A stretch of 64,000 bases of DNA from positions 1 to 64,000 of the forward strand of contig JAFDHO010000003.1 of NCBI GenBank assembly GCA_019308745.1, written 5' to 3'. The stretch is from Deltaproteobacteria bacterium. GTDB lineage: Bacteria; Desulfobacterota; DSM-4660; Desulfatiglandales; HGW-15. The translations under genes and the position numbers were made by a program. Below are positions 1-64,000 of this stretch, piece after piece. Below the pieces are notes generated by a model. That model was not told the origin of the DNA. It searched no databases and was given only the letters and a program-made list of their open reading frames with translations. The stretch's first letter is position 1, and the number at the start of each line of letters is the position of its first letter.

Positions 1-36
1 CGCAGAAAAGACCAGCCCGGGAGGCTCGGAACGCAA

Positions 37-110
37 GAAAAGGCATCATCACCCCCGTTCGTCCATCACCGAGTTCTCTGAATCGCTTTTCAAACGGCTA
101 AAATGTTACG
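37..110. repeat. Copy A of palindromic MITE-like element (right arm only; left part lies outside the window)
   Basis: 74 bp identical to 8538..8611 (gaaaaggcatcatcacccccgttcgtccatcaccgagttctctgaatcgcttttcaaacggctaaaatgttacg). Confidence 0.85.
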
Positions 111-185
111 AAAATATGAAGCTCAAAGCAGCACCATAACAAACCCCGGCCCTAGATGGAATAGGGGACAGAGGAGAAAGAGCAG

Positions 186-566
186 ATGTTTGGTATCGGG
201 TTGCCCGAATTGATCCTGATCATGGTTATTGCCCTCATTGTTATCGGCCCTGGTAAATTACCCGAGTTGGCGAGGGCGATCGGCAAAGGGATGGCGGAGT
301 TCAGGAAGGCTACCGAGGAGATAAAGGAGAGTCTCGACCTGGATGAAGATATCCGGGAGGTCAAGAAGGATCTGGCCGATTCGATCAGCGGCCTGGAAAG
401 ACCTTTGGACATCCCCGAACCGTATCCAGGAGAGGGAGGCGGAGCGCTGGGCGAGGGTTCCGAGGCCATAGGAAGTGGTGGGGAAGAGGAAGGAAAAGAG
501 GAGGACGCACCGGATCACGTGGCCGAAGGTGAGACGGCCGAGGAGAACAAAGGCAATGGTGGATGA
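186..566 (+). CDS. tatB: Twin-arginine translocase subunit TatA/TatB family
   Basis: N-terminal [35 protein letters not shown] is diagnostic of TatA/B; followed by tatC. Confidence 0.9.
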
Positions 567-1317
567 TGAGAGGCAGCCCTTCCTGAGTCACTTGGAGGAA
601 TTGAGAAAGAGACTCATCGCATGTGCCGTCGCGGCGGGGGCCGGATTTGTTGTCGCCTACATCTTTTCCGAAAGGCTTTTCCGACTCTTGATCTACCCCC
701 TGAAGTCCCAGATGCCCGAAGGGGACAGGCTGATTTTCACAAGCCTTCCGGAGATGTTCTTGACCTACATCAAGGTGGCCTTTGTCACGGGGATCCTGAT
801 GTCTTCCCCCTATATCTTTTACCAGCTATGGATGTTCGTTGCACCGGGCCTCTACCAGAACGAAAAAAAATACGTCATCCCGTTCGTTGTTTCTTCAACG
901 ATTCTTTTTGTTGGGGGCGCGATCTTTGGCTACTTTGTGGTGTTTCCCTTCGGGTTTCGTTTCTTTTTGGGGTTTGCCAACGATTACATTCAGGCCCTTC
1001 CCTCTGTAAAGCAGTATTTCTCCTTTTCCATCAAGCTCCTCTTTGCATTCGGAATGGTCTTTGAACTCCCGGTCGTGGTGTTTTTCTTGACAAAAATAGG
1101 CTTGGTGACACCGGAACTGTTGAAGAGGAAGCGAAAGTATGCCATCCTGCTCACCTTTGTGATGGCAGCCATCCTCACGCCCCCTGACGTGGTTACCCAG
1201 TGTATGATGGCAGGCCCCTTGATCGTGCTCTATGAAGTGAGTATCTTCATAGCCAGGATTGCAAGGAGGAGGAAGGCGGAAGAGGATGAACCTTCGGAAG
1301 AGGGCGCTGAAGCATAG
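556..1317 (+). CDS. tatC: Sec-independent protein translocase TatC
   Basis: [21 protein letters not shown] start inside the 475..1317 ORF; multi-TM TatC sequence; 11-bp overlap with tatB. Confidence 0.93.
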
Positions 1318-1450
1318 GTGATGCCTGCACAGGAACTCAAGCCCAGCAGGGCGGGATCTTCTTGCGACCGGCATTGCGGCTCGGTCCACTGTGCGCCTCT
1401 CGCAAAGGCATCTCAATCTGGGGGGTTGCGACGGAATGGTCGTGGATATA

Positions 1451-3430
1451 TCAGTGCACGATACGAAAGGTCTTTCCTGAAATGGTCAGGATCAGGGGGT
1501 CCTTTACGACCTCTCCATACCGGTCAAAGGCTATCCACCCGGTAACGCCAAAGAAGTCGGCATAGGATGATATGTGCCTCCGAAGTTCCCTCCTTGTCTT
1601 GACAGGGCCGTTATTGTTGATGATCTCCTTCAAGAATCTCATGGTATCGTAACCGGTAGCGGACAATATGCCGGGCTCTGATTCAAAACTGGCCCTGTAT
1701 GTGCTGATAAACTGCTCCAGCTCACGGGATGAATCACCGTCCCCGTGGGGGTAAAATCCCACAGGAATGAGGGCTCCCTGGAGGTAGTCTCCGGCCAGTT
1801 CGATCAATTCCGGTGACTGCCATAGACTGGTTCCGAGAAAGCGGACATCAAAGACGTTATGGAAAGGAAACTGGGGGGCGATGAGGGCCACGGTTTGATA
1901 GTTATCCGGGATGAACACTGCATCGAAGTCCACGAGGGGTTCAGGTTCTTCATCGGTAAAGGGTATATCTTCAATCTTCTCTTCCGCCCTGAGCCATCTG
2001 AATTCCTCCAGCATCCTTGAAACAGACTCCGGGCGGGGATAGTAGAGCCCCACCATCTTCTTTATTTCCACTTCGAAATCGGTTTGGTCAGGCCTATAGG
2101 TCTCCACCGCCCTTATTTCACCCCCAAGCTCTTCCACCTTGTCCCAGAAGAGGTTCATAAAGAACCGTCCGTAAGAATTATCCGGGTAAAGAATCGCAAA
2201 TCTCTTGAGGTTCATCTTCAGGGCCTTGTCCACGATGCTTTCGACTTGCTTTGAGGGTGTCAAGAAGTTGCGGAATACCATGGAGCCCTCGGTGGCGATG
2301 CCTTGCCTTTGGGTTAGGGTGATAATGGGGACACCCAGTTCCTGAGCCCTCCTGGCAGCCGCCTGGGCAGGCTTGCTTGCCAAGGGGCCTATGACAGCGA
2401 CGGCCTTGTCTTGGGAGGCCAGCTCTTCCAAGGCTCGCACGGCGGTGTCCGGGTCACCCGCAGTGTCCTTGATGACCAGTTCGAGGGGTTGATTGTCGGT
2501 TTTCTCTTGAAACAGCCCCATGCCCAACTGAATTCCGTTCAAGACCTCCTGGCCATAGATGGCAAAGGGGCCACTGAGGGGGAGGAGGCATCCGATCACG
2601 CCCGGTCTTACAGAGAGTTCCTCCTCAATGGTCTTGAGCATGTCACGGCCAATGTCCACCCAAAACTGCTCTGAAGAGGATCTGACCAGTGCCGCGGCCG
2701 CTTCCTTTGCCTCCGGGAGTTCGCCGGATTCGAGGAATTTAAGGGCCATCTGGTAGTATAGGCTGGGGGCGTAAGGTGTTCCTGAAACAGAAACTTCCAT
2801 TGATTGGAGGTCTTGTAGAGACGCTGAATGGACCAGGGCAATTATCAGCTCTTGGATCTCTTTCACGTTTACTGTTCCATCATCAGGCCCTGTGACGGCC
2901 TGCACATACCATTTGAGGGCCCCCGCCTTGTCTCCTTCCACATCGAGACACCGTCCAAGGTAAGAGGACACCTTTCTTCTCAGGGGGTGAGAAGGGTGCT
3001 TTTCCAACCAGAGGGATGCACTGGCCGCAGATTTCTCATAGTCTCCGCTTTGATAGTAGAGGCGGGTGATGTCGGCCTCCAGGACAGGCGCATCAGGGTG
3101 ATCAGGAAATTCCCTCACGGCCCTATCAAGAAGGAGTATGGCTCCTTGGAAGTCGCCCAGCTCTTCCTTGGCCTTGGCAATACGATAGAGAGCCGTCCTC
3201 TCCTTTTCCCCTTCGGGGTAGAGTTCCAGGTACCGATAGTATCCCTCGATCGCCTTTGCGAACTTCCCTTCCCTGAAATCTTGTTCTGCGAGGAGAAAGG
3301 GGTCGGGTAGGGGAGGCCTCTCTGGAGGTTTTCTCAGGGCTTCCCTGGGGTAACAACCGGACAAAAAAAAGGCTATCCCCACCAGTAGAGTGAAGATAGC
3401 CTTCGTCTTGGGAATATAGGGAAATCTCAC
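1451..3430 (-). CDS. LppC-like / periplasmic-binding-protein-fold lipoprotein with N-terminal TPR region
   Basis: Lipobox FFLSGC; TPR-like N-terminus; [27 protein letters not shown] and [30 protein letters not shown] typical of Leu/Ile/Val-binding-like domains. Confidence 0.8.
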
Positions 3431-5340
3431 TTCTTTACTTCCTCGAAATCCGCATCCACCACATCCTCTTCTTTGGATGAATCACTGCTGCCGCCGGCAG
3501 AACCTGAAGCTGCTTGCTCGGCACCGGCCTGTCCACTGGCCTGAGCATACATGGCCTCCGCCAGCTTGTGGGAAGCCTGCGTTAATTCATCCGAGAGGCG
3601 CTTGATCTCTTCGGCATTGTCACCTTCCATGGCCTTTTTCAGGTTTTCTATGGCCCTATTGATATCAGATTTCGTGGATTCGTCAAGTTTATCCCCGGCC
3701 TCCTTGATGGATTTTTCTGTCTGGTAGATAAATGAATCAGCCATGTTGCGTGCGTCCACCAGCTCTCTCTTCTTCCTGTCTTCTTCGGCGTGCAGTTCGG
3801 CGTCCTTGACGAGCTGCTGGATCTCCGCCTCGGAGAGACCGCTGGAGGCAGTGATCTTTATGGATTGCTCCTTCCCCGTTCCCAGATCCTTTGCAGAGAC
3901 GTGAACGATGCCGTTCGCATCAATGTCAAAGGTCACTTCGATCTGTGGCACACCCCTGGGTGCGGGGGGTATCCCCACGAGTTGGAATCTCCCCAACGTC
4001 TTATTGTTGGCGGCCATCTCCCGCTCACCTTGTAGGACATGGATTTCCACGGCTGGTTGATTGTCGGCTGCCGTTGAAAATACCTGGCTCTTTTTTGTGG
4101 GGATCGTTGTATTCTTTTCAATGAGTTTCGTGAACACGCCACCCAGGGTCTCTATACCGAGAGAGAGGGGCGTCACGTCCAGGAGAAGCACATCCTTCAC
4201 CTCGCCCTTCAACACACCTCCCTGGATCGCCGCACCGATCGCAACGACTTCATCGGGGTTGACACCTTTGCTGGGTTCTCGGCCGAATACTTCTTTGACC
4301 TTTTGTTGTACTCTGGGCATGCGAGTCATGCCTCCAACGAGGATGACCTCGTCTATGTCATTAGCTTTCAAACCGGAATCCTTGAGTGCTATATTGCAGG
4401 GGCCAACAACCCTCTCAACAAGATCGTCCACCAGGGCTTCCAGCTTGGCCCTCGTCAGCTTTATATTGAGGTGTTTCGGGCCGCTTGCATCCGCCGTGAT
4501 AAAGGGGAGGTTGATATCGGTCTCCTGGGAGCTGGACAATTCCATCTTGGCCTTTTCAGCGGCCTCCTTCAATCTCTGCAAGGCCATCTTATCGTTTCGC
4601 AAATCAATACCCTGGTCCTTCTTGAATTCATCGGCCAGGTAGTCTACGATCCGTAGATCAAAGTCTTCGCCGCCCAAGTGTGTATCTCCGTTCGTAGACT
4701 TCACCTCAAAGACCCCTTCTCCTATTTCCAGGATGGAGATATCGAATGTTCCGCCACCAAGATCGAATACGGCAATCTTCTTGTCACCTTTCTTGTCCAG
4801 CCCGTAGGCGAGGGATGCGGCTGTGGGCTCGTTGATAATCCTCTCAACATTAAGCCCGGCGATACGACCCGCATCTTTGGTGGCCTGCCTTTGGCTGTCA
4901 TTGAAATATGCCGGAACGGTGATCACGGCCTCCGTGACCTTTTCTCCGAGGTAATCCTCTGCGGTCTGCTTCATCTTTTGCAGGATCATGGCAGATATCT
5001 GTGCGGGGCTATAACTCTTTCCTCTAACCTCCACATGGGCATCCCCGTTTGAGGCCTTGACGATCTTATAGGGAAGCACCTTGATGTCTTTTTGGACTTC
5101 AGGGGAGTCATATTTTCGGCCAATGAGCCTCTTGACGGCGAATATGGTGTTGTCAGGGTTGGTGATGGCCTGGCGTTTGGCTATCTGACCCACCAGCCTC
5201 TCCCCCTTTTCATTGAAGGCAACCATCGAAGGCGTGGTTCTGCTGCCCTCCGCATTGGCAATTACAACAGGATCCCCTCCCTCCATAACAGCTACACAGG
5301 AATTGGTTGTCCCAAGATCAATGCCTATTATTTTGCCCAT
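3427..5340 (-). CDS. dnaK: Molecular chaperone DnaK
   Basis: [22 protein letters not shown]...; full-length Hsp70 sequence ending [14 protein letters not shown]. Confidence 0.99.
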
Positions 5341-5422
5341 TTTCTACCTCCTAAGATCATGTGCTCTATTGTGAGCGGAAATATTGAGTTGTTCAACTCT
5401 CTCTTAGGGCAACAGGCCGCTC

Positions 5423-6067
5423 TCAATCGACCCCTTCCCCCCTATCGCCCTCGCCCGAGGCCCTACCTCTGCTCACCACCACCATGGCAGGACGGATCAG
5501 CCGCTGGTTAAAGAGATAACCCTTTTGCATCTCTTCCAATACCGTTCCGGGCTCAACCCCATCGTCTTCCCTTTCAGATACAGCGTGGTGATAGTTGGGA
5601 TCAAAGGGCCTGTTTAGTGCTCCTATCTCTTCCAGCCCCGATTTGACCAGGGTATCCTTCAGCCCCTTCAAGGTAAGCTCCACTCCTTCCCTGAGCGCAC
5701 TCAGGGAGTTGTTTGAACGGGCGTGGGAAATGGCCAATTCCAAATTGTCCACCACCGGAAGCAACTCTTTGACCAAGGACTCATTGGCGTATTTGGCCAG
5801 TTCCGCCCTCTCTTTGCTGTTCCTCTTTTTCAGGTTTTCGATGTCGGCCTGGGAGCGGAGGTAAAGATCATAATTCCTTTTGGCTTCTTCCTGTATTTCC
5901 GCTATCTTTTCCATCAGTTCTGCCTTGGTCATCTTTTCCAGAGGCTTTTCTTTATGGTGTTGAACGTCCTCTTTGTCTCGGCTTTCTCTGATGTCGGCCC
6001 TCGCCATCTCGTCCTTGCTTTTCTCTTCTGCGGCTTTTGATTGCGCCTTGTGATCTCCGTTCACCAT
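5423..6067 (-). CDS. grpE: Nucleotide exchange factor GrpE
   Basis: NYDLYLRSQADIENLKKRNSKER...LLPVVDNLELAI...VLEEMQKGYLFNQRLIRPAMVVVS. Confidence 0.95.
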   Translation of the reverse strand: MVNGDHKAQSKAAEEKSKDEMARADIRESRDKEDVQHHKEKPLEKMTKAELMEKIAEIQEEAKRNYDLYLRSQADIENLKKRNSKERAELAKYANESLVKELLPVVDNLELAISHARSNNSLSALREGVELTLKGLKDTLVKSGLEEIGALNRPFDPNYHHAVSEREDDGVEPGTVLEEMQKGYLFNQRLIRPAMVVVSRGRASGEGDRGEGVD

Positions 6068-6201
6068 CGTTTACACCAATCTGCTCCTTTTTGTGGATTG
6101 GGGACCCGGTAGGGGCAAGTGTGCACTATGAGAAAGATTTGATTATGGGATACGATAAGCATCGGAAAATGCTTTGTCAAGGAGAGCCCAATCAGGTTTT
6201 T

Positions 6202-6930
6202 TCAGTTATTTCTGAACTTTTTCCAGGCCTCGATCAGGTCTTCCACGGGGTCGGAAGGCCTTTCCCCTGAAGGAGGCGGAAGGGGGGAGAGGCTTCTGAG
6301 GTTGTGGATATGACGATCAATGATCTCGGCAAGCGAGTAGATAAGGCTGGGTGCATATTCCCGGGTAAGGTCCCGGGTTTGCCGGTCGTCACGGCCCGTA
6401 GGTTTGATAAACAGCCCGTCGGCCCCGGCCTTGAACATTTCAACCGCGTCGTCTATCATGCTCTTTCTGGTATAAAAAACGGCGGGTACTCCCGGATAGG
6501 ACCTCCTGACCCGATGGAGGTTTTCGATGCCGTACCTGCTGTTCTGGCCAACCAGATCACTGGCTCTCCTGAAGATACTCCTCCAGCCCTCGACAATGGC
6601 AAATAGCCTCTTCAGGAATTCATTGTTTCGGTCACCCTCGAAGGCATCAAGGCCCCCGTAAACTTCCCGGAGCGTCTTGATACGAGAGGCCTGCTCTTCA
6701 AGCTCGACCATCGAAGGAATGGCCGGTTTCTTGACCTCGGGATCCTGCCCCCACAGGTCCAACAAGAACAGGAGGGGTATCCTTTCGCCCAGCAACTCCC
6801 TGGCCTCCTCGAAGGTATAGGCTTGGAGGAATTCCAGCCCGGGGGACCTGGGGGCGATCTCCTGTCTTACGAGTTCGTGTTCGAAATCAGAGTCGTCAAT
6901 GAAACAGATAATCAAGTCCATTTTACTCAT
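6202..6930 (-). CDS. Response-regulator-receiver-like protein with a long internal insertion
   Basis: ICFIDDSDFEHELV, LLFLLDLWGQ and GADGLFIKPTG resemble REC acidic pocket, phospho-Asp and Lys motifs. Confidence 0.5.
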   Translation of the reverse strand: MSKMDLIICFIDDSDFEHELVRQEIAPRSPGLEFLQAYTFEEARELLGERIPLLFLLDLWGQDPEVKKPAIPSMVELEEQASRIKTLREVYGGLDAFEGDRNNEFLKRLFAIVEGWRSIFRRASDLVGQNSRYGIENLHRVRRSYPGVPAVFYTRKSMIDDAVEMFKAGADGLFIKPTGRDDRQTRDLTREYAPSLIYSLAEIIDRHIHNLRSLSPLPPPSGERPSDPVEDLIEAWKKFRNN

Positions 6931-6984
6931 TGGAAATTGTCTGATAATCGGGATTTGGAACTTGGAATTTCCCGTTCATCAGGG

Positions 6985-7953
6985 CTAGGGGCCATCTTCC
7001 AGACCATGACCTGTAATTCGCTCCAATGCCTCCAGGTATCTCTCCCGGGTCTTTTGGACGATTTCTTCCGGAAGCCCGGGTGGAGGCGGCTTCTTTTCCC
7101 ATCCAAGGGAGCTGAGATAATCCCTCAAGAATTGTTTGTCAAAGCTCTTTTGAGGGCCACCGGGGCAATAAGAGTCCATTGGCCAGAACCTGGAACTGTC
7201 AGGGGTCATAACTTCATCTATCAAGATGACCCCGTCGTCCACGATACCAAATTCAAACTTCGTATCTGCGATGATAATTCCCTTCTTCTCGGCATATTCG
7301 CTTCCACGCTGATATATCCTCAGGCTCAAGGTCCTGACCTGCTCTGCCATGTCCCCTCCGAGTAACTCGACCGCCTTTTCAAAGGTGATGTTTTCGTCGT
7401 GTATGCCCTCTTCGGCCTTGGTACTGGGCGTAAAGATAGGTTCCGGCAGTTTTTGCGACTCGGCCAGGCCCCCCGGGAGAGGAATGCCGCATATACTGCC
7501 TCGCTCTTGATATTCGAGCCAGCCGGAGCCCGAGATATAGCCTCTCACTATACATTCAACGGGCAAGGGCCTTGCCTTTTTCACCAGCATGCTCCGCCCC
7601 TGGAGCTGGTTCAGGTACGAGGGACAGGGATCTGGGTACTCCGATGGGTCGGAGGACACGACGTGGTTTTCAACGAGTGACCGGAGGTGATCAAACCAAA
7701 AGAGCGATATCTTGGTCAGGATCTTGCCCTTCTCGGGAATCGGATCATCCATGACGACATCGAAGGCTGAGATCCGGTCGCTTGCCACGATCAGGAAATG
7801 CTCGCCCACATCGTAGATGTCCCTCACCTTTCCCCTCTTGTAGAGCTTCAGATCCGGGAGTTCTGACTTTAGCATAGGCTCAGAGGTCGTTGGCATATGA
7901 TTCCTCCTCCAGAAACACCCCCCTTTGCTCCCCGGGGGGGGTAATGATTTCAA
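6985..7953 (-). CDS. purC: Phosphoribosylaminoimidazole-succinocarboxamide synthase (likely start at 7896)
   Basis: [47 protein letters not shown]. Confidence 0.97.
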
Positions 7954-8098
7954 TGGCGATGGATCTTGCTGGGATTGCTATCTTTCATGATTCATGACAT
8001 AATGTCAAGAACGTCTAATCGTCCAGTACTTCCCCGAAGAGAGGCAAGCTTTGAGTCTCCCGCTCTCAATGTCAATCACAAGTCCGGAGGAGGAGTCA

Positions 8099-8401
8099 AT
8101 GATTATTTCCGGGGAGAAACTCGAGGTACTGAATGCGATTTCTGATTTCGACAGGAGAATCGAGAAGATGCATCTCGATTTCCAGAAGTACCGTTCCGGG
8201 GTTGAGAAACGAATGCCGGATTGGGAACGGCTCGAGAGGGACTTGTTGACTTTTTCCCGGAGAAGAATCTATGAAATCGAGATATCCAACAGGTTGGACA
8301 GGGTGCTCTACAAGTTCCAGAACAGGAAGAAGATCTGGCTCTCCTGGGTAGATGAAGTCCACAGGAGGCCGGCAAAGGAAAAGGCCGAAACCCGCCAGTA
8401 G
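8099..8401 (+). CDS. Small hypothetical coiled-coil protein
   Basis: ORF 8051..8401; ATG at 8099 preceded by ggaggagga SD; charged helical sequence; no recognised family. Confidence 0.5.
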   Translation: MIISGEKLEVLNAISDFDRRIEKMHLDFQKYRSGVEKRMPDWERLERDLLTFSRRRIYEIEISNRLDRVLYKFQNRKKIWLSWVDEVHRRPAKEKAETRQ

Positions 8402-8430
8402 GCCTCCCTAATCCCTCCCTTTGTTATTTC

Positions 8431-8610
8431 GTAACACTTTAGCCTTTTGAAATGCCTCCTCAGATAGGGAGAACGGGTGATGATGCCTTTTCTGGAGTGA
8501 CTGGCGGGAGGGCGCCGTCTTTTCGCGACTTGTCAGTGAAAAGGCATCATCACCCCCGTTCGTCCATCACCGAGTTCTCTGAATCGCTTTTCAAACGGCT
8601 AAAATGTTAC
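8431..8610. mobile_element. Copy B: complete palindromic MITE-like element, about 180 bp, flanked by 8-bp TSD GTTATTTC
   Basis: Ends GTAACACTTTAGCCTTTTGAAA / TTTTCAAACGGCTAAAATGTTAC; inner arms AACGGGTGATGATGCCTTTT / AAAAGGCATCATCACCCCCGTT; GTTATTTC at 8423-8430 and 8611-8618. Confidence 0.85.
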
Positions 8611-8611
8611 G

Positions 8612-8995
8612 TTATTTCTGATTGGTGTCGTTGTCAGATGGGAGTTCACGCAGAGGTCTGTTAATCCTCTCCCTCAGTTTAGGCGAACATCGAAATCTGA
8701 CCACTCTCCTGGACCTGAGGATGATGGTTTCTCCTGTCCTGGGGTTGCGGCCCTTCCGTGCCCACTTGAATCGGATCTGGAACTTCCCGAAATCAGAAAG
8801 GAGCACGGACTCTCCCCTTTCCAGGCTATTCTTGATGATATTCAGGGTCGAATTGAGTAGCCTTTCTGCTCGCTTTCTTGAGAGGGGTTGATAATTGAAG
8901 TCGGGAAACAGGGATGGTTGTATGACATGCTTTTCCTTCCAGAGGCGGGTGTTTTTCATCAAGCTATTGATCAGATCCGCCTTCGTCAGTGTCAT
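8612..8995 (-). CDS. HU/IHF-family DNA-binding protein with an internal insertion
   Basis: MTLTKADLINSLMK...SRKRAERLLNSTLNIIKNSLERGESVLLSDFGKFQIRFKWARKGRNPRTGETIILRSRRVVRFRCSPKLRERIN. Confidence 0.88.
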   Translation of the reverse strand: MTLTKADLINSLMKNTRLWKEKHVIQPSLFPDFNYQPLSRKRAERLLNSTLNIIKNSLERGESVLLSDFGKFQIRFKWARKGRNPRTGETIILRSRRVVRFRCSPKLRERINRPLRELPSDNDTNQK

Positions 8996-9291
8996 ATCAG
9001 CCCTCGTTTCGAAATGACCATTAATTTTGATTAGTTATTGGCAAAAGATGCCACATTTGATAATGTTTGTCAACAGAGTCCACGCGAGAAGTCCTGTGGA
9101 GGATGGCATTTAGCTCCTTACGCCGTGATTCATTGACTGAATCAGTCGAACGATTTCGATTAGGTATTGCAATCAACAGGCGTTTTGAGGGTTCAGAGTT
9201 CAGGATTGGCGGCAAAACAACAAGCAACGTGATTCGAAGTTGAAGCAAATTTCAAATATGTTTGGCCAGGTCTTAACAGCCAAGGGGCCCC

Positions 9292-10302
9292 ATGAGACCC
9301 TCCTTTACACCACGGTTAGTCAATGATCCGTTCTCGGACCCCGGGTTATTCATCCCCTTTCTCTTTGAGAGGAGGGCATTGCTTTTTGACCTGGGAGACC
9401 TTCACGCCTTGTCATCCCGGGATCTCCTGAAGGTTTCCCACGTATTCGTAACCCACACCCACATGGATCACTTCATAGGGTTCGATCATCTCCTGAGGGT
9501 CCTGCTGGGCCGAAAGAAGTCGATTCACATCTTCGGACCCCCTGACTTCTTCCGCAGAGTGGAAGGGAGGCTTTCCGGTTACACGTGGAACCTGGTCCAG
9601 GAGTATCCCTACGAGCTAAAGTTAAGGGTTGCCGAGGTCCATCAGGATCGGATTTTGACAAAGACCTACCTCTGCCGAAAGGGCTTCCAGCCGGAAAGGG
9701 GCCCGGAAGTGGGACCCTTTGGCGGTGTGCTCTTGAAGGAACCTTCTTTTCGGATTGAGGCAGCGCTCCTGGATCATCGCATTCCGTGCCTGGGGCTTTC
9801 CCTCGTGGAGAACTACTGCATCAACATCATTAAGGAAGAGCTCAAGAAGATGAAATTGCCCTTGGGCCCCTGGCTTACACGTTTCAAGAGGGCCCTTTAC
9901 GAGGGGAAGGATCTCGGCAGCGAGTTTCCCGTAACATGGGAAGAAGGCGGCCTGATCAAGAAGGCACGGACCTTTCTCCTGGGGGAGCTGGCGGAGCGTA
10001 TCACGAGGACATCGCCTGGACAGAAGATAACCTACATCACGGATGTGATCGGCAGTCCTGACAACAGGGAGAAGATGGTGGAACTCGCCAAAGAGGCTGA
10101 CAATCTATTCATCGAGGCGGCCTTTCTGGATAGTGAAAGGGAAATAGCCCTGAAGAAATACCACCTTACCGCCCGGGAAGCGGGTGAGATCGCCCGAAGG
10201 GCCCGGGTCAAGCATTTCACCCCCTTTCATTTTTCCCCGCGATATCAACACATGGCAGAGGAAATAAGAGGAGAGGCAACGGGGGCCTTCAGCCACGGCT
10301 AA
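9292..10302 (+). CDS. Metallo-beta-lactamase-fold hydrolase, ribonuclease Z-like
   Basis: VFVTHTHMDHFIGFDHLLR motif; YITDVIG; AAFLDSE; KHFTPFHFSPRY. Confidence 0.85.
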   Translation: MRPSFTPRLVNDPFSDPGLFIPFLFERRALLFDLGDLHALSSRDLLKVSHVFVTHTHMDHFIGFDHLLRVLLGRKKSIHIFGPPDFFRRVEGRLSGYTWNLVQEYPYELKLRVAEVHQDRILTKTYLCRKGFQPERGPEVGPFGGVLLKEPSFRIEAALLDHRIPCLGLSLVENYCINIIKEELKKMKLPLGPWLTRFKRALYEGKDLGSEFPVTWEEGGLIKKARTFLLGELAERITRTSPGQKITYITDVIGSPDNREKMVELAKEADNLFIEAAFLDSEREIALKKYHLTAREAGEIARRARVKHFTPFHFSPRYQHMAEEIRGEATGAFSHG

Positions 10303-10362
10303 GGGCTCAGGAGGCCAACATGTTAGCGGGAAGGGATATCGCGGGAGAAGACGGATGAGGGA

Positions 10363-11142
10363 TTACGGGCTATTCAACACTTGAAGTATGGTGTCATGAA
10401 CCAGGCCGTTGGAGGCAACTATGCTTTTTTCGTAAGGGGTGTATGGGGTAGCATCGAAGGTGGTCAATTTCCCCCGTGCCTCCCTGACCATGACGATGCC
10501 GGCAGCCGTGTCCCAGGGCTTTAGACCTTCTTCCCAAAAACCATCAAATATTCCGCAAGCGACATAACACAGGTCAATGGCAGCCGAGCCGGGCCTTCGG
10601 ACCGAATGGGACCGGACAAGCATCTTTTTGAAGAGCTCAACAGGTCGCTCCGGGTTGTTTTGAACATCATAGGAAAAGCCGGTCGCGAGAAAAGACGAAT
10701 CCAGGGCTCCCACCTTGGAGACCCTTATTCTTTTCATGTTTCGAAAGGCCCCGCTGTCCTTCAGGGCCTCGAAATATTCATCCAGAGAGGGATTGAAGAT
10801 CACGCCGAGCACGGGGTCTCCCCCAATCTCGAGCGCGATAGAAACCCCGAAAAAGGGAAATCCCCGGGCAAAGTTGGTGGTGCCATCTAAAGGGTCAACG
10901 AGCCAGACCCTCTCCCGGCCCGGGTTGTGTTCTCCGCTCTCCTCGGTTATGATCCCGTCTCCCGGGAAATGTCGGCCTATAACATCCAGGATGACCCTTT
11001 CCGACGCGAGGTCGGCCTCTGTAAGGATCTCCGTTTCTCCTTTTCTCGTGATGCTCGGCTTATCCAGGAACATGCGCTTTTGGATTTCCCCGGCGGCGAG
11101 TGCGGCTTTCCTGGCTATGGAGAGTTCATGATTCAGATTCAT
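10363..11142 (-). CDS. suhB: Inositol monophosphatase family protein
   Basis: TEADLASERVIL; EESGEHNPGRERVWLVDPLDGTTNFARGFPFFGVSIALE; LKPWDTAAGIVMVREARG. Confidence 0.93.
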   Translation of the reverse strand: MNLNHELSIARKAALAAGEIQKRMFLDKPSITRKGETEILTEADLASERVILDVIGRHFPGDGIITEESGEHNPGRERVWLVDPLDGTTNFARGFPFFGVSIALEIGGDPVLGVIFNPSLDEYFEALKDSGAFRNMKRIRVSKVGALDSSFLATGFSYDVQNNPERPVELFKKMLVRSHSVRRPGSAAIDLCYVACGIFDGFWEEGLKPWDTAAGIVMVREARGKLTTFDATPYTPYEKSIVASNGLVHDTILQVLNSP

Positions 11143-11206
11143 TGACCTTCAGCCTTTCTGCACAGACTTCCGTTGGCACCGGTCAAATTAGCATCTTGAA
11201 AATGTC

Positions 11207-11240
11207 TTGACAAGCCATTGTTAGGGTAGTAGGAATAATA
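11207..11240 (+). promoter_or_regulatory. Candidate sigma70 promoter for the rpsF operon
   Basis: ttgaca (11207-11212), 17-nt spacer, taggaataat -10-like region, upstream of rpsF. Confidence 0.5.
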
Positions 11241-11262
11241 AATTTGTATACTCAATCTCTTC

Positions 11263-11301
11263 GTTCCGTCCGGGCGATCGAGCCACGGGTGAGGGCGGGA
11301 C
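11263..11301 (+). promoter_or_regulatory. rpsF leader hairpin, candidate S6:S18 autoregulatory element
   Basis: 9-bp stem GTTCCGTCC/GGGCGGGAC enclosing a GGC-GCC mini-hairpin and an asymmetric bulge CACGGGTGA. Confidence 0.45.
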
Positions 11302-11335
11302 CATAAATAAATCAAGGCCGAGAGGAGATTTTCCA

Positions 11336-11770
11336 ATGAGACACTACGAGACCATCTTTATTCTGAATCCGACCCTCGGGGAAGACGAATATAAGGAGAC
11401 CCTGGGGAAGTATTCCACCATAATCGAAAAATCAAAGGGCTCTCTCATCAAGACCGAGGAGTGGGGAAAGCAAGACCTCGCCTATACGGTCAAGAAATTT
11501 GAAAAGGGATTCTATGTCCTCTTTGACTACTGCGGCACCCCCGGAATAACCGACAGAATGGAAAGAGATATGAAGATCGACGACAGGGTGCTGAAGTTCC
11601 AAACGGTCAAGCTCGCAGACCAGGCAGATCCCGAGAAACTGAGACAGGAGGCGGAATCGGCTTCGAGCGGAAAAGAGGAGCCCGAAGAAGGGCCGGGTGC
11701 CCCCGAGGAAACGGAAACGGGAGCGGAGAAAGACACGACCGGCACTGAAGAGGTAGGCGATGGCGTATAA
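11336..11770 (+). CDS. rpsF: 30S ribosomal protein S6
   Basis: [65 protein letters not shown]. Confidence 0.97.
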
Positions 11771-12011
11771 TAGAAACAGGCGAAGAGTTAGCTATCACAG
11801 AAGAAAGATATGCAAGTTTTGCGCTGACAGCAGCTTGGCAATAGATTACAAGGACCCAAGGACCTTAAGGACCTTTACTACGGAAAGGGGTAAGATTGTC
11901 CCCAGGAGGATTTCCGGCAATTGTGCCAAGCACCAGAGGATGCTCACGACGGCAATAAAGAGGGCCAGAAACATTGCCCTCCTGCCCTTCACGACGTCGA
12001 TCTTGAGGTAG
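11760..12011 (+). CDS. rpsR: 30S ribosomal protein S18
   Basis: [70 protein letters not shown]. Confidence 0.98.
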
Positions 12012-12048
12012 GGGACAACCAGGGCTTTTTGCCGAACCCCTAAGTTGC

Positions 12049-13029
12049 ATGGTTTTGGAAACCATTCACGGTTCGCCTGTCCTGAAATCCATGAAAATAA
12101 ATGACTTACTTGGCTGTACGGGAGCGGCTTTTGTCCTCCTCTTTGTCTCTTCCTGGGTCCCCTTTGTTGGTCCGTTTTTTAGCCTGCTGGCACCCTTGCC
12201 GTTTCTTTTCTATTCCTCAAAACTGGGCCCCTATGAAGGAATCAAGGTAGGAGTCATTGCCGTTCTTTTGACAAGCCTCGTTGCCGCGCTGGCGGGGGTT
12301 TCTCAGCTCATATTCCTGGCTATTGAATTGGGTCTCCTGGGCATTGTCGTCTCCGAGTGCTATCGGAGGGGATATTCCTTTGGGTCCACCCTATTGGCTG
12401 GGACGACGTTCTTGCTTATATTCGGCGTCCTCATCCTCTTCTCTCTGGGCCTGGCAAAGAACATGGGACCCTTTGAGTTGGTGAAGAGCTACTTCCAGGT
12501 AAACCTCAAGGAGTCCATGACGACCTATGAGAATCTGGGATGGGATGAGGCAAAAATAAAACAGTTTGAGGAGTATGCCAAGATCCTGGTGAACATCATG
12601 GCAAGGATCTATCCCTCATTAATGATTATTGGAGCAGGTTTTGTGGTGTGGCTCAACATGATCCTGAGCAGACACCTATTCAGGCTAAGAAACCTTAAAT
12701 ACCCTGATTTTGCTCCCATGGACAGGTGGCGCGCGCCAGAGCACCTGGTGTGGGGGGTGATAGGGGCCGGTTTTTCTTTATTTTTGCCCGTAAGTAGTGT
12801 AAAGTCCGTGGGCATCAATGTGCTGCTGGTCCTGCTGGTGGTCTATGTATTTCAAGGTTTATCCATCATTTTGTTTTTCCTAAATAAATACCGTGTCCCG
12901 TCCTGGATAAGGGTAGGGATTTACCTGCTGATCCTTTTGCAGCAGATCTTTCTCATTGGGCTGGCCATGGTGGGGCTTTTTGACCAATGGATCGATTTCA
13001 GAAAGATACACAGTAAGAGAAGGAATTAA
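12049..13029 (+). CDS. DUF2232 (YybS-like) multi-TM membrane protein
   Basis: Polytopic membrane protein between rpsR and rplI, the usual DUF2232 context. Confidence 0.75.
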   Translation: MVLETIHGSPVLKSMKINDLLGCTGAAFVLLFVSSWVPFVGPFFSLLAPLPFLFYSSKLGPYEGIKVGVIAVLLTSLVAALAGVSQLIFLAIELGLLGIVVSECYRRGYSFGSTLLAGTTFLLIFGVLILFSLGLAKNMGPFELVKSYFQVNLKESMTTYENLGWDEAKIKQFEEYAKILVNIMARIYPSLMIIGAGFVVWLNMILSRHLFRLRNLKYPDFAPMDRWRAPEHLVWGVIGAGFSLFLPVSSVKSVGINVLLVLLVVYVFQGLSIILFFLNKYRVPSWIRVGIYLLILLQQIFLIGLAMVGLFDQWIDFRKIHSKRRN

Positions 13030-13053
13030 TCGGAAACAGGAGGCGGTTCTTTC

Positions 13054-13500
13054 ATGAGAGTTATTCTGAGGCAGGATATGAGTGAATTGGGCTTGGAAGG
13101 GGATATCGTCAACGTGGCGGACGGCTATGCACGAAACTACCTCATCCCCAAGGGGATTGCCCTGGAAGCCAATAGGCAGAATATCAAATTCTTTGAGACC
13201 CAGAAGAAGAAGATCGAGATCAAGAGGCTGAGGGCCACGGAAGAAGCAGAGAAGATCAAGGAAAGGCTGGCCGATGTGGTCGTTACGATTGCCCAAAAGG
13301 CCGGGGAAGAAGAGAGATTGTACGGGTCGGTGACGAGCATGGATATCGCCGGCCATTTGGAAAAGCAGGGCATAACGATCGATAGGAAGAAGATCGTCCT
13401 CGAAAAACCCATCAAGGCCCTCGGGGAATACGAGGTGCCAATAAAGATCTATCCAGGGGTGGTGGGATCGATTAAGGTAGAGGTCGTCCAGGAGAAATAG
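13054..13500 (+). CDS. rplI: 50S ribosomal protein L9
   Basis: MRVILRQDMSELGLEGDIVNVADGYARNYLIPKGIALEA. Confidence 0.97.
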   Translation: MRVILRQDMSELGLEGDIVNVADGYARNYLIPKGIALEANRQNIKFFETQKKKIEIKRLRATEEAEKIKERLADVVVTIAQKAGEEERLYGSVTSMDIAGHLEKQGITIDRKKIVLEKPIKALGEYEVPIKIYPGVVGSIKVEVVQEK

Positions 13501-13543
13501 ATCAGCAGGGGGAAAGGCGGAAGACCTTACAGGCAAATAGAGC

Positions 13544-14905
13544 ATGGCTCAAGCAAAGGAAAAGATAATCACTCCGTCCCTCAAGGTACCACCCAACAAC
13601 AACGAGGCAGAACAGGCAGTTCTGGCCAGTATTCTGATCAACAACGATGCTATGAACCATGTCATGGACATCCTCTCCCCCGACGACTTCTATCGGGAAC
13701 CCCATATCTACCTCTTCCAGGGGATGGTTGACCTTTACAACAACAACGAGCCAATTGATCTCATAACCCTCTCCCAGTATCTTTCCAAGAAAAAACTACT
13801 GGAAAAATCGGGAGGGAATGACTACCTAGCGTCCCTGGTTGATGCCGTGTCCACATCTGCCGGCGTGGTCTACCATGCCCGTATTGTCCGTGACCTATCC
13901 GTGAGGAGAAAGCTCATCCATCAGTGTTCGGCCATATCGGATGCCTGTTTCCAGGACTGGCATGAGACGGAATCTTTGCTGGATATGGCCGAGCAGTCCA
14001 TTTTCGGCATTGCGGAAGAGAAGGTGGGGGAAGGGTTTTCCACCCTCAATGATGTGGTGAAGGAGAGTTTCAAAAGGCTTGAAAGTGTTGCCGAACACGA
14101 AGGTTTTGTCACCGGAGTCCCGACCGATTTCCATGATTTTGACCAACTGACTGCCGGCCTTCAGCCAACAGACCTGATTATCATTGCCGGAAGGCCGAGC
14201 ATGGGAAAGACGGCCCTTGCCCTGAACATCGGCTACAATGCCGCTGCCAAGACCAAGAAAGGGGTGGCCATTTTCTCCCTGGAAATGTCCAAACTCCACC
14301 TGGGGATGAGGCTGTTGGGTTTTCACGCAGGGATCAATGCCACCAAGCTCAGGACGGGCTTCCTGAAAGACACGGACTGGATGAAACTGACCGAGTCGGC
14401 TAATTCCCTCTCTGAGCTGCCCGTTTACATTGATGATGACTCTGGACTGAGTGTCCTGGAAATGAAGGCAAAGTGCAGGAGGCTCATGAAGAAGCAGGAC
14501 TTATGCCTTGTTGTTATCGACTATCTCCAATTGATCCAGGGGAGACAGTCCGCTGAGTCAAGGCAGCTCGAGATCTCGGAGATATCAAGGTCTTTGAAGG
14601 CCCTTGCCAAGGATCTGAATGTCCCCGTTCTCGCCCTTTCCCAGCTCAACAGGAAGGTAGAGGATCGTCCCAACAAGCGCCCTCAGCTCTCTGACCTCAG
14701 GGAGAGCGGGGCCATAGAGCAAGACGCCGACGTTATCGCCTTTATCTACAGGGACGAGGTCTATCACCCCAGCACGGAAGAGAACAGGAACGTGGCAGAG
14801 ATCATCTTGGCGAAACAGCGCAACGGGCCCACCGGTTACTTCAAGCTGTATTTTGACAAGGAGTACACCCGTTTTCGCAATTACACCGAAGAGGAATATC
14901 CGTAA
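13544..14905 (+). CDS. dnaB: Replicative DNA helicase
   Basis: PPNNNEAEQAVLASILINNDA; LIIIAGRPSMGKTALALNI; DLRESGAIEQDADVIAFIYRDEVY. Confidence 0.98.
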   Translation: MAQAKEKIITPSLKVPPNNNEAEQAVLASILINNDAMNHVMDILSPDDFYREPHIYLFQGMVDLYNNNEPIDLITLSQYLSKKKLLEKSGGNDYLASLVDAVSTSAGVVYHARIVRDLSVRRKLIHQCSAISDACFQDWHETESLLDMAEQSIFGIAEEKVGEGFSTLNDVVKESFKRLESVAEHEGFVTGVPTDFHDFDQLTAGLQPTDLIIIAGRPSMGKTALALNIGYNAAAKTKKGVAIFSLEMSKLHLGMRLLGFHAGINATKLRTGFLKDTDWMKLTESANSLSELPVYIDDDSGLSVLEMKAKCRRLMKKQDLCLVVIDYLQLIQGRQSAESRQLEISEISRSLKALAKDLNVPVLALSQLNRKVEDRPNKRPQLSDLRESGAIEQDADVIAFIYRDEVYHPSTEENRNVAEIILAKQRNGPTGYFKLYFDKEYTRFRNYTEEEYP

Positions 14906-14923
14906 ACCACAGGAGTCTCGACT

Positions 14924-16627
14924 ATAGAAAAGGTATACGGCAAGACAAGCGGGCTCAAGGCAAGTCAGCTGAAGCGCCTCCAGAACATGTACCGACGAAA
15001 GGCGTCTCCCCACGAGATCATTTCCCATGACCTAGCACGCCAACTATCTAACATTTCAATGGAAATCAAGAGGCAGGTCGGCCTCCTGGTGACGAGAAAG
15101 GGGGATATGGCCCAGGTCATTGTGGGGGACAACAGGCGTATCTGGATACCCGATCTGAGCAGGTACAGGAAGGGGCCCGGTCGCTTGAAGGGAGTGAGAA
15201 TGATCCATACCCACCTGAATGGAGAGGCCCTCAGTGAAGAAGACATCACGGACCTGGTCCTGTTGGGCCTCGACCTCATGGTCTGCATCCAGGTGGATGA
15301 AAGGGGTATCCCGGGCCCCATCTCCTATGCGCATATTCTTCCCAAGAACCACAGGGGACAGGGCTGGAGCATTACGAAGGTGCCTGATATCGGCCGGCTG
15401 GCCGTGGATTTCCAGGAGATGATAAGGTCCCTTGAGGACGAACTGGCCAAATCCAACGGGTCGAGTTTGGTGGAGGGAGTCCCTGCAGACAGGGCCGTTT
15501 TGGTAAGCGTGACCACTGGATCTCCATGGAAGGCAAGGGAATCTCTTGAGGAATTGAGGGAATTGGCCCTGTCAAATGAGCTTGAAGTGGTTGACGTGGT
15601 CTTTCAGCGCATCAAGAAGGCCGCCCCGGGATTCCTGATCGGGAGGGGAAAGCTCAGCGAATTGGCCCTCAGATGCCTTCAGGCAGGATCCAATTTGCTG
15701 ATATTTGACAATGAACTGACACCTGCTCAAGTCAAGGCCCTGACAGATCACACGGATCTCAAGATCATAGACCGGAGCCAACTCATCCTTGACATATTTG
15801 CCAGGAGGGCCGTGACCCGGGAGGGAAAGATCCAGGTGGAGCTTGCCCAGCTCAAGTATCTCCTGCCAAGACTTGCCACCAAGAACACGGCCATGTCCAG
15901 GCTCACAGGTGGGATCGGCGGAAGAGGTCCCGGAGAAACGAAGCTTGAGATAAACAGGAGGCGCGTGAGGGAGCGAATCGCACGTCTCAACAAGGAATTG
16001 AAGAAGATCAAGGAGCAGAGAGAAGACCGGCGCAAGTTGAGGAACTCCAGGGGCCTGCCCGTCATATCTATCGTGGGTTACGCAAATGCCGGCAAATCAA
16101 CGCTCCTCAACAACTTGACGCTCAGCAATGTCGGGGTCCGGGACCGTTTCTTCGAAACCCTGGATCCGAGCAGTCGAAGGTTGCGGTTTCCTCGGGAGCG
16201 GGAAGCGATCATCACCGATACGGTCGGTTTTATCAGAGACCTTCCAAAGGACCTGTTCGAAGCCTTTGCAGCAACACTGGAGGAACTCAGGGACGCAGAC
16301 CTCTTGCTCCACGTGGTAGATGCGAGTAGCCCGCGTATGGAGGAGCAGATAGGGGCCGTTGACCTAATTTTGGAAAAGCTAAATCTTCTCCAGGTCCCGA
16401 CCCTCTTGGTCCTCAACAAATGCGATCTCATCGGGAGGCGGAAAGCCACTCGTTACGCCCAGAGGCTGAGCGGAGTCGCCATCTCAGCCATCCATCAGGA
16501 GACCTTTTCCCCGCTGCTCCACAGGATAGAGCAGGGCATATGGCCCGGCTCTACCAGCCCCGGGACCTCCAGAGGGTTCCATTTCTGGCAATCACGAGGC
16601 CCTCGCACTGCCCGATCGAGTCAATAA
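14924..16627 (+). CDS. hflX: GTPase HflX; probable AUA start at 14924 (first ATG is 14987)
   Basis: VYGKTSGLKASQLKRLQNMYRRK N-terminal motif lies upstream of the first ATG; TGGIGGRGPGETKLE, VGYANAGKSTLLN, TDTVGFIRDLP. Confidence 0.92.
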   Translation: MEKVYGKTSGLKASQLKRLQNMYRRKASPHEIISHDLARQLSNISMEIKRQVGLLVTRKGDMAQVIVGDNRRIWIPDLSRYRKGPGRLKGVRMIHTHLNGEALSEEDITDLVLLGLDLMVCIQVDERGIPGPISYAHILPKNHRGQGWSITKVPDIGRLAVDFQEMIRSLEDELAKSNGSSLVEGVPADRAVLVSVTTGSPWKARESLEELRELALSNELEVVDVVFQRIKKAAPGFLIGRGKLSELALRCLQAGSNLLIFDNELTPAQVKALTDHTDLKIIDRSQLILDIFARRAVTREGKIQVELAQLKYLLPRLATKNTAMSRLTGGIGGRGPGETKLEINRRRVRERIARLNKELKKIKEQREDRRKLRNSRGLPVISIVGYANAGKSTLLNNLTLSNVGVRDRFFETLDPSSRRLRFPREREAIITDTVGFIRDLPKDLFEAFAATLEELRDADLLLHVVDASSPRMEEQIGAVDLILEKLNLLQVPTLLVLNKCDLIGRRKATRYAQRLSGVAISAIHQETFSPLLHRIEQGIWPGSTSPGTSRGFHFWQSRGPRTARSSQ

Positions 16628-17597
16628 AGGCCGTTCCTTCTTTGGGATGCATGACAAAGACCCCCGTTGCCAGGGCATCGGCTTCCATGGCAGAGCGGGC
16701 CCTCACCGAAACGCTCGTGTTCAATTCAGGGGAAAGGCCTGTGCGTGGATCCACGATGTGATGGAACATCTTCTCCCTGTCAAAGTAGATCTCATAGTTG
16801 CCGGAGGTGGCAACCCCCCCAGTCCTCACGTGTATGACATCAGGGTAGTTCTTGTTCTTCGAGGGATCTTCTATGGCTATTGTCCAGGGCTTGTTTTCGC
16901 TCTTGGAACCTCTGGTCATGATATCACCGCCGGCATTGACTAGGTGATTTTGGACGCCCTTCTTGGCTAGCAGCCCGGAGGCCCTGTCCACGATGTAACC
17001 CTTGGCGATTCCGTCGAGGGTTATGCCCATGCCGGGTCTCCTGAACCGTATGCCGCGCCTTTCAAGCTCGATTTTGTCACTCCCGACGAGTTGGGCCGCT
17101 TCCCTCAGTTTTCTCCGCGGGGGCATTGCCTTGCCTTTCGCGCCGACGGATTCTTGAAAGAGATCCACGATGGGTTTGACGGTGACGTCGAAGGCCCCGC
17201 CGCTCAAGCGGTAGTAATCCAAGGAACGCTCAAGTACGTGATGCAGTTCGGGGGGGACATCCCGGAGGTATCCCTCCCTGTTGAGCATGGCAAGGGCTGT
17301 TTGGTCACCAAAACGACTCAGCAGTCCGCTCAACCTGTCTATTTCCTCGAATGCCTGCCCCATGGCCTGCTGGGCTTCATCCCTGGAAGGGTGTATCAGC
17401 GTCATGGATACGAAGGTCCCCATGGCGAGCCTGGTTTCTGAGACCTTGTAAAGCCTTCTGTTGAATTTGACGGCCTCTGCAGCCACGGGTGCAAGCCCGG
17501 CAGAGAAGAGTCCGATTCCAAGCACGCCGGAGAACCTCAAGAATGCCCTTCTGTCCATCATCCTATCCGGGCACGATGATTTCGTCCTCTCTTTCAT
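16551..17597 (-). CDS. apbE: FAD:protein FMN transferase
   Basis: LAMGTFVSMTLIHP; SGGAFDVTVKPI; GITLDGIAKGYIVDRA; NAGGDIMTRG; HHIVDPRTG. Confidence 0.93.
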   Translation of the reverse strand: MKERTKSSCPDRMMDRRAFLRFSGVLGIGLFSAGLAPVAAEAVKFNRRLYKVSETRLAMGTFVSMTLIHPSRDEAQQAMGQAFEEIDRLSGLLSRFGDQTALAMLNREGYLRDVPPELHHVLERSLDYYRLSGGAFDVTVKPIVDLFQESVGAKGKAMPPRRKLREAAQLVGSDKIELERRGIRFRRPGMGITLDGIAKGYIVDRASGLLAKKGVQNHLVNAGGDIMTRGSKSENKPWTIAIEDPSKNKNYPDVIHVRTGGVATSGNYEIYFDREKMFHHIVDPRTGLSPELNTSVSVRARSAMEADALATGVFVMHPKEGTAFIDSIGQCEGLVIARNGTLWRSRGW

Positions 17598-17620
17598 GAC
17601 AATCCTCCGATTGACAAAAA

Positions 17621-17794
17621 TGAGACCTTTTCACGGTTGCCGGGAAATGTGGAGACCTTTGAAGATCTTTCCCGCAAATTGCCGGTACCTCCTGGCGCTC
17701 GGTGAATCCGGCAGGAACTCCTGCCGTTTTCATTATGCTTTGGACCGGGGCAAGCGCGTTGCCGTCACCAAAATGGGTTGTCCAAAGGTCTCAT
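17621..17794. repeat. Nested inverted repeats in the 5' leader region of apbE
   Basis: TGAGACCTTT (17621-17630) / AAAGGTCTCA (17784-17793) enclosing the hairpin CGGCAGGA-AC-TCCTGCCG near 17709-17726. Confidence 0.6.
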
Positions 17795-17928
17795 ATGAAA
17801 CGCGCTGCGCTTCAAACCCAACACTCGTGGAAAGGGGTTTCCTCTCAAAATGGTTCCCGGACACCGGTTCGTTTTCTATCACGTGAAGGGGAAGATGGCA
17901 ATAGATTTGTTGGTCCCTTTGGATCGAC

Positions 17929-18948
17929 CTATTTGTTTCCCAGGAAAGGCGTCTCTCCTAGGGGCCTGCCGGAGAGCAGGTTGAGGAGCACGAAAGAGAC
18001 CAGGCCAAAAAAGATAGTGGGGAAAAAGACCACGGCGTGCCACAATATGGCGGCAGAGAGGGCTTCTTCCCTGCCCACCCCGAAGAATATGAAACCGTAC
18101 TGGACAGAAAGGTGAAAGGTGCCCACATAACCCGGTGCCGAAGGGATCATGACCCCAAAGCTCGCCATGCTCATGATGAGGAAGGCCGCGAGGAAGGGAA
18201 GATCGAGCCCCAAGGCCTTTTCCACGAGATCCACCTGGTAAAGGTTCAGGAACCAGACGAAGAGGGAGTAAAAGATGAGCAAGGCCCATTTCTCAGGGTT
18301 TTTCACCATGACAATCCCCAGGCTGAAATTCCTGATTATCTCAACGATCCTTCTTCGGGGTCTGCCGGGGAGGAAGAACAGTATCTTTTCGAAAAGCGTC
18401 AGGAAGAACTCCGTCTTGTAACGCAGGCACAGGAGGAGCAGGAGGAAGATGAGATAGGATGGAAGCAATATAAAGCCCGTTATCCGCAATTTGTTTGAGA
18501 CGGATTGCCATTCGGCCGTGAATTCCGTACCAAGAAGGCCTATCACGAGTATGAGGAGCAGGGTGAAGCCATCGAAGAGCCTTTCTATCACGATGGTACC
18601 AAAGGCCGAGCTGGCGCTGATCTTTTCCCTCTGCCCCAGGTAATTGGCCCTGATGAACTCCCCCATCCTTGCTGGGAAGATGCAGTTGGCCCCAAAGCCA
18701 ATAAGCGTCGTGGCAAGTCTGTTGCAAAAGCCCGTCGCTTTGATGGGCTCCAGCAGGATGGCCCATCTCCAGGTCCGAACCACAAACTGGAAAAAGGCCA
18801 GGAGAATGATGAGGACAATATAGAAAGGATCTGCCGACCTGGTGAGATCCCAGACCCTCGCCAGGTCCACATCCCTGAGGGCGAGGTACACGAACAAGGC
18901 GCTCAGGAAGAGCCCGATCCAAACCTTCAGGTTTACAGACTTGGTCAA
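17929..18948 (-). CDS. Lysylphosphatidylglycerol synthase TM region / UPF0104 flippase-like membrane protein
   Basis: Polytopic; IGFGANCIFPARMGEFIRANYLG and MIPSAPGYVGTFHLSVQYG. Confidence 0.85.
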   Translation of the reverse strand: MTKSVNLKVWIGLFLSALFVYLALRDVDLARVWDLTRSADPFYIVLIILLAFFQFVVRTWRWAILLEPIKATGFCNRLATTLIGFGANCIFPARMGEFIRANYLGQREKISASSAFGTIVIERLFDGFTLLLILVIGLLGTEFTAEWQSVSNKLRITGFILLPSYLIFLLLLLCLRYKTEFFLTLFEKILFFLPGRPRRRIVEIIRNFSLGIVMVKNPEKWALLIFYSLFVWFLNLYQVDLVEKALGLDLPFLAAFLIMSMASFGVMIPSAPGYVGTFHLSVQYGFIFFGVGREEALSAAILWHAVVFFPTIFFGLVSFVLLNLLSGRPLGETPFLGNK

Positions 18949-19982
18949 CCTATTCTCGCCCCCTCAACGGATCCCGATATGGCAGGTGCCTGACGACCCT
19001 TCAGCACCTCTCTGGCGTCCTCGACGTCGCGGGCAATCTGCTGGGCCAGGTCTTCCACGCTCTCGAAGGGCATTTCGTCCCTCAGGCGATGGATGAAGTT
19101 GATCCTGATGGTCTTTCCCAAGAGGTCGCCTGAGAAACCCAGCAGGTGGGTTTCCACGCTCAACGGGTTGTCTCCCCCAAAGGTGGGGTTGTAACCGATA
19201 TTCGTTACCCCGTCGTAGGTTCCCTCTTCCAAAAGCACGGTTACGGCATAGACCCCCTTCTTTGGTATCAATTCATCGATGAGCCTCAAATTGGCGGTAG
19301 GAAACCCCAGGAGCCTCCCCCCTCTGCCGGCCCCCTTGATAACCGTTCCGGAGACCTGGTAGTGTCTCCCGAGGAAGACCTCGGCTTCTGCAATCCTCCC
19401 CTCCTGAACGAGCTTTCTTATGGATGTGCTGGATACGAGTTTGTTATCGACGTAGACGGGAGCCACAACATGGACGGTAAACCCCAATTTGTCTCCCAGT
19501 TCTCGGAGCAGGGCGATATCTCCCTTACGATCGTACCCGAAGGTGTAGTCGTATCCTACGACGATCTCCTTGATGCCCATTTTACCCACGAGGATTTTCT
19601 CCACAAAGTCCGGGGCAGAGATGGAGGCAAATTCCCGGGTAAAGGGGGTGCACAGGATCACGTCGATCCCCGCCTCCCCTATGAGTTCCAATTTCTGTTG
19701 AGTCGGGGTGATCAGGGGGGGGCCGTTCCCCGGTTTCATGACCCGTACCGGGTGGGGCTCAAAGGTCATGACGATCGATTGGCCTTTCAAGGCCTGTGCC
19801 CTTTCCCGGGTCTTGCGAAAGAGTTCCAGGTGTCCCTTGTGGACCCCGTCGAAGTTACCAATGGTAAGAACAGGATTCTCTAAGGGGTGTCTCAGTTCAT
19901 CGAGTCCTCTGATGATTTCCATGTGTCTCGCGTGCTCTCCAAGAAAAATCGGCCCAATATGGATGAGGGACATGCTCAGCAA
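18945..19982 (-). CDS. ribF: Bifunctional riboflavin kinase/FAD synthetase (start likely 19922)
   Basis: VLTIGNFDGVHKGHLELFRK; STSIRKLVQEG; GRLLGFPTANL; GVTNIGYNPTF. Confidence 0.95.
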   Translation of the reverse strand: MLSMSLIHIGPIFLGEHARHMEIIRGLDELRHPLENPVLTIGNFDGVHKGHLELFRKTRERAQALKGQSIVMTFEPHPVRVMKPGNGPPLITPTQQKLELIGEAGIDVILCTPFTREFASISAPDFVEKILVGKMGIKEIVVGYDYTFGYDRKGDIALLRELGDKLGFTVHVVAPVYVDNKLVSSTSIRKLVQEGRIAEAEVFLGRHYQVSGTVIKGAGRGGRLLGFPTANLRLIDELIPKKGVYAVTVLLEEGTYDGVTNIGYNPTFGGDNPLSVETHLLGFSGDLLGKTIRINFIHRLRDEMPFESVEDLAQQIARDVEDAREVLKGRQAPAISGSVEGARIG

Positions 19983-20067
19983 ACAGGATCAGGCCGTCAT
20001 TTTAGGGATTGACATGAACTGCCTGATAATATAAATATTTAACAAAAAATATCAACTCTATTTCCGT

Positions 20068-20154
20068 GCCGAAGTGGCGGAATTGGTAGACGCGCTAGGT
20101 TCAGGGTCTAGTGGGCGTAGGCCTGTAGGGGTTCGAGTCCCCTCTTCGGCACCA
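20068..20154 (+). tRNA. tRNA-Leu (anticodon CAG), CCA encoded
   Basis: Acceptor GCCGAAG/CTTCGGC; anticodon stem-loop CTAGG-TTCAGGG-TCTAG; long variable arm; T-arm GGGGTTCGAGTCCCC; ACCA end. Confidence 0.97.
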
Positions 20155-20162
20155 TGAAACTC

Positions 20163-20200
20163 AAAGGGGTCAGCGAAGAAAGAATCGTTGACCCCTTTTC
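20163..20200 (+). terminator. Intrinsic terminator after tRNA-Leu
   Basis: AAAGGGGTCAGC ... GTTGACCCCTTT stem followed by a short T tract. Confidence 0.7.
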
Positions 20201-20547
20201 TATCGTCCAAAGTAAAGACCACCAGGTGCCTGGACTCGTTCATCCACTGGGCAAGGGTCTGAATCCTCTGGTCCAGATCTTTCCCCATCATGATCATGCC
20301 TCCACAATGTATCTGGAAGATCATAAAAGACTTCCTGAGCACCTCTCGCCCACACGCTAACACACCACGAACATTTTGTTTATGAATCTCTTTTTGGAGA
20401 TGCTCCTGTCTTTAAGCGGTCCAGGAGGGCCCTGGCTCTTCCCAAGGGAACGCTTGGTAAAACAAAAGGCTTCCAGGTCAAATGGGTCGTCCCTGGCCCC
20501 TTCACAATCTTCTCGGGGGAGGGCCTAGAAAGGCTTGGGGAATTGGC

Positions 20548-21063
20548 TTAGCTGTTCTTGGCTTTCAAGAGGTATTCAATATCCTGCAGGTCCTTTACGT
20601 TTTCCTTCCTTATCTTCTTTGTCTTAATCAGATCATCAATGCAAGGTATGCGAAAAAAAATATCCTGCTCTGGATCTTCCTTCAAGGTTGCTCTCTCATA
20701 GCAGGATCTGAATTCAATCAACTCCCCCTCGATATTTCGTACGGCCTCGTGGAAAAAGAGGTCAATCTTCCTAGGGCCTGCATAGACATGAATAATGGGT
20801 TTGCTGCTTTGCTCGGAGTCGGAAAGGTCACACCCTTTTTTTCCGAAATAGGACAGCACCTTCTCCTTTTGGCTCGAATCTACCCAGAAATCGTAGTCTG
20901 CTGTCAGCAAAGGGGCCCCGTAGAGGACAACGGCCCTGCGCCCTATGATAAGGTACCTGATCGCCATCCTGTTGAAGTCCTTGACGATATCGAAGAAATC
21001 TAATTCGACTTCCGGCTCCATATCGTCCCAAACCTTCTTATGTAGTCTTGTAGTGCTGACCAT
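20548..21063 (-). CDS. Nucleotidyltransferase-fold protein (DUF6036/AbiEii-like); likely start at 21021
   Basis: YLIIGRRAVVLYGAPLLTADYDFWVD resembles the GGxAv..yG.pR.T.DiDf motif of minimal NTases. Confidence 0.65.
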   Translation of the reverse strand: MVSTTRLHKKVWDDMEPEVELDFFDIVKDFNRMAIRYLIIGRRAVVLYGAPLLTADYDFWVDSSQKEKVLSYFGKKGCDLSDSEQSSKPIIHVYAGPRKIDLFFHEAVRNIEGELIEFRSCYERATLKEDPEQDIFFRIPCIDDLIKTKKIRKENVKDLQDIEYLLKAKNS

Positions 21064-21275
21064 TCCTGTTCAATGTAACGAAGCCTTTGGCAAGGGGAGA
21101 GTCTCGAGAAGTGAGCAATGTCCCTCTCTAACTCCTCCCGCCTTTCAGCAGGGATCTCTTCAACACTCTTGGGATAACGGATCTTCATTCCTCCAGATAC
21201 CCTTTCCAATTGGTCCTGCCCACGCATCATTAAGATGATTCCGATGGTCTCATAACCTACACGAATATACATCAA
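21000..21275 (-). CDS. Small partner protein of the nucleotidyltransferase (likely 62 aa from 21188)
   Basis: Overlaps the start of the NTase ORF; LSPCQRLRYIEQEWSALQDYIRRFG. Confidence 0.5.
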   Translation of the reverse strand: MMYIRVGYETIGIILMMRGQDQLERVSGGMKIRYPKSVEEIPAERREELERDIAHFSRLSPCQRLRYIEQEWSALQDYIRRFGTIWSRKSN

Positions 21276-21484
21276 GCTAGCATCAGGGTATTGATTTTGT
21301 CAATGAGTATCGGAGGCAAACCCCACCACCTGTGCATTGGTATGCATCTCTCCAGCCGCATCTCAAAACAGGGATTCCCTCATCGGTGCAATGGAACGTA
21401 GAGGGCTTGTATTCCCATGTGCATAGGGGCAGGGAAACACCGTGTCCTTGGGCTTATTTCAATTGGGCTGTGGGGTCCTTGAAG

Positions 21485-21688
21485 CTACAGGGCATCAGGG
21501 AGGCGCACTTCCCCGGGAAGAAGGTGGTCCTGATCTGCTATTTGTCGCAGGTCATCGAAGCGATCACCTGCCCTGGCACTCACCAGCAGGGGAGGCCTCC
21601 ACCATCTGGCCGAGGCATGCCCCGACTCTTCTTCCACATACCTTCCGGCAAACTCCCTCAAATCATTGATTGTTAACTCCAGGGCCAT
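21485..21688 (-). pseudogene. N-terminal fragment resembling an epoxyqueuosine-reductase-like 4Fe-4S protein
   Basis: MALELTINDLREFAGRYVEEESG...RWWRPPLLVSARAGDRFDDLRQIADQDHLLPGEVRLPDAL then stop; no Cys cluster domain follows. Confidence 0.4.
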
Positions 21689-21777
21689 GGGGCGTCTCTG
21701 CCTCCTTCCGTTCGAGCGTGGAATTAGGGAACGATGGCCGAAACAAGCGCGGACCACCAAGGCCCCTAGTTTTAGGG

Positions 21778-22281
21778 TCATTCCCTGGCTGCCGTGATGA
21801 CAAAACCCTGCGGTTGTAATCCGGTCGAAGAGGGTGTCCCGTTCACCTTCGCGAGGTAGGCCGCGCTGAGCTTCTGGATGTGCCCGTTCACGTTGTCGAA
21901 GTAATTGAGATGGACCTGCTCGTCGTTGATGATGTCCTCGAAGAGCTTGACGCTCGTGCTGTCGCCGTTTTCACTGCACACCAGCAGGAACTGGTTGTAT
22001 GCCGTGATGGCGCCGTGTTCGCGGTCAACGTCAAAGGGGAAGACGGCTTCCACTTCCTGCCCCTTCACTGTCTTCCCGGCAGGCTCCGAGGTGGGTTCTC
22101 CTCCAAGCTCCTTGATCCGCTCAGCGAACATTTCCGCGTGTCGCATCTCATCAATGGCAATGAGCTTGATGTTCGCGGCCATCTCTCCGTAGTCCATATC
22201 ATCGAGGTTGCAGTGCTGGTTCATGTATTGGTGGATGGCCTGGAGCTCCATTGCGCGCGCCTTGCCCAGGACCTCTATCAC
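21778..22281 (-). CDS. bfr: Bacterioferritin-like ferritin, N-terminus possibly trimmed (GTG start)
   Basis: VIEVLGKARAMELQAIHQYMNQHCNLDDMDYGEMAANIKLIAIDEMRHAEMFAERIKELGG. Confidence 0.8.
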   Translation of the reverse strand: MIEVLGKARAMELQAIHQYMNQHCNLDDMDYGEMAANIKLIAIDEMRHAEMFAERIKELGGEPTSEPAGKTVKGQEVEAVFPFDVDREHGAITAYNQFLLVCSENGDSTSVKLFEDIINDEQVHLNYFDNVNGHIQKLSAAYLAKVNGTPSSTGLQPQGFVITAARE

Positions 22282-22289
22282 CTTTTCCT

Positions 22290-22597
22290 TCCACGCGGAG
22301 GCGCCACCGCTCCAGAGAGACCCTGTGGTCGGATAGACCCATGGTTTCGAACTCCTTGAGGGGGGTCAAGTCCAGGTTTCTGGGATCCAGGTGACCAGGA
22401 TTCTTGTCAATCAATGCGTCCCTGGAAGTCCGCCTTGGAATGAGGACCTTCTTGGCCCCTGCCACAGCAGAAGAGACGAGGGAAACCACGGGGGAGGTGA
22501 GGATTCCTGCAAAGGCAGCCCATGAGGCCAACCTCGAAAGAAAGGTCCTCCTGCCCATGGGAACTCCTTTTCGGAAAGCGGTCCTTTTTCTGTCCAT
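22290..22597 (-). pseudogene. Truncated molybdopterin (YedY/MsrP-like) oxidoreductase N-terminus
   Basis: MGRRTFLSRLASWAAFAGILTSPVV...RDALIDKNPGHLDPRNLDLTPLKEFETMGLSDHRVSLERWRLRVEGK, then runs out of frame into bfr. Confidence 0.5.
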
Positions 22598-23067
22598 GAT
22601 CCCATCCTTTCTCGTTAACGGCAGGTCTTCTGGGAGACTTGTCCCCTGAAAGAGGCCTTCCGGGGCACCCAGGTCCTCCATGGGGTTTCGCCGCTGGTTC
22701 GTCATTTGGACAAACATTTGTTGGGAGACGATTTCAAGATAAGAGATAGTTGAAACAATTTCAATGGAAAAGACTCCAGAAGGGGAGGAGAGGGCAAAGG
22801 TCGTCCAAACCGGGAGCCCTCCCTTGGGAGCAGGAAAAGGGAATGGTCAGTCCGGTCTCAAGGCGTCTGGAGTCCATAATTCCTGAGGTTTGAAAGAAAA
22901 TCGCAGTCCTGTTAAGATCAATTCACGATTCAGGCTGATGGGACATTAGTGGGGTTGGGGTGCTGGAACATCCGATATCACCTTGGGGTGAAGGATATGG
23001 AGGTCAAGAAAGAGCCCATTGGTCCAGAGACCGGATAGGGACAAAGGGCGAGGGGAAGGTGGAGAAA

Positions 23068-23802
23068 ATGGGGTTTGACAGGGCTGGATTAGAAGTCTTT
23101 GAAAGGTTCAATTTCGACAGGCCGCCTGTAGGGGTGAAGTTCGTTTCCGAGCTGCCGGATTCAATGGACAGGCTCAATGACAAAATGGCCCTTTGTGAGA
23201 TGCTCAAGAGGGCCCAGGAAGGACATGCCTTTTACGGGGACTCCGACAATCACGCCTGCGGTGCGGGGGCCTATGTGCTGGGGCTCAAGGATATCCAGGA
23301 GCGGTATTTGAATGGGGAGTTCGGGGCCGCATTAGGGATATTCGATTCCCCACGGGCCGCAAGTCGAGTCTATCACTATACCCCCAGGATCGCTCGAGGC
23401 GTGGTGAAGTACGTGCTTTTTGCTCCCTTTGAGAAACTCAAATATGAGCCTGATGTGTTCATTTGCCTTGCACGGCCGGACCAGACGGAGATCTTGCTCA
23501 GGGCCTTGAGCTACCGCACAGGACAGATGTGGACGAGCCGCTATTCCCCTGTCATTGGGTGCGCGTGGATCTTGGTTCACCCCTATCTATCCGGGGAGCT
23601 GAATTACAGTGTGACAGGACTCGGCCACGGCATGAAGCGCAGAAAACTCTTCCCCCAGGGATACCAGTTGGTGGCCATTCCCTTTGACCGGTTGCCATCG
23701 ATGATCCTCTCCCTGAAGGAGATGCCCTGGACTCCGCCCGCCTATCAGCCGGACGGCTTTGATTTTGTGAAGAGAGTCATTGACGAATTGGGGCTCGAAT
23801 AA
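23068..23802 (+). CDS. DUF169 family protein
   Basis: RPPVGVKFVSELPD; ALCEMLKRAQEGHAFYGDSDNHACGAGAYVLGL; ATG at 23068 with upstream ggtggaga. Confidence 0.8.
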   Translation: MGFDRAGLEVFERFNFDRPPVGVKFVSELPDSMDRLNDKMALCEMLKRAQEGHAFYGDSDNHACGAGAYVLGLKDIQERYLNGEFGAALGIFDSPRAASRVYHYTPRIARGVVKYVLFAPFEKLKYEPDVFICLARPDQTEILLRALSYRTGQMWTSRYSPVIGCAWILVHPYLSGELNYSVTGLGHGMKRRKLFPQGYQLVAIPFDRLPSMILSLKEMPWTPPAYQPDGFDFVKRVIDELGLE

Positions 23803-24073
23803 CACTTTAGCTCTAGGAAAGATGATAGAACTATAGGGGCTCGGGGGGATCTCTTGGAAGAGGTGAACTTGCTTCAGTGGTACTCCATTCGCATAGCTCA
23901 AGGGCCTGGCGGTCGGATAGCCATATCCATTATCTACGGGAAGGAAATCTTGGCATGACGATGAGGTAACCGACCGCCTGACCGGCACACAATGAGGCAT
24001 TCCTCCTGATGTCTTTCACCTCTGGAAAGAGATTGCTGAGGCCCCAATTCCTTGAAAAGGGCTAAAATATTGC
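23799..24073. mobile_element. Copy C: large imperfect-palindrome MITE-like element, about 275 bp, with an 8-bp target duplication (7/8)
   Basis: Ends ATAACACTTTAGCT / GGCTAAAATATTGC match copy B ends; flanks GGGCTCGA (23791-23798) and GGGTTCGA (24074-24081); inner arms ATCTCTTGGAAGAGGTGAA / AATCTCTTTCCAGAGGTGAAA and GGCGGTCGG / CCGACCGCC. Confidence 0.75.
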
Positions 24074-24096
24074 GGGTTCGAATAGGCTGAGCAGGC

Positions 24097-25791
24097 CTAC
24101 ATGCGGCCTCGCCTCAGAATGGTCACCAGTAACCAGAAACCCATGATGCCGGCAATGAGAAACCCTGCGAGGCCGATGAGAGGTATCTCGTGCCATTTCG
24201 GGGGGATGCCGGAAAGTACGATGAGGGACGAGCCAATGATAAGGGCTGCCAGGACTATGGCAAAGGCGAGCCTGTTGCTGATTCGGTCATGCGTGGACAG
24301 CATGGGCTCGAGGCCCCGGTGCTCGAATTCCAGCTTGACCCTTCCGAGCCTGGCCTGCCTCAAGATGTCACGGACCTCTCCCGGGATCTCCATCAGGAGG
24401 TGAAGAAAATCTATCCCCGAATCCACCAGATCCGTTCCAATCCTCCTCGGGTGCAACCTTTGCATCTGCACACTTTTGATAACGGGTGCGGCCTGACTGG
24501 TCGCATCGAAATTGGGATCGAGCTTGCGACCGAGCCCCTCTGCGTTACCAAGGGCCTTTATCATGAGGAAGAGGTCCGGAGGAATGATGAGTTTGTATCG
24601 AGACGCGATCTCCATGAGTTGATGGAGTATCTTCATGAGGTCCAGGTCCTTGAGGGGCCTGTAGAAATGACGGTCTATGAAGTCCGCCACGTCTCGCTCC
24701 AGGCGATCCCGGTCCGGCTCGTCCGTTCTTGTCGTCAGCCTCAGAAAGGCATCCGTGGCCTTGACCTCGTCCCTCCTGACGATACTCATGACCAGGTCGG
24801 CGAAGTTTTCCCTGCTCTTTCTGCTGATCCGGCCCATCATCCCGAAATCCAGGTAGCATATGACGTTGTTGGGGAGGACAAAGATGTTTCCGGGATGGGG
24901 ATCGGCATGGAAGAAACCATGCACAAAGATCTGCTTGAGGATAAGGTCAAAGCCCCTGCGAGCGATCTCGCGGGTATCGAGACCTTCCTGCTGCAGTTTC
25001 TCAATGTCAGAGGCCTTGACTCCCCTGACATATTCCATTGTTAATACGCACCTCGTTGTGGTTTCACGATAGATTTTGGGGACATAAATCGTCCGGTCGC
25101 CCATGAATTGCATGGCGAACCTCTCCACGTGGGCCGCCTCAAAGGTATAATCCAGTTCCTTCTCAATGGTGCGAGCAAATTCCTCCACCAGCCGGGTGGG
25201 CCGGTGGACTTCTGCAGCCTTCAAATGGCGCTCCGTCAGGGTAGCGATATGAAGCATTATTTCGAGGTCCACCTCAATGGTCTTCCGGACATGTGGCCGC
25301 TGCACCTTGACAATGACCTCGTCACCATCCATGAGCGTGGCACGATGGACCTGGCCGATGGATGCCGAAGCTAGGGGGGTCTCGCTAAAGCCCATGAAAG
25401 TGTCCCTCAGGGGCGCACCGAGCTCGGTTTCGATGATCTTTTCCACCTCGGGAAACTCTACGGGCGGAACGTGGTCCTGGAGTTTTTCCAGTTCCTTGAT
25501 GAACTCCACGGGCAGGAGGTCAGGACGTGTCGAAAGGAACTGGCCCATCTTGACAAAGGTTGGCCCCAACTCCTCCAGGGCCATCCTGACCCTCTCGGCG
25601 CGAGTGAGGGATTCTATCTTTTCCCTGCGCTTTCGAGAGATCATCTGGAGGCCTACTTCGATGTATTGCTCAATCTTGAGCGTATCCACGAGATCCCCGA
25701 AGCCGTACCGAAACAGGACGGCCAGGATCTGTCGGTATCGTTGTACGTGACGGTAGGTCCTTCCGATTATCCCGATCTTTCGAATGTGCAT
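24097..25791 (-). CDS. ABC1/UbiB family atypical protein kinase
   Basis: LGPTFVKMGQFLSTRPDLLP; PLASASIGQVHRATL; GFFHADPHPGNIFVLPNNVICYLDFGMMGR. Confidence 0.95.
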   Translation of the reverse strand: MHIRKIGIIGRTYRHVQRYRQILAVLFRYGFGDLVDTLKIEQYIEVGLQMISRKRREKIESLTRAERVRMALEELGPTFVKMGQFLSTRPDLLPVEFIKELEKLQDHVPPVEFPEVEKIIETELGAPLRDTFMGFSETPLASASIGQVHRATLMDGDEVIVKVQRPHVRKTIEVDLEIMLHIATLTERHLKAAEVHRPTRLVEEFARTIEKELDYTFEAAHVERFAMQFMGDRTIYVPKIYRETTTRCVLTMEYVRGVKASDIEKLQQEGLDTREIARRGFDLILKQIFVHGFFHADPHPGNIFVLPNNVICYLDFGMMGRISRKSRENFADLVMSIVRRDEVKATDAFLRLTTRTDEPDRDRLERDVADFIDRHFYRPLKDLDLMKILHQLMEIASRYKLIIPPDLFLMIKALGNAEGLGRKLDPNFDATSQAAPVIKSVQMQRLHPRRIGTDLVDSGIDFLHLLMEIPGEVRDILRQARLGRVKLEFEHRGLEPMLSTHDRISNRLAFAIVLAALIIGSSLIVLSGIPPKWHEIPLIGLAGFLIAGIMGFWLLVTILRRGRM

Positions 25792-25954
25792 CCCTTTTCC
25801 CTTGCCTTCCGCTTCGCTGCGGGCCAGAACAAAGTGGGTGCCCCTTCATGACCCACGCTCAGCACTTGGACCACAATCCTCCGAGCGACCCTCCCTCCTT
25901 ACCCTTTTTGAGTCTGCAGGAAGTGACGACATCAGGCGGCGGCCGGAGGAATGT

Positions 25955-26275
25955 CTATTCGTCAGCGGTTCTCTTCTTGTCCCTTGAAACCCTTTGCTCC
26001 AGGCCCTTTATCTTCTTCTCTATCTTATCCACATCTTCTTTCGTGGCGACGTCGATCTTCTCCAAGACCCTGTGGATAATCTCTTCGACCCTGGACTCAA
26101 AGTCCTTTCTGGCCTCCTCCGACTTTCTCAAGAGTTCATCGATCAACTCCTTGCCTTCTCTTTCCGACATCTTGCCCTTGTCTATCATTTCTTTGGCAAG
26201 GTCCTCGACCTTGTCCTTGGTCATAACGGCAAGGCCTATTCCGGTGAGCATTGTCTTTTTCACGAGATCAAACAT
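25955..26275 (-). CDS. Phasin-family / PHA-regulator-like coiled-coil protein
   Basis: FDLVKKTMLTGIGLAVMTKDKVEDLAKEMIDKGKMSEREGKELIDELL. Confidence 0.7.
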   Translation of the reverse strand: MFDLVKKTMLTGIGLAVMTKDKVEDLAKEMIDKGKMSEREGKELIDELLRKSEEARKDFESRVEEIIHRVLEKIDVATKEDVDKIEKKIKGLEQRVSRDKKRTADE

Positions 26276-26435
26276 GTGAAACCCTCCTTTTGATACTCGC
26301 CAAGAAAGTATTTGTTATAGCGAAACAATATTCATTGGAGAGCAGATTTTCAAGTCTTTCATGGAGTTCCCTTAGGGACGGCCCGCAGCTTATCGCAGTG
26401 AAGCGGAGATCCCGCTTGCGGGGCTGCGGCGAGCG

Positions 26436-29400
26436 CTATTGATCAGATTTCGGGTCCGCAGGCCTAGGAGCTAAGTAGACTCCTCCTTTGATAGATGAAA
26501 TGAGTCCATGGATATCATCCAAGATGACATAACCGCACGGGATCAGGATGAGTGTAATTGCAGTCGCAAAGAGGACCCCAAAGCCCAGGCTTATTGCCAT
26601 GGGGATAAGGAAATTGGCCTGGAGGCTCTTTTCCAGGAGCATGGGGGTAAGCCCCCCAAAGGTCGTCAGGGATGTCAATATGATTGCACGAAAACGCAAG
26701 GCCGTCCCCTTTAGGATGGCCTCGAAGGTGGTAGCTCCATTGTCTCGTATCCTGTTGGTTGCGTGGACAAGCACCAGCGAATCGTTCACGACCACGCCGG
26801 AAAGCCCCACCATCCCGAAAAGACTCACGACAGTCAGGTTATAGCCTGTTACCATATGTCCCAGGAGGGCCCCCAGAAGCCCGAAAGGTATGGCGAACAT
26901 CACGATAAGGGGCTGAGTGAAGGACCTAAAGGGGATGGCAAGAAGGGCGTAGATGCAGAAAAGGGCAATAGCAAAACCCCTTATTACGTCAGCGAGGGAC
27001 TCTTTTTGTTCTCTGCCTTCCCCTTCCATGGTATATCTCAAATCAGGAAACCTTGCCTGGAGTTCGGGAAGCACCCTCTTTTCAAGGTCTGCACGGATTT
27101 CATTGGCGTTTGCCGTCTCTTCGTCCACGTCAGCCGTGACCTTGATCACCCTAAGACGCTGAGTGCGTTCGATAGATGCATAACCCCTGTCCATCTTGAC
27201 CTCTGCGACCTGGCTGAAGGGAACCCCTGAGCCGCCGGGGGCGCGTATCCGCATTTCTTCAACATGGCCCAGTGATTTTCGCTCTGATTCGGGGTATCTG
27301 ACCAGGACTTTGACCTCATCCTCACCCCTCTGGAAACGCAGGGCCTCTGCACCGTAAAAGGCATGTCTTACTTGCCGCGCGAGATCTTCTAGTGTAAGGC
27401 CCAGGGGCCTGGCGACGGGCCTCAGTTTGAGTTGCATCTCGGGCTTCCCGGCGAGGAAGCTGTCGCCTATGTCGAATACGCCCGGGTATTGCCCCAGTTC
27501 GTTTTTCAGTCCTTCTGCTGCCGCGAGGAGCAGGTCGTTGTTATCGTGGGATAGATGGACCTCAACGGGGTTCCCGGCCCGAAAGAGATATGCGGCAAAG
27601 GAGACTGACTCGGCATCAGGGATGGGACCGGCCTCCTTTCTCCACAAATTGCCTATCTCGAAGGTGCTCATCTGCCTTAGTTCACTGTCTATTAGACGGA
27701 CGATAACTTGGGCCAGGTGGCCGCCCACGCTTGCCCCGCCGGATCCCGGGCCCCGGCCCCCAGCGGACCCGACGATCGACTGGATACTTTCAAGGAGGGG
27801 CGGTGCCCCGGCTGGCCGCTCTCTGTCAAGTTTACCCAGGGCCTTTTGGGCGGCCTCCTCGAGATGGGTAACGACATCCACCGTCCGGCTAACAGGGACT
27901 CCGGCAGGCATCGTGACCGTGCAGATCATGGTATCTCCCTCCACCCTGGGGAAGAATGTGAACCTCACCAGACCCCCTTGCCATATCCCCACTGCCAGGA
28001 GAAGTAGGGAAATGCTCAGGGCCACGGTAGCATAGCGCCATCTTATACATAACCGCAGAAACCTGAAATACGGCCCCCGAATGAAGGCCTTCAGGCCCCG
28101 ATCAATAGGGTTTTCCCCCTTGCCTTTTCGACGACTCATCTTGGCCGCGGCTTTGCTCCCGGCCAGATGGGAGGGCAGTATCATCAGGGATTCAACCAGG
28201 GACCCCATCAGGACCAATATGACGACAAAGGGGATATTGCTCATGACCTTTCCCATTCCACCCGAGCCAAGGAGGAGAGGGTAGAATGCAGCAACCGTGG
28301 TGAGCACGGCAAAAATGACGGGACGTCCCACTTCCAGGGTCCCTTCCACAGCAGCCTTCAGGGGAGGATATCCGGCCTCCTGTTTTCTGAACACGTTTTC
28401 GCCCACGATGATGGCATCATCCACCACAATGCCCAGGACCATGATATAGGCAAAGAGGGACATCATGTTGAGGGTGACATCGAATTGCGGCAGCAGCCAC
28501 AAACTTATGGCGAAGGAAACCGGAATGCCCAAGGTCACCCAAAAGGCCAGCCTGATGTTCATGAACAGTCCGAGAATGATGATGACGAGGACAAGCCCGA
28601 TGCCCATGTTCTTGAGGAGGAGGTTAATCCTGCTCTTGAGTACCTGGGACATGTCCCGGGTGATTGCTATTTCAACACCGGCGGGCATGGTATCTTTGAT
28701 CTTTTCGACATATTTCTTGACGGTGTTTGCCACGTCGAGGGCCCTCTGATCGGCCACCCTGTAAACCTGGACCAAGGCGGCCGGTTTCCCGTTGAAGCGG
28801 GCGAATCTATCCACGTCTTCGAAGCCGTCTTGGAGTTCTGCTATCCGGCCCAGGGTGACAACACTGCCATCGCCCCTCGTAATCACCGGGATGTCCCTAT
28901 AATCGCGGGCATGGTAACGCCGGCCCTTGGTCCGGATGAGGATTTCGCTTCCTGCGGTCTTGATGCTTCCTGCGGGCAAGTCCAGGCTTGCACGGCGAAC
29001 CGCTTCGGCCACCTGGCCCAGGGTGACCCCGTACTGCCTGAGGGTCTTCTCGGATACCTCAATGTGGATTTCACCTGTCCTTACGCCCGAGACCTGGGCA
29101 AGTGTAATGCCGGGGAGATTGGTAATATCGTCTTTCACCTTTTCGGCAAGGTGTTTGATGGTCTTCTCCGGGGCATCTCCATAGACAGCAAGCATAATGA
29201 CAAAGACCTGCCTGATCATTTCCCTGACGACCGGCTTCTCGGCTTCCTCGGGAAATGTGGTAATGCGGTCCACTTCGGCCTTCACGCCGTCCAGGAGGTT
29301 TTCCAGGTCCCATCCCTTCATGACTTCCAGGATCACGGTTCCCGAGCCTTCCCTTGCAGTAGACTCAATCTTTTTGAGCCCGGCAAGGCCCGCGACCCTC

Positions 29401-29609
29401 TCTTCAATGCGGCGAATGACGGCCTCCTCCACCTCTGCCGGGGAGGCGCCCGGGTAGGACGTAGTGATAGAAATCTGATCCAGGGTTGACTCGGGAAAGA
29501 CCTCCATCTTCATGGTCAAGGCGGTGATGGCACCTGCCAGGAGCATGAACAACATGAGGAGGTTGGCGGCGACATGATTCTCGGCGAACCAGGCTACGAA
29601 GTTTTTCAT
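26436..29609 (-). CDS. RND efflux transporter permease (AcrB/HAE1 family)
   Basis: 1057 aa; PESTLDQISITTSYPGASPAEVEEAVIRRIE; MSLFAYIMVLGIVVDDAIIVGENV; GLSGVVVNDSLVLVH. Confidence 0.95.
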   Translation of the reverse strand: MKNFVAWFAENHVAANLLMLFMLLAGAITALTMKMEVFPESTLDQISITTSYPGASPAEVEEAVIRRIEERVAGLAGLKKIESTAREGSGTVILEVMKGWDLENLLDGVKAEVDRITTFPEEAEKPVVREMIRQVFVIMLAVYGDAPEKTIKHLAEKVKDDITNLPGITLAQVSGVRTGEIHIEVSEKTLRQYGVTLGQVAEAVRRASLDLPAGSIKTAGSEILIRTKGRRYHARDYRDIPVITRGDGSVVTLGRIAELQDGFEDVDRFARFNGKPAALVQVYRVADQRALDVANTVKKYVEKIKDTMPAGVEIAITRDMSQVLKSRINLLLKNMGIGLVLVIIILGLFMNIRLAFWVTLGIPVSFAISLWLLPQFDVTLNMMSLFAYIMVLGIVVDDAIIVGENVFRKQEAGYPPLKAAVEGTLEVGRPVIFAVLTTVAAFYPLLLGSGGMGKVMSNIPFVVILVLMGSLVESLMILPSHLAGSKAAAKMSRRKGKGENPIDRGLKAFIRGPYFRFLRLCIRWRYATVALSISLLLLAVGIWQGGLVRFTFFPRVEGDTMICTVTMPAGVPVSRTVDVVTHLEEAAQKALGKLDRERPAGAPPLLESIQSIVGSAGGRGPGSGGASVGGHLAQVIVRLIDSELRQMSTFEIGNLWRKEAGPIPDAESVSFAAYLFRAGNPVEVHLSHDNNDLLLAAAEGLKNELGQYPGVFDIGDSFLAGKPEMQLKLRPVARPLGLTLEDLARQVRHAFYGAEALRFQRGEDEVKVLVRYPESERKSLGHVEEMRIRAPGGSGVPFSQVAEVKMDRGYASIERTQRLRVIKVTADVDEETANANEIRADLEKRVLPELQARFPDLRYTMEGEGREQKESLADVIRGFAIALFCIYALLAIPFRSFTQPLIVMFAIPFGLLGALLGHMVTGYNLTVVSLFGMVGLSGVVVNDSLVLVHATNRIRDNGATTFEAILKGTALRFRAIILTSLTTFGGLTPMLLEKSLQANFLIPMAISLGFGVLFATAITLILIPCGYVILDDIHGLISSIKGGVYLAPRPADPKSDQ

Positions 29610-29740
29610 CGGGACCTATCCTCGAGGTTTCACTCTTCTTCGCCAGGATGCCCCGTGCGGAAACAAGGGGGGCTTCACTGGTTCAACAAGTCTGATTGGT
29701 TTGATTCGTTTCATTTGTTTGATTGGTCCTATTGGTTGAT

Positions 29741-31249
29741 TCAGCCTGGGGGACCAAAGGAGCTCCTCCTCTTCTGCCTTTGTTCCTCAAGGTATGTCTC
29801 GTACTCGGACAGTTGTTCCGGGGAAAGCACGCCTTGTAGGCGCTTCTTGGTTCTGGCATTTAGCTTCTGCATATTGCTTGCCAGCTTCTGTATTCCTGAG
29901 AATCCCTTTCCGCCAAATCTCCTCCTAACGGAGTCTTGTTCTCTGATATGTTCCAGCAAGATTGGACGAACTTCCATCATCTGCTGGTCAGTGAGTTTGA
30001 GCCGTGCTCCGATCGTTGCAATTACTTGATCTGTTGACGGGGGCCCCTGTCTTCCCCCACCAGCAGTCCTTATGAGCCTGCCCTGGGGGTCTGCTGCCCT
30101 GACAACCATGCCGTCTGTGACCGCCTGCAGGGTTGAGGTGACGAGGAGGTCCCCCCTTTTCAGACCAGACCGGACAAGGACCGTGTTCCCGTGGAATCTC
30201 GCCACTTCGACCCTCCTGAAACGGAGCCGGCCGCCAGCATCAACCACCCATACGGTTTTGTCCTCCCGAAGGGACGACCTGGGGATGACGGCAGCATCCT
30301 GTAGCGTCTTGCCTTCCAGGTCGACCTTCACGAAAAGCCCGGGGACCAGGGGAGGTCTTTTTACAAATGGGTCCATGACCCTGACCACCACGTTTATCAT
30401 TCGGGTCCTTTCATCTATCTTTCCCTCCGCTCTCACTACCTGTCCTTCCCACCTGAGCTCCCTTCCGCCCAGGTCAGCTCTCACTGCTGCCTTGGAACCG
30501 GGGCCATCACCTTTGGTAAAGCCGGGAACATCGATCCATTGGAGATCCCTTTCCTCTAACGGCACCATGATTTCCACCGCGTCCGTGGAATAGATACTCG
30601 CAAGGGGTTGGCCGGGAGTCACGTACTGTCCCACATCCACGCTCTCTTGACTCACTCGGCCGTTGAAAGGGGTCTTTAGTCTGGTTCTCTCCAAGTTCAG
30701 CCCGGCCTTTCTCAGGTCTGCCCTGTCAGCGTCCAGGCGCGCCCTGGCAGCTGCAAGCTGGGGTTCTCTTGCCACGAGAGGGGGTGGCTTCTTCAAGGTG
30801 CCGGAGCGTCCATGAATGAGTTTCCACTCCTCTCTCGCAGCCGCAGCCTCCTCTTCTGCGAGCCGCAGCTTGCTCTCGGAGTCTTTTACCTTGGCCTCTG
30901 CCAGGGTGAGGGCCAGCTTATAGTCTGTGGGATCGATCCGAAGCAGAAGGTCCCCCCTTTTGAACTCCCCCCCGTTCACCAGGTTGGGAGATACATAGAT
31001 AACTTTCCCTCCTACTTGGGGAATGACATTTATCTCCTTCAAGGGACGTACTGTGCCCTCGCGCCGGACAATGATAGGCTGGGTCTTGGGTTCAACCCTT
31101 ATTGTGCGGACCACCGGTGTCGGCTTTGACGGCATTCTCCTTTTGATCTGGGGTTTACTTGCCTTGAGTTCGTTCATCCCAAAGTAACCGATCCCGATCA
31201 AGGCGACCACGATGAGGAAATGTATGAACAATCTCAGCAGTTTCTTCAT
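29741..31249 (-). CDS. HlyD/MFP-family RND periplasmic adaptor
   Basis: TVRPLKEINVIPQVGGKVIYVSPNLVNGGEFKRGDLLLRIDP; TPFNGRVSQESVDVGQYVTPGQPLASIY. Confidence 0.92.
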   Translation of the reverse strand: MKKLLRLFIHFLIVVALIGIGYFGMNELKASKPQIKRRMPSKPTPVVRTIRVEPKTQPIIVRREGTVRPLKEINVIPQVGGKVIYVSPNLVNGGEFKRGDLLLRIDPTDYKLALTLAEAKVKDSESKLRLAEEEAAAAREEWKLIHGRSGTLKKPPPLVAREPQLAAARARLDADRADLRKAGLNLERTRLKTPFNGRVSQESVDVGQYVTPGQPLASIYSTDAVEIMVPLEERDLQWIDVPGFTKGDGPGSKAAVRADLGGRELRWEGQVVRAEGKIDERTRMINVVVRVMDPFVKRPPLVPGLFVKVDLEGKTLQDAAVIPRSSLREDKTVWVVDAGGRLRFRRVEVARFHGNTVLVRSGLKRGDLLVTSTLQAVTDGMVVRAADPQGRLIRTAGGGRQGPPSTDQVIATIGARLKLTDQQMMEVRPILLEHIREQDSVRRRFGGKGFSGIQKLASNMQKLNARTKKRLQGVLSPEQLSEYETYLEEQRQKRRSSFGPPG

Positions 31250-32727
31250 GGCACACCATCCTTTGTGGCACGTTTCTCGGAGTTTCTATCAGAGGGCACC
31301 GGTCCTGGATCACCCCAGCCTCCACCGAGGGCCCTGTAAAGATTGACGCGGTTTGTCAAGAGATCCAGGTCCGCCGCAACCAGGTTTTGCTCAGCTTGGA
31401 ATCTGGTTTGTTGCGCATCCAGGACATTGATGTAGTTGACGAGTCCTTTCATGTAACGGCTTTGCGCGACCTGCTGCGTTGCCCTGGCCTCAGCCAGGAA
31501 TTCCAGGATCTTTTTCCGGCGCTCCAGCTGTTCCCTCCTGGTCAGCAGGGCACTCTCCACTTCGGAGAAGGCATTCAACAGGCTCTTTGCGTAATCGGCT
31601 AAACCTTGTCTGTAACGGGCCTCGGCAGCCCGCTGAGCGGCCTTGAGCTTGCCACCGTCGAAGAGCGGCATGAGAAGGCCTGCGGCAATTCTCCGGAACT
31701 CGCTGGCGGGATTGAGGAGTTCTGCTAGTTCATCACTGGAATATCCATAGCTGCCTGTCAGGGAAATCCTCGGGAAGCGATTGGCCTTTGCGATGCCGAT
31801 CTGCGCATTGAGGGCAACGAGAAGGGCCTCGGACGCCCTGATGTCCGGACGACGCTTCAGGAGTTCGGAAGGGAGTCCTGGAGGCACGGGCTCGAGTTGT
31901 TTGAAGTAATCTGCCGAGTGGGTTCTGGCGGGGCGGGTCTCGGGATATCGACCTACGAGGACCGCGAGTCTCTGCTGAAGGGTGCCGAGTTGCTGGCGCA
32001 GGGCCGGCAGAGAAGCCTCGGTTTGTGCCAGAAGCCTCCGGGCCTGTCTTACGTCCAGTACGGAGGTGAGCCCCCGGCGATAACGGTTTTCAACAACCTC
32101 CAGGCTGAGCCGATAGCTCCTTATACTTTCCTCGGTTATCTGGATTCTTCTTTCCAGGGATTCTATCTGGAGATAGAGGGTGATGGTCTCTGCGACGATT
32201 GACTGAGCGATGGTGCGCCTGTCCTCTTCTGCCTTCACAAGATTGCCCCGGGCAGCCTCTTCGGCCCTTGCCAGGCGACCCCAAAGGTCTATTTCAAAGG
32301 AAGCGGGTATGGAAAGGACGTGGCTCCTTGTCGTCTTTCTCGAGGGGGTCGTTCCGAAGGGGCCGGCAGATGCCTGACGCTGTTTCTGTGCCTGGGCCTG
32401 CAGGTCGAATCTTGGCAGGCGCTCCGCGTGGGCCTGGGCAACCAGCGAGCGAACCTCCAGGACACGGGAGGTCGCCTTTTTTATGTCCCAGTTATTCGCC
32501 AGGGCCTCCTCGACAAGCCTGTTCAATTGAGGGTCATGGAAGCTCTCCCACCAGCGATCATCGAGTCCCGGCATGGCAGACTCCCTATCGGCCTGTTGAT
32601 AGGAGGAGGGAACCGTGGCCCCAAGGTCGGGAGCCCCATATTCGGGCCCCAATTTCACGCAGGCTCCGAGGGCAAGAATGCCGGCACAAAAAACAAAGTA
32701 CGAGAATATGACACGTGGCTTGTCCAT
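31246..32727 (-). CDS. Outer-membrane efflux lipoprotein (TolC/NodT/OprM-like)
   Basis: Lipobox LALGAC; WWESFHDPQLNRLVEEALANNWDIKKA; LLKRRPDIRASEALLVALNAQIGIAKANRFPRISLTGSYG. Confidence 0.94.
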   Translation of the reverse strand: MDKPRVIFSYFVFCAGILALGACVKLGPEYGAPDLGATVPSSYQQADRESAMPGLDDRWWESFHDPQLNRLVEEALANNWDIKKATSRVLEVRSLVAQAHAERLPRFDLQAQAQKQRQASAGPFGTTPSRKTTRSHVLSIPASFEIDLWGRLARAEEAARGNLVKAEEDRRTIAQSIVAETITLYLQIESLERRIQITEESIRSYRLSLEVVENRYRRGLTSVLDVRQARRLLAQTEASLPALRQQLGTLQQRLAVLVGRYPETRPARTHSADYFKQLEPVPPGLPSELLKRRPDIRASEALLVALNAQIGIAKANRFPRISLTGSYGYSSDELAELLNPASEFRRIAAGLLMPLFDGGKLKAAQRAAEARYRQGLADYAKSLLNAFSEVESALLTRREQLERRKKILEFLAEARATQQVAQSRYMKGLVNYINVLDAQQTRFQAEQNLVAADLDLLTNRVNLYRALGGGWGDPGPVPSDRNSEKRATKDGVP

Positions 32728-32979
32728 ATTGATAGGTAACTCCGTGCAGTCACATCAATAAATCAATATAATGCCTATTTGTACTACCATCAATATTTAT
32801 ATGCCCGGCGCACCGCAGGTTTATCCCCTGCAACGAAGCAGGAAACATGCGGAGATGGGGCGGGTCGGAAAAAAGGCATGGACGCAAAAGGTCTTGTTCC
32901 CGGATGTCTTTGGCTTCAGTCGGTCCCCGGGCACCAGGCCTTTATCGTCCCGGTATATGCTTTTCAAGCCGATACCGGC

Positions 32980-34035
32980 CTAGCGGGGTATCTTCAGCAC
33001 GCCTGCTCCGTGCATTTTCCCCTCTTTCAATATGACCAGGGCCTGGTTTGCGTGCTCCAGTTCAAACTCCTGGACTTCGGGGAGGATGCCGATTTCTGCT
33101 GCCAGGGGCAAGAACTCCAGGGCATCCCTCCTGGCCACATTGGCCACACTCTTTATCTCCCTTTCGTGCCACAGGTATTGGGCATAGTCCAATTCAGGTA
33201 TGGGGCTTATTTTTCTGATGGCATTGATGGTAACCCTTCCTCCCTTCTTCAGCACGCGAAGGGCCTCCCGGACCGGCTCCCCAACAGGGGTGAAATCAAT
33301 GGCACAGTCCAGTTTCTCGGGGGGAGCTTCGCCTGTGGCCCCCACCCAGGCGGCACCCAGTTTCTTTGCCAATTCCTGGTGGGCGGTTTGTCCTTCCCTG
33401 GTGAACACAAAGACCGTGCAGTTCCAGTATCTTGCAACCTGAATGGCAATATGGGCCGAAGCACCAAATCCAAAAAGCCCGAGAACCCCGCCTGGTGTTA
33501 GGCCTGATAGTCTCAATGCCCTGTATCCGATTATGCCGGCACACATGAGGGGCGCGGCCTGGGAGTCAGAAAAGACGGTGGGGATCGGATAGGCAAAATC
33601 TTGCGAGACAACCGTGTATTGCCCGTAGCCTCCCGGGGCATCTAGTCCGGTGGCACGGAACCGGTCACAGAGGTTCTCGTCACCCCTCTTACAAAAGGGA
33701 CATTGCCCGCAACTGGAGTTTATCCAGGCGATCCCAACCCTGTCACCAATCTGAAATTTGTTGGCCCCAGGGCCCATGGCGACGATTCTGCCGATGATTT
33801 CGTGGCCCAGCACCACGGGGAATTCGGGCGGAACAAGCCTTCCTTCGATCTCGTCCAGCTCGGTGTGGCATATGCCGCACCTATCGACACTCACAAGGAG
33901 TTGATTGGCCCCCGGCTCTGGGACCGGGATATCTGCAAGGTCAAGGGGATTCCTTTTTAAGGGGAGATCAGGCCTCTTTCTCTCGCCAGAACCAGTTTCT
34001 ATCTCACAGATCTCCTTTAGGACCATTGCCTTCAT
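32980..34035 (-). CDS. Zinc-dependent alcohol dehydrogenase
   Basis: VDRCGICHTELDEIEG; VVLGHEIIGRIVAMG; SCGQCPFCKRGDENLC. Confidence 0.94.
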   Translation of the reverse strand: MKAMVLKEICEIETGSGERKRPDLPLKRNPLDLADIPVPEPGANQLLVSVDRCGICHTELDEIEGRLVPPEFPVVLGHEIIGRIVAMGPGANKFQIGDRVGIAWINSSCGQCPFCKRGDENLCDRFRATGLDAPGGYGQYTVVSQDFAYPIPTVFSDSQAAPLMCAGIIGYRALRLSGLTPGGVLGLFGFGASAHIAIQVARYWNCTVFVFTREGQTAHQELAKKLGAAWVGATGEAPPEKLDCAIDFTPVGEPVREALRVLKKGGRVTINAIRKISPIPELDYAQYLWHEREIKSVANVARRDALEFLPLAAEIGILPEVQEFELEHANQALVILKEGKMHGAGVLKIPR

Positions 34036-34502
34036 TGTCCCTCCTCCTGGACGCTGATAGATTCCGTCCTGCCGTCACGGATCATGGACACGGGCCTTGC
34101 CGGACGGGCCCCGAGCACAGATACACCCTCCTCATTATGAGTACCGGTCGCCCGAGGTCAAGAGAATTCTCGAACCCTTCCCTGTCCTCAAACCATCTAT
34201 CCGCCCCGCGGACAGCCACGGTTTTGGCAGTGGATGAATGCGGTTAAGGGCGGGATGTCGTACCACTAAGTCCTGCCGATTGGGAAGCAATTCGACGAGA
34301 CGAGGGGGTGCCGATGGCTCGCCCGTGGGTCTCCACTTTTCCCTTGACCTTTTGTTACTTGATAATCTAATGTAAGTGCTCGACGGGTCCTTGAACCTTG
34401 GGAAGTCGTGTTCTCCCTTGAGCACAAGAGATGTGTTCTCACGATGAGGGGCGATTCGGGCTTTGGGGACTTAATATCTTATTTTCTAAGGAGGATAAAG
34501 TC

Positions 34503-34703
34503 TTGAGTGAGGGAGTAATCAAATGGTTCGATGCCAAAAAGGGTTATGGGTTTATTAGCCAGGAAGAAGGCCCGGATGTATTCTTGCATTTTTCTTCCAT
34601 AAACATGGATGGCTTCAAGACCCTCAACGAGGGAGACCGGGTCACCTTTGACCTGGAAGAGAGCGACAGGGGCCCGGTAGCAAAGAACGTAGCAAAACTG
34701 TAG
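34503..34703 (+). CDS. Cold-shock protein (CspA family), TTG start
   Basis: [53 protein letters not shown] aaggagg upstream of TTG at 34503. Confidence 0.93.
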
Positions 34704-34732
34704 TCCGCCAGTGTGATCAGAGACCCTCTTGT

Positions 34733-34768
34733 GCATCTCGTCTGGGACAGATGAGGTGCTTTTTTTTT
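34733..34768 (+). terminator. Intrinsic terminator downstream of csp
   Basis: GCATCTCGTCTG-GGA-CAGATGAGGTGC 12-bp stem followed by nine T. Confidence 0.9.
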
Positions 34769-34961
34769 GTAGATACGTGGGAAGAACGCTCGCGCAATGG
34801 GAGGCGGGGATGCCCATGTTTACAAGAAATGCCTCGTCGCAAGGTGGGCTGCGGCCCGAACATCGCTCTCCGGCACTTATCCGACCATGAAGGACACCCC
34901 CGGTGCCACAGGGGATCTGTAGGAGCATCGCGGCCTTTGACCCGGGCGCAATGGTGACTCA

Positions 34962-36128
34962 ATGGAAACAAATGAGCACAATGTACACCAACTGGCCTCC
35001 GATGGAAAGACCATCACTCTGGTGGGAACGGCACACGTCTCCAGAGAAAGCGCGGACCTTGTAAAGGACACCATTCACCGGGAAAGACCGGATACGGTGT
35101 GCCTGGAGCTGTGTCAGGCGAGGTACCAGGCCATGAGAGATCGGGGTGCGTGGCAAAACACGAATCTTCTCACAGTGATCAGGGAGAAGAAGGCATCCCT
35201 CCTCCTCTTGAACATGGTCCTCGCCTATTTTCAGAAGAAGATTGGAAAAAGGCTGGGTGTCAAACCCGGTGAAGAGATGATTCAGGCCATTGAGGCCGCG
35301 GATTTGGTTGGGGCGGAGATCTGCCTCGCAGACAGGGACGTGCGCGTCACTCTTTCAAGGGCATGGCGAAAGATAGGCCTCTGGCCAAAGGTGAAACTCT
35401 TCTTTCAGTTGGTGACGTCCTTCGGTCAGATAGACTCCATCAAAGAAGAAGACATTGAAGAGATGAAAAAGAAGGATGTGCTCGAGGCTTTGCTCTCCGA
35501 GATAGGGGAGTCCTTCCCCCAGGTAAGGCGCGTTCTCATCGACGAGAGAGATCGGTACCTGGCTCACAAGATAAGGAGTGCGCCTGGACACAGGATAGTG
35601 GCCGTGGTCGGGGCAGGGCATGTCCCGGGAATCGAGAGGTTCTGGGGCCAGGCCGTTGACATCCACGAACTTGATCAAATCCCCAAAAGGAGGGGTTTTA
35701 CCCGTTACTTGAAATGGGCTGTCCCGGGAATCATTCTTATTCTCATCGTACTGGGCTTCTTTTCTGCCGGGGCAGAGACGGGGAAGCACATGGTCAAATA
35801 CTGGATCCTGGCGAACGGCGTCCTGGCAGGGATGGGTGCTGGAGCAGCCTTTGCGCACCCATTGACTGTTTTCGCAGCAATCCTTGCGTCTCCCCTGACC
35901 TCACTCAATCCTATGATTGCCGCGGGCTGGGTGGCCGGGATCGTGGAGGTCATCGTGCGGAGGCCGAAGGTCAAGGATTTTGAGACGCTACCGGAGGATA
36001 TTTCGTCCCTCAAGGGATTCTGGAGGAACAAGATCACCAGGGTGCTTATGGTCGTCGTGTTCACCAATATCGGAAGTGCCCTGGGTGCATTCGTTGCCAT
36101 CCCTTTTATGTTGAAGGTCTTGTCTTAG
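34962..36128 (+). CDS. TraB/PrgY-family protein with C-terminal TM region
   Basis: ITLVGTAHVSRESADLVKDTIHRERPDTVCLELCQARYQAM; VVAVVGAGHVPGIERFW. Confidence 0.92.
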   Translation: METNEHNVHQLASDGKTITLVGTAHVSRESADLVKDTIHRERPDTVCLELCQARYQAMRDRGAWQNTNLLTVIREKKASLLLLNMVLAYFQKKIGKRLGVKPGEEMIQAIEAADLVGAEICLADRDVRVTLSRAWRKIGLWPKVKLFFQLVTSFGQIDSIKEEDIEEMKKKDVLEALLSEIGESFPQVRRVLIDERDRYLAHKIRSAPGHRIVAVVGAGHVPGIERFWGQAVDIHELDQIPKRRGFTRYLKWAVPGIILILIVLGFFSAGAETGKHMVKYWILANGVLAGMGAGAAFAHPLTVFAAILASPLTSLNPMIAAGWVAGIVEVIVRRPKVKDFETLPEDISSLKGFWRNKITRVLMVVVFTNIGSALGAFVAIPFMLKVLS

Positions 36129-36190
36129 CCGGCTCGTCCTGCTGAGATGTGTGAGGGAGTCCGATTGAGGCAGGTGGTGGGTCCCGATTC

Positions 36191-37639
36191 CTACTTCCGC
36201 CAGTACTCGGGGATCAGGAGTGCCACGACCGTGTATATTTCGAGCCGTCCCACGAGCATGCAGAATATCAATATCCATTTCCCCAAGGAAGGGATAAGGA
36301 GATAGTTTTTCGTGGGGCCAACCATCCCGAGACCGGGGCCGACATTAAAGATGCATGCTGCAACGGATGCGAAGCTCGAAACCATGTCAAGCCCCAGGGA
36401 TGCCATGATGATTGCAGAGGTAACGAATATGGCGAGGTAGAGGATAAAGAACCCCCAGATGCTGCTCAACACTTCCTGGGGTACCCCCTTGCCGCCAAGC
36501 TTTACCGTCGTAATGGCGTGGGGGTGGATGATGCGAAATATCTCCTGATAGGCATGCTTGGCCAGCAGAATGATCCGTACGATCTTTATGCCGCCCCCCG
36601 TAGAGCCCGCCATGGCGCCCAGAAACATGCATAAGACCAGGATTTTCTTGGAAAGGGCGGGCCATTGATCGAAATCGGCGGTGGCAAAGCCGGTCGTCGT
36701 GATAATGGAACTCACCTGAAATGCCGCATATCTGAATGCCTTTGCCAGAGAAGCATAGACCGTGCCATGTAGATTGAAGGTGAGCAGTAGGATGAATAGA
36801 AACACAACGGTAAGATAGACCCTGCATTCCGGATCCTTTCCGAAGATGGCGAGATCACCCCTGAGCAGTTTGTAATGGAGCGAAAAGTTGATTCCCGCAA
36901 TGATCATGAAGGCAATGAGGATTCCGTCAAAATAGGAGCTGTTGTAGTGAGCGATGCTGGCATTCTTGGGTGAAAACCCGCCGGTGGGCATGGTACAGAA
37001 GGCGTGAGAAACTGCCTCAAACAGGGGCATTCCTCCCAGGAAGAGGAGGAGGATCTCAAGGGCGGTGATGAGAATGTAGACCTTCCAGAGTGTCTTTGCC
37101 GTATCCGATATCCTGGGTTTTAGCTTGTCCACCACAGGACTCGGCACTTCAGCCTTATAGAGCTGCATTCCCCCGACCCCCAGGAAGGGCAAAATCGCAA
37201 TAGAAAGCACAATGATCCCCATCCCGCCGAACCACTGGGTAATACTCCTCCACATGAGGATGCCCCTGGGAAGCCCCTCAATGTTCTCCAAGATCGAAGC
37301 ACCTGTCGTTGTAAAGCCCGACAAGGATTCAAAATAGGCGTCCGTCAGATCTGGTATGGCCCCTGAAAGGATATAAGGAACTGCCCCAGCAAAACCCGCA
37401 GCAATCCATCCAAAGGTTACTATTGCCACCCCGTCACGATGGCCGAGGACCTTGACCTCCTGATTCCTGGCAATGACGTAAAGGAAAACGCCAAGGGCCA
37501 TGACAATTATCATGGAATAGAGGAGTGGCAGGGCATCATGCTCCCCGAAGGCCCAGGACACGATAAAGGGAAAGGCCATGGAAAGGCCAAGGAAAAAGAC
37601 AAGGATTCCAATAAAGCGTATGACGGAATGGGTGTGCAT
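36191..37639 (-). CDS. trkH: Trk potassium uptake membrane protein TrkH
   Basis: SLSGFTTTGASILENIEGLPRGILMWRSITQWFGGMGIIVLSIAILP; MFLGAMAGSTGGGIKIVRI. Confidence 0.95.
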   Translation of the reverse strand: MHTHSVIRFIGILVFFLGLSMAFPFIVSWAFGEHDALPLLYSMIIVMALGVFLYVIARNQEVKVLGHRDGVAIVTFGWIAAGFAGAVPYILSGAIPDLTDAYFESLSGFTTTGASILENIEGLPRGILMWRSITQWFGGMGIIVLSIAILPFLGVGGMQLYKAEVPSPVVDKLKPRISDTAKTLWKVYILITALEILLLFLGGMPLFEAVSHAFCTMPTGGFSPKNASIAHYNSSYFDGILIAFMIIAGINFSLHYKLLRGDLAIFGKDPECRVYLTVVFLFILLLTFNLHGTVYASLAKAFRYAAFQVSSIITTTGFATADFDQWPALSKKILVLCMFLGAMAGSTGGGIKIVRIILLAKHAYQEIFRIIHPHAITTVKLGGKGVPQEVLSSIWGFFILYLAIFVTSAIIMASLGLDMVSSFASVAACIFNVGPGLGMVGPTKNYLLIPSLGKWILIFCMLVGRLEIYTVVALLIPEYWRK

Positions 37640-38997
37640 CAGAAGTATTCCAGTTTGACTGTAAGAAGTTTCTCCAGCTTTGGGATGACCTTTTGAAGTG
37701 CAAAGATGATGAGACGGTCCTTGGGCTTGATCACGCTATCGCCCCTGGGAATAACGATGTCTTCTTCGCGGACTATGGCCCCAACGAGAGCCCCCTTGGG
37801 AAATTTCACCTTGTAGAGGGGTACATTTACGATATCCGACGTCTCGAGGGCCTCTGCCTCGATTGCTTCGGCGTGTTCGCCCTTTAGGGGTGCTACGGAG
37901 ATGATCTTTCCCTTGCGGATGTACTGGAGTATCGCCCTGATCGCGGAAAGCCTGGAGCTTACAACCGTATCGATACCGATGGCCGAGACGAGAGGGATGT
38001 AACTCAGCTTGTCTATCCGGGTGATGTTCTTCTTTGCACCAAGACCCTTTCCGAGCAAGGAGATGAGGACATTACTCTCTTCATCTCCCGTAATGGCAAC
38101 AATGAAGTCAGCATCGCGGATATTTTCCTCTTCCAGCAGGTTCTTGTCTGTGCCGTCACCGTTAATGACGATAACCCTCTCAAGTTTTTCTGCCAGGGCG
38201 GTGCATTTCTCGCCGTCCTTCTCGATAATCTTGGCATTGATCTTTGTACGATCAAGGGCCGACGCGAGGGCAGTTCCGGTCTGACCTCCCCCTACGATGA
38301 TGACCCTTCGGAGTTCCTCCTCCTTTGGATTCAGTATCTTGTATATGTCGGAGAGTTCGTTGCCCCGGACCACCACATAGACCAGATCATGGGCCTGTAT
38401 GGTGTCCTCCCCGTGGGGAATGATGACCTGTTCTCCCCGGACTATGGCCCCGACCAACATCTTCCCTTCCAGGCCCTTGACAGAAAGGAGTTGCTTCCCG
38501 GCAAAAGGTGAATCGGGTTTAATGGTGATGCCGATCAATTTGACACGGCCGTCCACAAATTCTATGACATCCGAAGCCCCCGGGAAGATCATGAGATTCA
38601 TGATCGTCTCGACCATAAAAGATTCCGGGTTGATTATCTGGTCAACACCCAATAGGCTGGGGCTAAAGAGGTCCTCCTCCTGGAGGTACTCCGGGTTTCG
38701 GATTCGGGCGACCTTGAGGATATACTGATTCAGGTTGCGTGCAAGGAGGCAGGCAAGGATGTTTACTTCGTCACTGTCGGTGGCTGCCACAAGGAGATCC
38801 GCGTCCTTTATGCCAGAGGCCTTCAGTATCCCGGGACTTGTCCCTGATCCGAGGATGGCCTGGACATCCAGGTTCTCCGTGATCCTCTTGATCTTTTCGG
38901 GGTCTTTGTCAATGAGAAAGACTTCCTGGCTTTCCTCGGAGAGCTTCTGTGCAATATGAAAGCCGACATCGCCGGCACCCACTATAATGATCTTCAC
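37639..38997 (-). CDS. trkA: Trk K+ transporter NAD-binding protein TrkA
   Basis: MKIIIVGAGDVGFHIAQKLSEESQEVFLIDKDPEKI; duplicated TrkA_N/TrkA_C layout. Confidence 0.96.
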   Translation of the reverse strand: MKIIIVGAGDVGFHIAQKLSEESQEVFLIDKDPEKIKRITENLDVQAILGSGTSPGILKASGIKDADLLVAATDSDEVNILACLLARNLNQYILKVARIRNPEYLQEEDLFSPSLLGVDQIINPESFMVETIMNLMIFPGASDVIEFVDGRVKLIGITIKPDSPFAGKQLLSVKGLEGKMLVGAIVRGEQVIIPHGEDTIQAHDLVYVVVRGNELSDIYKILNPKEEELRRVIIVGGGQTGTALASALDRTKINAKIIEKDGEKCTALAEKLERVIVINGDGTDKNLLEEENIRDADFIVAITGDEESNVLISLLGKGLGAKKNITRIDKLSYIPLVSAIGIDTVVSSRLSAIRAILQYIRKGKIISVAPLKGEHAEAIEAEALETSDIVNVPLYKVKFPKGALVGAIVREEDIVIPRGDSVIKPKDRLIIFALQKVIPKLEKLLTVKLEYF

Positions 38998-39329
38998 GAC
39001 TTCACTCCAAAAGAGAGATCTTTCAAGACCACCTCGCAGCAGAGAAAATCAATCCCCACAACCCCGGTCTTGCATGCGGGATCGGTCCACGACCTCCAAA
39101 CCAAAATTTGATTTGACTGATTGGCAATCTTTATAAAAGAAGGCTGGAAAAGTCAACCTGATTGACATCAACAGGTTACCCCCTTTGTCTTGGAGCGGGA
39201 AGGGACGTTCAAGAGTCGGGGCGCTCCTCTCGCCTCCAAATTGATTTCTCTGGAAAATCGAACAAAATGGTGCTAAGGTAAAACGTACCAAAAGGAATAG
39301 GAAAAAGCGATAAGGAAGATGAATTAGCC

Positions 39330-40343
39330 ATGATAAAGGAATTAAAACTCAGCGATTTTAATGTTGATGAATTTAGGCAATATATTGATAGGTTCCGTGA
39401 AACCAACATCCTTGTTTTGGGCGATGTCATTATGGACGAATATGTTTGGGGAAATGTCTCTCGAATATCTCCAGAGGCCCCGGTGCCTGTTGTGGAGGTG
39501 AAAGAGGAGACACAGATGCTTGGGGGTGCGGCCAATGTGATAAACAATATATGTTCCCTCGGCGGCCGCCCCCTCCTTTGCGGGGTGATAGGAGAGGATA
39601 GGACAGGAGAAGACATCCTGAGGGAAATAAAAGGCTTGGGCCTAAGAACCGACGGTCTGATCAAGGTGCCCAACAGGAGAACGAGCATAAAGACGAGGGT
39701 TGTGGCTCAAAATCAGCAGGTTGTGAGATTCGATCGGGAAAACAAGAGGGATTTGGAAGGGGGACATGTCACAAGAATATTGGACTTCATCAAAGATAAC
39801 ATCGAGGGACTGGATGCCGTTATTGTCGCTGACTATGGTAAAGGCGTGGTTACAGGAGAAGTAATGAAGGGGATCAGGACCCTGATCGAGGATCGGGACA
39901 TCATCCTGGCCGTTGATCCCAAGACCGACAAATTTGAATACTATAGGGGGATAGACGTGATCACCCCGAACCACCACGAGGCAGGGGCCTTCTGCCGAAT
40001 AGCTATCGAAGACGACGTGTCATTGGTAAAGGCGGGCGAGCACATGCTCCGGGAATTGGATTGCAGGTCCGTCTTGATAACCCAGGGCAAGGACGGTATG
40101 ACTCTCTTTGAAAATGGCGGTGAAATCAGTCACATCTCAACGGTTGCAAAGAAGGTCTTTGACGTGACCGGCGCAGGGGATACGGTGATCTCCACCTTTT
40201 GCCTGGGACTGGCCTCGGGGATGGACCTGAAATCAGCCGCGCTCCTATCCAATTTTGCGGCTGGAATCGTTGTCGGCGAAGTCGGGACATCCGCGGTCAA
40301 GACTGAGGATCTATTGAGCGCCATATACTACCAAATGAAATAG
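39330..40343 (+). CDS. rfaE1: D-glycero-beta-D-manno-heptose-7-phosphate kinase (PfkB family)
   Basis: ILVLGDVIMDEYVWGNVSRISPEAPVPVVEVKEE; VFDVTGAGDTVISTFCLGLASG. Confidence 0.92.
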   Translation: MIKELKLSDFNVDEFRQYIDRFRETNILVLGDVIMDEYVWGNVSRISPEAPVPVVEVKEETQMLGGAANVINNICSLGGRPLLCGVIGEDRTGEDILREIKGLGLRTDGLIKVPNRRTSIKTRVVAQNQQVVRFDRENKRDLEGGHVTRILDFIKDNIEGLDAVIVADYGKGVVTGEVMKGIRTLIEDRDIILAVDPKTDKFEYYRGIDVITPNHHEAGAFCRIAIEDDVSLVKAGEHMLRELDCRSVLITQGKDGMTLFENGGEISHISTVAKKVFDVTGAGDTVISTFCLGLASGMDLKSAALLSNFAAGIVVGEVGTSAVKTEDLLSAIYYQMK

Positions 40344-40360
40344 GGCAGGAGAAGTGTCAG

Positions 40361-41668
40361 ATGAATATCTGTATCGTTGGAGTGGGCTATGTGGGTCTCG
40401 TGACCGGCACCTGTTTTGCCGAATTCGGCAACAACGTGATCTGTGTGGACAAGGACGAGGAAAAGATCGGGGCCCTCAAAGAGAATAACATTCCCATATT
40501 TGAACCGGGACTGGAGGAGATGGTCAGGCGGAATCAATCTGCGGGCAGGTTGCATTTTACCCTTGACGTGGCAGAGGCCGTCGAGAAGAGCCTCGTCATA
40601 TTCATTGCCGTTGGGACGCCTTCAGATAGCTCGGGCTTTGCCAATCTGGAGTATGTGTACGCGGTAGCCAAGACCATAGGCGAACTCATGAAGGGGTATA
40701 AGATAATTGTCACCAAGAGCACGGTGCCTGTTGGGACCGGGAAGGAGATCAGGGAGATCGTGGCAAAGTACCAGAGGGAAAAGATCGCCTTTGACGTGGT
40801 GTCCAATCCTGAATTCCTGAGGGAGGGGTCTGCCATTGAGGATTTCCTCAGGCCCAACCGGGTTGTCATAGGGACGGACAGCGAACAGGCAAAGGCCGTA
40901 ATGAAAGATCTTTACTCTCCCCTCTATCTCATCGAGACACCGGTCATCATTACCAATGTCGAAACCGCGGAGATGATCAAGTACGCGTCCAATGCCTTCC
41001 TGGCGACAAAGATCTCTTTTATCAATGAAATGGCCAATATTTGCGAGCTGGTGGGGGCAGATGTCCACCAGGTGGCAAAGGGGATGGGCCTGGACGGGAG
41101 GATAGGCCCGAAGTTTCTGCATCCCGGGCCCGGGTACGGAGGGTCGTGTTTTCCGAAGGACACGAGGGCCATTGTCAGACTGGCAGAGGCCCATGGATAC
41201 CAGTTCAGGATTGTCAAATCGGTCATAGAGGTTAATGAAGAACAACACAAGAGAATGGTGGAAAAGGTGAAAAGGGTCCTGGGCGGACTGGAAGGCAAAC
41301 TCCTGGGCATCCTGGGACTCACATTTAAACCCAACACGGATGACATCAGGGAGTCCCCCGCCATAAAGATCATAATGGAGCTACAAAAGGAAGGGGCACG
41401 GATCGCGGCCTTCGATCCTGCTGGCATGTCAAATGCCCAAAAGGTATTGCGAGAGGTCACATTTGTGGAAGACATTTACGACGTGGCAGCCGGAGCCGAC
41501 GCCCTGATGATTATCACGGAATGGAATCAGTTCAGGTTCCTGGACTGGGAGAAGTTGAAATCCCTTCTCAAATCCCCTACGGTCATAGATTTGAGGAATA
41601 TCTACGAACCCAGCAGGATGAAAGAGATGGGGTTTAATTACCACTGCGTCGGCAGATATCATGAGTAG
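40361..41668 (+). CDS. ugd: UDP-glucose 6-dehydrogenase
   Basis: MNICIVGVGYVGLVTGTCFAEFGNNVICVDKDEEKI; PGPGYGGSCFPKDTRAIV. Confidence 0.96.
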   Translation: MNICIVGVGYVGLVTGTCFAEFGNNVICVDKDEEKIGALKENNIPIFEPGLEEMVRRNQSAGRLHFTLDVAEAVEKSLVIFIAVGTPSDSSGFANLEYVYAVAKTIGELMKGYKIIVTKSTVPVGTGKEIREIVAKYQREKIAFDVVSNPEFLREGSAIEDFLRPNRVVIGTDSEQAKAVMKDLYSPLYLIETPVIITNVETAEMIKYASNAFLATKISFINEMANICELVGADVHQVAKGMGLDGRIGPKFLHPGPGYGGSCFPKDTRAIVRLAEAHGYQFRIVKSVIEVNEEQHKRMVEKVKRVLGGLEGKLLGILGLTFKPNTDDIRESPAIKIIMELQKEGARIAAFDPAGMSNAQKVLREVTFVEDIYDVAAGADALMIITEWNQFRFLDWEKLKSLLKSPTVIDLRNIYEPSRMKEMGFNYHCVGRYHE

Positions 41669-42200
41669 TCCAAGGGAGGCCGGTGACGTTAAGCTGATCT
41701 CGAGCGTCTTTTCGGCACGGGAAGCACTGATTGATGCAACAATAGGACAGATGGAAAGGATCTTTGGACCTGCCGACTGGATCAGCCAGGTGCTTCCCTT
41801 TGACCGCACAAGATACTATGAGAGAGAAATGGGGTGGCCGCTTCTGCGGCGCTTTTTGTCCTTCAGAGACCTCATTAGGCCGGGGAGCCTTGTTGAAATC
41901 AAGTTGAAGACCAACGATCTCGAAGGGAAATACGCTCAAGGCAGCAAGAGGAGAGTCAACATTGATCCCGGGTATGTCACCCTTGAAAGGTTGGTCTTGG
42001 CCACGGGGAAGAACTATACCCACCGCATATATCTTGCCAAAGGGATCTACGCGGATCTCACGCTCATCTTTCACAGGGGCTCTTTCATACCACTTCGATG
42101 GACCTACAAGGACTATGCAGATCCGAAGGTCATTGGGTACTTCAACCTGGTCCGCGAGCGTTACAAGCAACAAATGAAAGAAGTCGCAGGACAGGGCTAA
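41661..42200 (+). CDS. DUF4416 family protein
   Basis: Whole-ORF pattern (KLISSVFSAREALIDATIGQMERIFGPADWIS...NIDPGYVTLERLVLATGKNYTHRIYL). Confidence 0.75.
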   Translation: MSSPREAGDVKLISSVFSAREALIDATIGQMERIFGPADWISQVLPFDRTRYYEREMGWPLLRRFLSFRDLIRPGSLVEIKLKTNDLEGKYAQGSKRRVNIDPGYVTLERLVLATGKNYTHRIYLAKGIYADLTLIFHRGSFIPLRWTYKDYADPKVIGYFNLVRERYKQQMKEVAGQG

Positions 42201-42236
42201 AACATTAGCGCCAATTCGAGGGGGGCGGATAAACTC

Positions 42237-43115
42237 ATGAAGAGCATGACAGCCTACGGTCGGGGTGAATGCGTCAAGGACGACAGACGTTTCGTGGTAG
42301 AACTCAAGTCCGTGAACAATCGATATCGGGACATAATCATGAGAATCCCCAGATCGCTCCAGACAATGGAAGATGAGATGAGATCACAGGTCGGCAAGAG
42401 GATAAAGCGCGGACGCATCGAGGTATTCATACAGGTGGAAAGAAACGGAGGCGAAGAGGAATATACCCTGGAACTCAATGCGCCTCTTGTAAAGGCCTAT
42501 ATGGGAATCCTGAAGAGGCTCGCCGAGGAGTTCGGCCTCGAGCAAAGGCTCACCGCAGAATCCCTCATTCAGATGAAAGACGTGATTCTTATGAAACCCC
42601 AGGAGGTTGATGCGGATTCGATTCGCCCCTGTCTACATGAAGCAATGGGCGGCGCCCTCGATTCCTATGAGGCTATGAGATTGACGGAAGGGGAGGCGAT
42701 CGAGTTAGACCTGCAAAGCAGATTGTGCCAGATTGAGGAGCACCTGGAGGAGATTGAAAGGATTGCGTCCCAGACCCATGAGGAACATTGGAAGAGGTTG
42801 AAGGAGAAGATCAAGAGGATTTCGGAGGACATTGAGATTGATGAGAACAGGCTTCTTCAGGAAGTCGCCCTCCTGGCCGAGCGAGCGGATATTACCGAGG
42901 AAATCGTGAGGGCCAGAAGTCACCTGGACCAATTTCGCACGTACATGAAGGCAGAGGACGCCATCGGAAGGAGGTTGGACTTCCTGATCCAGGAGATGAA
43001 CAGGGAGGTGAACACCATGAGCTCGAAATCCTCCGAGGCATCCATCTCAATGAGGACGGTAGAGATCAAGTCAGAGCTGGAGAAGATCAGGGAACAGATA
43101 CAAAATATCGAATGA
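42237..43115 (+). CDS. yicC: YicC family endoribonuclease-like protein
   Basis: [42 protein letters not shown]-terminal [32 protein letters not shown]. Confidence 0.95.
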
Positions 43116-43129
43116 AAGGAGGCACGGGC

Positions 43130-43402
43130 ATGAACCAAAAGCTTGTAAACATCGGGTTTGGAAACTCGGTTGTTTCAAGAAGGGTGGTAGCCATCATATC
43201 TCCAAATGCGGCCCCCATCAAGCGCCTGAGAGATGAGGCCCGGGAAGATAAAAGGCTCATTGACGCAACCCAGGGCAGAAAGACGAGGTCCGTCATCATA
43301 ACGGACAGCAATCATGTCATCCTTTCGGCGATTCAGTCAGAGACCATCGCCCAGCGGTTCAGCCCCGACTGCACACTCAGCAAAGAAGAGATAGAGGAGT
43401 AG
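43130..43402 (+). CDS. remA: RemA/DUF370 family regulatory protein
   Basis: [73 protein letters not shown]. Confidence 0.95.
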
Positions 43403-43404
43403 CC

Positions 43405-44028
43405 ATGGCTCCTCACATCTTTGTCATTTCCGGCCCTTCCGGTGTTGGCAAGTCCACGATCCTGAACAAAGTCATGGAAAGGGTAGCAGGCTTGGGATAT
43501 ACCGTGTCCCATACAAGCCGCCCACCGAGAAACAATGAAGTGGACGGAAAGCACTATCACTTCGTTTCCAGGGAGGAGTTCCGCAGGATGGTCGAGCAAG
43601 GGGCCTTTGTGGAATGGGCTCAGGTCTATGATGACTACTATGGGACTTCTATCAAGGAGGTCAAGGAGAAACTGGATAGGAAATTGGATGTGGTCATGGA
43701 CATCGATCCCCAGGGTGCAAGGAATATCAGGGGGCATTTCAAAGGATCACTCCTGATATATGTGTTGCCGCCCTCTCTGGAGGAACTTGAAAGGCGGCTG
43801 AAGGGAAGGGCCACGGATGATAAGGATGTTATTGAGAGCAGGCTCGAAAGGGCCCTCAAGGAAATGGAGTCGTGCGCATGGTACGATTTCATCGTATTTA
43901 ACAGGGAGTTGGATGATTCGGTCCGCAAGGTAGAGTCCATCATTCTATCTGAGAGGTGTCGTTCGTCGCATCAGCTCCCGAGGGTTGAAGAGGTCTTCAA
44001 GATAAAGGTTCTTGAAGATGGGGAATGA
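43405..44028 (+). CDS. gmk: Guanylate kinase
   Basis: IFVISGPSGVGKSTILNKVME; VSHTSRPPRNNEVDGKHYHFVSREEF. Confidence 0.97.
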   Translation: MAPHIFVISGPSGVGKSTILNKVMERVAGLGYTVSHTSRPPRNNEVDGKHYHFVSREEFRRMVEQGAFVEWAQVYDDYYGTSIKEVKEKLDRKLDVVMDIDPQGARNIRGHFKGSLLIYVLPPSLEELERRLKGRATDDKDVIESRLERALKEMESCAWYDFIVFNRELDDSVRKVESIILSERCRSSHQLPRVEEVFKIKVLEDGE

Positions 44029-44062
44029 CCTTGGAAGACATGCGTGAAAAGGAATAGGGATA

Positions 44063-44857
44063 TTGACGATGGGCACAGCTCAATTTATTCCCGGCATCAA
44101 CGCGGCCAGGGAGGCCCTCATTCAGGAACATGTCAAGATAAAGGAGGTTTTTGTCAGAGAGGGGAAAAGGGGGCCGCGGACCGGGGAATTGATCAAACTG
44201 GCCACGGAGCGGGGCATCAAGGTCACGTTCGTCAGTGGGCGGGATCTCGATCAACTCATGCCAGCAGTAACCCACCAGGGCATCGTTGTCTCGGCGGAAG
44301 GATTCCAATACACATCCTTAAAAGAACTCGTGGATAAGGCCCTCCAAGTCCCCGGCTATGCCCTGCTTCTTGCCTCGGATCACATCACGGATGAGGGAAA
44401 CCTGGGTTCCCTGGTAAGGACCGGAGCATTTTTTGGTGCCCAGGGGCTGGTCTTGCCCAAGGACCGATCGGCGAAGATGACAGGGACAGTCATCAAGAGA
44501 TCTGCTGGCGGCTGGTTCACGCTACCCGTATCCAGGGTGGTAAACCTGGGGAGGGCCCTGGATGAGCTTGACAAGAGAGGGTTCTGGATAGTGGGAGCTT
44601 CTGTGGGTGGATCAGAGACGATCTATCAATTTGATTGGAACAGGAATGTGGCCCTGATTTTGGGGAATGAGGCCAAGGGGTTGAGTCGTTCCGTAGAGGA
44701 AAGATGCCATCAGTTGGTGGGCATACCCTCTGTCGGAAGGATGACTTCCCTCAACGTGTCCGTGGCCGCAGGGGTCATACTATCAGAGATCATGAGGCAA
44801 AGACGTGTGTCCAAAGGTGAGGCTGGAGGGAGTTTTCACAGAGAGGAGAGAAGATGA
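44063..44857 (+). CDS. rlmB: TrmH/SpoU family 23S rRNA 2'-O-methyltransferase RlmB
   Basis: INAAREALIQEHVKIKEVFVREGKR; ALILGNEAKGLSRSVEERCHQLVGIPSVGRMTSLNVSVAAGVILSEI. Confidence 0.93.
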   Translation: MTMGTAQFIPGINAAREALIQEHVKIKEVFVREGKRGPRTGELIKLATERGIKVTFVSGRDLDQLMPAVTHQGIVVSAEGFQYTSLKELVDKALQVPGYALLLASDHITDEGNLGSLVRTGAFFGAQGLVLPKDRSAKMTGTVIKRSAGGWFTLPVSRVVNLGRALDELDKRGFWIVGASVGGSETIYQFDWNRNVALILGNEAKGLSRSVEERCHQLVGIPSVGRMTSLNVSVAAGVILSEIMRQRRVSKGEAGGSFHREERR

Positions 44858-45064
44858 CTCGGAGGACATACGCTCCAAGGAGACTGATGTGTTCACTGGT
44901 TGTGGGTTGCCAGGCTCCTGGCGGTCATCATTGCAAGGAAGTAGGCAGCAGAGCCCTTGGCTTCTCAAACACACACAAAAGTGTATAGCTGTACTGGAGG
45001 TCCCTGAAAAACACCCTCTTTTTCTCGTTAGAGCAAAGCCCACGGAAGTAATGTTGGTTCGATG

Positions 45065-45769
45065 CTAGAGCCCATACCATCTGACGAATTCCGCTTCCTC
45101 TCTCCTCTTGGACTTGTATGCGTTTACCGGTGCGTCAGGGTCAGGGTAGCCGACGGAAATAGCGATGATGATTTCGATTTCCTCTGGGATTGAGAGTTCT
45201 TCCTTTATGATATTTCCATAACGTGTCACTGAGGCCTGAGGGCATCCTCCCAAGCCTTGGGCCTCCAAGGACAAAAGGATGCCGTGAACGAAGCTCCCAA
45301 GGTCATAAACGGACCAATAGGCCAAGGGCCCATGCATACCCACAAAAATGGCACAGGGGGCATCATAAAACCTGTAGTTCCTGAGACCGCTTTCACGGAC
45401 CTTTCCCTCATCATCAGGGTCTATACCGATTGCCCTGAGTCGCAAGAGGGTATGCTCCTCCATCCTCTTAGACAGGGCTCCGGGCCACTCCTTGGGAGTC
45501 GGGAGGGCGGAGCTGGGCGTCTCCCCTGAGATCGCCGCCCGGGTGAGTCTTTCGGCGAGGCGGTCTCTTTTTTCCCCTGCCACGATGAAGACCTCCCATG
45601 GCTGGCTGTTCCTGTAAGAAGGGCTTCTATTTGCAGCCCCCATGACCTTTTTCAATACTGCCCTGTCAACATCTTTCTCCAAGAACGCTCGATAGCTCCT
45701 TCGGCCCTCTATACACTGGAAAAACTCCATAACGACCTCCTTTAAGGCATTAATAACTGCTCTGCGCAC
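45065..45769 (-). CDS. Nitroreductase family protein (start likely about 45730)
   Basis: RRSYRAFLEKDVDRAVLKKVMGAANRSPSYRNSQPWEVFIVAG; SLEAQGLGGCPQASV. Confidence 0.92.
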   Translation of the reverse strand: MRRAVINALKEVVMEFFQCIEGRRSYRAFLEKDVDRAVLKKVMGAANRSPSYRNSQPWEVFIVAGEKRDRLAERLTRAAISGETPSSALPTPKEWPGALSKRMEEHTLLRLRAIGIDPDDEGKVRESGLRNYRFYDAPCAIFVGMHGPLAYWSVYDLGSFVHGILLSLEAQGLGGCPQASVTRYGNIIKEELSIPEEIEIIIAISVGYPDPDAPVNAYKSKRREEAEFVRWYGL

Positions 45770-46135
45770 GAATGGACGCCCCGGGTGTTCCTGCGGCTAT
45801 TTTCCGGATTGGACTGTTGCTATCCGGTCAGGATTTAATAAACACGGGCATTTGCCAAAGGCTTGATCAACAGCAACAACCAAGCGCTCTAGGGACTATT
45901 CGGCTCTGCAAAATCCCAATCTGAACATTCCCGGAATTAGGCGAACAACCGTATACCTAGCTCTGCCTCACCCTTGAGTCAACACTTTTGTCCCGGGTGG
46001 AGATGAAGAAGGGGGCTGAATATCCTCAGGAGGTGCGCGGGTCTTCCCTTGCTTTTTAAGGGTTTTGGATTGACAAAATGCGGGCTTTGAAGATAAGGTG
46101 TCCTGAGATCAGGGAAAGTCAAAGGCCATGATCCC

Positions 46136-48178
46136 ATGAGCACCAGACCCCCAATCGACAAGACCCAGGATGCCCTGCCGGGCACAGTCAACGATTTCGT
46201 CCTCGCCCTTATGAGAGCGATCAACACCGGTCGTCTTTACGCCCCGGGACACGAGCTTCTTGCCCGTCACATCAAACTCTTGAACGGAGCCCTCCAAAAG
46301 GCCATGACGGGGCGCGATTCACTCTTTGTTGGTTTGGGGAGGGATGCGATCTTCTTTGAAGGGTCCTTTTACAAAGCCAAGGACCCGTCCCTCAGAAAGC
46401 TCCTGACCTTCTTCCATTTCCTGGGGATATCCTACCTGTTGATAGGGAAGAGGATCAGCAGCGAGGAGCTCGAGGCATTCGTAACAATCTTGGCCGGGGC
46501 CAAGAAGGGAGAAGGAAGAGATGTCGTGGTTGCCCTGGGACGTGAGAATGTAAAGAACGCCAGGATCGGTTTGCTCGATTATGCAATCTTCTCCACTCTG
46601 CAGGAGATGGCGTCCCGCATGATCCAGGAAAAGGAAGACGAGGCCCTGTGGCTGCAGCTCATCCTCCAGCCCGCCGGGAGCGGTTCCTTTGATCTTAGCG
46701 AGGAACAGACCCAGTGGTTGATACTCCTCTGCGATGATCGAAAGGGACTCAGAGACATGTTCTTGAAATTGAATCAGGATCTCGAAGGGATAAGCCTGAA
46801 TCAAAGGGGCATACTCTTTAATAACTTTATCCACAATATAGGCAACATATTGTCCAGGGTGGACACGGCAAAAAGAAAGTCTTTCGCTGTCACCATGGTG
46901 GGAATACTGGACTCCCTGGGATCAAGGCTCAAGGTCCAAATCCTGGGATCCACGGATCCGGATGATTTCCTGGACAGGGAGAGCGACATCGTGGGTGAGG
47001 TGCTCGATGAGTTGAAGGACGACCAGTTTCTCGAGGTGCTCCAGGAGGCCGTCAGGGAGGTAGGCATCAGGTCGGCTGCTTTCAACAATCTGTTCAAGAG
47101 TGCCATCTCAAGGTACAGGGACCCGGACCTGCTGTTGGAATCGGTAAGGGCGAAAATCAGGCTCGCCGCTGAGCAGAGGGCCTCTCAAGACCTGGCTTAC
47201 TGGCAGAACCTGGAACAGGTCCTCGTCAGACACAAGGAGACCGCTGAATTCCACGCCCGTTATCGGGATCAGATTGAAGGCCTTGCCGCATCCATCAGCA
47301 TAAAAGGGCTTACGGTGGAGGACCAGGAGATCGATCGTCTGTTGAGGACCCTGGGAAGGGATTCCTTGAGAAGATCCAAGGCAGGACTCATCATCGATCT
47401 CATTAGTCAAGGCCATGAAGGTCTGGCCAAGAATCTCCTCCCACCGTTGCTTGACAGGCTAGGGGAACTCCTCGGCCAGTTGCTTGGAAAGAAGCAGTAT
47501 GGGGTGGCAGGGGATTTGGTTAAAGACGTGTACCTTGCCTTAGGAGACTATCCCGAGGGCCACCCCATCAGGGAGAAAACAGACTCCCTGCTAAGCAGTG
47601 AAGATGTCAAACCCTTATTCCACGGGCTGCTGGATCAATGCAACACCTATGATGCGAAGCAGACAGGTGCCCTAGATGCCCTCTGCCACCTATTCCCCCT
47701 GAAGGCCGGAGATCTTCTTACGGACCTTTTCCTCGGGCTGGATGATGATCAGGGAGATCAGGCCCGCTGGATACGGACTTCCCTGACCCGTCTTGGTCCC
47801 CAGTTGGGTAAACAGCTCATTCACAGGTTTGGAGAAGCCCGGGACCAGGATATCCCGCGGCTTCTCGACATTGTCATCCTCTGCGGTAGCCGTAACATGG
47901 TAGCGGAAGTGATCGGCTTTCTGCAACATCCTGCGCACGACGTCCGCCTCAAGGCAATTGAGGCCGCCGGCGCTTTGCGGGCGGAAGAAGCCGTCCCGTT
48001 GCTAAAGGAAACTGCCTTGCACAAGTCCTTCCTCAGGACCAAGAAGCAGAAATCCTTGCAGGCGGCTTCCGTGAATGCCCTGGCAGGAATCGGAACCGAA
48101 AGTGCAAGGAAGGTCCTTCGGCAGGTCATTGAGGAGGGTCCGAGGGATCTTAGATCCCTTTGCCAGGATCTTACCTGA
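46136..48178 (+). CDS. Large HEAT-repeat-containing protein
   Basis: 680 aa; C-terminal VIGFLQHPAHDVRLKAIEAAGALRAEEAVPLLKETA...ASVNALAGIGTESARKVLRQVI. Confidence 0.7.
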   Translation: MSTRPPIDKTQDALPGTVNDFVLALMRAINTGRLYAPGHELLARHIKLLNGALQKAMTGRDSLFVGLGRDAIFFEGSFYKAKDPSLRKLLTFFHFLGISYLLIGKRISSEELEAFVTILAGAKKGEGRDVVVALGRENVKNARIGLLDYAIFSTLQEMASRMIQEKEDEALWLQLILQPAGSGSFDLSEEQTQWLILLCDDRKGLRDMFLKLNQDLEGISLNQRGILFNNFIHNIGNILSRVDTAKRKSFAVTMVGILDSLGSRLKVQILGSTDPDDFLDRESDIVGEVLDELKDDQFLEVLQEAVREVGIRSAAFNNLFKSAISRYRDPDLLLESVRAKIRLAAEQRASQDLAYWQNLEQVLVRHKETAEFHARYRDQIEGLAASISIKGLTVEDQEIDRLLRTLGRDSLRRSKAGLIIDLISQGHEGLAKNLLPPLLDRLGELLGQLLGKKQYGVAGDLVKDVYLALGDYPEGHPIREKTDSLLSSEDVKPLFHGLLDQCNTYDAKQTGALDALCHLFPLKAGDLLTDLFLGLDDDQGDQARWIRTSLTRLGPQLGKQLIHRFGEARDQDIPRLLDIVILCGSRNMVAEVIGFLQHPAHDVRLKAIEAAGALRAEEAVPLLKETALHKSFLRTKKQKSLQAASVNALAGIGTESARKVLRQVIEEGPRDLRSLCQDLT

Positions 48179-48195
48179 TCAGCCAGGAGGCGTTC

Positions 48196-49398
48196 ATGGG
48201 CGTTCAGGAGAAAAAAGAAAGACTGCATTCCTTCTATCGGGATCTCTACTTCAGGTTGCTGCGCAGCATTCGCACCGTGGCACTCTACGGCGAAGACCAT
48301 GCCGAATCCAAGAGGAGGGTCAAGGAATTCCTCGTACCGTTGAGCAGGTACCTGGTTCAAAGGCCGGCCCTAACAATCCTTTTCATGCACGGCGAGGTCG
48401 TCATAGAAAATATGCCTATTACGGAGCTGACCGATAGTCACATAAAGGTCGTCCGCCGCATGGAGGAGATGAAGCTTCAGCGGCTTCAGTTCCGCCGGGG
48501 CATAACGACAAAGGAACTCACTTTTTTCCTGAAGCTGATGGCGCCCCTTTTGAAGAACCCCGCCAATGGTGACCTCGTCCTTGCAAAGAACCAGCACAGG
48601 TTCCCGCACCTCCTGGCCGGAGCCCTGCCCTATGGGGACACGGCTCAAATCTCTCCGGAAGAGATCCCTGGGGGCGTGGAGTCAATGCGGCAGGCAGTGC
48701 TTTCACTGTCAGGGAGCCTCAAAGACATATTCAACGGTCTGGACGGGCCCCTTTCCGCCAGTAAGGTGTCCTTGGCAAAGGAGGCCACAGAAAGGCTGGA
48801 AGGAATGATCGAGCGCGACGAACTGCCCTTGAAAATGATCCTTTACAGGCGGAGCAGTGATCCTGATCCCTACATCCATGCAATCAACGTTTCAGCCCTT
48901 TGTATGGCCCTTTCCAGGCAGCTGGACCTTGAGGAGTCCATCATAGAAGAAATGAGCCTCGGCGGTCTCCTGCATGACATCGGCATGCATCTGACCCCTA
49001 CTATCTCGCTGTCAAACAGCCAGGCCTTGAGTCTGGAAGAGAGGAAACGGCGGTGGGAACACCCGGTGCGCGGGGCTGAAATCCTCCTGGCCACCCCCGG
49101 TATGCCGGATTTACCCCCGATCATGGCCTATGAACATCACCTCCATTATGACGGCGGGGGATATCCGAGGAGGGTCAAAGGAAGGGATCTGACCCTGGCC
49201 GGCATGATTGCCTGTGTTGCCGATACCTATGACAATCTGCGGCGGAACCGCCCGACCCAGAAGGCCCTGCCAATGACCAGGGTCCTCGATTGGATGGACT
49301 CCCAGATTGGAAAGCGCTTCCACCCTATCGTCCTCAAGAGATTCCGATCCATGGTCAAGGATCTTTCAAAGGGGGAGGGGGAGATCAACAACCTTTGA
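48196..49398 (+). CDS. HD-GYP domain protein (c-di-GMP phosphodiesterase-like)
   Basis: GGLLHDIGMH; ERKRRWEHPVRGAEILLA; YEHHLHYDGGGYPRRVKGRDLTLAGMIACVADTYDNL; ATG at 48196 after aggagg. Confidence 0.85.
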   Translation: MGVQEKKERLHSFYRDLYFRLLRSIRTVALYGEDHAESKRRVKEFLVPLSRYLVQRPALTILFMHGEVVIENMPITELTDSHIKVVRRMEEMKLQRLQFRRGITTKELTFFLKLMAPLLKNPANGDLVLAKNQHRFPHLLAGALPYGDTAQISPEEIPGGVESMRQAVLSLSGSLKDIFNGLDGPLSASKVSLAKEATERLEGMIERDELPLKMILYRRSSDPDPYIHAINVSALCMALSRQLDLEESIIEEMSLGGLLHDIGMHLTPTISLSNSQALSLEERKRRWEHPVRGAEILLATPGMPDLPPIMAYEHHLHYDGGGYPRRVKGRDLTLAGMIACVADTYDNLRRNRPTQKALPMTRVLDWMDSQIGKRFHPIVLKRFRSMVKDLSKGEGEINNL

Positions 49399-49469
49399 TA
49401 TCCCCGCCCGGTCCGGAAAGAGAAATAACAGGGACAGGCCCTTCATATGATTTGGCTTTCCGGTCTCCA

Positions 49470-49520
49470 CTCGCCTTCGCCATTCCTCCCCGTGCGAAAG
49501 CACGGGGAGGAATGGCGGAA
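49470..49520. repeat. Long near-perfect palindrome with GAAA loop (REP-like hairpin)
   Basis: CCTTCGCCATTCCTCCCCGTGC-GAAA-GCACGGGGAGGAATGGCGGAAGG. Confidence 0.9.
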
Positions 49521-49599
49521 GGTGACCGCGACGTAGCCCGCAGGGCGAAGTCGGGCTGGCTTCGGCGCACTTCCGCTAGACTCTGCCACAGATGCCCCG

Positions 49600-49816
49600 G
49601 CTTCTGCCCGGAGAGCTTTACTCCTTCGTTAATGATGATCGCCAGGACGGCCAGGACCACGATGCCCGCAAAAACCCCGGTCACATCAAACATGCCGGAA
49701 GCAAAGACAGTATAGAACCCCAGCCCCCCTGTGAGCTGGTCCCTTAAAGAGGAAAATGCGAGCCCGATTGCGGAAAAGGTTCGCGGCCTTGATCGCAGCG
49801 GTAAAATCTTCCCCAT
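49600..49816 (-). pseudogene. C-terminal remnant of a SsuC/TauC-type ABC permease
   Basis: GGLGFYTVFASGMFDVTGVFAGIVVLAVLAIIINEGVKL in an ORF too short for a permease and extended by repeat-derived sequence. Confidence 0.6.
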
Positions 49817-49871
49817 AAGAAACCCAGTGATAAAGTGCTATCCCGCCAAGGTGCTCCGAAGCCAAAATAGC

Positions 49872-49914
49872 TTGACAATATGTTTTAACTTGATATATTA
49901 ACTCTATAGTTAAA
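49872..49914 (+). promoter_or_regulatory. Promoter with overlapping palindromic operator candidate upstream of tetR-like gene
   Basis: TTGACA (49872), TATATT (49894), palindrome TTAACT-CTAT-AGTTAA (49898-49913) plus another TTTAACT half-site at 49884. Confidence 0.6.
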
Positions 49915-49931
49915 CAATCAGTAGCGTTTCT

Positions 49932-50582
49932 ATGTGGCGGAAAGGCATGGCAAAGAGATCACTCAAGGAAAGGAAGGCGGATACGATCAGGCGCATCAAC
50001 GAGGCGGCCAAGGAGGTATTTGCGGAGGTCGGCTTTGAGGGGGCCAGGATCGACGAGATCGCAAAAAGGGCCGGCGTCAACAAGGCGATGATATATTACC
50101 GAGGGGGGGACAAAGTATCCTTGTATGCCGGTATCATTCATGAAGTGTTTTCTGAAACCCTCGGGCGAATCGTCAAGGAGGTGGGTGAAGGCAAGGGGCC
50201 GGAGGATAAGCTGCGGACCTATATTCACAACCTCAGTATGACGGTGGAAAAGCACCCCTATGTTCCTTCAATCATGCTCAGGGAACTCGCCTCGGGGGCC
50301 ACGAACCTCCCAAGCATAGCTCAGAAGGATATCGTTCGGCTCCTTGGGATCATAACAGAGATATTTGAAGAAGGGGCGAAGAGGGGGGGGTTCAGAAGGG
50401 CGAACCCCTTGATTGTTCATACGATGATCGTTGGGGGAATACTCCTTTTTAGCAGACTCCAGTCCGTCAGCCCAAAGATTGGTGGCCTGCCCAAGAGAAC
50501 GAAAGAACTGATCGGGACAGATTCTAAGGATGTGGCAGATAGGGTCACCGAACTCGTGCTCAGGGCGGTGAGGAGGGACTAG
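49932..50582 (+). CDS. TetR/AcrR family transcriptional regulator (start possibly 49956)
   Basis: RRINEAAKEVFAEVGFEGARIDEIAKRAGVNKAMIYYRGGDKVSLYAGII. Confidence 0.92.
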   Translation: MWRKGMAKRSLKERKADTIRRINEAAKEVFAEVGFEGARIDEIAKRAGVNKAMIYYRGGDKVSLYAGIIHEVFSETLGRIVKEVGEGKGPEDKLRTYIHNLSMTVEKHPYVPSIMLRELASGATNLPSIAQKDIVRLLGIITEIFEEGAKRGGFRRANPLIVHTMIVGGILLFSRLQSVSPKIGGLPKRTKELIGTDSKDVADRVTELVLRAVRRD

Positions 50583-50649
50583 CAAGGTCTCGACGGGCCA
50601 AATTCAAAGTGAGATGAGCAAGCACCACCAGCCAAAGGTTAAATGAATC

Positions 50650-51816
50650 ATGAAAAAGAAGATTATCCCAGTCTTTTTTGTGGCCCTCCTCGTCGGAGTG
50701 GGCTTACTCGTATACATGGGGCAGAGAAAGACAGAGCTCGAAGAGCTCTATTATTCCGGTATCATCGAGTCCAGGAGGGCGGATCTCGCCTTTCAGGTGA
50801 CCGGGAAGGTTTCCCGGGTCCTGGTGGACGAGGGGGAGGTGGTGAAGAGAGATCAGCTCCTGGCAGAACTGGATCGATCCGAATATCTGGTTCGGAACAA
50901 GATGGCGATGGCCAACCTGGAGGCCGCAAAGAACACCCTGCGTGGGCTGGAAATTGAACTGGAGATCAAGGAAAAAACGCTCCCTGAAGAGGTTGAGCGG
51001 GCAAAGGCGGGTGTCGAGGCGTTGAAGGCAAGGCTGAAGGAGCTCGAGTCCGGTTACCGCGTCCAGGAAGTGGAGCAGGCGAGACAGGCCCTTCTCGCTG
51101 CAAAGGCGGCCATGGATGAGGCAAAAAAGGACAAGGAAAGGCAGGAAAGACTATATCGTACAGGAATAGTCTCGGAGAAATCCCTGGACCTGGCAAAGCT
51201 CAAGTTCGAAACCACGTCCAGGGAGTATAAGCAGGCCAGGCAAAGGCTTAGCCAACTCAGAGAGGGGTTCAGAAAAGAGACCATCCAGACAACGAGGGCC
51301 CGGCTCAAGGAGGCACAGTCCCTCTTGAATCAGGCAGAAAGCAACCTCAAAAGGATAGGCACAGTAAGACAGGACATCGAGGTGGCAAGGTCCAAGGTGC
51401 AGGGCGCTGCAGCAGAAGTTGAATTGGCTGAAACCCTGCTGAGATATACCCAATTGCGTGCGCCCTTCGCTGGGGTCGTTACGAGCAGAAACATAGAACC
51501 CGGAGAAGTCGTATCGCCCGGCCGGGAAGTCATTTCCCTTTCAGACCTATCAACTGTTGACCTCAAGATCTTTGTGGATGAGACAGAGATAGGGAAGGTG
51601 AAACAGGGCCAGCGGGTCGAAGTGAGGATAGACACCTTTCCTGACAGGAGATACCGTGGCACGGTGATCTTTGTCTCACCGGAAGGTGAATTTACTCCAA
51701 AGATGATCCAGACCCAAAAGGAGAGGGTCAAGCTGGTATATCTCGTCAAGGTCTCCATTCCAAACCCCTCCCTGGAACTCAAGCCGGGGATGCCGGCAGA
51801 TGCGTGGCTCAGATAG
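50650..51816 (+). CDS. HlyD family secretion protein (YbhG-like)
   Basis: YYSGIIESRRADLAFQVTGKVSRVLVDEGEVVKRDQLLAELD; APFAGVVTSRNIEPGEVVSPGREVISL. Confidence 0.92.
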   Translation: MKKKIIPVFFVALLVGVGLLVYMGQRKTELEELYYSGIIESRRADLAFQVTGKVSRVLVDEGEVVKRDQLLAELDRSEYLVRNKMAMANLEAAKNTLRGLEIELEIKEKTLPEEVERAKAGVEALKARLKELESGYRVQEVEQARQALLAAKAAMDEAKKDKERQERLYRTGIVSEKSLDLAKLKFETTSREYKQARQRLSQLREGFRKETIQTTRARLKEAQSLLNQAESNLKRIGTVRQDIEVARSKVQGAAAEVELAETLLRYTQLRAPFAGVVTSRNIEPGEVVSPGREVISLSDLSTVDLKIFVDETEIGKVKQGQRVEVRIDTFPDRRYRGTVIFVSPEGEFTPKMIQTQKERVKLVYLVKVSIPNPSLELKPGMPADAWLR

Positions 51817-51840
51817 AAGGTCACGCAGGCCGAGGAATCC

Positions 51841-52593
51841 ATGAATTCCATAGTACAGTTGAAAGACGTGTCAAAGGATTACGGCCCCGTGAGGGCGGTC
51901 AGCCAAGTCAGTCTTGAGATATCACGAGGAAATATATTCGGTCTAATCGGCTCTGACGGGGCTGGGAAGTCTACTCTCCTTCGAATGGTCGCTACCATGA
52001 TCCCGCCCTCCAGCGGACAAATTTTCATCGACGGTCTTGACGTCCGGAGGGAGAAGAACAGGGTAAAACCCCTTATCGGGTATATGCCGCAGCGATTCGG
52101 CCTTTACAGGGACCTTACCGTTGGTGAAAACCTGGCGTTCTTCATGGATATTTTCGGTATTTCGGGCAAGGAGCGGGAGGAACGCAGAGAACTTTATCTG
52201 GGTTTCTCGAACCTCATACCCTTCATCGATCGTTTGGCAGGGGACCTTTCGGGGGGCATGAGGCAGAAGCTGGGCCTGGCCTGTGTATTGGTCCACCATC
52301 CAAAGGTCCTGCTCCTTGATGAGCCTACAAACGGTGTTGACCCCGTGTCGAGACAGGAATTCTGGGAGATACTTCAAGAGATGCGGGGAATGGGAATCAC
52401 CATCATGATATCCACTGCTTACCTGGAAGAAGGTGAGATGTGTGACCATCTGGCCATCATGCACAAGTCCCGAGTCCTTGCCGTGGGCTCACCAGAGGAG
52501 ATCAGGGGTCGGAAACCGGACCTTGAAGAGGCGATGATCAGCAGGATAGGAGCGGTGGACGAGGAGCTGGCCCATGAGGATTTCAGGTTCTGA
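51841..52593 (+). CDS. ABC transporter ATP-binding protein (first of pair)
   Basis: IGSDGAGKSTLLRMVATM; LSGGMRQKLGLACVLVHHPKVLLLDEPTNGVDP. Confidence 0.95.
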   Translation: MNSIVQLKDVSKDYGPVRAVSQVSLEISRGNIFGLIGSDGAGKSTLLRMVATMIPPSSGQIFIDGLDVRREKNRVKPLIGYMPQRFGLYRDLTVGENLAFFMDIFGISGKEREERRELYLGFSNLIPFIDRLAGDLSGGMRQKLGLACVLVHHPKVLLLDEPTNGVDPVSRQEFWEILQEMRGMGITIMISTAYLEEGEMCDHLAIMHKSRVLAVGSPEEIRGRKPDLEEAMISRIGAVDEELAHEDFRF

Positions 52594-53329
52594 TGCCGTC
52601 TATGTCGAGGGCCTCGAGAAAAGGTTCGGGTCTTTTGTGGCCGTTGACAGGATCTCCTTCTCCGTGAAAAGGGGCGAGATATTCGGATTCCTGGGGCCCA
52701 ATGGGGCGGGGAAGTCCACCACCATCCGCATGCTGTGCGGCCTCATAAGGCCGACCTCAGGCACCGGTCGGGTGGCGGGTTACGATATCGGAAAAGAGCC
52801 TGAGCAGATCAAGCAGAAGATCGGGTACATGTCCCAGAAGTTCTCGCTCTACGAAGATATGACGCCCTATGAGAATATCAGATTCTATCTCGGTATTTAC
52901 AACGTGCATCATGACATCTGGCCGGAAAAGGTAGAGTGGGCCCTGAAGATGACCAGGTTGGAGGAGCATAGAATGCGCCTGACCCGTGAATTGCCCCCTG
53001 GGCTCAGACAGAGGCTTGCACTCGGGTGCGCATTGCTGCACTCTCCAGAGATCCTGTTTCTAGACGAACCCACGGCAGGCGTGGATCCTGTTACCCGGCG
53101 CCATTTTTGGAACTTCATTGCCACCCTGGCTGAGCAAGGGGTGACGGTCTTTGTGACCACCCATTACATGGATGAGGCGAGGAACTGCAAAAGGATCGTC
53201 ATGATAAACGAGGGACGAATAGCCGCCATTGGGGGCCCATCGGAGATCATCAGGAGAGTGTTGCCTGATGATCCCCGGGCGGACCTCAATGATGCGTTCC
53301 TGCGCCTGATGTCAAGGGGGCACCGTTGA
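52574..53329 (+). CDS. ABC transporter ATP-binding protein (second of pair)
   Basis: LGPNGAGKSTTIRMLCGLI; LPPGLRQRLALGCALLHSPEILFLDEPTAGVDP. Confidence 0.95.
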   Translation: MRISGSDAVYVEGLEKRFGSFVAVDRISFSVKRGEIFGFLGPNGAGKSTTIRMLCGLIRPTSGTGRVAGYDIGKEPEQIKQKIGYMSQKFSLYEDMTPYENIRFYLGIYNVHHDIWPEKVEWALKMTRLEEHRMRLTRELPPGLRQRLALGCALLHSPEILFLDEPTAGVDPVTRRHFWNFIATLAEQGVTVFVTTHYMDEARNCKRIVMINEGRIAAIGGPSEIIRRVLPDDPRADLNDAFLRLMSRGHR

Positions 53330-54459
53330 ATCCTCTGCAGGTAAGGGCTGTTGCGAGAAAGGAGTTTTACCATCTCATTAGGGATTTTAGGAGCTTGTAT
53401 CTGGCCTTTATCATCCCGATTGCTCTGATTTTGCTCTTCGGCTATGCCCTGAGCTTAGATGTGGAAGACATAAAGACAGTGGTGGTCGACTATGACAGGA
53501 GCGAATTGAGCCGTGACTTTGTCAGCAGGCTCAACGCCTCTTCCTATTTCCATGTCGTCGGGTACCTCCCGGAAACTGGGTTGGCTACAAACTATCTGGA
53601 TCACGCGAAGTCTACCATAGCCCTGATCATACCGCCGGACTGGACCAGGCGGTTAATGGAGGACCGGGAGGCGCCTCTCCAGGTCTTGATTGATGCGAGC
53701 GACCCCAACTATGCGGGTCTGTCCAGAAGCTATGTGATGGCTTTTGTCGAAGAATACAACAGGGGTCGACTTCTGGAATTCCTGAATCGTCAAGGCCTTG
53801 ACGAAATCAGAGAGCCGGTCGAGGGGAGGTTCAGGGTATGGTTCAATGAAGATCTGGAGAGCAGGAACTTTATCGTGCCCGGGATCATCGCAGTCATCAT
53901 CGTTATTGTGGGGGCCCTGCTGACATCGCTGGTGATTGCAAGGGAATACGAGAATGGTACCATGGAGACGATACTGTCCCTCCCTCTCGGAGGAGGCGAG
54001 TTCCTGGTGGGCAAGGCAGTCCCCTATTTCCTGATCGGCCTGACGGATGTCCTAATAGCTGTCCTTATGGGCCAAGTCCTGTACGGGGTGGTTATCAAGT
54101 CCAGCTTTTGGTTGATGGTGCTTGCTTCGTGCCTGTATCTTTCCGTAGCCCTGGGTTTGGGGCTCCTTATCTCCGTGGGGACAAAGTCCCAGCTTGTCGC
54201 CAATCAAGTGGCCATACTTGTGACGTACATGCCGTCCTTTCTCCTGTCAGATTTTGTATTTCCAGTGGAGAACATGCCGAGGGTGCTACAGGGCATCAGC
54301 CACGTTGTTCCTGCCACATACTTCATAGACATACTCAATGGACTGTACCTCAGGAAACTGGGCTTTACACATCTATGGCACGACTATCTGGTGCTCCTGC
54401 TCATGTGCGTGGGCCTCATGGCGATTACACGTCGCCTCTTGAGAAGGGAAGGAATGTAG
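53326..54459 (+). CDS. ABC-2 type permease (YbhS/YbhR-like), TTG start
   Basis: LIRDFRSLYLAFIIPIALILLFGYALSLDVEDIKTVVVDYDRS; ENGTMETILSLP. Confidence 0.93.
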   Translation: MNPLQVRAVARKEFYHLIRDFRSLYLAFIIPIALILLFGYALSLDVEDIKTVVVDYDRSELSRDFVSRLNASSYFHVVGYLPETGLATNYLDHAKSTIALIIPPDWTRRLMEDREAPLQVLIDASDPNYAGLSRSYVMAFVEEYNRGRLLEFLNRQGLDEIREPVEGRFRVWFNEDLESRNFIVPGIIAVIIVIVGALLTSLVIAREYENGTMETILSLPLGGGEFLVGKAVPYFLIGLTDVLIAVLMGQVLYGVVIKSSFWLMVLASCLYLSVALGLGLLISVGTKSQLVANQVAILVTYMPSFLLSDFVFPVENMPRVLQGISHVVPATYFIDILNGLYLRKLGFTHLWHDYLVLLLMCVGLMAITRRLLRREGM

Positions 54460-54460
54460 A

Positions 54461-55582
54461 ATGATCTGGCTTCGGGTCCGGGAACTCGTCAGAAAGGAGT
54501 TTATTCAACTATTCAGGGACAAAAAGAACAGGCCTCTCCTGGTTGTTGCTCCCTTTGTGCAACTGCTCATGTTCGGATACGTCGTCACGACAGACGTGAG
54601 GGATGTCAAGGTAGGTGTGGTGGATCTTTCCCGCAGCGTTGAAAGCCGCAGACTCCTGGATGCCCTTGATGCCAACAGGACCTTCCGGATCACCCATAGG
54701 GTGGGAGATTTCAAGGCGCTGGAACGGCTCCTCCTGAAGAGGCGTGTAAATATTGCCATGAGGATCCCGCCGGATTTCGCGAGGCGGATCAGGGAGAAGG
54801 ATTCCGGACAGGTTCAGATCCTGGTGGACGGAAGCATGAGCAACATGGCCTCTGTTCGGATCGCCTATACGGCCCTTGTCTTGAACCGTTTCAACCAGGA
54901 ATTCCTTGAGGAACTCTACGCCAGGAAACTCGAATACGGTAAGGTGGATACCCGCTTGAGGACATGGTACAATCCCAACCTGGAAAGCAGGAATTTCTAT
55001 GTGCCTGCCATCGTCGCCGTACTGGTAATGATTCTGTCCCTCTTGCTGACATCCATGGCCATCATCAGGGAAAAGGAAAAGGGGACCATGGAACAATTGA
55101 TAGTCACCCCTCTTCGCCCGGTGGAGTTCATCATTGGTAAGACGGCTCCCTATATAGTCATTGCCCTTGGCCAGATGGTCCTGGTAACTGCATTTGCGGT
55201 ACTGTGGTTTTCGATCCCCTTTCGGGGTAGTGTGGTCCTCATTTTTGTCGGGACATGCCTCTTTCTCTTGAGCACCCTGGGAATTGGGCTCTTTATCTCC
55301 ACCATTTCCTCTACCCAGCAGCAGGCCATGATGACCACCTTCTTTTTCGTGCTGCCCTTCTTCATGTTCAGCGGTTTCGTCTTTCCCATTGCCAACATGC
55401 CAATGCCTGTTCGATGGATAGCCTACCTGAATCCCTTGATGTACTTCCTGATCATTGTAAGGGGGGTCTTTCTAAAGGGCGTGGGATTTCAGGTGTTGTG
55501 GCCCCAGTTCTTTGCCATGTGCGCTATCGGCGTGGCTGTGTTCTTTGGCGCCGTAAATCGTTTTAAAAAGCGGCTTGACTAA
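54461..55582 (+). CDS. ABC-2 type permease (YbhS/YbhR-like)
   Basis: RKEFIQLFRDKKNRPLLVVAPFVQLLMFGYVVTTDVRDVKVGVVDLSRS; KGTMEQLIVTPLRPVEFIIGK. Confidence 0.94.
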   Translation: MIWLRVRELVRKEFIQLFRDKKNRPLLVVAPFVQLLMFGYVVTTDVRDVKVGVVDLSRSVESRRLLDALDANRTFRITHRVGDFKALERLLLKRRVNIAMRIPPDFARRIREKDSGQVQILVDGSMSNMASVRIAYTALVLNRFNQEFLEELYARKLEYGKVDTRLRTWYNPNLESRNFYVPAIVAVLVMILSLLLTSMAIIREKEKGTMEQLIVTPLRPVEFIIGKTAPYIVIALGQMVLVTAFAVLWFSIPFRGSVVLIFVGTCLFLLSTLGIGLFISTISSTQQQAMMTTFFFVLPFFMFSGFVFPIANMPMPVRWIAYLNPLMYFLIIVRGVFLKGVGFQVLWPQFFAMCAIGVAVFFGAVNRFKKRLD

Positions 55583-56079
55583 GAGGCATCTGGTACTTCC
55601 CAATCGGCGCGTCTTTACCAACCCAAGGACCAAAACGGGCCGTTGACCAGGACATGCCCCGTTTGTTCAACCCTTTTGTGGGTCACCTGAGATCATCTGC
55701 CGCCCCTTGGGAGGTCTTTTCACAAGGCCCTGTCAAATCCCTCACCAGCCACCCGTGGCAACCCAATCAGAAAGAGTCCCCATAAGTCGCTGAACCGGAA
55801 GCAAGCCAACAGGGCTTTCCTTCTGGTGGAAACCTCGGATCCCCTTCATTGACAGGTTGTTTTTTTTGAGCTAAAATTAACAAAATTAACGAGTAATTAT
55901 AAGAGTCCAGAGGAGGGCCCCTCAAATTATGGGGCTCAAGTGTGCCGGGAACCCGATTGGGAGGCCTCAAGGGGGCTTGTTGTGTCGTAGGCGGTCTCCA
56001 TGGGTGGGGAGCGGTCGCGGGCTCGAGGCCCCCCTTAGATTCTTACCGGTTCAAGCCCATTGGGATCACGGGATGTGGG

Positions 56080-57678
56080 ATGATGTCCGAAGTCCACGTT
56101 CGTACTGGGGATAATCCCTCAGGGAAAGGTATGGCAGATACTGCGGAGACATTGAAAGACAACACTTGGCCTGAAAGGAGACGCGGGGCTGACAGGCGGT
56201 CTGGCGAGGAGCGGAGGAAAAGGCAAGAAGCAACGGATTTCGAAGACAGAAGAAGCGGTAAGGATCGCCGGTTGGGAGACCGCCGTATAGGGAGCATCAG
56301 GATCCCCATCTTTGCAAAACTCGCCCTCTTGTCCACCCTGCTCATCTTCCTGATAATACTGAGCACGAGTTTCTTTCTCTTGGAAAGGCAAAAGAGACAG
56401 TTTGTCGGTCAATTGATCAATCTGGGAGAAAGCCTGGTGCGAATAGTGAGCAATAATTCGAGGGACAAGCTTTTGGGAGAGGAGGACCTGGCCCTTTTCC
56501 AGCTCGTGAATGATGTTTCACAGAACGAACAGGTCATCTACGCCCTGATTGTGGATCACAGAAATGTCATAAGGGCGCACAGCCGAATAGAAGAGGTCAA
56601 TAAGGCCTACTCGCCCCCAAAGATAAGAAAGGTCCTTCACAGGGCCAAGGACGTGATGACAGGTTATATCAGCCAAGAGGGTGAGGGTGCGCTCTTCTTT
56701 CGGAAACCGATTATCTACCAGGATATCAACGTCGGACAGGTTTATCTGGCCATTACCCAGGAAAAGGTCCTCCAGAACATAGAAGACGCAAGGGATTTTA
56801 CCTGGCTCCTTACGGCGCTGATTACCCTGTTGGGCATTCCCCTGAGCCTGATCCTGAGCATGTATTTTTCAAAGCCCATTAGGCAACTGGGCGAAGGTAC
56901 AAGGGCTTTGGGGATGGGGCAGTTCGATCACAGGGTAAAGATCAAGCGAAATGACGAGCTGGGGGATTTGGCCTATGCCTTCAATCGGATGGCAGAGGAC
57001 TTGGAACTAAAGGAGAAGATAAAGGACTCCTTTGGGAGATATGTTACCCCCGAAATAGTGGAAAAGATCCTTGCAAATCCGGACAACAAATGGTTGAAGG
57101 GGGCTAAGGTAGAGGTCACGGTCCTGTTTGCGGACATCCGGGGTTTTACGACCCTGTCAGAGAAGAAGGATCCTGAAGGTATCGTGGATGTGCTCAACGC
57201 CTATTTCTCAGAGGTCACCGAGGCAGTGATGAGGCACGGGGGGCACATTAACAAGTTCGTGGGTGACGAGGCCATGGCCATATTTGGGGCTCCTGTCTCG
57301 AACCCCATGCACGCCCGGGCCGCGGTCAAATCCGCCCTGGAGATACAAGAGTGTATTTCCAGGCTGAATAGAGAGGACAAGTTTGGCAAGGAAGTGATAC
57401 AAGTCGGCATAGGAATCAACACGGGGGAGATGGTTGCCGGTAATCTGGGGTCTCCAAGGAGAATGGAATACACGGTCATAGGGGACAATGTCAACGTGGC
57501 CTCACGAATCACATCCATGGCAAAAGAAGGCGAGATACTGATCAGTAGCAGCACCCACGAGTTGACCGCCGGCCTCAATGAATTCCTGTACGAGGAGGTC
57601 GGGAGGGTCATGGTGAGGGGGAGGCAGGAAGGTGTCAGGATCTTCAGGGTGCTCGGACTGTTGGAAGAGGAAGATTAG
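56080..57678 (+). CDS. HAMP-domain adenylate/guanylate cyclase (class III); exact start uncertain
   Basis: ALGMGQFDHRVKIKRNDELGDLAYAFNRMAEDLE; VTVLFADIRGFTTLSEK; HINKFVGDEAMAIFGAP. Confidence 0.93.
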   Translation: MMSEVHVRTGDNPSGKGMADTAETLKDNTWPERRRGADRRSGEERRKRQEATDFEDRRSGKDRRLGDRRIGSIRIPIFAKLALLSTLLIFLIILSTSFFLLERQKRQFVGQLINLGESLVRIVSNNSRDKLLGEEDLALFQLVNDVSQNEQVIYALIVDHRNVIRAHSRIEEVNKAYSPPKIRKVLHRAKDVMTGYISQEGEGALFFRKPIIYQDINVGQVYLAITQEKVLQNIEDARDFTWLLTALITLLGIPLSLILSMYFSKPIRQLGEGTRALGMGQFDHRVKIKRNDELGDLAYAFNRMAEDLELKEKIKDSFGRYVTPEIVEKILANPDNKWLKGAKVEVTVLFADIRGFTTLSEKKDPEGIVDVLNAYFSEVTEAVMRHGGHINKFVGDEAMAIFGAPVSNPMHARAAVKSALEIQECISRLNREDKFGKEVIQVGIGINTGEMVAGNLGSPRRMEYTVIGDNVNVASRITSMAKEGEILISSSTHELTAGLNEFLYEEVGRVMVRGRQEGVRIFRVLGLLEEED

Positions 57679-57681
57679 CCC

Positions 57682-58746
57682 ATGGAAGAAAGAGTCAGGC
57701 TCCGGCCAAGACCACCGCTGATTCTCTCAGTGGTCCTCGTGACAGGCCTATGGCTGAACGGGTGCACCCCCTTGGAATCCGGCAGGGTTGCCGACCTCTT
57801 TCCCGTATCTGGGGAAAAGGGGGGCTTGACATTCAAATCAGAGGACTATGTGGTTTACAGATTGCAGGGGTGGGAGACGGCAGCGGATTTGGCTGAAACC
57901 TTCCTGGGGAGTCGCGAAAAGGCCTGGATAGTCGAAGATGTAAATAGAGATGTGCCCTACCAGAAGGGGAGATATGTCGTCATTCCCCTAAAGGAGGAAG
58001 AGAAGGGGGGGCTATGGCCCGAAGGATACCAGGTCGTCCCCATTCTCTGTTACCATGGATTCGGCGAGGATAAGGGCGCGTCCCTTTCCGTTTCTCCGAA
58101 GTCCTTTGAACAACAGATGAAATACTTAAGGGCCCACAACTACAGGGTGATAGGACTGAAAGACTTGAAGGAGTTCCTGGGATACCGGAAGAGGATACCC
58201 GAGCGATCGGTCGTCATTACAGTGGATGACGGCTACCGGTCATTCTATGATGTTGCTCTTCCCGTACTGAGGAAATATGGTTTCCAGGCCACCATATTCA
58301 TATATGCCGAATTCATAGGTCAATCCAAGAATGCGCTGGGCTGGGATCAACTCAAGGAGATTAAGGGGCTGGGCTTCGAGATAGGATCCCACGGACTCTC
58401 CCATGATGATTTGACCAAACAGAGGCCGGGCGAGGGCGAGGAGCAATACTTGGAGCGGCTCAGAAAGGAACTTACCGAATCCAAGAGGGTGATAGATGGG
58501 AGGTTGAACCAAGATACTGAGGCCTTTGCCTATCCGTACGGCAAGGCCAGTCCTCGGCTCTTGATAATGGCCGAGCAAGCCGGTTACAAACTTGGCCTCA
58601 CGGTCCAGCCCGGAAGCAACCCTTTCTTTTCAGACCCCATGGCTTTGAAGAGGAACCAAATTGTGAAGGGAGAAATGGGCCCCTTCATAGCCAAGCTCGT
58701 GGTCTTCAAGAAGTTTTCCTTGCGTGAGAACAGCGGTGAGAATTAG
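57682..58746 (+). CDS. Polysaccharide deacetylase family lipoprotein
   Basis: LNGCTPLES lipobox; PILCYHGFGEDK; VVITVDDGYRSFYDVALPVLRKYGFQATIFI. Confidence 0.92.
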   Translation: MEERVRLRPRPPLILSVVLVTGLWLNGCTPLESGRVADLFPVSGEKGGLTFKSEDYVVYRLQGWETAADLAETFLGSREKAWIVEDVNRDVPYQKGRYVVIPLKEEEKGGLWPEGYQVVPILCYHGFGEDKGASLSVSPKSFEQQMKYLRAHNYRVIGLKDLKEFLGYRKRIPERSVVITVDDGYRSFYDVALPVLRKYGFQATIFIYAEFIGQSKNALGWDQLKEIKGLGFEIGSHGLSHDDLTKQRPGEGEEQYLERLRKELTESKRVIDGRLNQDTEAFAYPYGKASPRLLIMAEQAGYKLGLTVQPGSNPFFSDPMALKRNQIVKGEMGPFIAKLVVFKKFSLRENSGEN

Positions 58747-59920
58747 CATCTATATATCTGTGGGTGTCCTGCTTTTCCTCTTGAGCGGCTGCGGAACCGG
58801 GAGACAGGCATGGGCGCCCCCTGAAAGTGCAGGAGATAGGCTCGCAACAGAATACCTCAAGAAGGCCCATGAGTATGAACGAAAGGCCGACATGGTCCGG
58901 GCCTATCGGTATTTCAAACTGGCCCGTACGGTGGCACCATCGAGAAGCGAGGCCGTTGAAGGGGTCAAACGCCTTGAGAGAGAACTTCGCCGTTTGGCCA
59001 CCGCACATTACGAAAAGGGGATGAGATATCAGCGGCAAGGGAAATACGGTATGGCACGGCACCAGTTCTTGATTGCCCTGAGGCTTCGGCCGGGATATGC
59101 CGATGTGGTGGAGCTGCTGACAGAGAGGAAAAGGTTCAGGACAAAAAGATATGTCGAGCACACTATCAGGCCCGGGGAGAGCCTTTCCAAGATCGCAAAG
59201 CTCTATTATGGAGACGTCACGAAATTTCCCATCATAGCCCAGTACAACAACTTGACGGATGCCACAAGAATAAGAGCGGGCCAGAGGATCAAAGTTCCCG
59301 AGATAGAGGGCTTGGAGTTCCTGGTTGAAGAGGAGCAGATAGAGGCAGAGAAACAGTACTTTTATGACCAGGGCCAGTGGGATTGGGAAAGTTCCTTGCT
59401 TGAAACCGGATCGGCTCCCCTTCCGGAAGATCCAGGGGGCCTGCAGACGGCCTTCTACAGGGACTACGGAAAGGATCTGTTTAAGAAAGGGATGTACAAT
59501 GAGGCAATACGAGAATTTCGTAAAGTCCTGGATGTGTATCCCAGGGACAAGACAGCCCTTGAATACAGCTCAAGGGCTCATTTCCTAATAGCCACATCCC
59601 TCTTGGAGAAGAAAGAGTACCTGCCGGCCCGTGATGAGTTCAAAAGGGCCCTGGGATACAACCGAGACTGCCGCCAGTGCCAACGGCTGATGAAGAAGAG
59701 CGAGAATCTCTACAAGGAGCACCACTACAAGAGGGGCATGAAATACTACGGGGAGGAAAAGCTGGTAGAGGCGATGGGGGAGTGGGAACTGGTAAAGAAG
59801 ATCGATCCCAATTACAAGAGACTTGACTACTTGATCAAGAAGGCCAAGAACATTCTGGAAAAACTGGAAGAGATAAGGGAGTCAAAGGAGAAGGGAGAGG
59901 AAAAGAACGTTTCAAACTAG
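58724..59920 (+). CDS. LysM + TPR lipoprotein
   Basis: LLSGCGTG lipobox; HTIRPGESLSKIAKLYYGDVTKFPIIAQYNNLTDATRIRAGQRIKVP. Confidence 0.9.
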   Translation: MRTAVRISIYISVGVLLFLLSGCGTGRQAWAPPESAGDRLATEYLKKAHEYERKADMVRAYRYFKLARTVAPSRSEAVEGVKRLERELRRLATAHYEKGMRYQRQGKYGMARHQFLIALRLRPGYADVVELLTERKRFRTKRYVEHTIRPGESLSKIAKLYYGDVTKFPIIAQYNNLTDATRIRAGQRIKVPEIEGLEFLVEEEQIEAEKQYFYDQGQWDWESSLLETGSAPLPEDPGGLQTAFYRDYGKDLFKKGMYNEAIREFRKVLDVYPRDKTALEYSSRAHFLIATSLLEKKEYLPARDEFKRALGYNRDCRQCQRLMKKSENLYKEHHYKRGMKYYGEEKLVEAMGEWELVKKIDPNYKRLDYLIKKAKNILEKLEEIRESKEKGEEKNVSN

Positions 59921-59974
59921 ACGAATAGATCGATCAGAGGGCGTAGGGATTCGAAGTCTCCAAAATGCACTGTG

Positions 59975-60655
59975 TCACCTCTTCCGGAGCAAGACATAGA
60001 TCGCCCCGGCACCTCCATCATAGGGTCTGGCAGTGGCAAAGGCCAAGACGATCTTCCTCACCGGACCGCGACTCAACCATCGAGGCAGGCCTTCCTTGAG
60101 TACCGGGAAGCTATCCGGGGAATTGAGCCCCCTCCCGTGCACGATGAGGACGCATCTCCGCCCCAAGCTCCGACTTCTTACCAAGAAATCCCTCACGGCC
60201 CTCTCCGCCTCCTGTCTGGTCAGGCCGTGGAGATCTATATAGTCTTGCACAGGGAACTGGCCCATCTTCAGACGCTTCATGAGCTTGCGGCTAAAGCCCT
60301 TCACTGAGCCTTCGATGTATTCATCGCTAAAGGAGATGTCCATTTCAATGGATCCCTCAAGGAGCCGGTGGAGATGATTGAGGCCATCTCTTTTGTCGTC
60401 CGGCGGGGGATGGGCAGGCTTGATATTGGGCTGAGGGGCTTTCAAGATCTTCCTCTTGGGTCCGTCCAGGGGTGTCACATCCGAGATGGCCTTGAGGAAA
60501 TAGTCTTCATCGTTCTGCGGGGCCTCCGGGGTAGGAGGTCTCTTTGTCTCCTCCTCTTGGATTTGTCCCCGGGCCCTTTCAATCCTCTCGCGGAGATCTT
60601 TGAAAGCAGGGTTGAAATTGGCTTTCTTCTTTTTCATCGCAGTAATTTCCCGCAC
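59975..60655 (-). CDS. Smr/MutS2-family domain protein
   Basis: YIDLHGLTRQEAERAVRDFLVRSRSLGRRCVLIVHGRGLNSPDSFPVLKEGLPRWL. Confidence 0.9.
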   Translation of the reverse strand: MREITAMKKKKANFNPAFKDLRERIERARGQIQEEETKRPPTPEAPQNDEDYFLKAISDVTPLDGPKRKILKAPQPNIKPAHPPPDDKRDGLNHLHRLLEGSIEMDISFSDEYIEGSVKGFSRKLMKRLKMGQFPVQDYIDLHGLTRQEAERAVRDFLVRSRSLGRRCVLIVHGRGLNSPDSFPVLKEGLPRWLSRGPVRKIVLAFATARPYDGGAGAIYVLLRKR

Positions 60656-60944
60656 AAGGGTCGGAGAGGTTCCCCTTGGGATCAGAAAGACTTGATTTTG
60701 ATTGGATTATAACATAAATACATGTTGTTCGGTAGGCCCGATCAGGTATCAAGGGTTGCCCTCTAACTCCCGGGGCAGTGGGGTCGCGGATTGAGTAATG
60801 CCGAGGTTGCTGTTGGGAGACCGTGTGTCTCCGGTGGAATCGGGCAATGGTCTGTCAAGAAGTGAGGAGGGTGGAGCAGAAGGAATCCCTGGATTGCTGC
60901 ATGGTCTTGCGTGGAGATATGGGCCATGGTGTCGGAGGGGCGAA

Positions 60945-61589
60945 ATGCCACGAATCGATGACTACAAACAGGCGCTGGAAATAGGGAGAAGGGAACTTGT
61001 CGGGAAGAACCCCGATCTCGTCGCGAGCCTCTCTGGAGCGAAAGTAACGAGGCACAGGGAAGGGGATATCGCCTTATCCCTGCTTTTCCTCAATGAAGGC
61101 ATCAATATTTCTTGGCCGAAAATAGAGTTTACCTGCGAGGATTCAAACAAGGAACTCTCCATCCAGCAGCAGATCTTGATCCTTCATTACTTTTTGGGGG
61201 CATGGAGAGCGAACGGCCCCGGTATAACCGGGCAGTGGTGTGGTTTCCAAGATATCCCCGATGGGAGATTCTATCTGGATGCCTTTGTGAAGAGGGCCAA
61301 AGCTCCTTTGCTCAAGGCCTTTGGAACCTGCCCCGAAAGGCTGGTTGAAGCGGCAAAGAGACTCTATGGGGCCGAGCCCTTCGATCACGGAGATATTTCC
61401 GTGAAGGTCAAGGCCTTTCCCCTCGTAAGGGTTGCGCTCATCATCTGGAAAGGAGACGAGGAATTCCCGCCTGAGGGGAACATCCTTTTTGATCGAAATA
61501 TCTCTCAACTCCTCTCTGCGGAGGATATTGCCTGGCTGGCGGGGATGATAGTCTATCCCCTCATGGGATCTGCCGGAGGGGGGACGTGA
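60945..61589 (+). CDS. DUF3786 family protein
   Basis: ATG at 60945 after ggagggg; LQQQILILHYFLGAWRANGPGITGQWCGFQDIPDGRFYLDAFVKR-type sequence. Confidence 0.75.
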   Translation: MPRIDDYKQALEIGRRELVGKNPDLVASLSGAKVTRHREGDIALSLLFLNEGINISWPKIEFTCEDSNKELSIQQQILILHYFLGAWRANGPGITGQWCGFQDIPDGRFYLDAFVKRAKAPLLKAFGTCPERLVEAAKRLYGAEPFDHGDISVKVKAFPLVRVALIIWKGDEEFPPEGNILFDRNISQLLSAEDIAWLAGMIVYPLMGSAGGGT

Positions 61590-61712
61590 GCGTAAACCAA
61601 ATATTGGATTGCGGCAATGTCCGGTGGGATTTTTTTGAGATATGGTCTCGAAAAAACGGGTACGACCCCCTTGGATGGTGGTTGTTAAGAGCACACCCCA
61701 CTGGGGTGAACC

Positions 61713-61745
61713 AAAGACCGGGTCCTTTGGGCCCGGATATTTGCT
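61713..61745 (+). repeat. 33-nt near-identical direct repeat, copy 1 (8-bp hairpin)
   Basis: aaagaccgggtcctttgggcccggatatttgct matches 63000..63032 with 4 mismatches. Confidence 0.7.
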
Positions 61746-61763
61746 CGTTGAGAGGAGTCAGGC

Positions 61764-62255
61764 ATGGCGGATACTTCACCCTTAGTAGCGGTCGTTATGG
61801 GGAGCAGGTCAGACCTGGAAGCCATGAAGGGGTGCGTTGACCAACTGAAAGACCTTCAGATCCCTCATGAGGTAAAGGTCAGTTCGGCTCACCGGACTCC
61901 CGATCAGACAAGGGAGTATGCTGAGTCGGCTGCGGCCAGGGGCATCGAAGTAATTATTGCTGGTGCAGGATGGGCGGCCCATTTGGCAGGTGTCATTGCG
62001 GCTCATACGACCCTACCCGTAATTGGCGTCCCCATTGATTCTTCTCCTTTAAAGGGGATGGATGCGCTTCTTTCCACCGTGCAGATGCCTCCCGGCATAC
62101 CGGTCGCAACTGTCGCCATAGGAAAAGGGGGCGCGCGAAACGCTGCAGTGCTGGCAGCCCAGATCCTTTCCCTGAAGTACCCCGAAATTGCCCTGAGATT
62201 AAAGGACTTCAGGGAAAACATGACCAAGGAAGCCATTCGAAAGTCAAAGCTCTGA
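61764..62255 (+). CDS. purE: 5-(carboxyamino)imidazole ribonucleotide mutase
   Basis: [52 protein letters not shown]-type Gly-rich C-terminal half. Confidence 0.97.
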
Positions 62256-62261
62256 GCTTCC

Positions 62262-62939
62262 ATGGCAAGCTGCGGGCAAAGGGCATTGGAAAAGATAGTC
62301 CAGGTCGACAACAACAGGAGACGGACAAGAGGGGCTCTGAGAAGGGCGGCGGACATCATCCTGTCAGGCGGTGTTGTCGCCTATCCAACAGAATCCTTCT
62401 ATGGGCTGGCCGTCAATATTGAAAACGACAGTGCCATAAAAAAGCTTTACGAAATCAAGAAGCGTGAAGCAGACAAACCCATATTGATCCTTATTCCGTC
62501 CGCGGAAGACCTGCGAACCTATGTGGAAGAAACGCCGGAGGCTGCCTGTAAGCTCATTGAGGCGTTCTGGCCCGGGGGTTTGACCATCCTATTTCGATCT
62601 GCAATGTCCGTATCCCCCTTGCTCACAGCCGGGACAGGAAAGATCGGGATCAGACTGTCGAGTCATCCTGTGGCATCAGGTCTCGCCCGGGCAGTCGGCA
62701 AGGCCATCACGGGAACGAGCGCGAATATTTCCGGTCAGCCTCCATGCCAGGATGCCCGCCAGGTCGAGAAGACCATTGGTCGGGCTGTGGATCTCATATT
62801 GGATGGTGGCGCAACCCAGGGCGGGGGAGGATCTACCATTATCGATGTCACGGTAAGTCCTTCCGTGATCTTGAGACAAGGAATAGTGGGAAGGCAGGAG
62901 ATCGAAAAGGTCTTGGGGAAAAGTCTCGCGGCGGCTTGA
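62262..62939 (+). CDS. tsaC: L-threonylcarbamoyladenylate synthase (YrdC/Sua5)
   Basis: [59 protein letters not shown]. Confidence 0.95.
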
Positions 62940-62999
62940 TCCCCAGAATAGTAGCAGCGGAAGATGAGGGGTCTTTCGATCTCCGTTGGTTTGGTCCTG

Positions 63000-63032
63000 A
63001 AAGACAGGGTCCTTTGGGTCAGGATATTTACT
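63000..63032 (+). repeat. 33-nt near-identical direct repeat, copy 2
   Basis: aaagacagggtcctttgggtcaggatatttact vs copy 1 at 61713. Confidence 0.7.
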
Positions 63033-63176
63033 TAGAAATGTCGGGGCCTGTGTGTTTCGGACAGCGGACAGGGCCGTGGCAGCTATTGTCCGGTATGTCG
63101 ACGGGAGGCTGAACATGGACAGGATCCGGCGCAGATACGGTTGAGCAATTAGAGCCAAAGGGGAGCAAGAATTCCC

Positions 63177-63210
63177 TTGACAGATAAAGAGAGAAGTGAG
63201 AATGTATTTA
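63177..63210 (+). promoter_or_regulatory. Candidate promoter for the leader/attenuator transcript
   Basis: ttgaca at 63177-63182; AT-rich -10-like aatgta/tatttaa 18-22 nt downstream. Confidence 0.4.
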
Positions 63211-63242
63211 AACAGAATTAGGATGACTTAGAGAGAACCTAG

Positions 63243-63329
63243 ATGCAAAGCATGATGATCAATCAATCCGGGCAAGCATATTATTACTATTACTACGTGA
63301 GAGGAGAAGTCTGCCCATGGTTTGATTGA
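63243..63329 (+). CDS. Candidate 28-aa leader peptide MQSMMINQSGQAYYYYYYVRGEVCPWFD
   Basis: ATG...TGA with six consecutive Tyr codons (63279-63296); gagag SD-like 7 nt upstream; followed by terminator. Confidence 0.65.
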   Translation: MQSMMINQSGQAYYYYYYVRGEVCPWFD

Positions 63330-63385
63330 TGTATTCATTTGTGGTTAGAGGCCGTGGGCAGCATCAAGCCCACGGCCTTTTTTTT
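63258..63385 (+). promoter_or_regulatory. Ribosome-mediated transcription attenuator (segments 1-4)
   Basis: Segment 1 63258-63274 pairs with segment 2 63312-63330; segment 2 CTGCCCATGG 63311-63320 pairs with segment 3 CCGTGGGCAG 63352-63361; segment 3 pairs with segment 4 in the terminator. Confidence 0.7.
63350..63385 (+). terminator. Intrinsic terminator of the attenuator
   Basis: GGCCGTGGGC (63350-63359) / GCCCACGGCC (63368-63377) perfect 10-bp stem, then eight T. Confidence 0.93.
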
Positions 63386-63486
63386 AGCCCGTTGGCCCTT
63401 GGCTATGGCACGGCAGTAAGGGAGAAGAGCAGACGGGCCTGCTCGGATTGAGGAAGGAGAAAAGGCACGGAAGGGTGGTAAGAAAG

Positions 63487-64000
63487 ATGATTATTACGGA
63501 AATCTTGGAGAGAAACGCAAGGTGTTACGGTCAAGAGACGGCCCTCGTGGAGAGGGACCCGCAAAGGAACAGGAGGAGGCATATCACCTGGGAAGAGTTT
63601 GAGGAAACGGCCAACAGAGTAGCGAGCGCACTGATTCAAAGGGGGGTTGAAAAGGAGGACAGGGTCATGCTGCTCATGAGGAATTGCCTTGAATGGCTTC
63701 CCCTCTATTTTGGCATACTCAAGACCGGGGCATGGGCCGTACCCCTGAACTTTCGCTTTACTCCGGAAGAAATAGCTTACTGCGCAGAGGTCTCCGAGGG
63801 GAAGACCTTGATCTTCGGTGAGGAGTTTACAGGCGCCATCAGCGAGATCAAAGGCAGACTGGGAAAGGTCAAGGATTACGTCTGCGTGGGTCTTGAGGAG
63901 GGCTCCCCCCTCTTTGGGGAACGCTTTGAGGACTTTTTGGACAGCGGAAGCAGTGAAAGGCCCGGGGGGCAAATCAGCCTCCTGGACGATGCAGCCCTCT
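63487..64000 (+). CDS. AMP-binding acyl-CoA synthetase/ligase, N-terminal part (continues past window end)
   Basis: Read directly: MIITEILERNARCYGQETALVERDPQRNRRRHITWEEFEETANRVASALIQRGVEKEDRVMLLMRNCLEWLPLYFGILKTGAWAVPLNFRFTPEEIAYC...; not in the supplied ORF track because it has no stop. Confidence 0.9.
   Translation, partial: MIITEILERNARCYGQETALVERDPQRNRRRHITWEEFEETANRVASALIQRGVEKEDRVMLLMRNCLEWLPLYFGILKTGAWAVPLNFRFTPEEIAYCAEVSEGKTLIFGEEFTGAISEIKGRLGKVKDYVCVGLEEGSPLFGERFEDFLDSGSSERPGGQISLLDDAAL

Follow-up and report, generated by a model that had tools for sequence, protein, structure and literature searches.

A Predicted Tyrosine-Codon Attenuator Upstream of an Acyl-CoA Ligase Gene in a Desulfatiglandales Genome

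The first-pass annotation of the DNA analyzed here proposed that a trp/phe-type transcription attenuator with a run of Tyr codons precedes a gene for an AMP-dependent acyl-CoA ligase, and the locus thus raises the question of whether this leader is an attenuator and what a Tyr signal might have to do with such a gene. The window, i.e., the whole stretch of 64,000 nucleotides that was analyzed, spans positions 1–64,000 of contig JAFDHO010000003.1 of assembly GCA_019308745.1 from a Deltaproteobacteria bacterium (GTDB lineage Bacteria; Desulfobacterota; DSM-4660; Desulfatiglandales; HGW-15). This assembly is a metagenome-assembled genome (MAG) that is 91.5% complete with 5.9% contamination and comprises 418 contigs.

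Anatomy and Folding of the Leader

Inspection of the sequence showed that the coordinates given in the first-pass annotation match base for base, and that the short ORF with six Tyr codons, the alternative complementarities and the 10-bp terminator with eight T residues are all present as described. The ORF (63243–63329, plus strand) comprises 28 codons and a UGA stop, encodes the peptide MQSMMINQSGQAYYYYYYVRGEVCPWFD, which has related peptides in the order, and is preceded 7 nt 5′ of its ATG by a purine-rich AGAGAG that could serve as a ribosome-binding site. A TTGACA at 63177–63182 (plus strand) is a possible -35 element of a leader promoter; a sigma-70 promoter scan around the leader was negative and showed no convincing -10. 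All further elements lie on the plus strand as well. Segment 1, ATCAATCAATCCGGGCA (63258–63274), ends shortly before the sensor, which consists of six consecutive Tyr codons (TAT TAT TAC TAT TAC TAC, 63279–63296); this short, presumably translated ORF has its codon run devoted to a single amino acid, and aromatic runs are conserved in homologous leaders. Segment 2, TGCCCATGGTTTGATTGAT (63312–63330, or from 63311 as annotated here), can pair with either segment 1 or segment 3 and contains the leader UGA (63327–63329). Segment 3, CCGTGGGCAG (63352–63361), overlaps the terminator 5′ arm, GGCCGTGGGC (63350–63359, together 63350–63361), and segment 4 is the terminator 3′ arm, GCCCACGGCC (63368–63377), followed by T8 (63378–63385; together 63368–63385). 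The terminator has 10 perfect, G+C-rich pairs with outer A-U/G-U pairs and an 8-nt loop, and the stretch 63350–63385 is the sole terminator-like site in 63000–63600. An Rfam search of the leader gave no family at the gathering cut-off and only sub-threshold, chance-level matches to unrelated families; a T-box or riboswitch reading was rejected, the leader being without a match to a known Rfam family.

The alternative-fold analysis that had been suggested as a check gave duplex energies of -21.9, -23.1, and -25.8 kcal/mol for 1:2, 2:3, and 3:4, respectively, and the minimum energy fold in the absence of translation was 1:2 plus 3:4 (-52.0 kcal/mol). Masking segment 1 still left 3:4 in the equilibrium minimum fold, and antitermination must therefore be kinetic, which is how classical attenuators work. 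With ample Tyr, the ribosome would go on to the UGA within segment 2, 3:4 would form, and transcription would terminate. When Tyr is scarce, the ribosome would be expected to stall at the first Tyr codons, the first of which starts 4 nt past the end of segment 1, and so to cover segment 1, whereupon 2:3 could pair before segment 4 is transcribed and the ligase gene would be transcribed. An untranslated leader would adopt 1:2 plus 3:4, and the ligase gene would stay off. We have little doubt that the leader is a genuine ribosome-mediated transcription attenuator, and the attenuation mechanism as such is very likely. Since the codons in the sensor run are all Tyr, the leader is read as Tyr-specific, and its Tyr-specific control of the ligase is probable.

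A Leader Family Across the Order and Its Targets

When 85 genomes of the order were searched by blastn with a 156-bp leader query, relatives turned up in 26 of them, with a best E-value outside the own genome of 8e-15. Nearly all of these relatives code for a short peptide that carries a Phe/Tyr(/Trp) run and ends like GLPMD. Among 27 aligned leaders, 84% of the cells were paired in 1:2, 92% in 2:3, and 99% in 3:4, with two-sided changes. A covariance model (R1) was built from 1:2 and 3:4 with 2:3 left out, and it gave 69 aligned matches in leader loci, 67 of which belong to the leader family while two are separate Trp leaders. On the R1 alignment, which was not fitted to 2:3, 90.3% of the 2:3 cells were paired, with 39 compensatory cells as compared to 11.5 in shuffled alignments, and pairing fell to 30–49% when 2:3 was slid by 1–3 columns. 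Since 2:3 is supported on an alignment independent of it, all three mutually exclusive helices are conserved. As far as inspected, R1 matches below about 50 bits mostly proved to be Trp leaders or terminators of other kinds and were excluded as evidence; the R1 E-value for the window leader is not independent since the window sequence is part of the model, and the blastn result is. Together, the related leaders in the order and the covariation in all three helices place the leader beyond chance. The proposed covariance search with tabulation of downstream genes returned a family across the order with covarying helices, in which aromatic runs and 1:2 are conserved together with the terminator. 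The comparison, including the mainly aromatic-biosynthesis targets of the family, supports the trp/phe-type logic.

Many of the first downstream genes were named by eye from sequence and not by profile search. Most family leaders precede aroK-aroC operons, which continue with a DAHP or ADTH synthase, dehydroquinate synthase, chorismate mutase, and other aromatic genes. One of these is a second leader in the own genome, MTMQNINQSGLFFGFYFWGRRLPMD (G000 C300:2433-2570, minus strand), which is 70% identical to the window leader over 122 bp and stands before genes that we take, from their protein sequences, to be those for shikimate kinase, chorismate synthase, and DAHP synthase. Other leaders precede a PLP aminotransferase (PRK06836, over its cut-off; L153, L175, L177, L180-L182), an ADP-forming acyl-CoA synthetase (L186, L187), or, at 12 loci (L016, L023, L032, L144, L145, L150, L154, L157, L159, L170, L171, L183), an MBL-fold protein of about 310–340 or 855 aa; at L023 the MBL-fold gene is followed by genes for a BadF-like protein and an HGD-D (2-hydroxyacyl-CoA dehydratase) protein. 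The MBL-fold proteins, which stand behind Phe/Tyr leaders in several families, are apparently an uncharacterized enzyme group under Phe/Tyr control. The idea that the 855-aa leader targets might be ligase fusions was rejected on test. In the homologous aro operons the regulated genes supply the sensed amino acids; for the ligase, only the linkage of its orthologues to iorAB, described below, provides such a tie.

Two further leaders were observed in the own genome. A divergent Phe/Tyr-rich leader with a terminator, MSQVTRIFFGFYFFFSGGSPVS (C316:3188-3321, minus strand; L191/L376), is the third of its kind there, and the gene after it encodes a stand-alone protein whose sequence matches the C-terminal portion of the 855-aa MBL-fold proteins that follow leaders in other genomes. 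A separate Trp leader (..HWWWLNSC) with a terminator stands before the anthranilate phosphoribosyltransferase gene on C300 (L005:2781-2885, plus strand), divergent from the aroK Phe/Tyr leader, and this divergent pair recurs in several relatives (L011, L014, L017, and L022).

We also surveyed 395 genomes of the phylum with a pattern of six consecutive Tyr codons in a short ORF plus a terminator, inspecting the 30 loci listed per pattern search and further selected loci; pattern matches in long ORFs or without a terminator were attributed to coding repeats or chance and not counted. Among the matches listed, six-Tyr leaders were found, besides that of the window ligase, before a DAHP synthase gene in G067 (whose near-identical counterpart in G068 has YDYYYYY), before the gene for an MBL-fold protein in G335, and, as two tandem poly-Tyr attenuators, before the gene for an ADP-forming acyl-CoA synthetase in G301. 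The same synthetase in the related G179 is preceded by an FYYFYY leader and then a YCYCYCYC leader (tandem loci L186, L187, L328). The window ligase (PF00501) and the ADP-forming synthetase (PF13607/PF13549) belong to unrelated families. The leaders of G301 and G179, both distant genomes of the phylum, mean that the window is not the only place where an acyl-CoA synthetase gene comes under Tyr-rich attenuation. Also among the matches listed is a six-Tyr leader with a terminator before a Liv-type ABC transporter operon in G215 (L326, L374). We tentatively suggest that Tyr-codon attenuation may have been recruited repeatedly in the phylum to unrelated acyl-CoA synthetases and other uncharacterized genes, although we would not yet favor this over its negation. 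If true, such recruitment would define a Tyr regulon under RNA-leader control and would indicate that the ligase-IOR module operates as a salvage route that starts from aryl acids and is repressed by Tyr. The leader family points to the MBL-fold proteins and the Liv-type transporter as candidates in aromatic amino acid supply.

The Ligase, Its Orthologues, and Tyrosine Salvage

The gene behind the terminator (63487–64000 in the window, plus strand) extends past the window to 65061 (L004:3488-5062) and encodes a 524-aa AMP-forming acyl-CoA ligase with AMP-binding (PF00501) and AMP-binding_C (PF13193) as its only Pfam domains. By sequence it is a class I adenylate-forming ligase, and this family assignment is certain; its best named profiles are generic fatty-acyl or aryl ligases, so the substrate is not fixed by the sequence. 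A PaaK-type phenylacetate-CoA ligase was considered and rejected, AMP-binding_C_2 (the PaaK C-terminal domain) being absent in the Pfam search. No same-strand gene was seen between the ligase end (65061) and the contig end (65574), leaving the ligase alone on the contig. Just past the window, 3′ of the ligase, L004:5280-5460 is non-coding with several inverted repeats and a structured look, and an Rfam search of it gave no family at the gathering cut-off.

Ligase orthologues across the order are 69–72% identical. Of the 28 order loci that offer 500 bp or more of sequence past the orthologue, 26 have iorA as the next gene, starting 19–394 bp after the ligase and followed, where seen, by iorB; delta proteobacterium NaphS2 and HGW-Deltaproteobacteria-15 provide named examples. 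Once identity drops below about 67%, the orthologues are mostly without an iorA neighbor. The own genome has orthologous iorAB at C97, unlinked to the ligase, and no leader was seen upstream of it. IOR (iorA-iorB, arylpyruvate:ferredoxin oxidoreductase) interconverts arylpyruvates and aryl-CoA thioesters, and the ligase and iorAB together make a module interconverting arylacetates and arylpyruvates. The first-pass annotation had called the ligase an unusual target and had guessed at either an aromatic amino acid/aryl-CoA link or a biosynthetic operon continuing past 64000. It is indeed not a classical biosynthesis gene, but the co-location of its orthologues with iorAB makes it a less odd target than thought; the aromatic link finds a basis in the same neighborhood, and the operon past the window fell away, as no further gene was seen on that strand of the contig.

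The explanation that we favor for the whole, and consider rather probable, is a Tyr-sensing attenuator on a ligase for arylacetate-to-Tyr salvage; the aryl-acid salvage physiology taken by itself is moderately likely. The ligase, as a single-gene unit, would form the CoA thioester of an arylacetate, most likely one such as 4-hydroxyphenylacetate; the iorAB product, from its separate locus in the genome, would reductively carboxylate the aryl-CoA to the arylpyruvate, and an aminotransferase would then make Tyr from it. The anabolic direction of flux (arylacetate to aryl-CoA to arylpyruvate to Tyr) appears favored since the ligase would be under starvation control, with the gene on when Tyr is short, and this suggests that the anaerobe rebuilds Tyr from recycled aromatic acids at such times. 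For Bacteroides, assays identified the IOR-linked AMP-forming ligase as an arylacetate-CoA ligase, with a biosynthetic role only suggested (PMC13285125), and Methanococcus maripaludis was shown to have a pathway from aryl acids to aromatic amino acids (Porat et al., cited in PMC4162585). A Tyr-starvation attenuator on such a ligase would be regulatory evidence for the anabolic direction of arylacetate ligase-IOR pairs.

The leader might instead sense Tyr while the ligase and IOR are catabolic or serve another acid, so that regulation tunes the breakdown of aromatic acids. IOR is reversible and takes part in peptide fermentation in other organisms (PMC5817080, PMC13285125), and the ligase has only generic fatty-acyl or aryl ligases as its best named profile matches. 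Nevertheless, attenuation turns the gene on at amino acid shortage, which fits supply and not breakdown, AMP-forming ligases favor acyl-CoA synthesis (PMC13285125), and homologous leaders stand before biosynthetic operons. We regard this explanation as quite improbable.

We then considered whether the ligase is the true target. No credible case of a family leader before a ligase orthologue was found in 29 order loci and 80 named loci, two sets that overlap and have short upstream sequence in some loci, and since no other examined ligase locus bears the leader, the pairing rests on one MAG. Many of the order orthologues have just upstream a conserved TTGACA promoter followed by the palindrome AGCTA-N5-TAGCT (for example, L069-L071, L079, L080, L089, L196-L198, and L200-L203), which is probably an operator for a repressor of the ligase-iorAB operon, and which is absent in the window. 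Comparison of purE-sua5 synteny revealed neither an ancestral target nor a leader-gene pair. It is conceivable, if unlikely, that a real and Tyr-specific attenuator has the ligase as a bystander through rearrangement or loss of its original target, e.g., an MBL-fold or aro gene: the pairing is confined to a single genome, in other genomes MBL-fold genes stand behind poly-Tyr or Tyr-rich leaders, and the own genome is without an orthologue of the leader-linked MBL protein (best match 27%). However, the ligase directly follows leader and terminator in the same orientation and nothing separates them, the operator that ligase orthologues usually have is missing here, the ligase is part of an aryl-acid module, and Tyr-rich leaders elsewhere precede an unrelated acyl-CoA synthetase. 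That the junction is an assembly or binning artifact, as the contig number and contamination of the MAG and the uniqueness of the pairing might invite one to think, is very improbable, since besides itself 63000–64000 matches the own genome only in one stretch of 122 bp (70%) and one of 33 bp (88%), and with no repeat at the junction for an assembler to join on, misassembly there is not invited. Salvage under Tyr control thus remains our preferred reading.

Comparison With Known Systems

Tyr-only attenuators of the classical type were not found in the literature searched, nor was Tyr attenuation of an arylacetate-CoA ligase. PMC1262725 cites surveys of the phe and trp attenuators of proteobacteria (pheA, pheST, trp) by Panina (2001) and Vitreschak (2004). 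Like these attenuators, the window leader has a leader peptide with regulatory codons whose stop codon falls within segment 2, an intrinsic terminator, and three helices that exclude one another. Unlike them, its regulatory codons are Tyr only and lie just 3′ of segment 1, its target is an acyl-CoA ligase gene and not a classical biosynthetic or tRNA-synthetase gene, and it belongs to an order-wide deltaproteobacterial family without an Rfam match at the gathering cut-off. The aroK-aroC leader on C300 of the own genome is homologous, with the same helices and a near-identical terminator, but has mixed Phe/Tyr/Trp codons before a classical aromatic operon, in contrast to the Tyr-only leader before the ligase. 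With the arylacetate ligase-IOR module of Bacteroides and M. maripaludis, the locus shares an AMP-forming ligase linked to iorAB in the relatives of the window genome, whereas in the window genome itself the two are unlinked and the arylacetate activity of the ligase is predicted. The tandem attenuators of G301 and G179 likewise combine Tyr-rich leader peptides and terminators ahead of a gene for an acyl-CoA synthetase, and differ in the unrelated enzyme family (PF13607/PF13549) and in the two attenuators in series. The mechanism is thus already known, and what is new is the combination of Tyr-only codons with an aryl-acid-activation target.
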